From the NCBI RefSeq assembly GCF_024713945.1, contig NC_134680.1, positions 3,372,001 to 3,436,000 on the forward strand: a DNA stretch of 64,000 bases. The letters run 5' to 3'. Below, one piece after another: positions 1 to 64,000 of the stretch; position 1 is the stretch's first letter; the number at the start of each line of letters is the position of its first letter. This stretch comes from Dermatophagoides farinae (Eukaryota; Arthropoda; Arachnida; Sarcoptiformes; Pyroglyphidae). The notes under the pieces are model-generated. The model ran no database searches. It worked only from the letters and a program-made list of their open reading frames with translations, and was not told the origin of the DNA. The translations under genes were made by a program, and so were the position numbers.

Positions 1-1107
1 AAATAGATAACATTGTTTAATGGCAAGATATCTATAAAGTGAACATTTGAATATATTTTTTTTTTGTTTCAAATTCTTTAAAATATCGTTACACAAACAA
101 ACTGAGACATACCTATCGAATGCCATTAATAGATGCATAAATGATGATGCAATAGGTGCAACATAGAAACCGAATCGTAATGATGTTATTATGAAACAAT
201 AATAATTTGAACATAATGTTGTTGTTGTTGTCGTTGTTGTTGTTGTTGGTAATATTTCAATTGTTTCCAAATACATTGCCGGTACACATATTGAACTATA
301 TAATATAACAGATATTGATAATGATATAAATGATTGTTGTGTATGTGAAAATGATCTTGATGTTGTTGCCGTTGCCGTTGTTGTCGTTGTTGTTGTCGCT
401 GTTGTTGTTGCTATCGATGAAACAACACCACGTACAATCGTAGAATCATTGGATAATCTTTTATTAACTAGATTATTATTTTTATATTGTGATGATGTAT
501 TCACCATTGTTGATGTTGTTGATAAACTATTCTGGCGGCTACCACCGCCGGATTGTTCGGCATTACAATAACGATTTAAAATCAATGTAATAATTACAAA
601 TAAATTCAATAAAAACGTAATGATTGCCGTTATAAAAATTGACGAACCAAATAACATTTGTTCCCATTCATCAAGCATTTCAACCGGTGCATGTGGTTGA
701 CATAAAAGATTATTGTTGCTATTATTATTATGATTAATAATATGAATATCACTTTTATTATCTAGATTTTTAATATTTGTATAATTAATTATTGTTGAAT
801 TTATTGTTGTTTCATTATTATTATTATTATTATATAACAACATTGATGATGATGATGGTGATGATGATGATAATGACAATGATGGCGATGAGGTAGAACT
901 ATTATTCAATAATAATGATATAATCATTTTTGATTGATTCATTTGTTGACTAGATGTGTGATTATTATCATGATGATAATGATGATGATGATGATGATGA
1001 TTATGTTGAGAAAATTGTACATTACCACCACCTAATGAACCACTAATACCGCCATTACTACCTGGCGGTAAATAATGGCCAATAATACCTTGATTTGATT
1101 GAATCAT
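1..1107 (-). CDS. Rhodopsin-class (class A) GPCR, amino-terminal part, cut by window edge
   Basis: Exon 1 runs 1107 to 113 (ATG at 1107-1105) and the next exon starts at 31 and leaves the window. The 81-bp intron (32-112, GT-AG) splits the Arg codon of the TM3 motif; joining gives DRYLAI, the class A signature (D331 R332 Y333). About 150 N-terminal residues are rich in His, Ser and Asn with N-glycosylation-type sites. TM1 is near 150-178 and has an LNLFVI core matching the N1.50 region. TM2 is near 259-282 and TM3 near 300-328, opening with two Cys. Oddities: the first intracellular loop is about 75 residues (Ser/Thr-rich) instead of about 6, and the usual Asp of TM2 appears replaced by Val or Ser. 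The plasma-membrane receptor role is known of the family; the ligand cannot be told from this half. TM4-TM7 lie beyond the window. Confidence 0.8.
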   Translation of the reverse strand, partial: MIQSNQGIIGHYLPPGSNGGISGSLGGGNVQFSQHNHHHHHHHYHHDNNHTSSQQMNQSKMIISLLLNNSSTSSPSLSLSSSSPSSSSMLLYNNNNNNETTINSTIINYTNIKNLDNKSDIHIINHNNNSNNNLLCQPHAPVEMLDEWEQMLFGSSIFITAIITFLLNLFVIITLILNRYCNAEQSGGGSRQNSLSTTSTMVNTSSQYKNNNLVNKRLSNDSTIVRGVVSSIATTTATTTTTTTATATTSRSFSHTQQSFISLSISVILYSSICVPAMYLETIEILPTTTTTTTTTTLCSNYYCFIITSLRFGFYVAPIASSFMHLLMAFDRYVSVCLCNDILKNLKQKKNIFKCSLYRYLAIKQCYLF

Positions 1108-1501
1108 ATTTTTATCGTTGTTTATTGTTTGGATTTTATTTCAAAAAAAAAATAAAAATAAAAATATTAGATCAATACATTTTGATCATAAACACACTGT
1201 TCACAAGAACATTGTATTGTATTGGTCATCACTGATCATCATCGTCGTCGTTGTCGTTGAATGATTTGAAATGAGGCACACACACACAAAAAAAATTTTC
1301 TCGTAATAAATAAATCCATTGGAAACGACAACAATTTTCTTGAAAAAAATAACTTGATCCTTTCGAAGTTTCTCTCACTTTTAGAGTGTTTTCTCTTTAC
1401 CAAATTTCTCTTTGCGTTAATCAATATAAATTTAAAGGCAAAATATTTTTGAAATGAAAATGACAAAATCTTCAATATCCAAAAAAAATCAATTTCGAAA
1501 T

Positions 1502-1525
1502 CACACACACACACACACACACACA
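1502..1525. repeat. (CA)n microsatellite
   Basis: A perfect CA dinucleotide tract about 24 bp long in the upstream flank of the GPCR. Confidence 0.9.
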
Positions 1526-1833
1526 AACACTGAGAGAACTTGCTTGGATAATATCAGCAGATTAATGAAAAAAATTCAAGAAAAAAGTTAAAAAAAGAAA
1601 TGAAAAACATAATTTTATTTGGACGATGACTACGACGACGACGACAACAACAACGGCGATGATGAAGATGTTGAAATGAGAGAAAAAAAAAACTAAGCCA
1701 CTTGTATGATTGAATGGATGAATGCAATGGTCATATAATAAAAACTTCAAGTGGCACAAATAATAATCACATTCTTATTGATCAGCAGACGATATTTTTT
1801 TTTCTAATTTTTGTTATTTCAAATATCTATTAC

Positions 1834-1917
1834 CAGGAGTCGACAAGCTTTTGGTAGCTGCTTGCTAAACGCTATAGCTTTACATTGGCACACAGTGCTT
1901 GGAGTTGAAGACCACTG
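1834..1917. mobile_element. Probable non-autonomous hAT-like element (MITE), 84 bp
   Basis: The block is about 48% GC (40 of 84 bases) in visibly AT-rich surroundings. Its ends read CAGGAGTCGACAA and, inverted, CAGTGGTCTTCAA; 9 of 13 positions match and both fit the CAGnnGTCnnCAA form common in hAT terminal repeats. It is flanked by ATCTATTAC on the left (1825-1833) and ATCTATAC on the right (1918-1925). That is an 8-bp duplication with one extra T on the left, and 8 bp is the hAT target-site size. It has no coding capacity, so mobilisation would need a transposase from elsewhere. The element is very short, so ancient decay or chance cannot be excluded. Confidence 0.6.
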
Positions 1918-3320
1918 ATCTATACCATTGCATCGTTTAATGTATCGTTTTTTATGTTTGAAAAAAATTAAAAAAAATTTTTAACTTTTCAAATTAATCG
2001 AAACAAAATGAATGGATTTTAAGATGCTCTCGATTTTTTTTTGTCACGGTGGAAGTTTTTTTTGCGATGAACACACACACACACACACGACAACGGCATT
2101 GAATGATTAGAAACAATATTGCATTGCAATTGTTGGCGACGAGAGAATTGAATTGAATTGAATGATGATGTTCAAAACAAACTTCAAATTGAATCAAATC
2201 AAATCGAATATTTTCTTGTTTTCAGAAAATCCGAGCTTGCGTGATTCGGTGCGTGGTTAAATCAAATTGAAACCTGTATAGATAGATCAAACACATATAA
2301 ATTGATTATAACGACCATTGATCTTTGACGATAATTATGATTATGATTATGATGTAAAATGGATGCTCAAAACAAAATAAAACTAATTATTATTTTTATT
2401 CAAATTAATTTTTTTTTCTTTTCGTTTTTCTTAGTTCAAAAAACTTTTCACTGTAAAATAAAATATTCAGAATTTAATATTTCAAAATTGAATTCAGTTT
2501 TTCATTTTGTGTCTGTGTGTGTGTGTGTGTTCATGGATTATTTCAACGCCAGAAACACGAAAATAGAGAGAAAAAAACAAACAAACAAACACTTGAAAAA
2601 AAACCCAAAGGAATTTATCCGGTGTTGATTTGATCAAAACGAATGATGAATTTGAAATCGTTGGTTTCTTTGAAAATTCGTTATTTATTCAATGAATTTT
2701 CATGGAATTTTTTTTTTCGTCATTCATTCAATTCATTTAAATGTCAATAACTTTTTCTTCCGTTTTTCTTCCATCACTTTCAAAATTCATCATCATCATT
2801 CAAACTTGTTGTACATAACCGAATCATTCCTTTTTTTTATTCAGTAACTTCTACAAAAAAGAAGAGAAAAAACGATTGAAAAATTTAATCAAAAAAATAT
2901 GAATTTTTTTTAATTTTAGATTGCTTAGTAAAAAACTCTTGTTTTGACTTTTTTGTATAATGATTTTGTTGTTGTTTTAATAATATTTTTTCAATCCAAT
3001 TTCATTTCGATTTAATGATGATGATGATGATGATTACGAAATCTCATCATAACGCCATCGACCCGAGAATGTATATATATATATATTGAGATTATAAGGC
3101 CAAACAAGTCCTAATCGAATTTGTTTTTGTGTAGTTGTTTTTCGATTTGACGCTGTTATTTATATTTGAAATTGAAAAATAATGGAAATTAAAATATGAT
3201 TTCAATTTATATTCACACAAATGACTTCGCATATATTTTTTTTTGTTTACAAGTTCAAGGATTTTGGAATCAAACACAAACAAAAATTGATTGCGAGGAT
3301 TGTATATGATTATGATTGTG

Positions 3321-3326
3321 TTTATT
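3321..3326 (-). promoter_or_regulatory. Candidate polyadenylation signal of first LBD gene
   Basis: AATAAA on the minus strand, about 80 bp past the stop codon of the gene ending at 3408. Position and sequence fit; no transcript evidence. Confidence 0.4.
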
Positions 3327-3407
3327 TTTATGCATGTTTTTTTTCATCCATCCAAAAAGATTTCCATTCTGATTTTGAAAATTTAATTTTATATAATTCT
3401 TGATTAT

Positions 3408-5063
3408 TCAAATAAATAAATAAAAAATTAATGTTTGAAATGAAAAAACAATCATTGAATTCATTGCTAATGATGATGATAATGATGACATTTGTCGTTG
3501 TTGTCTACCTTCACGGCGACAATTATTTAACCAATGTCGATCACGAATCTGTTGTAGAATGCCTTCTTTATCCATCATATCTAATGTATGATCAAATTCA
3601 TTGAGCCAATTTCTTTGTTCTTGATTATTATTTAACGTAAACGATTTATCGATGAATGTTTTTGAAAAAGCAATAGCTATATTATTCTGAAATAATTCCT
3701 CTTTACGTATTGTTAATTGTTGTGCCATTATGGTCACTGTTGGTGTTGTTACTGATGATCCATTTGATGTTGTTGTTGGCCCATTCGAAATACCAATATC
3801 AAAATGTACATTTTTTTTATTATTTTTCATTTCTAACCAAATACGTTGTCGTCGTGCAACATCAATACTAGTATATTCACAATCATGATGATCGACAAAA
3901 TAATCGATAAATTTTGATTCATCAATCAATACATATCGTTGTCGTTGTAAACGTTGTAATAATGTTGATAATGATGAACGTTCAACAATGATTAAATCAT
4001 TTAGATAATCAATATTAATTGTTGAATAAAAACGATGTACGGCACCACCTTTGAATATAACACGTACAAGATCGGCTTGATTAAATATATCATGTATAGT
4101 CAACATTGGCATCTCATTAACATCATTATCATCATCATAATTAAAATAAAATTGGCCATTCTTCATTTCATCATCATTATTGTTATTGTTTGATTTATTC
4201 AAAATGATTGCACAATCAATCGATTGATGATTCATATCGATGAATCGTGAATAATCACTATGATTACGTACGTCGATTCGTATTTTTTGTTGCTGTAAAT
4301 CCATTTGACATTGTCGACGTTTACGTTGTATTAATTCTTTAAACAACGATTTCGTCAATAATACTTTCATTGTTGATATATAGATTGGTCGTGTGAATAT
4401 GATATCATTTTGTTCCGCTTCTTTACGTGTATTTAGCCAATTACTACTAATGTCACCAATTGCGAATTCAACATACTATAGTATGTGGAAATGGAAAAAA
4501 ATTGATTAGAATTTCATACGAAAAAAAAAAAACAGAACGGAAAACACAGACACACACAGACACACACCTTTTCGATAATTTCACCGAAAACACCATCATG
4601 TGATCGTATTGAACCAATTTGTCCATCATAACTTTGTCGTAATGTAAATTGAAATTTTAGACGATATCCCAATTCTTTTAGTATATCTACACAGAATCCA
4701 CGATATGGTCCACTTTCACTATAGATAAATGGTGGATTCTATATCGGTGGGCGACGAAAAAAAATGGATCAATTTTTTTTTGAAAATAAACCAAATTTAA
4801 TTTACCAATACGGTTGCACCATTCAATGTGATTACATTATCACTTTCGTCATCATCATCATCATCATCTTGATCTTGTTGTTGTAGATATAGCTGTTGCT
4901 GAATTTCATTCGAATGTTTATCAACAACATCTTCAACAGTGTCGACAATCCATTCACCTTCATTGTTAAAAATTGTAATTTGACTATTAACACTTTCAAT
5001 AATAATAATAATTATTATTATTAACAATAGTGAAATGAAGCATTGATTTTTATGATTTGCCAT
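3408..5063 (-). CDS. Secreted or GPI-anchored iGluR-type ligand-binding-domain protein, channel-less (copy A)
   Basis: Three exons: 5063-4806, 4738-4568, 4475-3408 (introns 67 and 92 bp, GT-AG, both phase 0), giving 498 aa. The ATG at 5063 gives a clean signal peptide of about 27 aa with a poly-Ile core; an in-frame ATG lies 5 codons upstream. The mature part starts with an acidic Asp/Gln stretch, then lobe S1 (NPPFIYSESGPYRGF, YVEFAIGDI, IIFTRPIY). A hydrophilic linker of about 75 aa stands where iGluRs have M1-M3. Lobe S2 follows (LTIHDIFNQ, FKGGAVHRFYS, YVLIDES, NNIAIAFSK, EGILQQIRDRHW). Two Cys (DHHDCEY and NNCRR) match the conserved S2 disulfide, and Asp of LIDES sits at the ligand amino-group position. 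A Ser-rich stretch and a short hydrophobic tail at the C-terminus fit a GPI signal. Ligand unknown. Tandem paralogue of the gene at 7297-8610. Confidence 0.82.
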
Positions 5064-7181
5064 GGCCACAATTATCAAAGTTTTTTTTTTTGCTGTTGTT
5101 ACGAATCAGTTTTCCAATTGTATAACATTATTATTATTGTTATAATTTAATGCATTGACTGGACGATTATATCGATAAATTGAATAGATATTTGGTAGAT
5201 CGAAATTTGTTCACATCCATCAATGTGATTGTTATTGTGATCCACCAATGATATAGACTACCCAACAAAGAAAAAAAATATCATCAATTTGAAAATATCA
5301 AACCGATTAAATTGTAAACATTGAAGCAAGAGAAATAAGATATATATAATATATAATATTCAAGCCACACCAAAACCGGATGTTATTCAATTTGATCAAA
5401 TTCAATTAAGATTGTTTAAGCCAAAATGTGTTGCATATGATTGCTGCTATATATAATGAATTGTAACAAAAGTCGAACCTAACGGAAGCAACAACAAAAA
5501 CAGCAACAAAACATAGATGTCAAAAAAATCAGAAAAAAAACCAGAACCAAAAATTGATTTTTATTCAATTTATTTATTTACTTTTTTTTGTTGTTGAAAA
5601 TAATATTCCACATTTCAAAAGAATAGAATGGCAAGAATAAAATCATCATAATGAATAAATGAATGAATGACAAGTAACCAAAAAAAAAAAAAAAAAACAC
5701 AAGAAAACGGAAAATGGAACCAAAAAAAAAAATATAAAAATTTGTAACATTCAATTACATGCTTTCATGCTGCAATACACTCTTCTGACGACCACGATGA
5801 TGTTTGGAACGAACAAAATTGTTTTTTTTTCACGTTTTGAAAATTAAATCAAACACATTCGAACTGAATGAATGAAAAAAACAAAAATCAAAAACAGCCA
5901 AAAAAAACTTAAAAATATCTATATGTTTTGTTATATCAATGTATATATCAAAGAATATATATATTTTTATTATTATTAATTATGCATGTTCATGTGGGTG
6001 TGTGTGTAACATATACGATTTATGTTTGAGTTATTCCGAATAGCAATAATAATAATAATGATGGTGATGGTGATGATGATAATGATAATGATGATGAGTA
6101 TGATGACGATGTTAATACAATTCTACTTTGAATATATTATCTTTTTCTACAATTCATCATTCAGTATTCGATATTCAGATCGATAAATTAATGTTTTTTT
6201 TTTTTTTTTTTTGGTTTTGGTATGTGGCTAATAGTAGTGGGCAAAAAAAAAAGATTTAAACATTTTGAAAATCCTTTTTTCACATTTGGCATATTATGGT
6301 AATGGTGATATTGCTTGATTTTTGTTTTGTTTTTTGTTTTTTGTTTTTGTTTCTTTTTTGGTGGACAACAATTTGTGAATATTCAATTGAATTGCGAGAG
6401 AAGAAAAAACTTTTGCTTCATTCATGTGATTGAGTTTGATGATAGGCAATATTGATTGATTGTTTGTTGATTTTTTTCTTCGTTTTTAGATTATTGATTT
6501 TTTTGGTTGTTGTTTCAAATCAAACTTCTTTTTTTTTGGTTTACCTGAGAATCATACAAGTATTCGATGTTGTCATTGTCATTGTTGTTCTTGTTTATTA
6601 TTGTTGTGATTGGAGCAAAACAAAAAAAAACAAAAAATTCTTTTGAACATTTTGTATGATGTTTTATGCGCGTGTATATGTTATGAGCGTTTGAATGAAT
6701 GTAGGTAAAATGTCAAGCGAGATCCGTAAAGCATCGAAAGATCAAAATAAAATGAAATGTGAGAACAAATGAATTGTCAAATGAAAATTACACATTATTT
6801 ACAAATAATAATTCAATTTTTTTTGTTGTATCGAATGAATAAATGAATAACGCTACGGCATTATAACCACTATATGGATTTTTTTTTTGGCTAAAATTAA
6901 TTGTTGTGAAAAAAAAACAGAAAACAGTATAATGTTTTGTTATTGTGTCAAAAAACAATTTAACCCCTTTTTTTCTGCATCATTTTTCTGTTTGTGTGTG
7001 TTCGAACCAATATTTGTATTTGGCACTGAGAAAAAAAAGATGAATCAATCGACAATTTGTATTTTGGAAGCAAAAAATATATATGAGTATATTGAACGAG
7101 GATTGTGTGTCTGAAATATATATTCTAGAGTGGATGAAATTCATAGAGTAATTTTTTTGAAATTTTTTTTTTGTTTTGTTT
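5064..7181. other. Intergenic stretch between the two LBD genes
   Basis: No supported gene over about 2.1 kb. It holds long A and T homopolymers (for example near 5679-5697 and 6194-6211), GAT/GGT-type trinucleotide runs near 6057-6110, a T-rich (G)TTTTT tract near 6320-6360 and short palindromic AT stretches near 5340-5360. It contains the 3' end of copy B and the upstream flank of copy A. Confidence 0.55.
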
Positions 7182-7187
7182 TTTATT
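7182..7187 (-). promoter_or_regulatory. Candidate polyadenylation signal of second LBD gene
   Basis: AATAAA on the minus strand, about 110 bp beyond the stop codon at 7297. Weak evidence, because such hexamers are frequent in this AT-rich DNA. Confidence 0.3.
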
Positions 7188-7236
7188 TTTTGGTTATAAT
7201 TCTTAGTTGTTTGGTCATTGTGGACAATTATTCTTT

Positions 7237-7277
7237 CTCTCTCTCTCTCTCTGGTGTGTGTGTGTGTGTGTGTGTGC
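7237..7277. repeat. Compound (CT)n(GT)n microsatellite
   Basis: A CT tract runs directly into a GT tract just downstream of the stop codon of the second LBD gene, probably within its 3' untranslated region. Confidence 0.85.
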
Positions 7278-7296
7278 GTTTGCAAGCATAGAATAT

Positions 7297-8610
7297 TTAA
7301 CTAAGAATAAATAATGACAAGAATAATGAGAATAATGTTGTCACAACGGTTAACATATAACGATATTGTTCAAAACTATTCACACCACCATTACATTTAC
7401 GATTCCAATAACGGCGTTTCAATTCATCTAAACGGCCATTAGCTTTTAATTCACGTATAGCACGATTCATTATCTCCAAATGTGTGGAATATTTTTGTCC
7501 AATTATACCATATTCGTAATGTGTATCGGCCATTGGAAAATTTGTTGATTCCAATTTAATATGTTTTAATTCGCAATTTTCATCCATTGCCAATTCATTA
7601 TTAATACTTTCCTGTTTGTTGTTGTTGTTTTTTTTTTTGGAAATGAAAAAAATCATCAATCATCAATTAAAATCCGACTTATTACCTGTATGAATGCATA
7701 TGGTGTTTTCATTGCTCTTTCAATGCCTATCTGACGATTTTCGGCCATATTACCAGGATTATTATGCAATTGTTCATAAATACGACGACTTAATGGATCG
7801 GTACCGACACTCAAATCTCGATAGATTTGTCGTACAGTACCTAATTGTATTATTTCTTCTGGTTGTTGCTGTTGTTGTTGATTAGATTGCTGTGATTGAT
7901 ACGATTGTTGTTGTTGATTTACAACCGGTATCACTGCTGGTGGTTTAGACCGTTGATCCAATAAGTCATCAATAGTTTTGATATTATTCTGTATGATACG
8001 ATCTTTATGTATCAATGCACTCAGATTTGATTCCATATATGAATCACTGAAATCAACATAACGTTGTTGACTTGCCGTACGATATAGATAATCAGCGATT
8101 GCAAAATCAACTCTCTAAATTAACCATTGTAATCAGCGATATTTAGAGAAAAAAATGATTACTTATCATTACTTACATTACGGAAAACTTCATTAATCAG
8201 ACCGGTTGGACGACTTTGAAATCCATCATTTGTTGAATCCTGATTAACCGAATCGGTTAATGTATAATTAAAATTACCAATTTGTGCCATTTCATTCAAA
8301 AGATCAACAAAATAGCCAGTTAGTTTGCCATTCAAATCTTTTTCAACAAATGGTGGTCGCTATTGTCGCCATAAAAATTTTAGGAGAAAAAATTCAAATT
8401 TAAAAATGTCAACATTTTAATCTATCTTCACACAATCACATTCAATAAATCAAATTTAAATTAATTAAATTGATTGAATATTACACTTACCAATGTTGTT
8501 AAACCACGCAATGTTGGTCGATTTTGATTAGCTGGTTGTGCCCATATTGACATATTGGTCATCATTGCAATTGCAATGAAAATTAATATTATTGATGAAT
8601 AAGGTGGCAT
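7297..8610 (-). CDS. Secreted or GPI-anchored iGluR-type ligand-binding-domain protein, channel-less (copy B)
   Basis: Four exons: 8610-8491, 8359-8177, 8114-7686, 7611-7297 (all introns phase 0, GT-AG), giving 348 aa. The ATG at 8610 opens a signal peptide (MPPYSSIILIFIAIAMM, cleaved near WAQ). Lobe S1: RPPFVEKDLNGKLTGYFVDL, RVDFAIADYLYR, VDFSDSYMESNLSALI. A hydrophilic Gln-rich linker follows, with no membrane segment. Lobe S2: KTIDDLLDQ, IQLGTVRQIYRDL, TPYAFIQES, YEYGIIGQKYS, LKANGRLDELKRRYWNRKC. Glu of FIQES matches the ligand amino-group Glu of AMPA-type receptors, and the DENC and NRKC cysteines match the S2 disulfide. The Arg that binds the ligand carboxylate in S1 is shifted or replaced (Gln at the expected place). 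The last about 20 residues are hydrophobic and end at the stop, as in GPI precursors. Its first two introns sit at the same sites as in copy A. Confidence 0.83.
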
Positions 8611-11600
8611 CTTTTCTCTTTTAGTTGTGATTGTTGAAATTTGAAATTCAAAACAAATTTCTTTCTGGTCACAAATTAATATCTGATAAACTGTTTCACA
8701 ACACAGATACACAAACACACAAAGAATCGTTGATGGTGATGATGGCCTAGTTTAACACTTAAGAATTCAATGATTTAAAATGAAAATTCTTTTTGGAATG
8801 TTTTTTCGATGTTAAATGATAATATTCTATATGTGGTTCGTTAGTTTGTTGTTGTTGTTGTTATTTTTCCTAGATCAAAACCGAATACAATTGAATAAAT
8901 GAATGAAATGAGCCGACTCACTTTGTTGTTCCATTTGGAACATACTATTATAATGTATTACTAAGTAGAGTGAGTGAGTTGTAGCAAAGTTTTAGGTGAA
9001 GGTTACCGAAATGAACAATTTTTTTCGCGAAATATATGGCGGGTACATTTGATAGTGAAGGCGGTGGTGGTGGTGTTGATGGTAGTGGCGTTTGATTTTC
9101 AACTATACCCGTCACGTATTTATATACATTGATGATCATATAGGATCCATTTTTGAATGAATGAATAAATGGATGGCCTTGGAACACAATATAATGACAC
9201 AATAACAACGATAACAACAAATAAAAAAATAAAATATTTTTTGGAATCCTGAAATGAATAGTGGTGATGTTGGTGCCGATGGCTGGTGATGCGAATGTTT
9301 TATGTTGTGATGCTAATGTATTTTGTGTGTGTAGCATCCAATCCATATATAATAACAATTTCAAGTTAGAAAGCCAAATAGTACTGATTTTCAATTCATG
9401 GTTGTGGTGGTGGTTCGTATTGATAGTTTTCATAGTATTTGGGTTCGTTTGATAAGTTAGGCTGAAATGTGGATGTCATCATCATTCATTCGTTCGTTTC
9501 AGTATGTGATCTATGAAGCTATAGAATGAATGGTATGTTTTCAAGATGTAAATGAAGATGTGTATTTATTGTTTATATATTCTTGGGTGGTGGTTTTGTT
9601 CGTTTTTTTGTTTGAGTTCATTTGTGTGTGTATGGGCCCAATGCTAGGACCATCAATATTTGGTGAATTTTTTTTTAAATATAAAAGTTCACCAATTTTT
9701 TTTTTGTTATTGTTGTTATTGGTTGATATTAGAAAACCAAATCCCAAAAATTGAAGCATGTGACTATGATTATCATTTTTTTCGGTTTTTGTTTTATTTT
9801 TGCTCATTGTAATGCGGTATTATTTTATTCTGGCTATATATTATGTTTGGAAAATATAATATGTGTGTGTAGGAGTAGAACCTAGCTAGCTAAAAATGAA
9901 TTTTCTATTATTAGTTTCTTGACTATCTATATATATAAAGGAAGACAATTTTATTTTCTAGTTGACTCTCTTCTTTTCTCTCTCTCTCTCTCTCTCTCTG
10001 GAAAAAAACACGGTCATCATATCGTCATTGTCCTTGAGCTAGTTATTTTGATTTTGTTTCGTGAAAAAAAAGAAAAAATTCTGCCCTCCCGGAACAGATG
10101 TGAAAATGTTATCGTTATCATTATTTGTATACCATTTTTGGATTTTCGGAGCATGTTCCAAATAGAATTAATAGCCATTATAGATCCAGTAAGATTCAAG
10201 GACTTGAAAGGGACTTTTTTCTCTTTCTATTTCATTTCTTTGATATTTTTATTTATATGAATCAATTTTATCAATTTTTTTGAGTGAGTGTGTGTGTGTA
10301 TATGAGTGTTGATCGTGTGTACATTAAACCAATGAGAATGAAGAACGGATTGAATTAAGAATCGATCCAGGCAACGAGAAAAAAAAGGAGAAAAATCAAC
10401 ATTGAAAAATATTTTTTATATAGTAATGAAGCAAACAATAAGAGTGAACAAACAATTTTGTTCTAAGGTTTTGAATTTCAATTTTTTCTTTACTTTGCTC
10501 CAATCAAATCGAATGATAATCCGAATTTCCACATCCCTAAAAAAAATATTCAACTGATAGTTTATACATTTATGTATCATTTATTTTTTTTTTATTTTAG
10601 AAATTCGAAACCAAAAGAAAAAAAATGTTGAATTGCAACCAAATCGTTCGATATGGTTTGATTTATTATTAATTAAAATAATACTGATATATAATAATGA
10701 TGATGTCAATTTTGTACCACCATCAATTATCATCAGTATAGAGAAATAAAAATCAAATTTGAAAATGTATAAAAAATGTTAATCAATGTCATTGTGGATG
10801 ATGATGCAATAAATGAGCCATATTCACAATAATGATGGTGAAAAAAAAAGTTATCTAGGTATGAATTTTCAATTAATTAATTGGATCAAACAAACAAGCT
10901 TTTTTTATTTATTGGAAATCTCAACGATCAATCGATTATCGATATCAAATTATATTGTCCTTTTTGCCTCTTTCGCTTTGAGTGTGTGCGTGTTAATGAT
11001 AAATGATAAAATTTTTCTGTAATAATAATGTCATGATTTTGATAATTATGGTAATTATAATTATGAGAAAAGTGGAAAGATAAAACGAATAAAAAAAAAT
11101 TAGGCGCGCTAAAAATTTGAAATCAAAATACAGTGCGAAATGGATGGCCCAAAAAAAACGCTCAACAAAAGTTTAAAATTCATTACCATTATCATTGATT
11201 GAAATGAATAGCATGGCATTAGCGACATGAAAAAAAATCATAATTGTAAATTATCATCATTATCAATGTGTATGCCTCTACCAATGTATGTGTGTGTGTG
11301 TGTGTTTGACAATCGATAATTGAATTGATTTTTTTTTGCCTGTTTAACTAGTTAGTTGGTCAAAATCAAACCAAACCTTCAAAACGATACGCATCACACC
11401 ACTATTACCACCACCGGTATGATATATAAACACTTGTTGTTTAATTCATTCTGAATGAAACATTCATAGCACACACACACACACACCATCGATATACACA
11501 AAGTACTGGTTTTCCTTGATATTATCATTCCGTCATATTCATTGCTAAAACATTGTTTTTTACAGGAAAAAACAGACAAAGACAACAAATACGAGCGAGA

Positions 11601-11724
11601 AATAATTCACATTTACCACATTTGACACGTCAACAAAGGAAACGTTAATTTTCTCAACAAAAGTGTTGATTTTTTTATTTGTGTTTTAATTCTTCAACAA
11701 AATTATCAAATCTCTTCAATCAAA
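8611..11724. other. Intergenic stretch between LBD copy B and transaldolase
   Basis: Shared upstream region of two divergent genes: copy B reads left and transaldolase reads right. It contains a (CT)n run near 9977-9999, GT runs near 11288-11304, CA runs near 11469-11486, T and A homopolymers, and one 161-codon open frame listed separately. No other coding signal recognised. Confidence 0.55.
8948..9433 (-). CDS. Unrecognised open reading frame, 161 aa, doubtful
   Basis: ATG at 9433-9431 and a stop at 8948. The product has a His/Asn-rich start, a hydrophobic stretch around residues 75-95 (PKNILFFYLLLSLLLC) and a Pro run (PLPSTPPPPPSLSN). It is longer than most chance frames in this AT-rich DNA, but it matches no family I recognise and its 3' part overlaps simple GGT repeats. 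It could be a real lineage-specific gene, an exon of one, or chance. Confidence 0.15.
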   Translation of the reverse strand: MKTINTNHHHNHELKISTIWLSNLKLLLYMDWMLHTQNTLASQHKTFASPAIGTNITTIHFRIPKNILFFYLLLSLLLCHYIVFQGHPFIHSFKNGSYMIINVYKYVTGIVENQTPLPSTPPPPPSLSNVPAIYFAKKIVHFGNLHLKLCYNSLTLLSNTL

Positions 11725-12708
11725 ATGGAATCTTCAATTTTATCATCATTGGAACAACTTCGTCAACATGGTACGATTGTCGTTGCCGACACAGGTGATT
11801 TTCAATCAATAAAATCATTTAAACCAACTGATGCTACAACAAATCCATCATTGATATTGGCCGCATCAAAATTACCACAATATTCACATCTATTCGATAA
11901 AGCAGTTGAATATGGCCGTCAATATCCAGAAAATTCATTAGAATCAGCTATGGATTATCTATTCGTATTGTTTGGTCAAGAAATATTGAAAATTATTCCT
12001 GGCCGTGTATCGACCGAAGTTGATGCACGTCTTAGTTTCGATATTGATGGATCCGTACAAAAAGCTCGTAAAATTATTGAATTATATGAAACAATGGGTA
12101 TCGGAAAAGATCGAATATTGATCAAATTGGCCACCACATGGGAAGGTGTAAAAGCGGCCGAAATTCTTGAAAAACAATACGGTATTCATTGTAATATGAC
12201 ATTATTGTTCAATTTTGCACAGGCTGTTGCATGTGCCGAATCAAATGTAACATTAATCTCACCATTTGTTGGCCGTATTTATGATTGGTATTGTAAACGT
12301 ACAGGCGTAAAGATTTATGAAAATCCAGCTGATGATCCAGGTGTTAAATCAGTGACAAGTATCTATAATTACTATAAACATCATGGCTATAAAACCGTTG
12401 TAATGGGTGCATCATTTCGTAATATTGATCAGATTAAATCATTGGCTGGTTGTGATCTATTAACAATTGCACCATCATTATTAGCACAATTAGAAGCAGA
12501 AACAAATGTACAAATAAACTGTTATCTGGATCCGAAAAAATCCGCCGAAATAGATACATTTAAAACACCGGTACATTATGATGAAAAACGTTTTCGTTGG
12601 GAATTGAATGAAGATGAAATGGCAACCGAAAAATTATCCGAAGGTATAAGAAAATTTGCTGCTGATGCACGACAATTAGAAACATTGATTAAACAACGAT
12701 TGTCATAA
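11725..12708 (+). CDS. TALDO1: Transaldolase
   Basis: Single uninterrupted frame of 327 aa, close to the usual 320-340 aa. It transfers a dihydroxyacetone unit between sugar phosphates in the non-oxidative pentose phosphate pathway, in the cytosol. Motifs in order: VADTGDF near 20-26 (catalytic Asp region), [11 protein letters not shown] near 36-46, [11 protein letters not shown] near 131-141 with the Schiff-base Lys, then [39 protein letters not shown] and LTIAPSLL. The ATG at 11725 (AAAATGG context) gives the family's normal N-terminus. It is the only gene here without introns, and its frame is nearly free of the homopolymer runs seen in its neighbours. It converges on the PAK gene (3' ends about 850 bp apart). 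Confidence 0.97.
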
Positions 12709-12824
12709 GAAGCAAAAAAAAAAATTCAATTTTACATCAAGAAAAAAAACATTGTCAAACAATTTTGCTAATCAAAATTCAAATCAATTTTTTAAATTTC
12801 AAATTTTATTTGTTTTTTTTTCTA

Positions 12825-12830
12825 AATAAA
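12825..12830 (+). promoter_or_regulatory. Candidate polyadenylation signal of transaldolase
   Basis: AATAAA about 117 bp after the stop codon, inside an AATAAATAAATAAA run. Several overlapping hexamers make the exact site uncertain. Confidence 0.5.
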
Positions 12831-12839
12831 TAAATAAAA

Positions 12840-13562
12840 AAAAATATACAGATCAATGAAATTTGATTGATTGATTAAATAATCAATCGATAGATAGAAT
12901 GATTATCATTTTCATCATAAATATATTATTATAAAAATAAATTTTTTCCCTTCCCCAAAAAAGGGACATGTTAAAACCAAAAACCACGGTTAGGGCCATC
13001 AAAAAAAAAGCCAAATGGACAGATACGACAAAAAAAAATTCAATCATCTTTCCTAAGTATTTGTTTGTTTGTGTGTGTGTGTGTGTGTGCAGATTGATTC
13101 CCAGTTAAAAAAACAAACCTTTCAAACATACATAAATTAAAAATAAAAACGTGGACATTCATTTGAAAAAAATGTTTGTGTTTCGAAATCAAAACAAACA
13201 GAAAAAAAATCCTAACATACATCGTTTGTGTGTGTGTGTGTGTTTATGTATCAAAATCAGTACGATAATCTAAACATTGATCGAATGATAGAGATTAGAT
13301 TACAAGATTGATTTAGCAGAAATTTCGAAATTTGTTCCTATACAAATCAATCTTCGAATAAATAAATCATAATTAATATATAATCACGTCGATTCTTAAT
13401 ATAACGTGACGGAAGAGCCGTTTAGAGAAAAAAAAGATTTGAAAATTCAATATCTTAAATGTTGGATAGATAGAATAGAATATTACATCACATCATGCTA
13501 CACAAACACGCATATAAAAAAAATTGTCAATGATTAGGAAATTTTTCTCCAGATACATCTAG
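12840..13562. other. Convergent intergenic stretch between transaldolase and PAK
   Basis: About 720 bp with no gene. It holds the probable 3' ends of both converging transcripts, two GT runs (near 13069-13089 and 13227-13242) and A-rich tracts. Confidence 0.55.
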
Positions 13563-16500
13563 TCAATGAGTACGTGCTGCTTCTCTTGCTGCTAATATTA
13601 ATGGATTTAATGTTGATAACGGACTTGATGTCTTCAAGAATGGATGCTATAAAACGAGATTATAGTTTATTATGTAATGGGCGTGGGTATGAAAAGAGAA
13701 AAAAATGGAACAAAAAAAAAATTCAAATTAAATAAAATGAAACACGCGATCGATTTCCAAAAAACATACTTTTAGTAATTCAGATGCTGACCATCGTTTT
13801 TCAACATCACACTCAAGGCACTTGTCCAGGAAATCTTGAAATAAAAGCGATAATTTTTCTTTCTCTTTAATTTCCGGCTTTCCATTTGTTGCGATCAGAT
13901 AAATAGCCTGTAGTGTGAGAAAAAAAAACATTAAAATCTGAAAATGAAAAAAAATCCTAATCATACCCGTAATGGATCACTTTCGTTCATATATGGTGGT
14001 TCACCTTCAATCATTTCGATGGCCATTATACCCAGTGACCATATATCAATTTTTGGTCCATATTGTTTACGTGTAACAACTTCCGGTGCCATCCAATATG
14101 GCGTACCGACCATTGTTGTACGTTTATTTTGTTCTGGTGATATTTGTGCACAGAAACCAAAATCAGTCAATTTTACTGATCCATCAAGGCCTAACAATAT
14201 GTTATCGGATTTTATATCACGATGTATAACATGATTATAGTGAAGAAATTCCAATGCTTGCAATACTTCACGACAAACGGCAGCAATCTGACCTTCTTCC
14301 ATACAGGTTTCAGTAACCACATCGGTTAATGATCCACCGCTTAGATATTCCATTACTACCCATAATTCTTCGCCCACTAGATATGAATCCAGATAATTCA
14401 CTACATTTGGATGTTTATTCTCACGCATCACAAGTATTTCATTGACAATCAATTCTTTTTTTGGCTGTTGTGATAGATTCATCTGTTTAATAGCTACTTG
14501 CATTCCGGTACTAATTTCAATGGCCGTATATACAACACCACTTGCCCCTTGTCCAATACGTTCCATTTTAGTAAATTTTCGATGTGGATCACCGATAGTA
14601 ACTATTGATCGTAATCGTTCTAAAATCTCTTCATCAGACATTTTATTTGCAGCGATTTGATTCGGTTTAGGCACACGTGGTTTCAATAGTGGTGTCGGTG
14701 GTGGTAACATTGGTGATTGGACATTATTATTATTATTATTATTATGAGAATGCTGCTGCTGTTGTTGAAGATGACCAGGATTCATCATCAGAATCGTTTT
14801 GGCAAATGCCGCTGATTGAGCTGAACATAATTTGGAACAAATTTCATTATTATTATTATGATTAACGATTTTTGATTTATTAATAGGTGATTGATTAGAT
14901 GATACAGGCGTAGATAGTAAGAATGGATCATTATTATTATTAGATTCAATCAAAGTAATAGGAGAATTATTATCGGAAATGGAAGCGGAAATAATTTTAG
15001 CATCAACAGTAGTAGAAGTAGTAATAGTGGTAGTAGCGGAAGCAGTAGAAATTATAAGAGCAGAATTTGTATCATCATCATTATTGTTCTTACCGATTGT
15101 CATGTTTTGATTCGAATTATTATTATTATTAAGAATATCACGTGGTGAAATTGGTTTCGTATAAATGGATTTTGTTTTTTCTGGTCTAGGATTAATAGGC
15201 GGCGGTATCGATGATGATGACTTATTATTATTTATGTTGATCATTGATTCATTTTGATTCAAATCTATTGATTGTAATTTCTTCAACATTGATGATGAAG
15301 ATGGTGATATTGTTTCGGATAACGATGGCAAAGCAGCAGAGCCGACACCACTACCATTACTACCAATACTATTGCCACTATTCGATAATTTCAATGCTGG
15401 TCCACCACCACCACCACTTGCTGATGAAAAACAATTCATCGATGATGAACTTGATATTGAACCGGAACCAGATGATGATAAAATTGATCCAGTTATGGTT
15501 ACATTATTATTGTCGATTCCAGTGGTGGTGGTTACCACCCCTAAGCCACTACCGGCCAATGTTGATGAATTTGTTGCCGATGTTAAAAGGCTACATGCTG
15601 ATGTTTGTCCGGTTGCTGTTGTACAATGTATATCATCTGATGATGATGATGTTGCTGTTGGACTAGTCGAACCACCGGTAGGGCTGGTGGTTGTTGTTAA
15701 AGTTGAAAATGTTGATAATGATGATGATGTTGATGATGATATTATACCAGTTATCGGATGTTGTTGTTGCTGCTGCTGTTGTACGGTCGTTGATGATGAT
15801 CCAAGTTTTGTTCCAGGTGCTCTTGGTGGTGTCGGTGGTAGACCGGAATTATTTAATTTAGTTTGAGGCGTTGGTGGAGGTAATGCTGGTGATGGTCGAT
15901 GTTGATACAATGATGACCCTTGTTGTTGTTGTGTTTGTGATGTTGAAAGATGTATATGATGATGATGGCTTGGATGATATCCACCACCATGATAATGATT
16001 ATTATTATTATAATGATGGCTTGAAAGTGTTGGCTGTGAACCAGATAACAATAATTCATTATAATGATGATGTGGATGTCCATGATGTGTATGATGGCCA
16101 TGATGTAAAAAACTATTTATATGATGATGTGATCCAGATATTGATGATTTATCCGATGAGGAATGTGATGTTGATTCTGTATCTAAAAATTATTTGTGTT
16201 ATTATTATTGTTGTGTGTTTGAATCAATCAGAAATCAATACAAAGAAAAAGAGAGAGAGAGAAAAATAAACAAAAAAAAATGTAAGAAACCAGAAAACCA
16301 AAATTTGCACAGCACAATAATTGCCCAAAAAATTACAAAAAAAACCGGAAAAAATAGAAAATAAAATTTCAAAACAAATTAAAATGTCAACAAAAAAAAA
16401 ACTAAAAATAGCCAGAAAAAAGCAATATATAATTTTCTTCAAAAACAAAAAAAACCAAACATTCAAACATACAATATTCTAATTCTAAAATAAAATAAAA

Positions 16501-18070
16501 CACCAAGCAAGCAACACCCAAATTGCATTTCAAACCATTTCAGACCAATTTATCATACTATAAAATGTCTCGTGTGTGTTAGTTTTTCTGCTAAAAAAAA
16601 AGCTAAATTTAGCCATTTCTTATTTTTTTTGATATAACGTAATATAGTATATTAATCTCCCGAATATTTTCTGTCATCATCATTATTATTATTATCAGTG
16701 TAGAATTCTATTTGAGACTTGTCGTATTTAAAAATCTCGGAAAGCTATGTTACAGTTTTGACGATAGAATTCACAATTATATTGACCTAGCTTATTTGAT
16801 ACAACCTACGACATTTTTTTTCACAACGATTATTTACAAGAAAAACTGTTGTTCAGATTATGGTGATGTTATTGACGCCTTTCACTATGCATATGGCTAA
16901 TTTTAGATTTTTTTTTATGGTGGAGAAAAATTTCATAAAATTCTCATATATAATTTATTTTTTTACTCTTCATTCACACACACAAAAATAAATAAGGAAA
17001 AAATGAACCCTGAAACAATGATCATCCAATTATCGAGATTACTTACCCATTGTCATATATTTGAATCCCTTTTCCATAATATCTTTTTTTGTTGATTCTT
17101 CATACCATTTGAGCACTTCGATCACAGCTTGTGGATTTTTCTTTTGTTCCAATTTTGAAATATTGGAATTTTTCAACATAACATACCAATTTTTTGGCAT
17201 ACCAGTAAATTCACCAGTATTCGGATCGAAACCAACATGTAATGTATGTTCGAAATTTGTTGGTGGTGATATGATTGGTTTACCACCACCACCGCCACTT
17301 TCCGATGAATGATGCTCAGATGTTGTTGTTGCTGCTGCTGTTGTTGATGATGATGATGATTTATTACGGCTAAAAAATCCAACACCACTAATTGTAAATG
17401 TACCATTTGTACTACCACCGGAACCACGATCAGCTTCCGATGAATTTCTTGCAGATGATCCATTTGATTTCGAACCAGAATTATTATTAGCGTTATTATT
17501 ATTATTATTATTGTTGTTGTTATTTGCCGTTGTAGATTCATTTGATGAAGATTTTTTCATTGAACTTCGAAGTTTTGATTTTTTAAATGCCGAAATTTTC
17601 TTTCCTTCTTTACCACCACCAATATTATCCTCTTCGGATGGAACTTTTGGTAATGGTCGCATATCCAATGGTATATTGTTATTATTATTGTGATTATTCG
17701 TAATATAATCGTGATTATTATTATTGTTGTTTAGATTATTATTACTTCCGTTATTATTATTAACTTGATTCAATGGTATGATTGGTACAATGGAATTATG
17801 ATCACGAGCTGATGCTAATCGTACCGGTGGTGCCGGTGGTTTATCCTCAAATCTTATAGCCGATGATGATGATGAAGAAGATGTTGTAATCGGTGTGTTC
17901 AAATGTTGCGATGTCGCCGTTGCTGTCATCATCATCATCATATTCTGTGAAATAATACTATTTGTTGCTACTGAATCATATGGGGTGGATCTACCCGATG
18001 ATGATGATGTTACACCACTACCACAGCCCCCAAGATTACTACCATTACCGTTACCACCACCAGTTATCAT
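13563..18070 (-). CDS. Pak: Group I p21-activated kinase (PAK), Ser/Thr kinase
   Basis: Four exons: 18070-17047, 16182-13967, 13907-13770, 13646-13563 (GT-AG introns of 864, 59 and 123 bp), giving 1153 aa. Effector kinase of Rac/Cdc42 acting on actin and adhesion. N-terminal KPPAPPVR near residue 76 matches the SH3-binding site of group I PAKs. The CRIB/p21-binding motif [16 protein letters not shown] lies near 265-280, followed by the autoinhibitory stretch ([19 protein letters not shown]). Kinase domain near 870-1130: [36 protein letters not shown], activation loop [15 protein letters not shown]. The C-terminus [20 protein letters not shown] is typical. It is about twice the length of vertebrate PAK1 because of Ser/Asn/His/Thr-rich, probably disordered expansions between CRIB and kinase. 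A TTG three codons before the ATG is not used as a start here. Confidence 0.95.
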
Positions 18071-18906
18071 TGTTTTCAAATTTCGATATCAATGTGTTTT
18101 GTTGTTTTTGTTGAATTTCATTTACTATTACAATGATGATGATGATAATGTAGTGTGGTATATAGTACGACGTTGATAAAATGAAAATTGTAACCGATCA
18201 GTTCATAATATAATTCATTTATTCGAAACAAAAAAAATTTTTTTTGACCATCCCATATCGATGACAAACAATTGATAATAATTTCATTTGATTTGAGTTT
18301 GGAAATCTGTCAATCATAATAAAAGAAAAAAGAGCAAAAAAAAGAAATTCATCAATGAATTAGTCGAAATTTGATCATTCATTTGTATGTATATAGAATG
18401 GTTGAAAACATTATATTGGAAGGATGGGAAATGAAAAGCAATGGAATGTATGATGATGCAAGACAACTTGTATGATTATTATGATGATTTTGTTGATGAT
18501 ACGATAAATGGTTTAGAAAATCTAAATAAATAATGATGATGATGATCATCATCATCATAATAATCATCAATTATAAACAAAAAAAAATTGACAATTATAC
18601 ACATCAGACATCATCAATATATATCTAATGTAAATTATCATGACAGAAATTTTTTTTTTCTTCTGGTGAATGAACGCAAACACAAACACAAAAAGTAAAA
18701 TGAAATGTTGATATCGTTGAATGAAATTCGAAACTAAATTAAATAAATTTATTACAATTTTTTTTTGATTCATTACCTTTTCTCTAGCAAATCATCATGA
18801 TATAATCATGGAATCGAAGGTTTCCAAAAATTCAAAATTTTACCATAAATTGATATGTACGATTCATGGAATTGCTTTGCAATGAATTTGGATTTTGAAT
18901 GATTAA

Positions 18907-18933
18907 GAACAAACAAACAAACAAACAAACAAA
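18907..18933. repeat. (CAAA)n microsatellite
   Basis: About six tandem copies of a CAAA unit, about 840 bp upstream of the PAK start codon. Confidence 0.85.
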
Positions 18934-19452
18934 AATATATTATTCTCATCAAATGTTATTTTCATTCGTTATGAATGGAAACACACACAATACAATAACA
19001 CAACGGATATACCTGTATGTATTTTTAGATTTTGGAATATTCGATTGAAATGATGGTCAATTGAATGGAAAAAAAATACAAAGCCCCAATTAGCTCATAT
19101 GTTGACACCAAAAGCAGTAACAAACAAATAAAAAAAAATATAAAACGAGTATATATATGCAATACAAACACACAGACAGAGATGTGAGTCAACAAGAACA
19201 CCATAAATACAGCCGGATTCTATTTATGAGCAAAATGACCATTAGGTGGAGCTATCCAATGTATCACGTGATATTTGTTTTCAATGATTTTGAATATAAC
19301 GACAATATATCATCATCATCACAATACCGCCTTCATATTCTCTTTTTGTGTGTTTGTTCGACCACGGTATATATATGTTATATATAATGAGCACCAAAAT
19401 TAATCTTAAAAAAAAAAATTTTTTTAATTCAAAAAAACCATAACCTTTTTCA

Positions 19453-19468
19453 TTGACGCATGCGTCAA
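19453..19468. promoter_or_regulatory. Perfect 16-bp palindrome with two TGACGCA half-sites
   Basis: TTGACGCATGCGTCAA is a perfect inverted repeat with 50% GC in AT-rich DNA. Two abutting TGACGCA half-sites resemble bZIP (CRE/ATF-type) recognition sequences. It sits about 1.4 kb upstream of PAK and about 0.5 kb past the end of riboflavin kinase. A binding role is inference only. Confidence 0.3.
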
Positions 19469-19953
19469 CAAAATACGGTCATTATTTTTTCACAAGAATC
19501 ATATTTGAGTGCGATATATAAAATTTAAAAAATAAGAATATTCTATTTTATTATGAAATCATCTATAATAATATAAAAAATATAATTTTTTTAAAAATTG
19601 AATAGAATTTTAAAATCTGTATATAGATGTGTGTATACAACAATAATAACAACAACAAAAACAACAACACGAATACGATTCGAATAATTTTTCGATGAAA
19701 AATTGATTGATTGATTTAAATAATTGAAAAGAAAAAAAATAAAGTGCGACATATTATCACTTAAATTTGAGAATGACATAATTGCACTTTTATGATTGAT
19801 GACGATGCTATTCTCGTTGTCAGTAGTTTTGGGTCAATTTTGAATTGTATTTGTTGTTGAAATGAATTTTGAACTCTGATTTCTTTTAGTTGGTTTGTTT
19901 TATCTTGTTCATGGAATACTGTGGTTGAAAAAAAGGGAAAAATAGAGGAAAAC

Positions 19954-20608
19954 CTAGTTGTTATTATTATGAATATGGACATTGTTACTATCATGGCTAT
20001 GATTATTATTATTGATCGCCGTTAATTTCATTTTCATCGCTGAATTTTCTACAAAGAAAAATGGATCATTTATAACCGATAGCCATTGTTGTTCTGGTTC
20101 TCGTAATGCATCTTTGGTTTGTCGAATATCATCCTTGATGGTATCGATTAATTCTTCTAATGAATTAAATTTTCTTTCCGATCGAATATAACCACAGATA
20201 GCCACCCGAATAGTACTGTTATAAAAATCTTCATCAAATGAATGTAATAAATGTGCTTCAAGTGTACGTTGTTTAACATCATTAAAATGTGGATTCCAAC
20301 CAAATGAAATGACAGTTGGATAGATTGGATTTGAAGGACTTGTTGCTCGATAAATACTTAGATCTTCATTAGTAATTTGTATGATCATTATTGTTGTTGA
20401 TCGTTGTTGATCGTTGTTGTTTTGGTGGATCAACTAATTGAGCAAAGCCATAATAGATGCCAGATTCAAGATTAATCTTTTGTACAGCATCATGTTCAAG
20501 ATTAGCTGTTGGGCAGCCTAATTTTTTTGAACCACGACCAAAACCATGTATAACACGACTGGATACAAATACAGGTTTAGTTAATTTTTTATGTAAATTT
20601 GGTGCCAT
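19954..20608 (-). CDS. RFK: Riboflavin kinase, reading frame broken by a 10-bp tandem duplication
   Basis: Makes FMN from riboflavin and ATP. The N-terminal part, ATG at 20608, carries VIHGFGRGSKKLGCPTANL (the PTAN ATP/Mg motif) and GIYYGFAQLVDPP. The rest is in another frame: PTVISFGWNPHF, LEAHLLHSFDEDFYNS (with the catalytic Glu), VAICGYIRSERKFNSLEELI and DIRQTKDAL. It ends at 19954 with an Asn/His-rich tail. The frames meet in CAACAACGATC-type repeats at 20393-20419, where the 10-mer GTTGTTGATC (plus strand) occurs twice; with one copy fewer the two frames would be continuous. No intron fits: the only nearby GT donor is phase 0 and no AG downstream gives a matching phase. Either a sequencing or assembly error, an allele, or recent inactivation. 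All core motifs are otherwise intact, so it is probably functional in the species. Confidence 0.85.
20393..20419. repeat. 10-bp tandem repeat causing the frame break in riboflavin kinase
   Basis: GTTGTTGATC at 20393-20402 and 20403-20412, followed by a partial third copy GTTGTTG to 20419. A 10-bp unit changes frame by one for each copy gained or lost. Confidence 0.85.
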
Positions 20609-23600
20609 TAGGAAATAAAAATATTCAGATTTCGATCTCTTGAATCTTATTGAACAAATTTTGACCGAGCAATTTATCGAATTGTACAATATAATGATTG
20701 AATAAATGGAAAATTTAAAACAGCTAGTTAATTTATTTTGACAGACAAATATCGATAGATCGAATGATGATGATGATGATTATGATGACAATTAGCGACG
20801 ATATAATGTTTTCATTGTAACAAATTCCATTGTTATGACAATAATGATGGTTGTTGATTATAAATTCAATCTTTTTATATATCGATTGTTGGGTTTGGCA
20901 AGCAAATTTGAAATAACAATCATCATAAAACAAATTTCATTTTATCGTTTTTTTTTTGGTTGTTGACAACAGGATAATAATATAATAATGATTATGATGA
21001 TGATGACATGATTTTATATTAATTAATCGAAACACAGACGGCGATAGGAAAATAAAGAAAAGTGAGAGAGAGAGAAAAAAAAGCCAATTAAAATTTAAAT
21101 TAATGTCAAATTATTAATATTACCATTAATTGTCATTGATAGCAGTGATGATGATGATGATTAAATTGAAACCTTGAAATAAAAACCGTTGTTTTTATAT
21201 ATATTTGCCTATATCAGAGGGGAAATAAAAAAAAAGAAGACTTGGAATGTAACATGTAGTGATGAGATATTCATATGTGTAAATTAGTGACAATTTGATA
21301 ATAATCAACATAATTCAAATAAATATATATGAATGTTAAGATTAATCAGGAAGGTTTTTTTTATACATACTTTAATTTATCGAAAGGATAATTATTTTTT
21401 TTGATGTAATAAATAACGATGATGATGATGATGATGATGAAAATGATAACTTGGAAACAAGATAATTTGCAACACAAAGACAAAATTTCAAAGGTCTAAA
21501 TGGATTTTTTTTTTGTTTCTTACTTTTTCTTTATCCAACTAGCAAAAAGAATAATTGATTGAATTCTGGTTGATAAAATTTTCAGCTGAATTATTTGTTG
21601 TTTCTCGGTCATTTAAAGAATTTATTTTTTTGAACAAAAAAAAACAGACGACATTTATTCATCATCATCATCAGCATTTATACAATAGACACAACACGTT
21701 GTGCTCAATTTTTTTTTCTTGTTACTTTACCTCAATTCTAATAGATTCTATAAGCAATCGATGGATGGCGCTATCATTATCATTAAGATAGTTCTTATAT
21801 TCAAAGATTGTTGCCGAAAGATTGATTTTGCAAATTTTTAATTATTAATCAATCATTCAATTGGATTCTTCCTCCCACCAGGTTATGGTTGTTGGCTACA
21901 AAATCCGCTAACATAATAATGAATGAATGATTGAATTGATGAAACATTTATCTCTTTTTATAACTTTGATTTGCCGCTTTTTTCATCTAAAAGATTGGAA
22001 AAAAACAAACCATTACAATTGACAACATATGTGTGTGTGTGTGTGTGTGTGTGATTAACCTTTAACATTCTCAGCATCATTTTTTGGAAATCAATTCGTT
22101 GAATTATCATTGTTAAAATGAAGGTAAGGGGTCCATTTTTTCTATTTTCGTTCACACCGAATCATCATCGTCATTATTATTGATTTCGAGATTCGTTAAT
22201 TGATTGTTAATAAATGAATGAATGATTTCATCTAAATGGTTCGCATCGGACACAATCGAACAAAGGTCTATAAGGTCATCATAATTGTTTTCGGTTTTTC
22301 TTTATCTCTCTTGCTGCCTTTTTCTTTCTTCACCATGACCACAACCAAATAAGATAACGATAATACTTGAAAATATAAAAAAAAATCTTCAAATCAAACC
22401 AATCAATGTGTTTGGCAGCAACAGCAGCAGCAGCAGTCAATTAGCCCCTTTTTGATGTCGGCTGTTCTTAGACTTCAATTCGATTCAATTTATAATTTTC
22501 ATCCATTCATATTTGATCAATATGAATGATGATGATCAAAATACATTCATTTTATTCAATCAATGAAGAAAAAAATTGATGGTCAAGCAAATTGTTTTCT
22601 ATAGCTTAGCCTTTGATTGTATTTTTGAATTTTTTCCTAAATAAAATAAAGAGAAAAAAAATCCAATTATAAATCAACCAAACAACAATGATTTGAAAAA
22701 AATGATAACAATTAATACAATTTTTTTTCCTTGATCAACATGTGTAAAAAATGTCCGAATCGGGCAACCATGATGATGATGATGAACATGCATTAAAACA
22801 CTGTATGTAATTGAACAACAATAGAGAAACGTTCAATTGATAAATGAATCGACTGTTCGAGAATTGATTCTTTTCTTTTAATTTTTTTTTTTAGTTGTTG
22901 TTATTGCTGAACAAATAGATGAATTTATGATGATGATCCTTTTTTCCATACCGGCGATGATCAATTGATGTTTCGGTTTTTAAGATTTTCTTATTTTTTT
23001 TTTTTTTTTTGCTTTTCATTTTCAGCATTGGTGGCAACCAATAAAAATTGAATCGAATAAAATATACAATATAGATCGATCATTTCTATCATAAATATAC
23101 CACATGGTCAAGTTTCTTTTTCATTCTTCCATATGAATCGAATCGAATTGGATTTTTTTGATTCGAATGTTTATAAATATTCTTCGAATGAAAAAAAACT
23201 CCTCATACATAGATGAGATGACCAATGTGGTTGAAAAAAAAAATTTTTGTTTTGAATTTTTATCTATGAAGAAAAATCGTGGCCACACACACACACATTC
23301 ATTCTTGGAATAATCATCATCGAATAATTGGTCATGAATTCACAGAAGCATCATAGATCACGATCATGATGAATGAATTTTCATTTTTTTTTTTACAAAA
23401 AAAAAGATCAAGAACATTTTTTCGATTGAGTTCACCGAACCCTTTTTCCGTGGGTATGGGTAATCATTATCCATTCGAAAAACTTGATGATGATGATGAT
23501 GAAGATTTGATGATTGAAAAAGATTAGTCAGCATCAATTTGTTGTTCAGTGATTTCAAATCAAGCAAACAATCATTTTTTGATGAATGAAATTTTATTTA

Positions 23601-24916
23601 ATTTTTTTTTTTTGATCTGAATTATAAAAATTTCGATTTGATTATCATCGACTTCAACATTGAATCAAACGATAAAAAAAACGATGCCGACCACATTATA
23701 TTATATTCATTGAATGATTGAATGATGATAATAATACTATTATCAACATTTGAATGGCCAATTCAAAGTTCATTTATATTTGTCCATTCTATTTTTTTAT
23801 TGTTGAATTCGTTACTGATGATAATGGAATTGAATGAATCAAAAGAAAATTTTTTTTTTTTTTTGTATAATGACAAGAATAGAATTATAAATTTGTTTAA
23901 AATTGTACTAATATTATTATTTGTTCAGCAGCCGCTCACCACGCGAACCACCATGTTATACAATGTCAAACATTTTGTTGTTGCCGTTGTTATTATTTAA
24001 CTCAAAATTTTCAATGATGATTATGATGATGATGTTGACCAAACCATTCATATATCATACGTGAAACATTATTAGTGGTCACAGGTCATCATCATCATCA
24101 TCATCATCATTATCGTCAATGGCGGTGGCGGTTAATATATCTACAATGATGTGGCGGCATCGTTACAAACAAAACAAAACAAAACACTGGTAGTCATGAA
24201 TCAATGGAATTTCGATGTAAAAAAAAATCGGAATCAACATATATGAAAAAATATTCAATCGATCAATCAATCAATCAATATTCACAAACAAACAAAAGAA
24301 TTATTATTATGTAAAGAAGAACGAATAAAAAACGAATGAAACATTGTGTGTGTGTGTGTGAATTCGATTCGATTATTGATGATGATGGTGATGGTTTTTT
24401 TTTGTTAAATTTGTTGAATTTTTTTTTATTTAAATAAAAATTCCATTCATATGAGAGCGACAAATGTTCATAATCATCATCATCATCATCATTATCCATC
24501 GGGAAATTGTGGTGATAATAAAAGAAAAAAAAAATCCGAATGAATTCGAATCTCTTTGGTTTTTTTTTCCAGAACAGAAATTGTTTGCACGCGTCAAAAC
24601 CAAATTTTCAAACAAAACAAATAAATATGTAATGAATGATCAAAGAAATACCGATAATGCCTGCATACCAAACCTGTATTGATTTTCGTTATAATTCAAA
24701 TTTGGAATATATAAAAAAAAATATTTTTGTCATTCAATCAATCAATCATCAAACAACAACAAAATACAATCGACAACAATAAATCGTCACAATCGGTCAC
24801 CGACCTTTTTTTTCATTATTATTGTTGCAAACAAACAAACAAACAAACAAAAAAAACCACAAACCATTGTCATTATTCGATTTGAATCGATTCCTATTTC
24901 AAAATCATTAGTCCTA
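20609..24916. other. Intergenic stretch between riboflavin kinase and the Pax gene 3' end
   Basis: About 4.3 kb without a supported gene. Mostly A/T homopolymers, (GAT)n/(CAT)n runs (21418-21439, 24088-24110), a (GT)n run at 22029-22052, CA and GT runs near 23285 and 24345, an AGC run near 22420-22435, and CAAA runs near 24833-24853. Open frames here are repeat-derived. Confidence 0.55.
22029..22052. repeat. (GT)n microsatellite
   Basis: Perfect GT tract of about 12 units in intergenic DNA. Confidence 0.9.
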
Positions 24917-25258
24917 TTTATTTTAATTATTATCAAACATTCATTATTTTTGTTTTCACTTCCAATCACCAAAAAAAATGTATAATTATGAAATGACAAA
25001 TTTTTTTTTTTTGGTTTACTTTTGGTTTGGGAAAGAGGTGAAAGGGTAAGAGTGGACAGCTACATTGTACAGAATATAATAATGTTTACCAAATTACATT
25101 GTAATTGAATTATTGATTATCAATTATAGATGAAGAATTAAGAGAGAGAGAAAGAAAAAATTTGTGACTAGCACTTGATAAAGTAATAATAAATTGGTTA
25201 TCAATAATCAATAAAATTAATAATTATTGTTATGTATGAAATGGTGTACAATATAAAA

Positions 25259-28200
25259 TTAGTTAACTTTACTAAAAGCAGAATTGATTGTATTATTGGT
25301 GGAATTATTATTTTCCACACCATTCATTTGTTGTTGTTGCTGTTGTTGTTGTTGTTGTGAGTCAAATGAATTTGATTGTGTAAATTTTAAAAATGGATTC
25401 GAATGAAATCCAGCAGCTAATAATGCCTGATTATATTGATATAATGATATATCTAAATGACCGGGACCATAACCAATGAATGGATTCATCGCTGTTGTTA
25501 TTGAATTTGTTTGATGTGTTGATGTTGTTGTTGATGATGATGATGATGATGATGATGTGGAAGTAGGAATTGGAATCGAAATACCCGGATGATGTGGAAA
25601 TAGATGAGAATTATGATGATGATGATGATGATGATGATTATGAGGAGATCCAAACATTGCTGCAGCAAATTGATTAGTCGTCGTTGGATATGTTGTTAAT
25701 GTTGATGTTTCTGTTGTTTTTGGTGGTGGTGAATCTATGATGGATTTATCATCATCATCGTGGTTTATAATATGGTATGGTGAATCGACATTATTTTGTC
25801 CATTCATTTGATTATTATTATCGATTATTGTTGTTGATGATCGTCGACGTTGATGTTTTTGTTGTTGTTGTTGAAATGAATCGAATGAATCACAAGAATC
25901 ATTCGATGTCATATCAATCATCAATTCTGAACCATCATCATCAATTATTGAATCATTATCATTAAAATCATTTTGTCGTTGTCGTCTTTGTCGTTTATGA
26001 TCATCGATTGTTGTTGATGATTGTTTTTGTTGTCGTGGTGAACCATTCGATGAAGAATGATTCGATTCACCATGAATATAATAACTTTCATGTTGTTGTC
26101 GATAATAATCAGGTGAACCATCATCAGAATTTTCGTTGCCAACACCACTACCAATGTATTTCGATTGATTTGCATTCATACGTTGATGACGACGCCATTT
26201 AGCCCGACGATTACTAAACCAGACCTGAATTTTTTTTTGTTATGAAACGAAAATAAAAATAATAAGAATAAAATCAATCAATCAAGCAACAACAATTAAG
26301 ATTAATTTTAAAAACTGTTGCCAACGGATGGATAATGGTCATTTCATATATTTTCAGAAATTCATTTGATGACACAATTTTTTCATCATGATGTTAAAAA
26401 TCGTTCAAATGAATGTAGTCCAAAATAATCGCATTTTTACGACCAATTTAGTTTGAAATATATGGGCGCTATTGTCATCCAGTTATACAATTTAGTTTGA
26501 TCTTATAAATCTGCTGCTGTTCGAAAAAATCGTGCAACTACATTCAAAGAGATAATGATGATAATAATATTAAAAACAACTTAATCGATCTGACCAAAAC
26601 AACGAAAAACACCAAAGACATCATAAGATAATGATCTTAATGATGATGATGATGATGATAATCTCCTATTGGTCGCCCAATCGGACACACATTTCATTCA
26701 GCTATAATCATGATCTCGATTTTTCAAGAAACCTGAATGATATTTAAATTCAACCAAACCTAACAATGACACACTCATACAATGTGTGCGCCCATTGGAC
26801 ATCATCATCAAGTCAACTCCGTTAAAATTTGGCTGAAGTAAAAAAAAAATGATAATGATGATGATCATCGAATCGGTAACAATGGAAATGATCATTGGAT
26901 TTTTTTCTTTAAAACGATTTATTTTTTCCTTTTCTTCGTTTATTGTAAACTAAATTGATCATTTTTGAACAGAACTGGATGAAAACAGGAATACTTTACT
27001 ACGGATGTTCAAATGAAATGATCATCATATTGTCAAAAAGATGGCAATCTTCAACTAAAAAAAAAATTCCTATTTTTGATACGGAAATTTTTTTTTTATT
27101 TTGTTATTTTCAATAAACAATCACTCCAACATCATCAAGATCGAAACAAGAAAATTCACCGATCACAAATGGATTTAACGATAATGATTCAATGATGATG
27201 GAAATGGATTGAATGTCCTGAAAAATTTTTATTATTCGATTTTTAAGCTATTTTTATAACTAACTGATAGTTTTGTGGCTTTTTTCCAAAATTTTAAAAA
27301 TTTTTTTTTTTTTGGTTATTTCAATTACCTGTACACGAGCTTCAGATAATGATGTAGCCTGTGCTAAACGTTCACGTGTTGTTACACATGGATAATGTGT
27401 ACGTTCAAATTCTTCTTCCAATACTTCTAATTGTTCATGTGAAAATGTTGTACGATTACGACGAAATTTTGTTGCATTTGCAGCAGCCGCTGCTGATAAT
27501 AATGAATGATGATGATGATGAGAATGATGATGATGACCAGGATGTCCGGTTAATATAGCGGGATTTCCGGTTGGATCATGTCCAGTTGCAGCTGCGGCAG
27601 CAGCAGCAGCAAAAGCAGCGGCTGCTGCTGCAGGATTATTGATGCCCATAGCTGTAGCAAATGCATTTAAATGATGAGGATGTGGTGGGGGCAGCAATGG
27701 TAGTGATGGTTGATGGGCAGCATTCGGATATGTCGCTACATGACGATTTGATAGCAATGAATCTTGGATCGAATTTTCAGGAGATTGTTGTTGCTGCGAT
27801 GGTGATGATTTTCCATTACATAATGATGATTCTTTATTTTCATCTAATTTTTTTGCCGATTTTGGTGATGATGAACGTGATAATGATGATGATGATGATG
27901 ATGATACGGGTGATGATATATTCATTGCTGTTGTTGCCGGTGATTGTGATGATGGTGATCGATAATCAATTGATCCATTTTGTCTTTTATTATCATTATT
28001 ATTTTTATGACTATCTTCATAATTTTCTAGATCACGATGACGATTATCGTCGATTTTGTCGTCGCTGTTGTTGATGTCCGGTTGTAGATTGTCTAAATGA
28101 TTTTGAAAAAAAGTAGGAATCTAAATAATTAGGAATATTTTTTTGAATGATTTGGATTAATTAAAATAATTTGATCATTGATCATCATATTGCATGATAC

Positions 28201-31200
28201 TGATGATAATGATCAATGTACAATTTAGTGATTGTTGAATAGTTATATTATCATAAACACAAAATAGCAACCTACCTTTATTCATTGATGATGGTTGTGA
28301 TTCGTCTGTTTTAATCGATGGATTCCATAATGGTTTTTGTTTAACATTGTTTTCCTGTTGTAGTTGCTGTTGTTTCATCAATGATGGATCATTCTGTGAT
28401 AATTTTCCATTATTAGCCATTGCTGCCATTGCTAACATTTGATGTAATTGTTGTTGTGGAAGAAATTGTGCTAATTTCTGTTGTGTAATTTGAAAATTAT
28501 CGCCATTTGGATATGAGTGCATAGGTATTATCGGTGGTTTATTTGTTGTTTGACCATTTGGTGATTCACTACCACCATTCGTCTGTCCAAATGTAGCTGC
28601 AGCCATCCATGCTGCATATAATGGATTTGAAGCAGCTAATAATGGATTAACACCTGTAGCTGCAACGGCGGCGGCTGCTGCTGCTGCCGGAAGTATACCA
28701 TTTGGACCGGATGGTGGATTTGTTGCTGCTACAGCATTAGGTGTGGGAGTGGTAGTGGTGGGGGTGGCTGAATTCACAGATACAGGTGTTGTTGTTGTTG
28801 GTGATGATTGTTGTTGTTGTTGTTGATAATGTACGGCCGTAGCAGCAGCTGCAATCTGATAATTACGTGCAAATTCTGCGGCTGCACGTTCAGCAGCACG
28901 ATTTCTTAAGATACGATTTATACTAGATACCGATGGTGCTGTACTGTTAGTACATACGCCTATTATTATTTGAATTAAAAAAATTGAATTTTAAAAAAAA
29001 TTTTCAATAACTCTATAAGGTTGGAACAAAAATGTGAGTGATGGGGGGGGGGTTGGAAGTCTTTAACTATAGAATAACTATAGAATCATTTTATAGGATC
29101 ATTCAAAAAGAGCGATCTCATTTGTTCAATGGCTCCCGAATAATGTGATTTGTTATACACCGGGGATTGGCCAAATTTAAACAATTACCCATAATAATGA
29201 TGATCATACCCACACACGAATACAGTGAAAGATATAGAATGAATAGCAAACACAAAAGAAAGAAATTATTATAATCGATTACGCCCTCTCTATATAAATA
29301 TATATTGCTCCCTGTGATGTGAATTGTGCAACAAAACAGTATTATATAACTAGTTTGACTAGTGTTTTCTTTTTCTCTCTCTCTGTCTCTCTCAAAAGTC
29401 TTTAAATATAAACACAATTTGCGATAACCATGATCATTCATTCTGATAGAAATATTATATAGGTCTAAATTTATGACATATATTCATTCATGTCAATCAA
29501 ATCAATTGATCAAATCAATATAAAAATGGTGGTCATAATTTTTCAAAATGTCAAATGTTTAATGTTGATTTATATTCAATCAACTTGAAAAAAAGTAAAA
29601 TATTTGTTTTCATTACATACACACACACAAACAGACAGGTATAAATCATCGTCACGAAAAAAATCAGCCAACCCGAAATCCGAATATAACAACATCCAGT
29701 CAAACACTGTGTATGTGAAACAACAACAACAACAACAACAATAAAATACATCAAATATGAATACTTGATCTTCTTTCAGGTTGATTGATTTTTAAGATCA
29801 TAGATCAATATGATATTGCATTTGGATAAAAACAATTGGGCAATTAATCAATTTGATCGAAATGTGAAATCGAAACAAACAAAAAAAAAAGAAAATTTGT
29901 GTTTGTCCATTTTGTTTCGAATACTATTTCGATTGTTGATGATGATGGTGGTCCAAATGATAAGAACAATTGCGTTGAGACCCCCTCACAAAAAAATATG
30001 CATATTTAACTTAGAGTTGAAAAGAAATATTACAATCTAATTAGGGCACACTCGTCTACTAACGACACATGAGATAAACGAAAATTGATTTTGAAAATGA
30101 GAATTGAAAAAAAATTTTCACCGGTGTGTGTGTGTGTGTGGAGCTCATAATTCATAGGGATAGTTGTCAGTTAGCGTACATGACCTATACAGCCTATTTT
30201 TATCGGTTATTTTCGATCTAAACAGCAAAAAAAAACAACAACAAAGATCGATATCATCCATTTGATCGATTTTGGCTAAAAACAATTTGTTTCTCTTTTT
30301 CTTTCCTTGGCTACCGTTTTTGTTTTTGTTTTTCACTGGATTCTAATGTCGGGTATACACATGCATACATTCATCATCATTAAGATTATCGATTATATCA
30401 GACTATTATTATTACGGTATTTACGATTTATAATTGTATCACATAAATTAGGCGGGGATGAATTTGAATATTCAGAATTTATGTTTGTGTGACTGAAAAT
30501 AGCAAAATTGTTGTTGTTTTCATTGTCTGGGAACACAAACACACACACATATAAATGAACGAATGAACGAGAAGAAAAAACACAGGAAACGTGTGTCTCA
30601 TTCGTTCATTTATACTTACCAAACACATACACATTTAAATTAATTGTCACTTATGGTGAGACAAACAATTAATGCCTATGTGCTATCAACTAACTAACTA
30701 CATAGAGAGGTAAGCATTTCTGTTTTTTCGATACAAACACACACACATACACACACATCGATTTGTTTGAATCGAATCGATCAACCGTTTCTGTCGTTTG
30801 TAAAATATAGAACCACAAAAATTAAATTCATCAATATCAAAAATAAAAACAAAACAAAACAAAAAAAAATCGTTTACCTTCAGAAATTAAACGTTCGCGT
30901 ATTTCCCATGCAAATATGGTTGGATTTTCACGTTTATATTGTTCAATTTTTGCAACAACAGCAGGTGTAGCAACTTTTGGTTTGGAACCACCAATTACTG
31001 TTGATGGATGTTGATGTGATATAGCCGGTTGTGGTATTGGATGCGGCATATTTGCTGTTGATGATGATGATGGTGGTGGTGGTGGTGGTGGAAGATGATT
31101 TCCGACTACCGTTTGTGGTTGTTGATGATGATGATGTGATGGTGGAATACCAACAAATGGATTCAATGTATTGAATGTGTTGGCAGCACCACCACCAATA

Positions 31201-32539
31201 CTATTACCTGGTGGTAAAAAATTATTATTTTGTAAACCAGAACCAACACCGGGTAATATTCGTTGAAAAAATGCTTGTGCCATTGCATGTGCTTGTGTTT
31301 GGTGATTCAAATTATGATTATTCGATAATAATGATGGTGGTGATGGTGATGATGAAGTATTTGTTAAATTTAAATCATTTCTATTGCCGACATTAATATC
31401 TGAACGTTGATTGCTAGTTGCAGTAGTGGTAGTTGTTGTTGTTGTTGATGATGATGATGATGATGAAAATGGTGACGGCTGTATCATTGAAAATGATGGA
31501 TCAAAACGACCTGATAATAATAATGATGATGATTTAAAAAAAAAAATAAAAATAATTAGATCAAAAAGAAAAACTTGTAAAATCAACAGGATGATAATTA
31601 AAAATCGATTCAATTTACACATTATATAATATATAACACCGGAACTTTTGAATTTCAATTTCAATGAAAAAAAAAATTCATTCATAATATAGCCAACAAA
31701 AAATATACAAACACGCCTCAATCATCATTACACACACACACACACAAACATCGGACATCTGGCTACTTACCAAATAATTTGCCTAAAGCTGCATTCTGTA
31801 TGAATTGATTGGCAACGGCCAATTGTATATTAGCTGCAGCGGCAGCCGCTTTTATATTATCCATCATCAATGGTAACATCATTTGGGGTTGTTGTTGTTG
31901 TTGTCGATCTGTTGTTGTTGTTGATGTTGATGAATATTTATTCATTAACATTGTCATTGTTTCCAAATCCGGTTTTTGTTGTTGTTGATCCAAACAATTA
32001 TCATTATTATCATCATTTTGATCACAACTATTATGATCAATATCGGTTCGTTCTCCATCATCATCATTAGCATCATCATGATGATTATTTTGATTTTGTT
32101 GTGTTTGTGATGATGATTCATTTGGATTTTTATTAACATCACAATCATCAACAATATTTGATTTTGATATTTTCATTTCCGGTGTTGATATTCGAGAATC
32201 TGATGATGATGATGATGATGACGGTGACGGTGATGGTGAATTTCGCTTTATTCGTTTTTTCATTGTTTTCGATTGAATCGATGTACACGATGATTGTGAT
32301 GATGATCGACTACGATTCCATGATGATGATCGTTGTCGACGTCGTTGTCGATTATGATTATCCAAATCCATATTCTTATTATTAGTACCAATTAATCCAT
32401 CGATATTGAATTTCAGATTCGATTTAATTGATTGTGATTGATTTGGTGGTTGTGGTGGTGGTGATGATTGATCAACTACATTATCATGTTGATCAACATT
32501 AGTAATATTTGTAGCAACAGCAGTTCGTATGTCCATCAT
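25259..32539 (-). CDS. eyg: Eyegone-type Pax transcription factor (RED half-paired domain plus homeodomain)
   Basis: Five exons: 32539-31771, 31510-30878, 28959-28276, 28092-27329, 26224-25259. Phases match at every junction and give about 1271 aa. The RED subdomain near 430-500 reads [68 protein letters not shown]. The paired-type homeodomain near 905-965 reads [60 protein letters not shown], with Ser50 (WFSN), the Pax hallmark. The homeodomain intron falls between residues 46 and 47, a common site. There is no PAI subdomain, as in Drosophila Eyegone/Twin of eyegone, and RHQRMN after the domain also fits that subfamily. Poly-Ala, His, Gln and Ser runs fill the rest. The start is the first ATG pair at 32539; the frame is open to a TAG at 32616 that could instead be a splice acceptor from an upstream exon. 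Confidence 0.88.
26225..27328 (-). other. Intron 4 of the Pax gene (inside the homeodomain)
   Basis: 1,104 bp between GTAATT at the 5' side and CAG at the 3' side. Contains a (GAT)n run near 26640-26660 and A/T tracts; no coding or RNA gene seen. Confidence 0.75.
28960..30877 (-). other. Intron 2 of the Pax gene (inside the RED domain)
   Basis: 1,918 bp, the largest intron of this gene. It holds a G8 run near 29044-29052, a (CAA)n run near 29719-29741, CA/GT runs, and the perfect 17-bp-arm inverted repeat at 30550-30614. Confidence 0.75.
30550..30614. repeat. Inverted repeat, 17-bp perfect arms, 31-nt loop
   Basis: TATAAATGAACGAATGA at 30550-30566 and its exact reverse complement at 30598-30614. 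The loop contains a small CACA/TGTG stem. It sits inside intron 2 of the Pax gene. Could be a decayed MITE or a hairpin RNA; no flanking duplication is evident. Confidence 0.75.
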
Positions 32540-35500
32540 GTTTGGTTTATCCGTTCGATCAGTCAGGTTGTATAAATAACGGATATATATCTCAGGTATC
32601 GGAATGAACAATTTCTATGCAAATTTTGAAACAAACAAAAAATCAATTATAAAAAAAAAATTATCAACAAAATCATGTTTGTTGAATATATATATGGGGC
32701 GTTATTGATCACGATTACGGATGCTGTAAAAAAAACAACAAAACAAAAAACAAAATTGAATTTCTTCTAATTTTCCGCTATGAATCCATGAACATGCTCG
32801 AAGAATCGTAGACACACACTTGGGTTACTTTATTACTGACCAATCAATTTTTTTTTTATTTTCATTTGATTAAATCATGATTATTATCATCCAAAGAAAA
32901 AGAAAACATTAACGCATTTAATTATTTAAAACAACAAAATGAAAGAAAGAAAGAGAAAAAATGAAACTCATTAAAATAAAACAACAACAACAACAACAAC
33001 AACATCCTCGATGATCATCATGATGATTATCAAAGCTCAAAACAAAACAAAAGTTCATGATGATCATGATGAGCTTCTTGAATTTTCCAAACAAAAAAAA
33101 ATCGATTTAAAAAACACAATGAATATATACATGGAAAAAACAACGCTGGGTTCAAATTACTTCCAATCATCAGCTGAAATTCATTTATCAGTAAAAAAAA
33201 AATTCTCTGATGACTCTTGGATGATGATATAGTATGTAATATATTATAGTGGATTGGTGATGAAATGTGATTATGATGATGATGATGATGGTAGCGAATC
33301 AAATTAGCATCAATCATTATATCATCATCATCATCATCATCATCTTCAAGAAATGATCATTTTCAATCATTTTTTTTTGACCATGATCCAAAATCGTGGC
33401 CTACCATCATCATCTTTATCGTACAGGTGGTGATTACAATAACGAAAATCTTTGTCTTTATCTCATTTCAAAACCTAATAATCGAATATAATATCTTTTA
33501 ACCTAATCTATTCTTAAACCTGATCTAACCTTAATCATCATTGTTCGTGGCTATTATTATTTTGGCTAACCATCGTCATTTCAATCTTGATTTTGTGTGT
33601 GTGTGTGTGTAGGGCTATAAATATACACACCACATATACATATATCCATTTGTGTAATAATAGATATCGAACGTTTGAATGAAGATTCGATATGAATCAA
33701 ATGATTTCATTGAAATGAATTTATATTTTGAATATTTTCAAGTTTTTTTGTTTTGTTTCTCAAAATGATTATTATAATCCATCTTTGTCTTATTATCATT
33801 GTTATCAACATTGCCATCGATTTCGAATCGAATCGAATCGAATTCAAATTTCATAAACACGCAAATTCATAAAATGATAAGCATCATTGAAAGAATTTCA
33901 AAAATTTTTTTCGTTTTTTTTCTCATTGCTCAAAACAATTGTCAGATTCATTCAATCATTGTCTATTCTTTTAACATTTGATATTCACACATTTTGATCA
34001 AAAATGAAATGTCGGTAATGTCGATCGATTCGAAACCAATGAAAATGAATATAAATAAATAAATAAATAAATAAAAAACAATAAAAATTCAAAATCAGAA
34101 TGCCGCTCTTCAATAATCATATTATCCACAAAGAATACCATTATTTTGTCATGATGATGATTGTTTATTGTTGTTGTTGATGATGATCAACAAAGAGATG
34201 GTTGGACATTCGGATCCATCAAAGTTGATCATCACCCAATGAATTGTACACATGGAAAAAATTGTTCACTTCAAGCTTCTTCTCTTAATCATCATCATTA
34301 TCAGAAAGCCGCCATTACCATTATCCTCATCCTCATCATCATCATTTTGATCGAGATCGATTGTTAGCCAAATGGTCAAATAGTCATTTTGTTTTTTTTT
34401 TCATCTAATTCTTTTTTTTGTGGTTAGAATTCTTTTTTTCATTTTAAATTTTTTCATCCAAATGGGTGCTCACAATAATATAATGATCAACCATGATGAT
34501 AATGGGCGTTCTTTTGAACAGGGTGAAAATCGTGCATAAATGTTGATGATGCTTGTTGTCTGTTGTTGAGTAAGTAAGAGAGAGAGAGAGAGAGATATCC
34601 AAAATTCAATGTTTATCACCATTGAATTTCATCCCATTGAACATTACCATTACACCATTATATTATCATCATGATCAAAGAATGAATCACAAGCCGAAAG
34701 AGCAAAAAAAATCATTGACCAAAACAGGGTAAATGCTTTTTCAATGATGATAACGTTGATGATGATAGTTTGCCACAAATATCCATCAATCAAGGTCAGA
34801 AAAGATGAAAAAAAATAAATTATTTAAACATCAAAAAAACATTCGACAACAACAACAACCACCACCACCACCACTATCATCATATGAAATGAATGAAAAA
34901 AAAAATTTTCATCATTCTTTATATAATAATGATGATGATCATCACCATCATCATGACCATTGGTTGGTGTTTATTATGGTTGTCGCAATTCTTTATCTTT
35001 AAAAAAAATTGAACCGAAAATGGCCAATGTCCGTTTATCAGTATTGAATGATCAAGGAAAATTTTTCTTTTTTTTGTTACAAAGAATCAAAATTATCTTC
35101 TTGACCAAAAATATATGAAGGTGTTCAAATATGTGATGGCTAATGATGTTCACTGTGTGTGTGTGTGATTTACCTGATCTTTACCTGTTTAAAAGTTGAT
35201 TTTCTTTATCTTCATTCTTTATCATTATTTGAAATTCTTACTGATCAAGTAATAAAAAATAATAGTTATTCAATGGGTGCATATTATATCAAATTTTTTT
35301 TCTCTTGGACAAAATATCATTGAATTTATCTGAACTATCATCATAAAGTTTAAACAAACACAATCGCGTTTTTTTTTATTTAGCTACAAACATATAATTT
35401 TCATATTTTTTTTAACACATTTCAATAAACCTGACCATATAGTGAACATGCATATTCACCATAATCTACTTTTTAAGACTAAAATTTAAAATTGATTTTC

Positions 35501-38500
35501 ATAGTTACCATGTGAAACATATATTCAACATGATAAACAATTTCATCAATTTCACCATCACCAATGACCATTACTTACATATATAGCACAAACACATAGA
35601 ATATAAGACAGGTGACAAATGAGACAAATTTTTTCTTTTTACATACTTTCAATTTAAAGCTGAAAATGGAGATATCAAAGATTTTAAATTCTTCTACAAT
35701 GACAACTTATCCATCTTTAACTTAAAAAAATAATCAAACTTTTTACAAACTTTGTCAATCTCTGTCAAATTCATTCACATTGCTTGAGCATGTGTGTGTG
35801 TAGATTGAATTGATTTACTCAAAGATTATTTCAGATCATGCTCATGAACTTTCTAATAAAATATTCAAATTGTGAAAAATTTTTTTGACCATACCTAAAC
35901 CATCAACAGGCATTTATAAGTAAGTAAGTGATATGATTTCACTATTTTCTCATTAAGAAAACAGCAAATTCAATTTTGAAAGCGAATTTTTTTCTTTTTC
36001 TCTCTCTCTATTCATTCAATTTTCTTCTGATGATTTATGTTAAGGTGATTGGACTGTAGTTGTCCCAAAAAAAATGTGAGCAATCAAGCAAAAGACTAGA
36101 TTGATTGATAGATGGATAGATTGATAATAACAAAACGAATGATAATGATGATGATGATGATGATGATGATGGTCAAGAAAGAAAGAAAGTTCATTTCGCT
36201 AAACTGTAGAGAGTGAAAAAAAAATGTGCCCAAAAAGCAAAGAAAAAAAACCACCTGACAATTGACAATTCCGATTCTATTCATAAGCGAGTTTTTTTTT
36301 TGATTTATTTATTTTCATTCATTACTAGATATCGGCTTACAGTAATAGACTGTGTGTGTGTGTGTGTGTGCGTAAATAGATCAATCAAAATGATCAGATA
36401 TTCAGGTATATGGTAATGCAAACAAAAAAAAAAATTTATGGGCGGTGTTTTGTTTTGTTTTTAGTAAATAAAAAATGTTTCATTTCAATTATACAAATCT
36501 TATCATTTAAAAATTGAAATTCAAAAAAAAATACGTTTAATTTTTAACCTAATGATAATCATTTCTTTGTTCTATTATGAACAATCTTCTTCCTTCCCAT
36601 ACCTAGATCAAATATCTGCAGAATAAAAAGAAAGAAAAAAATTCTTTTTCAAAAAAAAAAACAAAAAGGTCAAATGTCATTCATTTTATTCACCACAACG
36701 ATTATGATTTATGAGGTGTTTTTTTTTCTCAACCAGAAGCGTGTGTGTGTGTGTGTAATGTAATGATGGTAAATTGTGAGAAACGATGATAAGGATGTTG
36801 ATGATGATGATGATGAAAAAAAACGAAATTTAAGTGGTCTAATCATCATCATCATCATCATCATCATAGCAATAACAACATTTTGAACATCTTTAAGAGA
36901 TGCAATTATAACATGTATAATCCATCCATAAATAAATGCATTTAATACATTAAAAATTTTGCTTGTAACTTGATCATCATCATCATGAGTCATTTTTTGT
37001 TTTCTTTTCAAAATTTGATTGATTGATTTTGATTGATACTTATTGCTTTGCGTAAATTGATTTCAATTCATTTCATCCATTACCGAATTTTTATATTAAC
37101 AAAAGAAAAACTGTTTATTTACTGCTGCTGCTAAATAATAATAAATAAAAAAATGTGTTTTTTCGGCATTTCTCTGTAATCCACCATAAAGCTTGAGGCA
37201 GCAATATCGAGCACTTGTTTTTTTTCTGCTAATATGGTACTGGCCAATGGCCATCAACATTCATAAAAATGTGTTTTATTTTATAATCTTTATTTTCTTT
37301 TCATCGAATCAATTTCCAAATGTAAGTGTGTAGGTGGAGTGTGCGGTGGCCAATCTTGAAATGAGCTATATAATGAAATTCATTATGATTATCTTAAGTA
37401 GCAATTGACCTTTGTTTTTAAAAAACATTTGACTTTTTTTTTATTATGATTAGCATACAGTAAAAAAATGAATCATTTCTTTTTTTCATTTGTCAATTGA
37501 TTTAAAACTGGCCATTATTCACGTGATTTGAATTCGTCATGAACATCAATTGAGTAAAGAGAAGAATTTAATAATTTTTTATTTAACAAACAAAACGTTA
37601 AATTTCGTAATCGTAATCATTGTTTGTTTTGTTTTTTTTTTGCTCAAAAAGACGATTAATAATTTCAATTCTTCATGACCGAAAATTATTCTCTCAATGA
37701 TAATGAGGATTGAACAAATTTTGGACATGATTCATAACAAATTGTGATATAATTATCATACGTTTTTTTGAAAATTATTTCATTGCAAAATGTTTTATTT
37801 ATTTAGTTATGTTGATTTAAATGAATTTCAAATGAGAAAATTCTTTTATTATTTTTTTTTGTTTGAATTCAAATTTTTTTTCTTTCTTTCTTCATCCTTA
37901 CATTATCTCATTATCATCATCATCATCATCATGATTAAGTTAATTAATGTAAACATTATTACATAATGTTCATTTGATAATGAATCTTTGATCATCATTA
38001 GGATCATGGGGACATTAAATCTGTGTTTAAAATTGATGAGAGAGAAAGAGAGAGAAGAGGTAAGAAACATGGGTTTACGAAACCCTTTAATAACCGAGAG
38101 AAAAAAAGATGTAATTCTCATTCTAGATAAATTATATCAAAAAAAAAAAAAAAAATTGACAATCCTTCATACACACACACACGACATGGAATCATTAGCA
38201 ATGGATTTTAGAAAAGAAAAATATTAAGATTTTTGTTTTTCTAAAATGACAATTTTGACCTTGAAATGAGAGGAATATATATGAAAAAAAGACATCATCA
38301 TCATCATCATCATCATCATTCATTCAGGATATAATAATTGTAATGTCATTTGAAATCATCAACGAAAATTTGTCACTTGAAATGATGATGATGATGATGA
38401 CATTTCCGATTATAATTTGGCAAATGAATTTTTTTTCTTTGTTATTGTTGTTGCTGCATTACTGGTTTCGATTCTGGTAATGTAGAATTGTGAAATTTAA

Positions 38501-40872
38501 TTTACGAGAAAAAAAACTTATCAATCCTCATTCATTCATCGGTTATGCATCATGAACAATATAAAATCGATGAAGAAGAAAGAAAGAAAAACAATTTTTG
38601 CCGTTTTCGTGAATGAAAACCATAGACACACGCACGCATTCACTATATGATAAAATGGCCATTTGGCCGGTTGATATTGGGCGGTGGTTTTGATTCACAT
38701 TATTATGACAACAGAAAAAACAAAACAAAAAAATATTTCCTTTAAAATACTGGGTGATAATGATATTATTATTATCATCATCATCATCGTCTTCGCCGTC
38801 GTCGTCGTCAACATTAAGAACACAGGAACATTAGGAACGTGTCATTTTTTTGTTGACATTTTTATTTTGGGCGTAATCTACTTTTTTTCTTCGTCAACAT
38901 CATCAAAAGTTACACATGAACAAAAGAAAGTCACAAAATGTGTGTGTGTGTGTATGTTTATCATATCGTTGGTATTGTTGTTGTTGTTGTTGTGTTTCAG
39001 GTGAATGAACAACAATAAACACAAACAACAGGTGGAAAAAAAATCAACTACATTTTTTTTCACAGTAGTAGCAGTAGTAGTAATAGACCAAGACACTAAG
39101 ACACACACTTGACCTTTTTATTTGAGCTAAAACAATTTGACCATTTTTTCTTCACTAAATCATCATCTAAACAAACAAATTATGTGACTTGATTACCAAA
39201 TTCATTCAGAATATTAAGATTATATAAAGAATGAACACTTGTGAATATGAATGACCAAACAAACATCTTATGATTCACATGAAATGAATAAGTAGAGAAA
39301 AGAAAAAAAATCATCATCATCATCATCATGATTAAAACCAAAAAAAACAACAACAATAGAATCACGTAAATCAAATTTTTAAAACACTGGTAACTAAGTA
39401 CGATTCCATCTGTGTGTGTGTTTACTGTTCAATGATTTTAAACAATAAACACACACACATTACAGTATATGTCATCAGAAAGAAAAACGTTTTTTTTTCC
39501 TATTTATAAAGCTCCAAATGAAACTTATCATTACATCATCAACTGAATGGTGACAATTTCGAGCACAATCAAAAAATAATTATTATTATTATAACATGAA
39601 AACAGTAGACATGGTACACTAAGAAAATGACGAGAAAAAAAAAGTTCATATATTAATATAATCATAAAGAATCGTGAAACAAATGATTCAAAATGTATTT
39701 CGTATTCAGATGACATCATATGTATATGTGACAATGACCAATTATCATGAGCATTATTTTTTTTTATTGTATGATGATGATGATGAAAATGGATGAGCAA
39801 TTTTGATTTTGTTCATAGTTTTTTCTTTTTATTTTGCATTTCTTTCTTTTTTTCTTTCTTTTTTAAAAAAAAGAAATTGTAAATTAAATTAACCTTTTTT
39901 TTCGTTCAAGATATATTGAGATCCTTTATATATGTATACAACTAATGTGGATGACCTTTTCTCTGTTTCTATGTCTACCTCGAAGAGAATGATTCTGATT
40001 TTTTTTTCTTGCCTTATTTGAGATTGATGAGTGGTGCGTGTTAAATGATCATTTTTTTCTGTTTATTTTTCTGTAAAAATTTACGGACTACTAAATCGAT
40101 ATGATTATAATTTATAAGACAAAAAATCAAATTATCACAAGAGAAAAAAACAAACATACATTACATTGCATAGTGATATGTTATGATGTATGAATATTAT
40201 TATGTTCATTGTCAATTGTTATTCATTATTATTATTATTAGTGGAATATAAAAGATGAAAATTTATTCATTACATACACATATTGACAACACTGACAAGG
40301 ATGTTCAATGTTGTTTCGGTTATATATATTTATTGATGATGATTATTATTTAAACACAATTGATGAACAGGTGGTTGTGGTGGTTCATTTTTACCATAAT
40401 ACACGATTGTTATTGATATATGCACATAGACAAAGAAGTAGAAATCTAATAGATATTATACATTGAGGGAAAGAGAGAATCGATAATTGATTGATTGGTT
40501 TCACCATATACCAGATGCACATGAACACATATACACAAACACAAGGAGATCATATACAACAAAAAAAACCAGAAAATAAAATGCTACGCTAATGATTTTT
40601 ATTCTCTACTTAATTTAATTAATTAATCAATTCGATTCAATTTCTATTCGATTCGATTGATTGAATGGAGAAAAAATTGAATCGGATGAATAATCATCAT
40701 TCGTGGAAACCGGATCTCTTCAGATACAAATGTTTGAATGATTCATCATGCCGCAACGAAAAAAAACAGAAATTGTTTTTTAATTTTTGTTTTCTCTTTT
40801 TCTTTTATTTTGTTAATTAATTGAAATTAAATTAATTATAACAACAAAAAAAATAATGATGGAAAACATCCT

Positions 40873-40913
40873 GGACAACGATTAGACCTCCCTTTGGGCA
40901 GGAAACGTTTGTC
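40873..40913. other. GC-rich two-stem hairpin candidate
   Basis: Outer arms GACAACG (40874-40880) and CGTTTGTC (40906-40913), and inner CCTCCC/GGGCAGG closing on TTT, lie in a locally GC-rich island. The outer pairing needs one bulged base and the inner one too. No known RNA family recognised. Confidence 0.3.
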
Positions 40914-43525
40914 AATGCAAAAATTTAATTCAAATTTAAAAATATATTCCATTCTGATCATTGAAATTGTTTTCTCTCTCTCTCACTCAGATTAGAAAAG
41001 GTTCCAAATCATCACCACACAATAAAATGTGATTGCACATTGCACATTGATTAGCAAAAAAAAAAAAAAACATCATAGAATCATCATATTTAACCGTATC
41101 GAGGTCATCATAAGTTTATTGTTTGGCAAAAGAAAAAGAATGTCAAAATTTTTTTTTTCACAAAAAAACAGCATAGACAATGGTCATTCAAAACGATTCA
41201 AAACGCTTTGTTTATTGTTGCCTATCTATTCGAATTATATCTACTTGTAATATTATTGATTCTCTCACCAGAAACCGAAATTTAATTCATAGCTAAAATT
41301 TTTTCTTTCTCTCTCTCTCTCTCTCTTCCCATTTATGAATAATACACAATTACCTAAAAAAAATATATAATGGTATGAACCTTGACCTTACACCTTATGT
41401 TGATTGACTGACTGACTGACCGACTTTGACCAGCAATCGACCATGAATTTTTCGAAAAAATTGTTCAATAATTCAATAGGAATCAATAATCATCATTATC
41501 ATTATTATTATTTTGCAATAATCAATTTTCAATACATGAAAAATTTCAAAAAATGGTCATGTTTTTTTTGCACAGAAAAAAAGCTTTATAACCTAATAAT
41601 TTATTATTTTTATCACCTATTCTCTCTAATCATCTATGTCTGGTTGACTTGTATTGGGTTGATGTGTGTGTGTGTGTCGATCAAGTATGTGTTCACTGAT
41701 CATAACTGATGACATCTTGTCAATCATGTCAAATCAATATGGACACACGCCTACTGATTGATTGTAATTCTAAAATAATAATAACGATGACAGAGAAGAA
41801 GAAGGAAACCATTTCAAATTGACATTCATTCATTGATTTTGGAATTCTGTCGTCTTTTTGAAATAAATATTTTTCGAAAAAAAAAATTTAATTTAGTTAG
41901 ATTTGAACAATGTATCCATAATAATGATCAATCAATGAAAATATTAAAATTCAAACAAATCTCATCAATCACATACACACACACACTCAATGAAATGTCT
42001 TAATTAATACAAATAGAGAGGGAGAGAGAGAGAAAAGACAAAAGATTCATCCATAACGCACGCCAATTTTTTCGGATAAACAAAAAAAAAAATTCAAATA
42101 AATTTCGATTGTGAAAACCAGCAAAAAAAAAAATGAAACAATCCAATCGATCACGATTCAACATTCAAGCATCTGTGATCATCAATCGAATATTGGTAAA
42201 TAATAAAAAAAATTGATCATATGGCACACACACACACAAACACAGAGATACTGAAAAACAAAACAAACACCATCTGATCAATAATCTCTCTTTAAATCAA
42301 CTATAAAACGATTGATGCGAATAATTTTTATTCTATTTGCAACAGCCACATTCTATTTGTGCGTGTGATTTACCTGTGTTCGATTGTATCATTAAAAAAA
42401 ATAGGAAAAAATTGAACGTGATCAATAATTACATGCCAGTGAACATCATCATCATCATCATTATCATTATTATTATACAGGATTCAGCTTGAATGATTAT
42501 GATGATTATTCACCGATGCCACACACACTCAACCAAAATATTACATACACCTGTTTGGATTATGATAACATTTAATGGAAAGATAATCATTGTGAATTTA
42601 GTGATTTGAATTTTAAAAAATTTTTCCACATTCAATTGTCCACAAGAGTCGTATGAACTATACATTCAGGTGTCTAGTGTGTGTGTGTGTGTGTGTAAGC
42701 TAATTTTATGGGCGTCATATTGTAATAATAATACTACGAATTGAATTGAATGGAACAAAACCTTAAAATTAAAATCCAATTCAATTTGGTTTTGTATTTT
42801 TTTCAATTTTGTTAAATTGAATCGTGGGAAACTTTGAAAATTAAAAAAAAAAATGTAGTTAACTTACATTTAATATTTCTCTTTTTTTCGAATAATCGAT
42901 GATTATTGTTGTTATTATGATTGTTTGATGCAATATCGATGAAATAAAATGAGATGATATTTTTTTTCTATCTTGCAATCAAAATACGGAATCAAAGAAT
43001 GCAAATGTCACACAAATGTATAACATAGGAACTGGAATATGAATCAAAGTTTTTTTTATATTCAAGGCTGAATCAAACACACAATTCATCAATGTTGAGA
43101 TCAAATGAAAAATTTTTAAAAGTTAATTTATAATAAAATCAGTCGTTCATGATTAATAATCGGGTGAGGAAGATAATCTTAACAATCAATGATCAATCGA
43201 TATAAAGTCAAGTTTTTTTTTCAGTGTGTAATCAATTCAAACACATATGGTTATATGATGATCATATATGTAGATCGGTGATTTGATTTCGTTATATTCT
43301 TCAACAAGCATCATTCATAACACAATTCAAGTGTGTATGTGTGTGTGTGTGTGTATGTGTTACCATAACAAAAGAGCAATCATTTATGAATAACAACCTG
43401 GAAACGACGTTAATAACAAACCGACAAACTACTACACCATCAACAACAACAAAAAAAAATTGAGAACTAAACACAAAACCAAATCAACATGTCAAAATAT
43501 GTGTGTGTGTGTATGTTTGTGGTTA

Positions 43526-43553
43526 TGTGATGATGATGATGATGATGATGATG
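43526..43553. repeat. (GAT)n microsatellite
   Basis: About nine tandem GAT units, one of many such tracts in the window. Confidence 0.85.
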
Positions 43554-44226
43554 AAAAAAAAAGAAAACAAAACCAATTTTAGTGAAAAAGAGAAAACCAA
43601 TGTTCATCATAGAGTATAAGGTAAGTATATATATTTTTGGGATGGACTTCAATGAATAAATGCTTACGCCTTATGTGTGCTTTGCACACACATATTCATA
43701 CACATTGGTTAAACATTCATGTTACAATAACAACAACAACATTCTCTCACCAAGTGTTTTGTGTGCACATTGTATTTTATTTTATTTTATCATCATCATC
43801 ATTACCTTAAATACGATTGGTTATAATATAATTGTAATGGGAAGGGCAAATTTACAAATGCACATATATATACATTGTGTGTGACATATATTGCTCAAAT
43901 CGAATTCAATCATTCGATTCGATTCGATCATTCGTCGTAATTCATATCAATCAATCATTCAATCAATTGAACTGATAAGAAGAACATTTTCCATATTACC
44001 TGTATTTTTTTTTGTTTCTTTCACCTTCTTCACACCAACATATACATTTATTAAACACTAAAGATAATATATCATTGAAATTGAATTGATGATGTAATTT
44101 TTTGTTAAAAGAATCAAAAGAGGGAGAGGAAGAAAGAGACTTACATTTGATACGCAGGTGTGTGTGCGCGCGATTATTTGATTTCAAAGTTTGAGCATTT
44201 TCATTCTAATATTTAAATGTATCAAA

Positions 44227-44379
<153 letters not shown>

Positions 44380-46252
44380 TAGGCGGAGCTTGATTTACGT
44401 TTTTCTCATCTCATCTTTCTTCTGAATTTTCTGTCTGTCATTTTATTATTATTGTAATATATCACAAGCATTTTGACAAAATGACATTTGTATTTCAAAA
44501 TTGTTATGGTAACCATATTTGACATGTATATTACAAACACATACACACACACACACTGTCACAATAAACTAATCAATCGATTTCTTGAGGGAAATCAAGA
44601 AATCAAATTTCAAGTTATTGGAAATTCGATTAAAAATGTTTGGCAATTGTGTAGATGAAGGATTTGATTGTGATTCAATCATACAAGCTAAACCGATTTA
44701 AATTCAATTTTTTTCGAATCTGTAAATTCAATGTTCGTAGAACAATTTGAAACAAATGTTCAGATGATGATTGGATTGAATTGATCGATCGATTAGTATT
44801 TGAAAGAAAAAAAAATAAGAAAACAATTGTTGTTATCGAAAAAGTAATATTTTTGACAAAAAAAAATGAAAAAAAAAACATTTTCATCTATTGGAAATTG
44901 GAAAATGATTGACAAGATAAGAAAAGAAAGCTTTCTTCATTTTTTTTTCTCAACCCCCCACTCCCACCGGAAAAAATCAATTAATTGCCATAAATCATCA
45001 TCATCATTTTGAATTTTCAAAATAATGATGATGATGATTTGGCTCAATTCTGAATATACACAACAATTAATGGCCGGAATCGATATCGAGAATCTACAAA
45101 GGAAACAATCCAATCATATAGTGGTCAATAATGATATAAAAAAAGAGAAAAATTTAAAATTTGACAATTCATTCATGGGAATCAATTGATATTTAAATAT
45201 GGATGAACGACAAAGCAACAAATCGACACCATCATGACATAACGGAATAATCATAATCAACATGTCATGTCATCGTTGTCATCAATATCATTTCCGTTTG
45301 CTTGTTTTTTCCTTTTTTTAGCTGTTCTAAAGATGAAATATAAAATAATTTTTATCGATGACCGATAATGAGAAATCGATGATGATGATGATGATGAGTA
45401 AGCAAATCATTTATGGACCAACGTTATCATTCGATCTGACCTGATCACAGATGATTCTCACGAAAAAACATTAACCGAATTTTCTGCCAAAGATGAGAAA
45501 AAATTAACCTGAAAAAAGACACAAGGAAAAACAAGTTCAATTTGTAAATGATTTTTTGAATATATTATTTCGATACTATAAATACAAAAATCTGGCTAAA
45601 GATGACAAAGGAAAAATAGTTTTTCACTTAATTTTTTTTTGGGGGGGATAGAGGATGAATTCAAGTCAAATGTTAGCTAGATACATGATAATGATGATGA
45701 TGATGACACGATAAAAATAACAACAACAATAACAACAACAGTAATGATAATAATAATGAACTATGAACCAATGGCTAAACAGTTTTTTTTTGATATTTTG
45801 ATATCATTCAACTCGTTCAAAAAGGTCAAAGGTGTTGAAATATATGTTGTTCAATGATGATGGTGTGATCATAATTGCCAACAACAACAAGAAAAAAAAA
45901 CCGCCCGATTAAGTCAAAGCCAGTCGATAATGATAAGTGTAATGGTCACCGTGTGTCATTAGGTTGAACGCGTGACCATTAACCATCATCATCAGAATAT
46001 GAAAAAGCTAATCAGTCAATCAATCAATCAGAAGTTAATCAAAAAGAAAAAAACAACAAATTCTTTTTCGCCTCTAAAATAAAGTCACTGTTAAATGGTA
46101 ATGATAATTATCATTATTGATGATGAGTACTGCGACCCCAAGCTACAGACATAGGTGATAATTGGACAATGAATATTCGGATTTTCAAATAGAAAAAAAA
46201 AGAAAAAAATCGTGAACACAATTGATGATCAACATAAATTATTGGTAAGAAT

Positions 46253-46297
46253 GTAAGCATTCATGACTGATCATGGACCAATGTCGTGAATGCTTAC
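46253..46297. repeat. Hairpin with 15-bp arms and 15-nt loop
   Basis: GTAAGCATTCATGAC at 46253-46267 pairs fully with GTCGTGAATGCTTAC at 46283-46297, with one G-T wobble as RNA. The arm sequence is not a simple repeat. It is followed by a smaller ACACACAT/ATTGTGTGT hairpin. Shorter than a usual animal pre-miRNA stem; function unknown. Confidence 0.7.
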
Positions 46298-47850
46298 AGT
46301 AGTAGACACACATGATTGTGTGTATCGATCAAATGATAGATTGATTGATCATTTTTGGATGAGATTTTTTTTAGAATTTTTGCCATTCATTTGGATTTTC
46401 AAAAATTTTTAGAAAAAATCCCAAACCCAAATGATGATGATGATTATGATTATTACAATGACACGCAAACCTTATAGTTACACATGTGATAATTAGAATA
46501 ATACTAAATGATGATAATGATCAAAAACAAGTAGCCATCATTCACTAACAAAAAACTCTAGATCCTAGGGTCGCCGAACCAAAAAAAAGTCAAAGGTGTT
46601 AGGTTGTGAAAATCAAAAAAAAAAAATCTAGCCACCAATTCGAATGTCAAATAATAATTATTATCTGAGGAATGATACTTGATTCGCCATTGTTGTCGTC
46701 AAAAGTCTACAGTCTAGACACACAAAGATCAAATATACTTACAAATTGTACAGAAAAAACAAACCGAAAATTGATGGCCACAACAACAACAACAACAAAA
46801 AAAAACAGAAGAAAATAGATTGATGTCCAGGTGGTTGTGATGGTAGCCACGTTCTACCAAAATTTGATGATAATAATAATTATTATCAGCTCTAATTAAT
46901 CACCTTCAGGTGTGTTGACCACAAATTGTGAATTTGATCAACTTAAAATTGATATGTGTGTGTTTGTGTAAAAAAAACAGAAGCATAATAACAATTTTGG
47001 TTGGCTAGATAAGTAGGTGGATAACCGAAAAAAAAGGTGTGAATAATAGTAATAATTAACAACAACAACAACAAAAAACTGGCTACCGATTTTCATTGAT
47101 TATAATCATTTCAACAACAATAACAATAACCAAACACCAAACAAAAAATGATGAATGGGGCCTTAAACCTATTTGCGAAAAAAATAGCACAATGTTTTGT
47201 TGTTTTTTTTAATAATAATAACGATGATGATGATGATTATCATCTGATATGATCGATACAATAACAAAATTTTTTTGCCAACTGTAATGTTTTGTTGAAA
47301 AATATGCTAATCATTGATGTATGGATGTTTCATATAGATTGATTTTAGCGGTACGGTAAGAACTTTTTTATTATTACAAGGGGTTTTTATTGATTGTTTT
47401 GTTGAATTTCATGATTTTCTGATCTGATCAAACACCGACGAAGACGGTGTTAATTGATTTTCAATCTTTATCCAAAATCTTTTTCTTGTACATCTTGTTC
47501 TTGTTGATATTATCGAAATTTTTTCTTTTATTTTTCGATATTTTTTCTTTTCGTTATTATTATTTTTTTCGCTCTACTTCTTTTCTTTTTTTTTCTTCTT
47601 CTTATCAATTTAGTTTTTTTCAATTTTAATTCTGTCCAATCAAACAAAGAAACAAAAATTTCATCAATGAAAAAAATGATTAGGGAGTCAAATCATCAGA
47701 ACAGAAAATTATTAGCTGTTTTTTTAAATTTTTAATTAATTTACATTCACAAATTTCTATTTTTTTTCTTTCCGGAATTTTCTGGTTTCATGATTTCATT
47801 TTATTATCACCTAATAGTTTGTAGTATTAATTTATGTCAAATGTCATGTG

Positions 47851-47900
47851 CGTGTGTGTGTGTGTGTGTGTGTATGTGTGTGTGTGTGTGTATGTGTGTG
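47851..47900. repeat. Interrupted (GT)n microsatellite
   Basis: GT units interrupted by TATG, about 50 bp, in intergenic DNA. Confidence 0.85.
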
Positions 47901-50228
47901 TTGAGAAAAAGAACAGAAACAAAAATTCATTCAATTTCAAGGTGTTGTCTCTGTTTTTTGTTTTTTTAAATTAATATTATGAAACGAAAAATTTCAATTT
48001 AAATTTAAAAATCAAGGATCAAGGATGAAAAAGCAAAAAAAAAAGAAAGAAAGAAATGATCATCGTTCCATATCGAGAATCGAATAATAATAATATGACC
48101 AAAACAAAAAAAAATTTACAGTCACAATATGACAATATTGGTTAAACGTTACAAACAGTACAAAAAAAAACAATAATTAGTTGCTCCAATTTCGTGACAT
48201 ACCGTTACATTATACGTAAACACAGACACATTCATTGATTCATTACAATAATGATATTATCGAGAATATGCAATAAAAAAAACTTGCCAATCATTTTTAT
48301 CAGTTTTGTTTTGTTCATCAAAATAAAATCGTGAAACTTTTTATTAATATTATCACAAATGACGATGACATGACCACAATAATGGATGATGACAATAGAG
48401 AAAAAAAAATCTTTATTTTTTTAGGTTTTTTTTAAAAAAAAAAAAATATTTTGTCACAAAATTTAAGAAAAAAAAATGATGATATCAATATCTAATGACG
48501 ACAATAAAATAAATGTTCATATTTGCAAATGACCATTCGTAGATAACGTAATAATTAAGAACATCATGAAATAACGATCCAAAATAAATGATAAGTTTTC
48601 TTCTTTTTTTTCTCTCACTTTATTCGTACTCGTTATTTTTATTTCTTTTGAACACAAATGATGAACATTAAATGGTTCGAAGACACGATCAGTTTATTTT
48701 TATGGAGCAAATTCGAGTTATATTTTTGTAGACGAACGAAAGAAAAAAACCTTTTTTCTCTTTGTCGATATTGATGATGATGATGACGACAAAACAAAGT
48801 CGTTGAAATATTTTCTGAAGACAACAACAACGACGACGATGACGACGAAGATGATGATGATGACCATTTGGCATGACTTTGCGTGACCAAAATCAAAAAA
48901 AAAAAATAAAAAAAATACCTGGTTGATGAAGATGATGATGAATGTCAGCCAATGAATATATGATGATTATGATGATGATGATAAGAAGTCGACATAAATC
49001 GAAACCAATTCGAAATAGGATCGACGATGACGACGTCAATGATGATGATGATGAAGAATGAAAATGGTCGACCATTTTCAAAGATGATAATGATGACCAT
49101 CATCATCATCATGAAGATGAACGAACAAAATGGCCCCCGAATAAATAAGAACACGCGTGTGTGCTCGCTTATTATTTTACAGTATCTTGAACAATGACAT
49201 AAACAAAATTGTATAAAAATGATTAAAATTTTGAGTCGTAGCAAACCCAAAAAAAAAATTCGACCAACCAATCTACAAAACCAATTCATTTCAATGAAGA
49301 ATTATTTGTTGTTGTCTATTTTTTTTTGCGTTACACACTAAAATTTACAACAACAAATGTGTGTGTGTATGTGTTTGAGCCTTTAATTGAAGCTTTAGCA
49401 TTTGAATTCAAATAATAATAATAAAATTGGACACGAAGAATCATATCATCCGAATAATCGTAATTATCATCATCATCATCATCGTTGTCGAATGATTGGA
49501 TGATCATCCGGATGATGATTATGATGAAATGATGACCGCCACATATTACATTGATTTTCTAATAAACATCACACAAACACCACAACATTATCAAATTGGC
49601 CTAATTTGTTTTCGTTTATATTATAATATAATAATAATTTCATAACAAATGACAAGCGTCAAAGACTTGAAAAAATTGTCTTGTCGAATAAGAGTGAGAG
49701 AGAGAAATCGGAAAAATACTGAATTTCCTAATATCAGGATAATTTTTTTTGTATGCTATCAATACGGCCAAAAAAACGAATTGATGATGATTACCATTGA
49801 TGATGGCATGATGATAAGAAGAAGAAGAAAAAATGACTAGTCATCATCAATGGTGATGAGGATGATGATCATCATCATTATTAACATCAATTCGTTTGTT
49901 CGTTCAATTAACACACACACACACACATATCTTCAAACAGGTGTCAAAATAAATGCCATTCGAAAACAATCGAAAATGTTTTTGTTTTTTTTTTTCTTTT
50001 TTTGGTCATTGATAATACTTGTCAATGGTTATTATTATTTGTCTTGATCATCTAAAACAAATTTCTTTTTGAAATACATCAATGAATGAATGATGATCAA
50101 TTATAAACTTGTTGTTGACACCATAATCATAATATAAGGATGATGATTGAGATGATGAATGATTTCGTGATGATAATAATAATAATAATGACTGTCAGCC
50201 TGTTCAATAATCTTATATTCGATTCATT

Positions 50229-50248
50229 TTTATTGAAATTAATTTATT
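50229..50248 (-). promoter_or_regulatory. Candidate polyadenylation signals of the serine protease gene
   Basis: Two AATAAA hexamers on the minus strand (50229-50234 and 50243-50248), about 240-260 bp past the stop codon at 50490. Fits position only. Confidence 0.35.
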
Positions 50249-50489
50249 AACTTTAAAGAAAATTTGAATAATCATACATAATTATTGGTATGGTTTTTGA
50301 ACAGAAAAATGTAATCGACATAAAATATTTGTGTGTTTTATATGACTAGATTCTGTCAATGATCAATAGATGCTTTCGGTGTGTTTGTATGCATGTCGAT
50401 TCTATATGAGAAATTCATTGCAAAATAATAATTATAAAAAAAATGAAATTCTCATCAAAAAAATTATGAACTTTATGACTTTTTATGCT

Positions 50490-53400
50490 CTATCTACTCC
50501 AACCTAGATCTGGATCTTCATCCGGATTTGGTTCTATTTCGGATACATTATCCGGATATAATATAGATTGATCATAATCCATATCATGATCATTCAATGA
50601 TGGATGATGATAATGATAATTATCTAATTTTGTTTCATAATTATAAATATGATTATTATGTGTTTGTGGATAATGTGGATGATAAGAATTTGATTTGATT
50701 ATCGATGGTGATATGAAAGAAGATGAGGAAAGGTTATTTGAATCACTATTATTATCATTATTATATTGTTGTTGTCGAACTTTTTCCTCTTCATAATGAT
50801 TAATATTCAATTCGATCCAATCTAAATATGATTCAACACGTGTATAGATTCCTGGTAATTTTGGTAGAGCACAACCTGTGTAAATATTTTTGAAAATTTG
50901 AGTAAAGTGAATGAAAGAAATCAATTCTTAGTCTTACCAATTCCAGCCGATACAATACCAACAATACGATACTGTTCCATCATACGATGATTAATAGAAT
51001 CGTATGTAAGTAAACGTTCCAACATTGGACCACCAGAATCGCCCTTTAATAGTGAATATAAAATTATTAGTTATTGAAAATCTTACACTTTCAATAGAAA
51101 ACACTTACACGGCAAGCATCTTTACCACCTTCATAAAGGCCGGCACAGAATTGTCGTTCAATCAATTGTATTGGCCGTGAACGGCTTGCATACCAACGTT
51201 CACATGTAAAACGATCAATAAATGGCAGTTCAACTTTTCGTAACTGTAATAGATCATCTGAATCTAATACAGGATTCATTATTGTCCAACGGCCATCATT
51301 ATCATTATCGATATACATGTTATTGTTGTTGTTTGTATGACCAGTATTATTATTACGCATACGATTCCATTGTTCAACAAAATCATCGGCCAATGTATGA
51401 TGATGTGATTGTGTTGATTGATCCATTGTTGCACTTGAACCGGTACCGGATAAATCACCATGACGTTCAACTGAACCCCAACCGACAACGATTCCGGTTG
51501 AATGATGATGATGATGATCCAATGATGATGATGATGGTATCAAACTTGGTGAAACCGCTGCAGCACGATAACCACGTCGATGACTTAATTTTAAATTCTG
51601 ATCAACATCATCATCATCATCAACATTATTAATCGATGTTGTTGTTGATGATGATGATGATGGAATATTCATTTCATTCATCAAGTCATCTAAATCATGA
51701 TGATGATAATTTGGCTGTCCATTCATCATTGATGATGATGTTGTGATTAGATGATTTTGATTGTATATAGATGTAGCCATCGATATTGTTGGTAGACAAA
51801 CTGGTGATATATTTTCATTATAAATTAACTTCTCACTAAGCCTATATATAATGGTGATAGTGTGATTATGGAGAATGAATAAACAAATGAATAAAATTAA
51901 TGATAATTTTATACAGTCTTGAAAATGAAATGTACTCAGACAAATGAATGAATATGTCACCTGTCAAAAAAAAGCTTCGATAATTTTCGACAATTTAAAT
52001 TGAAATTAATAAATCAAATTGTCGTTTAAATTGTCTAGAAAGAGAGAAATTTACTAATCATCATCATCATTTTAAATAGACAATGATGCTATCTCATTAT
52101 TATTGAATGAATTCAAAATAAAAATTGAATTAAATTAAATTGAATTGAAAAAAAAACCAAAGATAATGTCAAAATAAGTGAGCCTCGTTTTTCAAATCAA
52201 ATTTTTTTGCGAAAAAAAACGCGTTGGTAGGTTTGAAGAGAAGGTGTGTTCAAGGATATATTAATTGTTCAATCTTATTCGATTTTTTTCAAATGATATT
52301 CAAGATAAAATGCAAAAACAAAAAATCCAGGCCTCCACCACCATCATCATCATTGGCAATTAATTAACACCTCTCTCTCCGATGAAGAGAAAAGAAGAAA
52401 AAAAAATGGGATAGGAACCCAAGAAGATAATTGAAAAAACGGCAAAAGATGAAGTGTATTGATTGGTGTGGCCAACAATAATCAACAACGAAAGAAAGAA
52501 AAAACACAAAAATCGACCTGAATGACCTCTGAATAAGTAATTTAATCTGATGATGTTTCTTCCCTACCTTCATTTGGATTATTCATCTTACTGAATTGAT
52601 TATTATAAACAACTATAGTGATAATTAATTAGCTGTATTCTGACTTTGATGATGTACAAAAAATGTTTGAGTGGTTGTGGAGTTTTTGTATGGATAACGA
52701 AAAAATGATGTAAATTTCGGTGAACAACACTAAAACAAACAAACAAATAAATGATTAATGATCCAGAGAAATCATTTTTTCTGTTCCTTCGTCACTGGCA
52801 TTGTATATCATTTCCAGTTTCAGATGTATTCGAGTGGTATAAGCGCACACAGAAGCGAAATGAAAAAATAATTTTCATCAATCAATACAGGTGTTTTTGG
52901 TACTACTGATTGCAATATGACAAGAGACTCATTTCATTTTGTTGAAATTTCGATTGTCAATCGATAATGAATTAATTGTCGAATAAATCATATAATTTTG
53001 AGTGGTTATACATACTTGATTAATGCAATATCATTACGAAAAAATTCGGTACGAGTAAAATTTTCATGTACAATCAATTGTTCAATTTTGACTAATCGAA
53101 GATTTTGATTCGAATGTTTTTTATGCATAGATGATCCATGTTTTTCCAATCCATCCGATGATGATGAATTTGAATTCGATGATTCTTTATGGCTACTATT
53201 CATATCCATCGATGAAATATGATGATGATATGTATTAAGATTATCTGAATTATCATTATTTTCATCTTCATTTGTATCTTCAACAACAATGATTAGATCA
53301 TCCGTATTAATTGGCCTATGATGATGATGATGAACATCGTCATCATCTTCATCATCATCAACAACATTGAAATATTCTTTTGTTCGGTTTTCTTTCAATA

Positions 53401-55514
53401 CATTCGATATGGTCTGATGTGGTGGCGGTAATGGTGGGAATAGATTCCAGAAATTTTTATTCGTTGTTGATAATGGTTTTATCGTTGAAGATAATGACGA
53501 TGGTAAAGAAGTTGATGACGGTGTTCGATGAGTTGATGACTTTTGTTGTGATAATGTCGAAGCTGTAGTTGTTGTTGTGGATGATTTCCGTGATGATGAT
53601 GATGCCGAAACACTGAATATACTACCAATCAATGCGGTAAATTGATGGGGATCATGACCATAAACACAATGTGCAGCGGTCAATAGCCAATCCTGATCGA
53701 TTATAACGGCGCCACAATAATGTCTTCCACGAAGCAATAGCGACACCTGTTGAAAGGTAATAAAAAAAGAATTAGTAATTTTATAAAAATTTTACTATCG
53801 CTCTCGATAGATGGCGTAAGAGCATTGTGAATTTTTTTCATTTCGATTAAAATAGGTTAATTGAGATAGATTTTTTAGCGGAAATTTTGAATTTTTTTTC
53901 ATTCATATTTACCATCCATGGAAATTCGCCTTGTATGACGGCATCACCACCAACGATTCGACTTGTTCGAAGTTGTTGTTGTTGAATCAATGACGAATGT
54001 GGAGATGATATGACGGTGCTCGATTTGGATGTTGTCATTGTAGTCAATTGCGGAATAGCGGTTGTCGACGTTGTTGTTGTTGTTGGTGTTGATAGAGAAA
54101 TATTCGAATTCATTGACACCAATGATGATGACGATGAAACTACATGATATGAAGATTGTATACCACAAATATGATTATTACGTGAAGGTTTCCACCATGA
54201 TGATGTTGTTGATGATGATGGTGATGACACGTGCTGTTGTTGATTGCCAACAGTATTGTTTTTATCCAGCTTATTATGACTATTGTTATTATTGTTATTA
54301 ATAATAAATGTTGATAATGATGGATATAATAAATGTGTAGGTATTGTCAATGATGAATATGATTCACTTGCAGGAACAAATTGTATATGATTATCGTTGT
54401 TTATATTGTTGTTGTTAGATCCATATGGCATTGATTCCGTTGTTGTTGTAAATGAAGGTGATGATTCCGTTTTCACTAATTTTGTCGTTGTCGTCACTGA
54501 TGATGATGAAGGATTAACATCAACATAATAATCTTCATAATTATTATTCAGGTTATTATTTCCATGATTAACTCCCACATCACCAATAATGGCCATGATA
54601 TTATCATTATAATTATTATGTTCATCATCATCACCATCATCATTTGTAGCCATTGTCGATACATGATTTAAATGAGAATTATTAATATCAACATTGGATG
54701 GATTTTGCTTTTGTTGTTGTTGGCCATTTTGATCATCACGTTTATCATTATTTATTAATGTATAAGAAAGATTTGGTCGCCATGTTGTTGTTGTTGGTGA
54801 AATTATTTCACGATCTTTTACATCATTTTGATTGTGATTAATTATGACAACAATATCATCATCGTTATCATCAGATTGATTATTATTTGTTAATGTTGTT
54901 GAGGTCAACGATGGTGACATTGATGATGATGATACGGATGATACAACAACAACAGGATCCTCATCATTATTATTATCGTAATTGTCATTATTAGGTATTG
55001 TTGTTGTTAGGCCTGTTCCAATTGGATCATCATTATTATTATTAGTGTTATTATCATTATTGGTCATTGATAATGATGATGATGTATTTTTATTCGAATT
55101 AGAATTCAGAAATGATAATGCCGTATGTACATTACGAGTTGAATGACGTACTAGTTTAGCACGCATACGTAACATTTCATAAAAGTTTGTTTTATAACGA
55201 AACATTGACATTGATTCGGCAATAGGTGATGTATCGACCATTTTTATATTATCAAAAATCGATGATGTAATCATTATCGATAAAAAAATTATTAGGATGG
55301 TAAAAATCGATGATGATGATGATGATGGTAACATTAAAAAGGAATGATTATGATTATATAATATTCGTGAATGAATTACCATCATACAGGTCCGGTTTTT
55401 CATTTTCTTTTTAGTGTTGTTCAACATTAATATTGATCGGTTGTTGTTGTTGTTGTTGCTGCTGCTGCTGTCCATCTTTTTCTTCTTACACCAATGATAT
55501 TCAATGATAGCCAT
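50490..55514 (-). CDS. Trypsin-like S1 serine protease, type II membrane or secreted, with giant insertions
   Basis: Five exons: 55514-53913, 53746-53016, 51841-51109, 51043-50938, 50875-50490. All phases match and give about 1185 aa. A hydrophobic segment near residues 69-88 (IFTILIIFLSIMITSSIF) is a signal anchor, or a signal peptide if a later Met is used. A long Asn/Ser/Thr/Asp-rich stem follows. NHICGIQ upstream and SPVCLP in the domain give the Cys pair that usually tethers the pro-region. Activation site RIVGGDAVIQGEFPWM is near 519. Triad: LTAAHC, RNDIALIK, GDSGGP. Asp six residues before the active Ser predicts cleavage after Arg/Lys. About 214 residues separate His and Asp and about 253 separate Asp and Ser, against roughly 45 and 93 in trypsin. 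VSAGIGCA replaces the usual VSWG (Trp215 to Ala). An acidic/Asn-rich tail follows the domain. Substrate unknown. Confidence 0.9.
51842..53015 (-). other. Intron 2 of the serine protease gene
   Basis: 1,174 bp, GTATGT donor and TATAG acceptor, just after the catalytic Asp motif. A/T tracts and short CAT runs only; no exon recognised inside and the flanking phases match without one. Confidence 0.75.
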
Positions 55515-58017
55515 GGTAGCTGATGACTTTTAATAGGAGAATAAAATTTTTTGTTTAAATAAAACTGGTTCAATGACGAAGAGAAAAAAAAATAAATAAT
55601 TTTTCACATTTATAAAAACTGGAAATATTTTTCATCAAACAAAAAAAAGACCGTTATCGTTTTGAATATGAAGAGGGTGGTAAATAAGAGAAAAAACGAA
55701 AAAATTCGAATTTCTAATTTTAAAAACAAACACATGCAACATTGACGACTATCGATTGTAGACAATCGATGATTGTTGATGATGATGGATGTACGAATTG
55801 TCGTTGGCCGTCTAATAGAATGAATGGAAATAATGATGAGTGATGATATTGAACTATGTCGTCAAAACATGAATGAAAATGATGATATTCAACCACCATC
55901 AACCATTCTCACAATATATCTTTAAAAATATTATTGAAGCAGAAAAATACAGAAGCAAGTAAGTCTCTTTTGTGTTGTCTGTGTTAAATTAAAAAAAAAA
56001 TTTATTTTTTTTTTCATCATCATTCATGATCCATACATCGTTGTCGGCTTTTCGATGGAAAAAAATAGAATAATCGAAAAATCAAATCAACGAAATCCAT
56101 ATCCGAAAACAAGAAGAAAAAAAAGAGACACACACACACAAACAGACAGAAAAACGGTGGCAAATGATAATACTTGTGACTTAATAATTCAATGATGATG
56201 ATGATGATGATGATGAGAGAATTTCACAGAGAAAATATTTTTGACGAAAAAAAAAAAATTCATAGAAAATGAGAGAACAGAAATCAAGATGATCAATTGA
56301 AGAAGATGATGATCATAACCATGATGATGATGATGATGATCTTGGTAAAGAGAAACAAGACGACACGACGACGACAGCAATTTATAAATGCTTATATGAT
56401 CATCATCATCAATGCAACAATTGCAATTGTTTGTGTTTACATTGCATTGCGTGTAAGATTTGGATTTTTCTTTGTTGTAAATTCCATCATTTTCGATTGA
56501 TCGATTTTTTTCAATTGATTTCATTCACATGATGATGATGGACAATAATCATTTTGACCATTTTTTTCTCCCCAATGATGATGATGATGATGATGATTGT
56601 GTGATATCGATCTTGTATAATTCAGGAAAAAATCACACACACACACACACACACAGTTCCAATACTGATGATAATGATGATGATGATGATGATGATGATT
56701 GAAATGGATAAAAAGAAAATGATGATTACAATTTCACACCAATGGATGAAATTTTTTTTTTCATTTCATTTCAAATTTCGGACATTCTAAATTGGCCGAC
56801 AATGACGAACAATAATTTTGATTCCTTGAACTCTCTGAAAAGAAAATAAAAAAAAAATGTCAACTCGAATATCATTATGGATGTCATTTAATAGAAAGAA
56901 AGAACAAAAAAAAAAATTGTCACCTGTTTTCAAGTTACAAAAAATAATTAAAAATTTTTTTCAAAAAAAAATGATACCCCGATTTTTGTAAATTATACAC
57001 ACACACACACACAATAATAATGATATAAAGTTTTTCTCTTCCTTTTGTCTCGTTGATGATGATCACCTTGATTTACTTGAACTTTGAATTGATGAATTTT
57101 TTTTTTGCTTTGCTTTGCTTTGCTTTCTTTCTTTCTATTTCGTATGTTTGTATGAATACGATGTGAATATTTAAATGAATATATATTTGATGTTGACCTG
57201 AAACGTTTAAATGAAAAAATGAAATGAACAAAAAAAAGATGACATTACGATGATTATTGTCAACATAATAATAAATGTAAATAAGTTTTGGAAAATGGAA
57301 TGAAATGAAATAAAAAAAAATTTGCAAAAAAAAAATTTGAAGATTCATCATTGCTCAGATGATGGTGATCTGATAATATGTACAAAATGTACACGCACAC
57401 ACACACAGACAAAAGATTGTCAATGAATTGCTAAAAAAAAAATTATTATCATTGGAATGTGACCATCATCATTTTTTTCGGGTCTTTAGATGATGATGAT
57501 GATAATGTGACAATATGAATTTGAAGAAAAACCAAAAGAAAGAGAGAGAGAGAAAGAGAATGACATAATGCTTTATGGTAAACAAAAAATGTGTTGATTC
57601 GTTTGAATCAAATACATTGTGTATAATATGATATTGTGTGGTGTCAATGTCGACAATGTTTGTTTGTATGTGTGATTTGACCATATTGAATTTTTTTTTC
57701 TTGATCGAATAATTCCTTGATCATGCTCACGATGATGATAATTCAATGATATTCGAGATTGTTTGTCATTTGATTAACGATACAAATTACGCAAATATTC
57801 ACGAATACACGCACATTATCAATCGTGATGAATCAATAATCACACAAATCAATCATTTAAGTTAAATGAATGATCAAAATGAATGAAATGTTTTCAAAAA
57901 TGATAATGATCATTGTCATCATCATCATCATCATCATCACCATAAAAGAAAAGTCGGTCATCGATTCATTTTGATCTAATACAAATGAAAAAAAAGATGC
58001 AAATTTACAAATACAAA

Positions 58018-58019
<2 letters not shown>

Positions 58020-58050
<31 letters not shown>
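58020..58050. repeat. (GT)n microsatellite
   Basis: Perfect GT tract of about 15 units. Confidence 0.92.
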
Positions 58051-58051
<1 letters not shown>

Positions 58052-60373
58052 ATTTCAAAATTTTTTTCGTTTTCGTTTTCGTTATTTTGGAGCATTTCTG
58101 TAAATTGAACACACTGTAGATGTATGGCAATTTTTTTTTTGTTTGTTTGCTATTATTCAAACACAAACACAAAAAAAACATCAACATTTTTTTTGGAACA
58201 ATTCATAATTCTCACATTTTGATCCATTTGGCATTAATGGATCAAAAAAAAAAATATTTTTTTTTGCCATTTTTCTCATCACCATCATTATCATTTGTTC
58301 CAGAAAACAGCAGGGAAACAAAAATCTGATCATTCATCCTATCGGGGGATTGTGTATATATAATGTGTGTAATCGTACATAATATTGCCGTTTGTTTGTT
58401 TGTTTTTTTGTTTGTGTCCCAATCGTGGTAGACAAGATATTGGAGAATCAGCCAACCAAGCGAACAACAAACGAAAAAAAAAAAATATCTCATGAACAAA
58501 AGGCTTGGATTTTATTTTATTTTTCCACATTTCCAAACGAAATATATCATCATCATCATCATCATCATGATCTTTGTGAATTATTGATGACACACACACA
58601 CAAGTGCCTTCTTCTTGGCATAGTGTCTTTTTGTATTGTTATTATTATTATCATTGTGAATTATAATAAATCATTTTTAATGTTTTGATTTCAAATATTG
58701 AATGATGGAATGAGACAATGTAAAAGATGATCAATATTACCATGATCATAACACATACAAACATAATCAAATAGATATCATTATATAATTCACATGATTC
58801 GCACACAATGAAATTACAATCATAAATACACTATATATATATATATAATACTACCTGTTGAATGTTCATGTGTAATATATATTGATATTGATGACTGGAA
58901 TCCGGACATATAGCACACATATATGTATTCATCATCATCACCATAATGATAATGATAATGTGTATATGTCCAATGGTTTTATCTATGGTTTCATTTATGA
59001 TCTAAAAATCGACATTCGTCGTAGAATTCAACATGTGTTTCACAATTGAATCGTGTCACACGATTATCCATGATGATAAACATCAATCGATTATCTCTAT
59101 AAATAATGTAATCTTTTTGATAATCATCATTCATAAATTTTTTTTATCATCAAAAAAAAAAACAAAATTAAACCAAAATTAATGAATGATTGTGATTTGA
59201 ATCGAAAATCTTTTTCGTCATTACTAAATGATCATCATTGGTAAAAGATTTCATGAAAATTAGATAATTATTAAATAAAATTGAATTGAATTATTAATTA
59301 ATTTTGTTGATGATGAATAAGGATGATAAGAAAAAAAACGTAGACATTTATCGAGATAAATGATGAACGAAAAAAAAATCGTGTTTATTCGCGTTGTCGA
59401 AATTATTGCCTGTCGATGATGGATAATACATAAGATTTTCTAGAAAGATTTTTCTTTTTTTTTGTTCTTCTCGAAAATTTATTAAGTAATGAATTAGATC
59501 CGTAATCATCATCATCATCATCATCATTATCCAGGGTAAAAAATCATTATTAAATGATCCGGATAAGATTACACAAACACACACACACACACAACATTAT
59601 AATTTACCATCTATAGATCGTGTGTATATATGCTATTCTATTGTTTCTATCAATCATTATCATGATGATGTAAATGTTGAGATTATCATTTTGACACGTT
59701 ATTGTTGTTGAAACTGTTTTGTTTGCAATATCAAACAACAACAAAAACGTTCTGGTATATTTATACGGTCATTTATTATTGCTAAAAAATTGATAATAAT
59801 TTAGGCCATCATAAAAAAAACATCACCGAACATTGAACAAGCATCGTAATGATTAACCCGTTCAAACCATCATCACCCTCATTGCTATACAAGCCAGTAT
59901 TGATCATCATTTTGGTATCGGCATAGGCGTGGATATCAAAAATAAAAAATGTTTGATCTGAAAAATTTGTGGTATTTTTTTTTATAAACGAAAATGCATT
60001 TGTACATTTGTGCTTTGAACAGCTAAATTTAGCCCCAACAAATCATCTTGATGTCTCTTCATGATCAACATTCAAACATTGAGAGAAAAAAAAATCAAAA
60101 ACAACATATCATGTTGAATGTCGATGATTTTTTTTTGGATTCATTCATTTAATTGTGCGAATGTAATGGAAAGAAAGCGAACCACAACATTTATTTGTGA
60201 TTTTGCTTGCTTGTTTCTCTCTCTGTCTCTCTCTTTTCTTGCTCACACTAGATAGATTATCATTTTCATGACATGATAAAAAGAAATGTCCCGAAATTTA
60301 TTTTTAGCCGGTAAAAAAAAATGAATAAAAATCATAAATGTATTACGGGTAAAAATATCGTTAACAATACACG

Positions 60374-60375
<2 letters not shown>

Positions 60376-60411
<36 letters not shown>
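60376..60411. repeat. (CA)n microsatellite
   Basis: Perfect CA tract of about 18 units. Confidence 0.92.
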
Positions 60412-60413
<2 letters not shown>

Positions 60414-61753
60414 TGAAACGGTAAAAATTTCTCTTTCCTTTAAACAAATTTAAAAACTTAAAGGGTTATTGTCGTGTTATATTATCATTTTTCTTTTAAA
60501 ATTGATCATCATTGAATCATTCATTCATTCATTCAGGAATTGAAAACATGCTCATCAAAATCATCATTCGTTATTTAACAAGAGAAAAAAAAAGCGGAAA
60601 AATATCCAAATATCATGTAGTCATGTGTAAATTGTTTTCTTCTTGTTGTTTTTTTTTGAAATTTTTATTTTTTTTGCAAATATTCCCCGTTTCCGTTTAT
60701 GCAATTGTATGCAAGCATATACATATACATGCAATTTAAATGGGAAAATTATTATTTTATTTTTTTTTTATTTCCGATATTGCTCAGGAAATTTTTGTTT
60801 TGTTTTTTTTGTCAACACATGAATGAATGAATGAAATGAATGTGCCAATCTTGTTTGTTCGTTTCGATTATATATGATGATGATTATTATTATTGCTATA
60901 AGGAACTTGTCATCATTATAATCATCGTCATCATAAAAACAATAATAAAAATAAAAAAAAATAAAATCATTGTAATCATCATCATCATCATCGTCATTAT
61001 TATATTAATAATATTAATGGCAATTATGGCTGTCATCATTGTGTGTGTGTGTGTCTGCAATAATAATAATAATAATAATAATAACAGTGATTAAAGTGTC
61101 AAAAAAAACAAAACAAAAAATCCACAATCCACAATTCTTTAATTATTTACAGCCATATATTGTGTGTGAGTGTGTGTGTGTGTGAAAGCGCATTCTAGGA
61201 CTCTGGTAACTACACATTTGGCCCATATTTTTTTTCTTGTTACTAGGGTCCCTTGAATATATAAAGAATATATAAGTTATACAATGTATGTAAAATATTT
61301 TATTCCGGTGTTTTCAAATACGCTTGCGCTTTTTTTTGAATTGAATTCATTTATTGTAAACAGAAAAAAAACCTGGATTATGATCATGGTCATTTTTTTT
61401 TGAAATTATTGTTGCTACAATTATTATCGATCTTTTAACCAGTAAAAAAAATTATCGTCGCCATCTACATATATAAAATGTAGATTGCATTTAATAGAAA
61501 TGACATTCCACATACACATAAGGTAGAAGCATTTTTTTTTTACCTAACCAACTAAACGGCAGAAGCAGCAGCAGCAGTAGCAATGGAAAACAAAAAAAAA
61601 AAAAAAAAAAAAGAAAGATATCATTGTAAATATATACCGTTATAATTTTAGCTTTTTAAACATACAAAAAAATACACATACACATTATTATTATATATTA
61701 TATATATAGACAGCAACCAAACCAAGAATGAAAGAAAAAAAAATCCAGCTGGT

Positions 61754-61870
61754 TGGCGTCTATAGGTCGAATGTGTGTGTGTGTGTGTAAAATGTATGCA
61801 TGGCGTCTTTCTATGTGTGTGTGTGTGTAAAATGTATGCATGGCGTCTTTCTATGTGTGTGTGTGTGTGT
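61754..61870. repeat. 40-bp minisatellite, nearly three copies
   Basis: Two copies at 61789-61828 and 61829-61868 share the same non-repeat core (ATGTATGCATGGCGTCTTTC) and a GT tail; the second simply continues into more GT. A degenerate first copy at 61754-61788 keeps GGCGTCTATA and the GT tail. Confidence 0.88.
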
Positions 61871-63750
61871 ATTTGTAATGTGGATGTGTAAGCCATCATC
61901 ATCAACAACAATAAGCCGTCGTGTTGACCGACTAACGGGAAAAATAGAGATAGAGGGACAGAGAGAACGATATGAAATGCAGTTATATCTCTTCATCTCT
62001 CTCTCTCTCTCTCACTTATTTCTGGGTATGTATGCCCGTGTCATGTTGAACCAAAATATCTACTAAAAATATTGAAACACGAAATTTTTTTTTTTTTTTG
62101 AACTAAATCGAATAGCAGCCGACGCCAACAACAACCGCAACAGCAACAACCACGATCAAAATCTAGGTCAAATTTTCATCGACAAAACATCGAAAAACGG
62201 GCAGACTGAATAAATGTAATGTGTGTATAACAACAAGAAGACGACAAAACGAAAACCAGCTTGTCCAGAAGAAGAAGAGAGAGAGAGAGATAGAGAGAGA
62301 GAGAGAAACCAAGAAAAACGAAACCAGATCATCAGAACAGTGCCCGAATAGAATATTTATTTTTTTTTTGTTCAAGAAAAAAATGACGTTCCAAAACCAG
62401 AAATCAAAACAATCGAAAAAAGAGAAACCAGCTTGTATTGTTGAATGATGATGATGATGGTATCAAAATCCTGAAACAAACGACCTGAGAAAGTTTGATC
62501 AACCGAAAGAACAACGAACCTAAACACTCTCTCTTTTCTGGTTTTTCAAAACAAATAATAATATAATGATGATGGAAAATTTGATGGAAATTTCTCTTTC
62601 ATCAAAAAATTATCATCATCCATTCTAAAATTGTACACACTTGTTCTCATGTCGATTTATTTTCGGTTTCAATTTTGAAAATATCTCTACTACCACCACC
62701 AACACCACCACCTACAACAACAGCAACAACCGAAATTGAAGACGAAAGTTGTTTTTTCTTTTTTTTGTTGCTTTTGGTTGGTCGTCGCTTGCATTTCATT
62801 TTCTATTTTCAAAATTCATTTTCATTTTCATTTTCGATCCATTCATTCATTTATTCATTTAGGTATGTATTGATATTTCAGAATTTTTTTTTTGACGATT
62901 CTCAATTTTCATTTCATTTCATTTGTTTCATCTTTATCTTCTCTTTCTGTGTGTGTATGTATGCATGTATGTATGTAAAAAATCATTGTGTTATTCAGCC
63001 TAAATAATTCATCATTCAAAACAAAACAAAACAAAAAAAAATAGTGTAAGTTTTCCAATCCAAATCCATCCATCTATCCATGGAAATGTGATTCATATGA
63101 TTTGATTTTTCCTGTGTGTGTGTGTGTGTGTTAGATAAAGTATACAATTTAGAATAATAATATATAAAATGAGCAAGCAAAAACAAAATCTAATATTTCA
63201 AGCAGTTGTTGTTTAGTAATAATTAACATTCGAATATTATTTTGATAATCGTCGTAGAAGCATAATCATCAGGATAGAATTTGTTTATTTATTTATTTTT
63301 TATTTGTCAATTCATTTTTTCTTCATTTGAATAAAAAAAATCGATATCACACACATGTTCGATTAGATTAATTTTCACGATCAATATATTCCATATTATC
63401 ATAGTCGTTTCCGAAATAGAAAGAGAGAGAGAGAGAGAAAATGAATTTTGTATGAAAAAAACATTAAGTTTCATCTTTTATCATCATCATCATCATCATC
63501 GTTTTTTTTCTTGTTTTTTTTCCACTTTCGCTTTTACTTGATAGCAATCACCATCAATCAATAATCAATAATGAATGATTTGACCATGCTTTATTTTTTT
63601 TTCTTCATCATTTCCACTGTGATTAATTGATATATAGATATATAGAAATTATTATTATTAAAAAGATTTGATGATTTGAATTTCCACAACAAAAAACAAC
63701 AAAAAAAAAATAAATTTGAATCACACAAACAATACGACATACGAAAAATA

Positions 63751-64000
63751 ATGGCATTCAACAATGGAACACAACATAAACGTGTTACTATTTATATAGA
63801 TACAAGACCACACAATAATATTGATCAATTACAAAAATGTCATTCACATCCATATGGCAAGGTATATTATTATATTATGATGTTGTGTATGTTTAAGAAA
63901 AAACAAAAAAAAAATTAATAATCTCTTTTTTTTATTCATTAAATAGGTTTTTGCCATGCCCAACGATATCGATACATTAATAGCGGATATTAATAAAAAA
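63751..64000 (+). CDS. 5' end of an unrecognised gene, two exons, cut by window edge
   Basis: Exon 1 63751-63861 (37 codons, ATG at 63751) and exon 2 63947-64000 (18 codons to the edge). The 85-bp intron has GTATAT donor and AATAG acceptor, phase 0. The start reads MAFNNGTQHKRVTIYIDTRP and continues after the intron as VFAMPNDIDTLIADINKK. An in-frame ATG 25 codons earlier (63676) is preceded by Lys/Asn-rich low-complexity sequence and was not chosen. I do not recognise the family. A basic strand pattern followed by G-K-V-F-A and a helix D-T-L-I-A-D-I resembles the start of a doublecortin-like or ubiquitin-like fold, but this is a weak resemblance. The short GT-AG intron and absence of homopolymers favour a real gene. 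Confidence 0.5.

Follow-up and report, generated by a model that had tools for sequence, protein, structure and literature searches.

Genes for glutamate-receptor ligand-binding domains without an ion channel in the mite Dermatophagoides farinae, putative extracellular binding proteins

Closest described systems

Glutamate receptors hold the carboxylate of their ligand with an arginine in S1. Laboratories have long worked with their binding half as a familiar construct, the S1S2 cut, and the GluA2 and GluK versions of it are laboratory-made. Here we describe genes of Dermatophagoides farinae that carry the same cut, with S1 fused to S2, and that align end to end with the GluA2 and GluK S1S2 constructs engineered for crystallisation; those constructs are artificial, whereas the mite S1S2 proteins are encoded by genes. 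With AMPA, kainate and delta receptors (KaiR1D, GluK, GluA, GluD) the family has in common the S1 and S2 lobes, the S2 cysteine and intron places, and six of its genes (C-H) also have the carboxylate arginine and the S2 acidic residue, but the family lacks M1-pore-M3, the motif SYTANLAAF, the amino-terminal domain and M4 with its cytosolic tail. Arthropod ionotropic receptors (IRs) resemble the family in that most have no conventional amino-terminal domain, and their loss of ligand residues recalls genes A and B; however, they retain the channel domain that the family is without, and the family profile is closest to AMPA, kainate and delta domains in the PDB (best 60 of 430 matches). Bacterial solute-binding proteins of family 3 are likewise contiguous, two-lobed domains with SBP_bac_3 matches, but the mite genes have introns and their closest matches are animal receptors.

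A further comparison is with acetylcholine-binding protein, a member of the Cys-loop superfamily that forms a pentameric ring and whose fold is unrelated to S1S2. It is a channel-less, secreted relative of a neurotransmitter receptor's binding domain, and the mite family is a putative parallel to it. In the portions of PMC4569296 and PMC3423370 considered here, it is described from molluscs and, putatively, from the spider Cupiennius salei, and the suggested function is to buffer transmitter or to suppress it, which these texts call unclear or contested.

The gene pair in the window and its relatives

The window, the whole 64,000-nucleotide stretch of DNA that we analysed, contains two adjacent genes on the minus strand, whose exons are predicted, with splice sites set by hand using frame and homology; all five of their introns are GT..AG and in phase 0. 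Gene A (3408-5063, minus strand; exons 5063-4806, 4738-4568 and 4475-3408) encodes 498 amino acids. Its first exon (4806-5063) contains a hydrophobic signal region (residues 2-33) followed by an acidic stretch and closes with GATVL. The second (4568-4738) carries the opening part of S1, NPPFIYSESGPYRGFCVDIL..., recognised by PF10613, whose match in the genome itself, C4:3376568-3376720, corresponds to window positions 4568-4720. The third (3408-4475) runs from the end of S1 through a long polar linker and a diverged S2 (cysteines 342 and 462) to the C-terminal end and stop, and hydropathy, Pfam and a motif scan gave no sign of a membrane segment where S1 passes into S2. The hydrophobic C-terminal end (3411-3470, minus strand; residues 479-498 by hydropathy) is like a GPI signal by position only.

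Gene B (7297-8610, minus strand; exons 8610-8491, 8359-8177, 8114-7686 and 7611-7297) encodes 348 amino acids. Exon 1 (8491-8610) holds the signal region (hydrophobic at residues 4-25) and the start of the first S1 strand, and exon 2 (8177-8359) the opening part of S1, RPPFVEKDLNGKLTGYFVDLL... In exon 3 (7686-8114) a Q-rich linker joins the end of S1 to the start of S2, at the very site where receptors carry M1-pore-M3. Exon 4 (7297-7611) supplies the remaining S2 with the cysteine pair C257 and C317, the C-terminal end and the stop; by hydropathy, residues 328-348 (7300-7362, minus strand) form a hydrophobic end with no polar tail beyond.

Both proteins match Lig_chan-Glu_bd in Pfam (2.9e-12 for A, 1.1e-14 for B) and SBP_bac_3 across S1 into S2 (1.2e-5 for A, below the family cut-off, and 5.2e-12 for B). 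Against leave-one-out profiles, gene B scored 71.6 bits in S1 and 78.3 in S2 (maxima of 200 shuffles, 1.1 and 3.5), and gene A 47.5 bits in S1 (maximum 7.4) and 17.1 in S2 (maximum 6.5), the latter signal lying on the last 33 residues. The best phmmer match of gene A in the PDB reached only 7.2e-5 and was confined to S1, and a structure prediction of its exon 3, a single-exon input aligned with two short rows of B, gave a mean pLDDT of 38.7 and thus an uninformative model. An earlier note on this DNA had held that both copies keep the landmarks of the fold; for B this can safely be said, but for A the case is weak, because A's S2 lobe is weakly recognised. What the note had read in both genes, namely a signal region, S1, S2 with a cysteine pair and a hydrophobic end, is confirmed by the models, Pfam and hydropathy, and the S1-S2 junction lies, exactly as it had stated, within one exon of each gene (4475-3408 in A, 8114-7686 in B). 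Its statement that no ion channel is present also held: neither protein matched Lig_chan up to E 0.1, and the pore motif SYTANLAAF was absent at five or more of nine residues from window positions 1-12000 in any frame.

The pair proved to be part of a family of at least eight channel-less genes (A-H) in the same genome, six of them outside the window pair; eight is a lower bound, drawn from one mite genome. In all eight models the junction is within one exon, the frame is open through to the stop, the S2 cysteine pair is kept and a phase-0 intron precedes NWPY/xPPF, while seven also have a phase-0 intron ahead of xADFAIAD, the exception being gene C, where one exon carries almost the whole of S1S2. 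In a Pfam run on the eight proteins, four of them entered without tails, all matched PF10613 above cut-off and all matched SBP_bac_3 (gene A below cut-off). None matched PF00060 up to E 0.1. An iGluR amino-terminal domain is likewise absent: at most about 85 residues lie ahead of S1, and the families listed for these proteins at the same threshold do not include PF01094.

Channel sequence was equally absent from the loci. None of the 35 genome matches to Lig_chan fell inside the window or at the loci of the eight genes, SYTANLAAF at six or more of nine residues was absent from the five loci with genes C-H, and no gene of A-H has an inner hydrophobic segment (19-residue mean of at least 1.6). 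The motif was present at 8-9 of nine residues in all seven channelled loci scanned. The S1 match and the S2 match are 24-63 bases apart in all six genes C-H, which also trained the profile used, as against at least 393 bases in every one of the 14 receptor loci L025-L038 and at least 503 in three IR-type loci. Of 16 regions inspected, five hold channel-less genes; eleven (L010, L013, L015, L017-L024), and likewise L040 and L041, have membrane segments downstream of S1, as read by eye and mostly on a single strand.

Searching the PDB with a profile of the eight gave full-length matches to crystal structures of S1S2 constructs from kainate, delta and AMPA receptors, among them CG3822, also named KaiR1D (7.6e-52), and GluK4 (1.5e-51). 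The best 60 of 430 matches for the profile, and the best 60 of 424 for gene D, are all named glutamate receptors. The introns tell of the same kinship: both lobe-region introns of the family coincide in place and phase with those of the channelled locus L037, the one before xxPY being common to the family and L037 and the one before xAD also to L035, L036 and L038. Exon 3 of L037 and L038 reads S1 end, M1, pore, M3, S2 and M4 in one frame, with 122 residues separating S1 from S2, and matches Lig_chan at about 1e-49. We consider it probable that A and B are members of a family, at least eight genes strong, that derives from AMPA/kainate-type receptors and has lost the amino-terminal domain and M1-pore-M3, and that their products are putative extracellular, ligand-capturing clamshells.

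Rival accounts of the family

Horizontal transfer, alternative splicing and pseudogenes were each tried as explanations and are disfavoured by the introns, the intra-exonic junction and the open frames. The account that survives best, though we think it unlikely, casts the products as auxiliary partners that would pair through the dimer face with full receptors or IRs, tuning or blocking them. The domains are receptor-derived with a well-preserved S1 lobe, and the same genome has both channelled receptors and IRs; however, gene A carries long polar inserts, and hydropathy found no hydrophobic C-terminal end in F and G. Six of the eight have such an end, the 19-residue mean reaching 1.6 in A, B, C and E, with D and H weaker; at the N-terminus it reaches 1.6 in six (E and F are below).

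It is improbable that the genes are decaying receptor copies, pseudogenes or fragments open by accident. Gene A has diverged strongly and its S2 is weak, and the ligand arginine is gone from both window genes, but all eight models are open to the stop, use the same splice places and keep the cysteine pair, and the same junction is retained among genes of roughly 21-49% identity. The open frame of gene A's exon 3 exceeds chance, since it spans 355 codons and the longest among 2000 Markov-1 simulations was 157. Selection gave a modest signal in the six genes covered (A and E, poorly aligned, were omitted): pN/pS was 0.75 in frame versus 0.91 and 0.93 out of frame, and pN was lower than pS in all 15 pairs, though also in 13 of them when the frame was wrong. 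These results bear out the earlier note's view that the copies are not obvious pseudogenes.

Another account, which draws on the tree and which we doubt, involves no loss at all: the family would be an ancient ligand-binding lineage that split off ahead of the AMPA/kainate types. In the unrooted tree, the split between the eight genes and 15 channel-bearing receptor sequences has an ultrafast bootstrap of 100, and the best topology sets all eight outside every channelled sequence included, among them L031, NMDA-like by eye. Thirteen channelled loci were taken; L034 (S2 only partly found), L039 (no profile match) and IR-type genes were omitted. Against early branching stand the introns exactly common with AMPA/kainate-like genes, the outward pull on long branches, and the nesting of the family within AMPA/kainate types (with L028, L031 and L033 assigned by eye to the outside), which is not rejected (AU p 0.38), yet is not the best tree. 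Genes A and B, though adjacent, are not each other's nearest relatives. When gene A by itself is moved next to the KaiR1D group, AU rejects the placement (p 3e-4) but SH does not (0.082); for gene B by itself both tests reject it (AU p 2.7e-6). The introns suggested the family as sister of the KaiR1D-like L037/L038; AU rejects this (p 0.014) while SH does not (0.19), and we therefore limit our claim to AMPA/kainate-type descent.

We regard as very improbable that these are ordinary channel subunits gaining membrane exons by alternative or trans-splicing: trans-splicing is beyond the reach of coordinates alone, but the junction is intra-exonic in every model, and neither Lig_chan nor the pore motif was found at these loci at the thresholds given above. 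Bacterial solute-binding proteins gained by horizontal transfer, which the SBP_bac_3 matches spanning S1 and S2 might suggest, are scarcely credible against the best PDB matches, all named glutamate receptors, the introns common to the family and receptor genes of the same genome, and a gene C pattern scan of bacterial genomes that, like a scan of viral contigs (both collections without animals), found no relative.

Ligands, origin and possible role

The S1 arginine is retained in genes C-H and lost in A and B, the S2 acidic residue is retained in all eight, and of the five ligand contacts checked, four are conserved in D, F and H. Since both the arginine and the acidic residue are kept, alpha-amino acids are the likeliest ligands of C-H; the missing arginine makes classical amino-acid binding least likely for A and B, which may have switched to another ligand or no longer bind one, as is the case in chemosensory IRs.

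The binding part has been kept and the ion channel is gone, so the products look like binding proteins that work outside the cell, and the earlier note's proposal is supported in part, namely for natural channel-less S1S2-type proteins with a signal region, probably extracellular; the GPI anchor, chemosensory binding and ligand scavenging that it also suggested are candidate features. Taking together the observed architecture of the gene models, the homology, the shared introns and the absent channel sequence, our best reading is that the family members are putative secreted or membrane-tethered amino-acid-binding proteins, the glutamate-receptor counterpart of acetylcholine-binding protein. 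An ancestral AMPA/kainate-type receptor would have lost its amino-terminal domain as well as the M1-pore-M3 block, so that a signal region, the ligand-binding domain and a tail remained; deleting about 122 codons in frame from an L037-like exon would yield the channel-less junction. The products would be secreted or exposed on the cell's outer face, where the two-lobed clamshells may capture small ligands as acetylcholine-binding protein does with the binding domain of a nicotinic receptor; in this way they would serve as buffers or carriers of amino-acid signals in haemolymph, synapses or sensilla. More tentatively, the mite counterpart of acetylcholine-binding protein may be a multigene S1S2 family, secreted or tethered to the surface, that arose by one in-frame channel loss in a kainate-type gene, its members putative extracellular buffers or carriers of glutamate-like amino acids, with A and B retuned to other ligands.

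An aimed full-text search of an open-access collection found no description of a channel-less S1S2 glutamate-receptor family, in line with the earlier note, which had known of none. The part of PMC2924276 that we drew on defines iGluRs and IRs by the ion channel domain PF00060 with its pore motif, and the methods passage of PMC6307864 drops sequences with fewer than four residues of SYTANLAAF. Surveys that demand the channel domain or the pore motif would drop such genes, which may therefore have been overlooked elsewhere. Short kainate-like proteins of Sarcoptes, given in Table 6 of PMC4930577, are the first candidates for orthologues in another mite. If our reading is true, evolution itself made the S1S2 cut and has preserved it in eight copies or more. 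The binding half of a glutamate receptor could then stand as a protein of its own in animals, a parallel to what acetylcholine-binding protein revealed for nicotinic receptors, and the family would offer a natural soluble model of binding without gating. As extracellular mite proteins, its members may also be of interest to allergy research.

Two neighbouring binding-domain genes without a channel

Both genes lie on the minus strand of the window, which spans C4:3372001-3436000; their exons were read from the sequence, and splice sites were picked by hand. Gene A (exons 5063-4806, 4738-4568 and 4475-3408) encodes 498 aa and gene B (exons 8610-8491, 8359-8177, 8114-7686 and 7611-7297) encodes 348 aa, with GT..AG introns of phase 0 throughout. 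In A as in B, S1 ends and S2 begins within a single exon; S1 and S2 are the two lobes of the glutamate-receptor ligand-binding domain. Pfam matched Lig_chan-Glu_bd (PF10613) in each protein and SBP_bac_3, a solute-binding family, across S1 and S2 of each, A's match falling under the cut-off; the channel domain Lig_chan (PF00060) was not found in A or B. A genome search for Lig_chan gave 35 matches, none of them inside the window, and a scan of window positions 1-12000 found no pore motif (SYTANLAAF) at five or more of its nine residues. Hydrophobic runs are confined to the N- and C-terminal ends. Exon structure, Pfam, motif scan and hydropathy thus bear out the earlier note's claim of two neighbouring S1S2 genes lacking the channel.

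The window also holds a transaldolase gene in a single open frame (11719-12708, plus strand; PF00923, 8.1e-93) and, encoded in a large open frame (13961-16189, minus strand), a protein kinase domain (PF00069, 1.9e-65) that is preceded by a long low-complexity region.

A family of at least eight genes

An S1 profile searched against the genome (62.4 Mb, 22 contigs) returned 49 matches. We fetched and read 16 regions, chosen as having no obvious channel partner or as comparison: five hold six more channel-less genes, and 11 have membrane segments downstream of S1. The six are C (C4:2798 kb, 395 aa), D (C3:661 kb, L011:1893-5461, 506 aa), E (C3:676 kb, 345 aa), F (C4:2093 kb, 288 aa), G (C4:2090 kb, 443 aa) and H (C4:3460 kb, 323 aa). 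F and G, together at L014:1865-5747 (C4:2089-2093 kb), are arranged head to head with 1.4 kb between them. All eight models have an open frame to the stop and share an intron before NWPY/xPPF, seven have an intron before xADFAIAD, and one exon of gene C carries both S1 and S2. Searches of the same genome with SBP_bac_3 and proteins D, B, H, A and E found no ninth gene, returning loci already read or loci with Lig_chan matches. Two further candidates, L040 and L041, were rejected, as channel segments are present. Because the genome search scores the best candidates only, eight is a lower bound on family size.

IR-type genes that have diverged strongly form several clusters (L010, L013, L015, L017-L019, L021-L024, L040, L041); they have membrane segments, and many stand in tandem, three of them within L013 (C4:1279-1287 kb). 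Locus L020 (C10:1571-1578 kb) holds a channelled receptor gene, NMDA-like by eye, with a long Asp/Asn-rich open frame ahead of it. Adjoining gene H are tandem small proteins (L016:4196-6704, plus strand), helical and allergen-like by eye; the two tested gave no Pfam family over the cut-off. The mite-allergen family Blo-t-5 has three genome matches, the best at 2.6e-53, which supports a mite as the source of the DNA.

Among the articles listed by full-text searches of an open-access library, aimed at channel-less or mite glutamate-receptor genes, none described a channel-less family of this kind. One study discarded iGluR sequences with fewer than four SYTANLAAF residues (PMC6307864); another lists several short kainate-like proteins of the scabies mite (147-357 aa), in passages that make no remark on an absent channel (PMC4930577); and a third reports PF00060 in five of 11 red-mite IR/iGluR transcripts (PMC7578799).

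Relation to glutamate receptors and origin

A profile of the eight genes matched 430 distinct PDB sequences at E <=0.001. The best 60 of these 430 are all named glutamate receptors (kainate, delta, AMPA, CG3822), two of them simply "Glutamate receptor", and the top match is Drosophila CG3822, or KaiR1D, at 7.6e-52. Alignments with S1S2 constructs run from the start of S1 through the end of S2. Among single proteins, D matched PDB at 1.1e-32 and B at 3.6e-16; A matched at 7.2e-5, confined to S1. In leave-one-out profiles, S1 and S2 of all eight genes scored above 200 shuffles each, A's S2 with only 17.1 bits. Lig_chan matched exon 3 of the channelled, KaiR1D-like loci L037 and L038 at ~1e-49 and none of the eight genes. 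The distance from S1 match to S2 match is 24-63 bases in C-H, which trained the profiles (A and B were outside this run); it is at least 393 bases in the 14 receptor loci L025-L038 and at least 503 in the three IR-type loci with both matches (L013, L015, L021).

The family's intron before xAD recurs with identical codon boundary and phase in channelled L035, L036, L037 and L038, and that before xxPY does so in channelled L037; L030 has an intron close by, but at another position. In L037 and L038 a single frame of exon 3, 355-356 codons long, encodes the S1 end, M1, pore, M3, S2 and M4; 122 residues separate the last part of S1 from the first of S2. In-frame loss of those 122 residues from a gene of this type would produce the junction of the eight, and the absent amino-terminal domain and altered tails would require additional events. 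L037 (C2:283 kb) and L038 (C5:688 kb) are closely similar genes on different contigs, an intron before GEPYC being present in the former and absent from the latter.

An unrooted tree (218 columns; eight channel-less and 13 channelled sequences, two reference domains) separated the eight from all others with an ultrafast bootstrap of 100. A and B adjoin in the genome yet are not sisters in the tree. Nesting of the eight within AMPA/kainate types, with L028, L031 and L033 placed outside by eye, was not rejected (AU 0.38). The AU test rejected the eight as sister of the KaiR1D group (0.014) and the SH test did not (0.19); the outcome was the same for A alone beside that group (AU 3e-4, SH 0.082). 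Both tests rejected B alone in that position (AU 2.7e-6, SH 5e-4). We infer that an AMPA/kainate-type gene lost its channel once and was then duplicated.

Sequence constraint and possible function

In a comparison of ligand-site residues against KaiR1D, the S1 arginine is present in C-H and is E in A and Q in B; the S2 acidic residue is present in all eight. D, F and H retain T, R, T and E, the serine being A in D and F and K in H, and the S2 cysteine pair is invariant across the alignment. pN was below pS in all 15 in-frame pairs (mean ratio 0.75), drawn from the six genes other than A and E, and in 13 of 15 pairs in each of the other two frames (mean ratios 0.91 and 0.93). Purifying selection, of modest degree, is indicated by these sequence comparisons. 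Structure prediction of A exon 3 with two short B rows gave a mean pLDDT of 38.7 and a pTM of 0.21, uninformative either way.

By hydropathy, six of the eight proteins have a hydrophobic C-terminal stretch, with one to six residues beyond the core, and none was found in F and G. G has a long proline/glutamine-rich C-terminal tail; D has a tail of ~200 residues after S2, rich in His, Gln, Ser and Asn, with a hydrophobic run at its end.

Ion conduction would be impossible for the eight, whose channel is missing. The nearest precedent for channel-less binding-domain proteins is the acetylcholine-binding protein; it is secreted by molluscan glia and has been proposed to suppress or buffer transmitter, a contested role that the paper on a putative spider member doubts for that protein (PMC3423370, PMC4569296). 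For the eight mite proteins, as putative secreted or tethered clamshells, extracellular ligand binding would be the plainest use.
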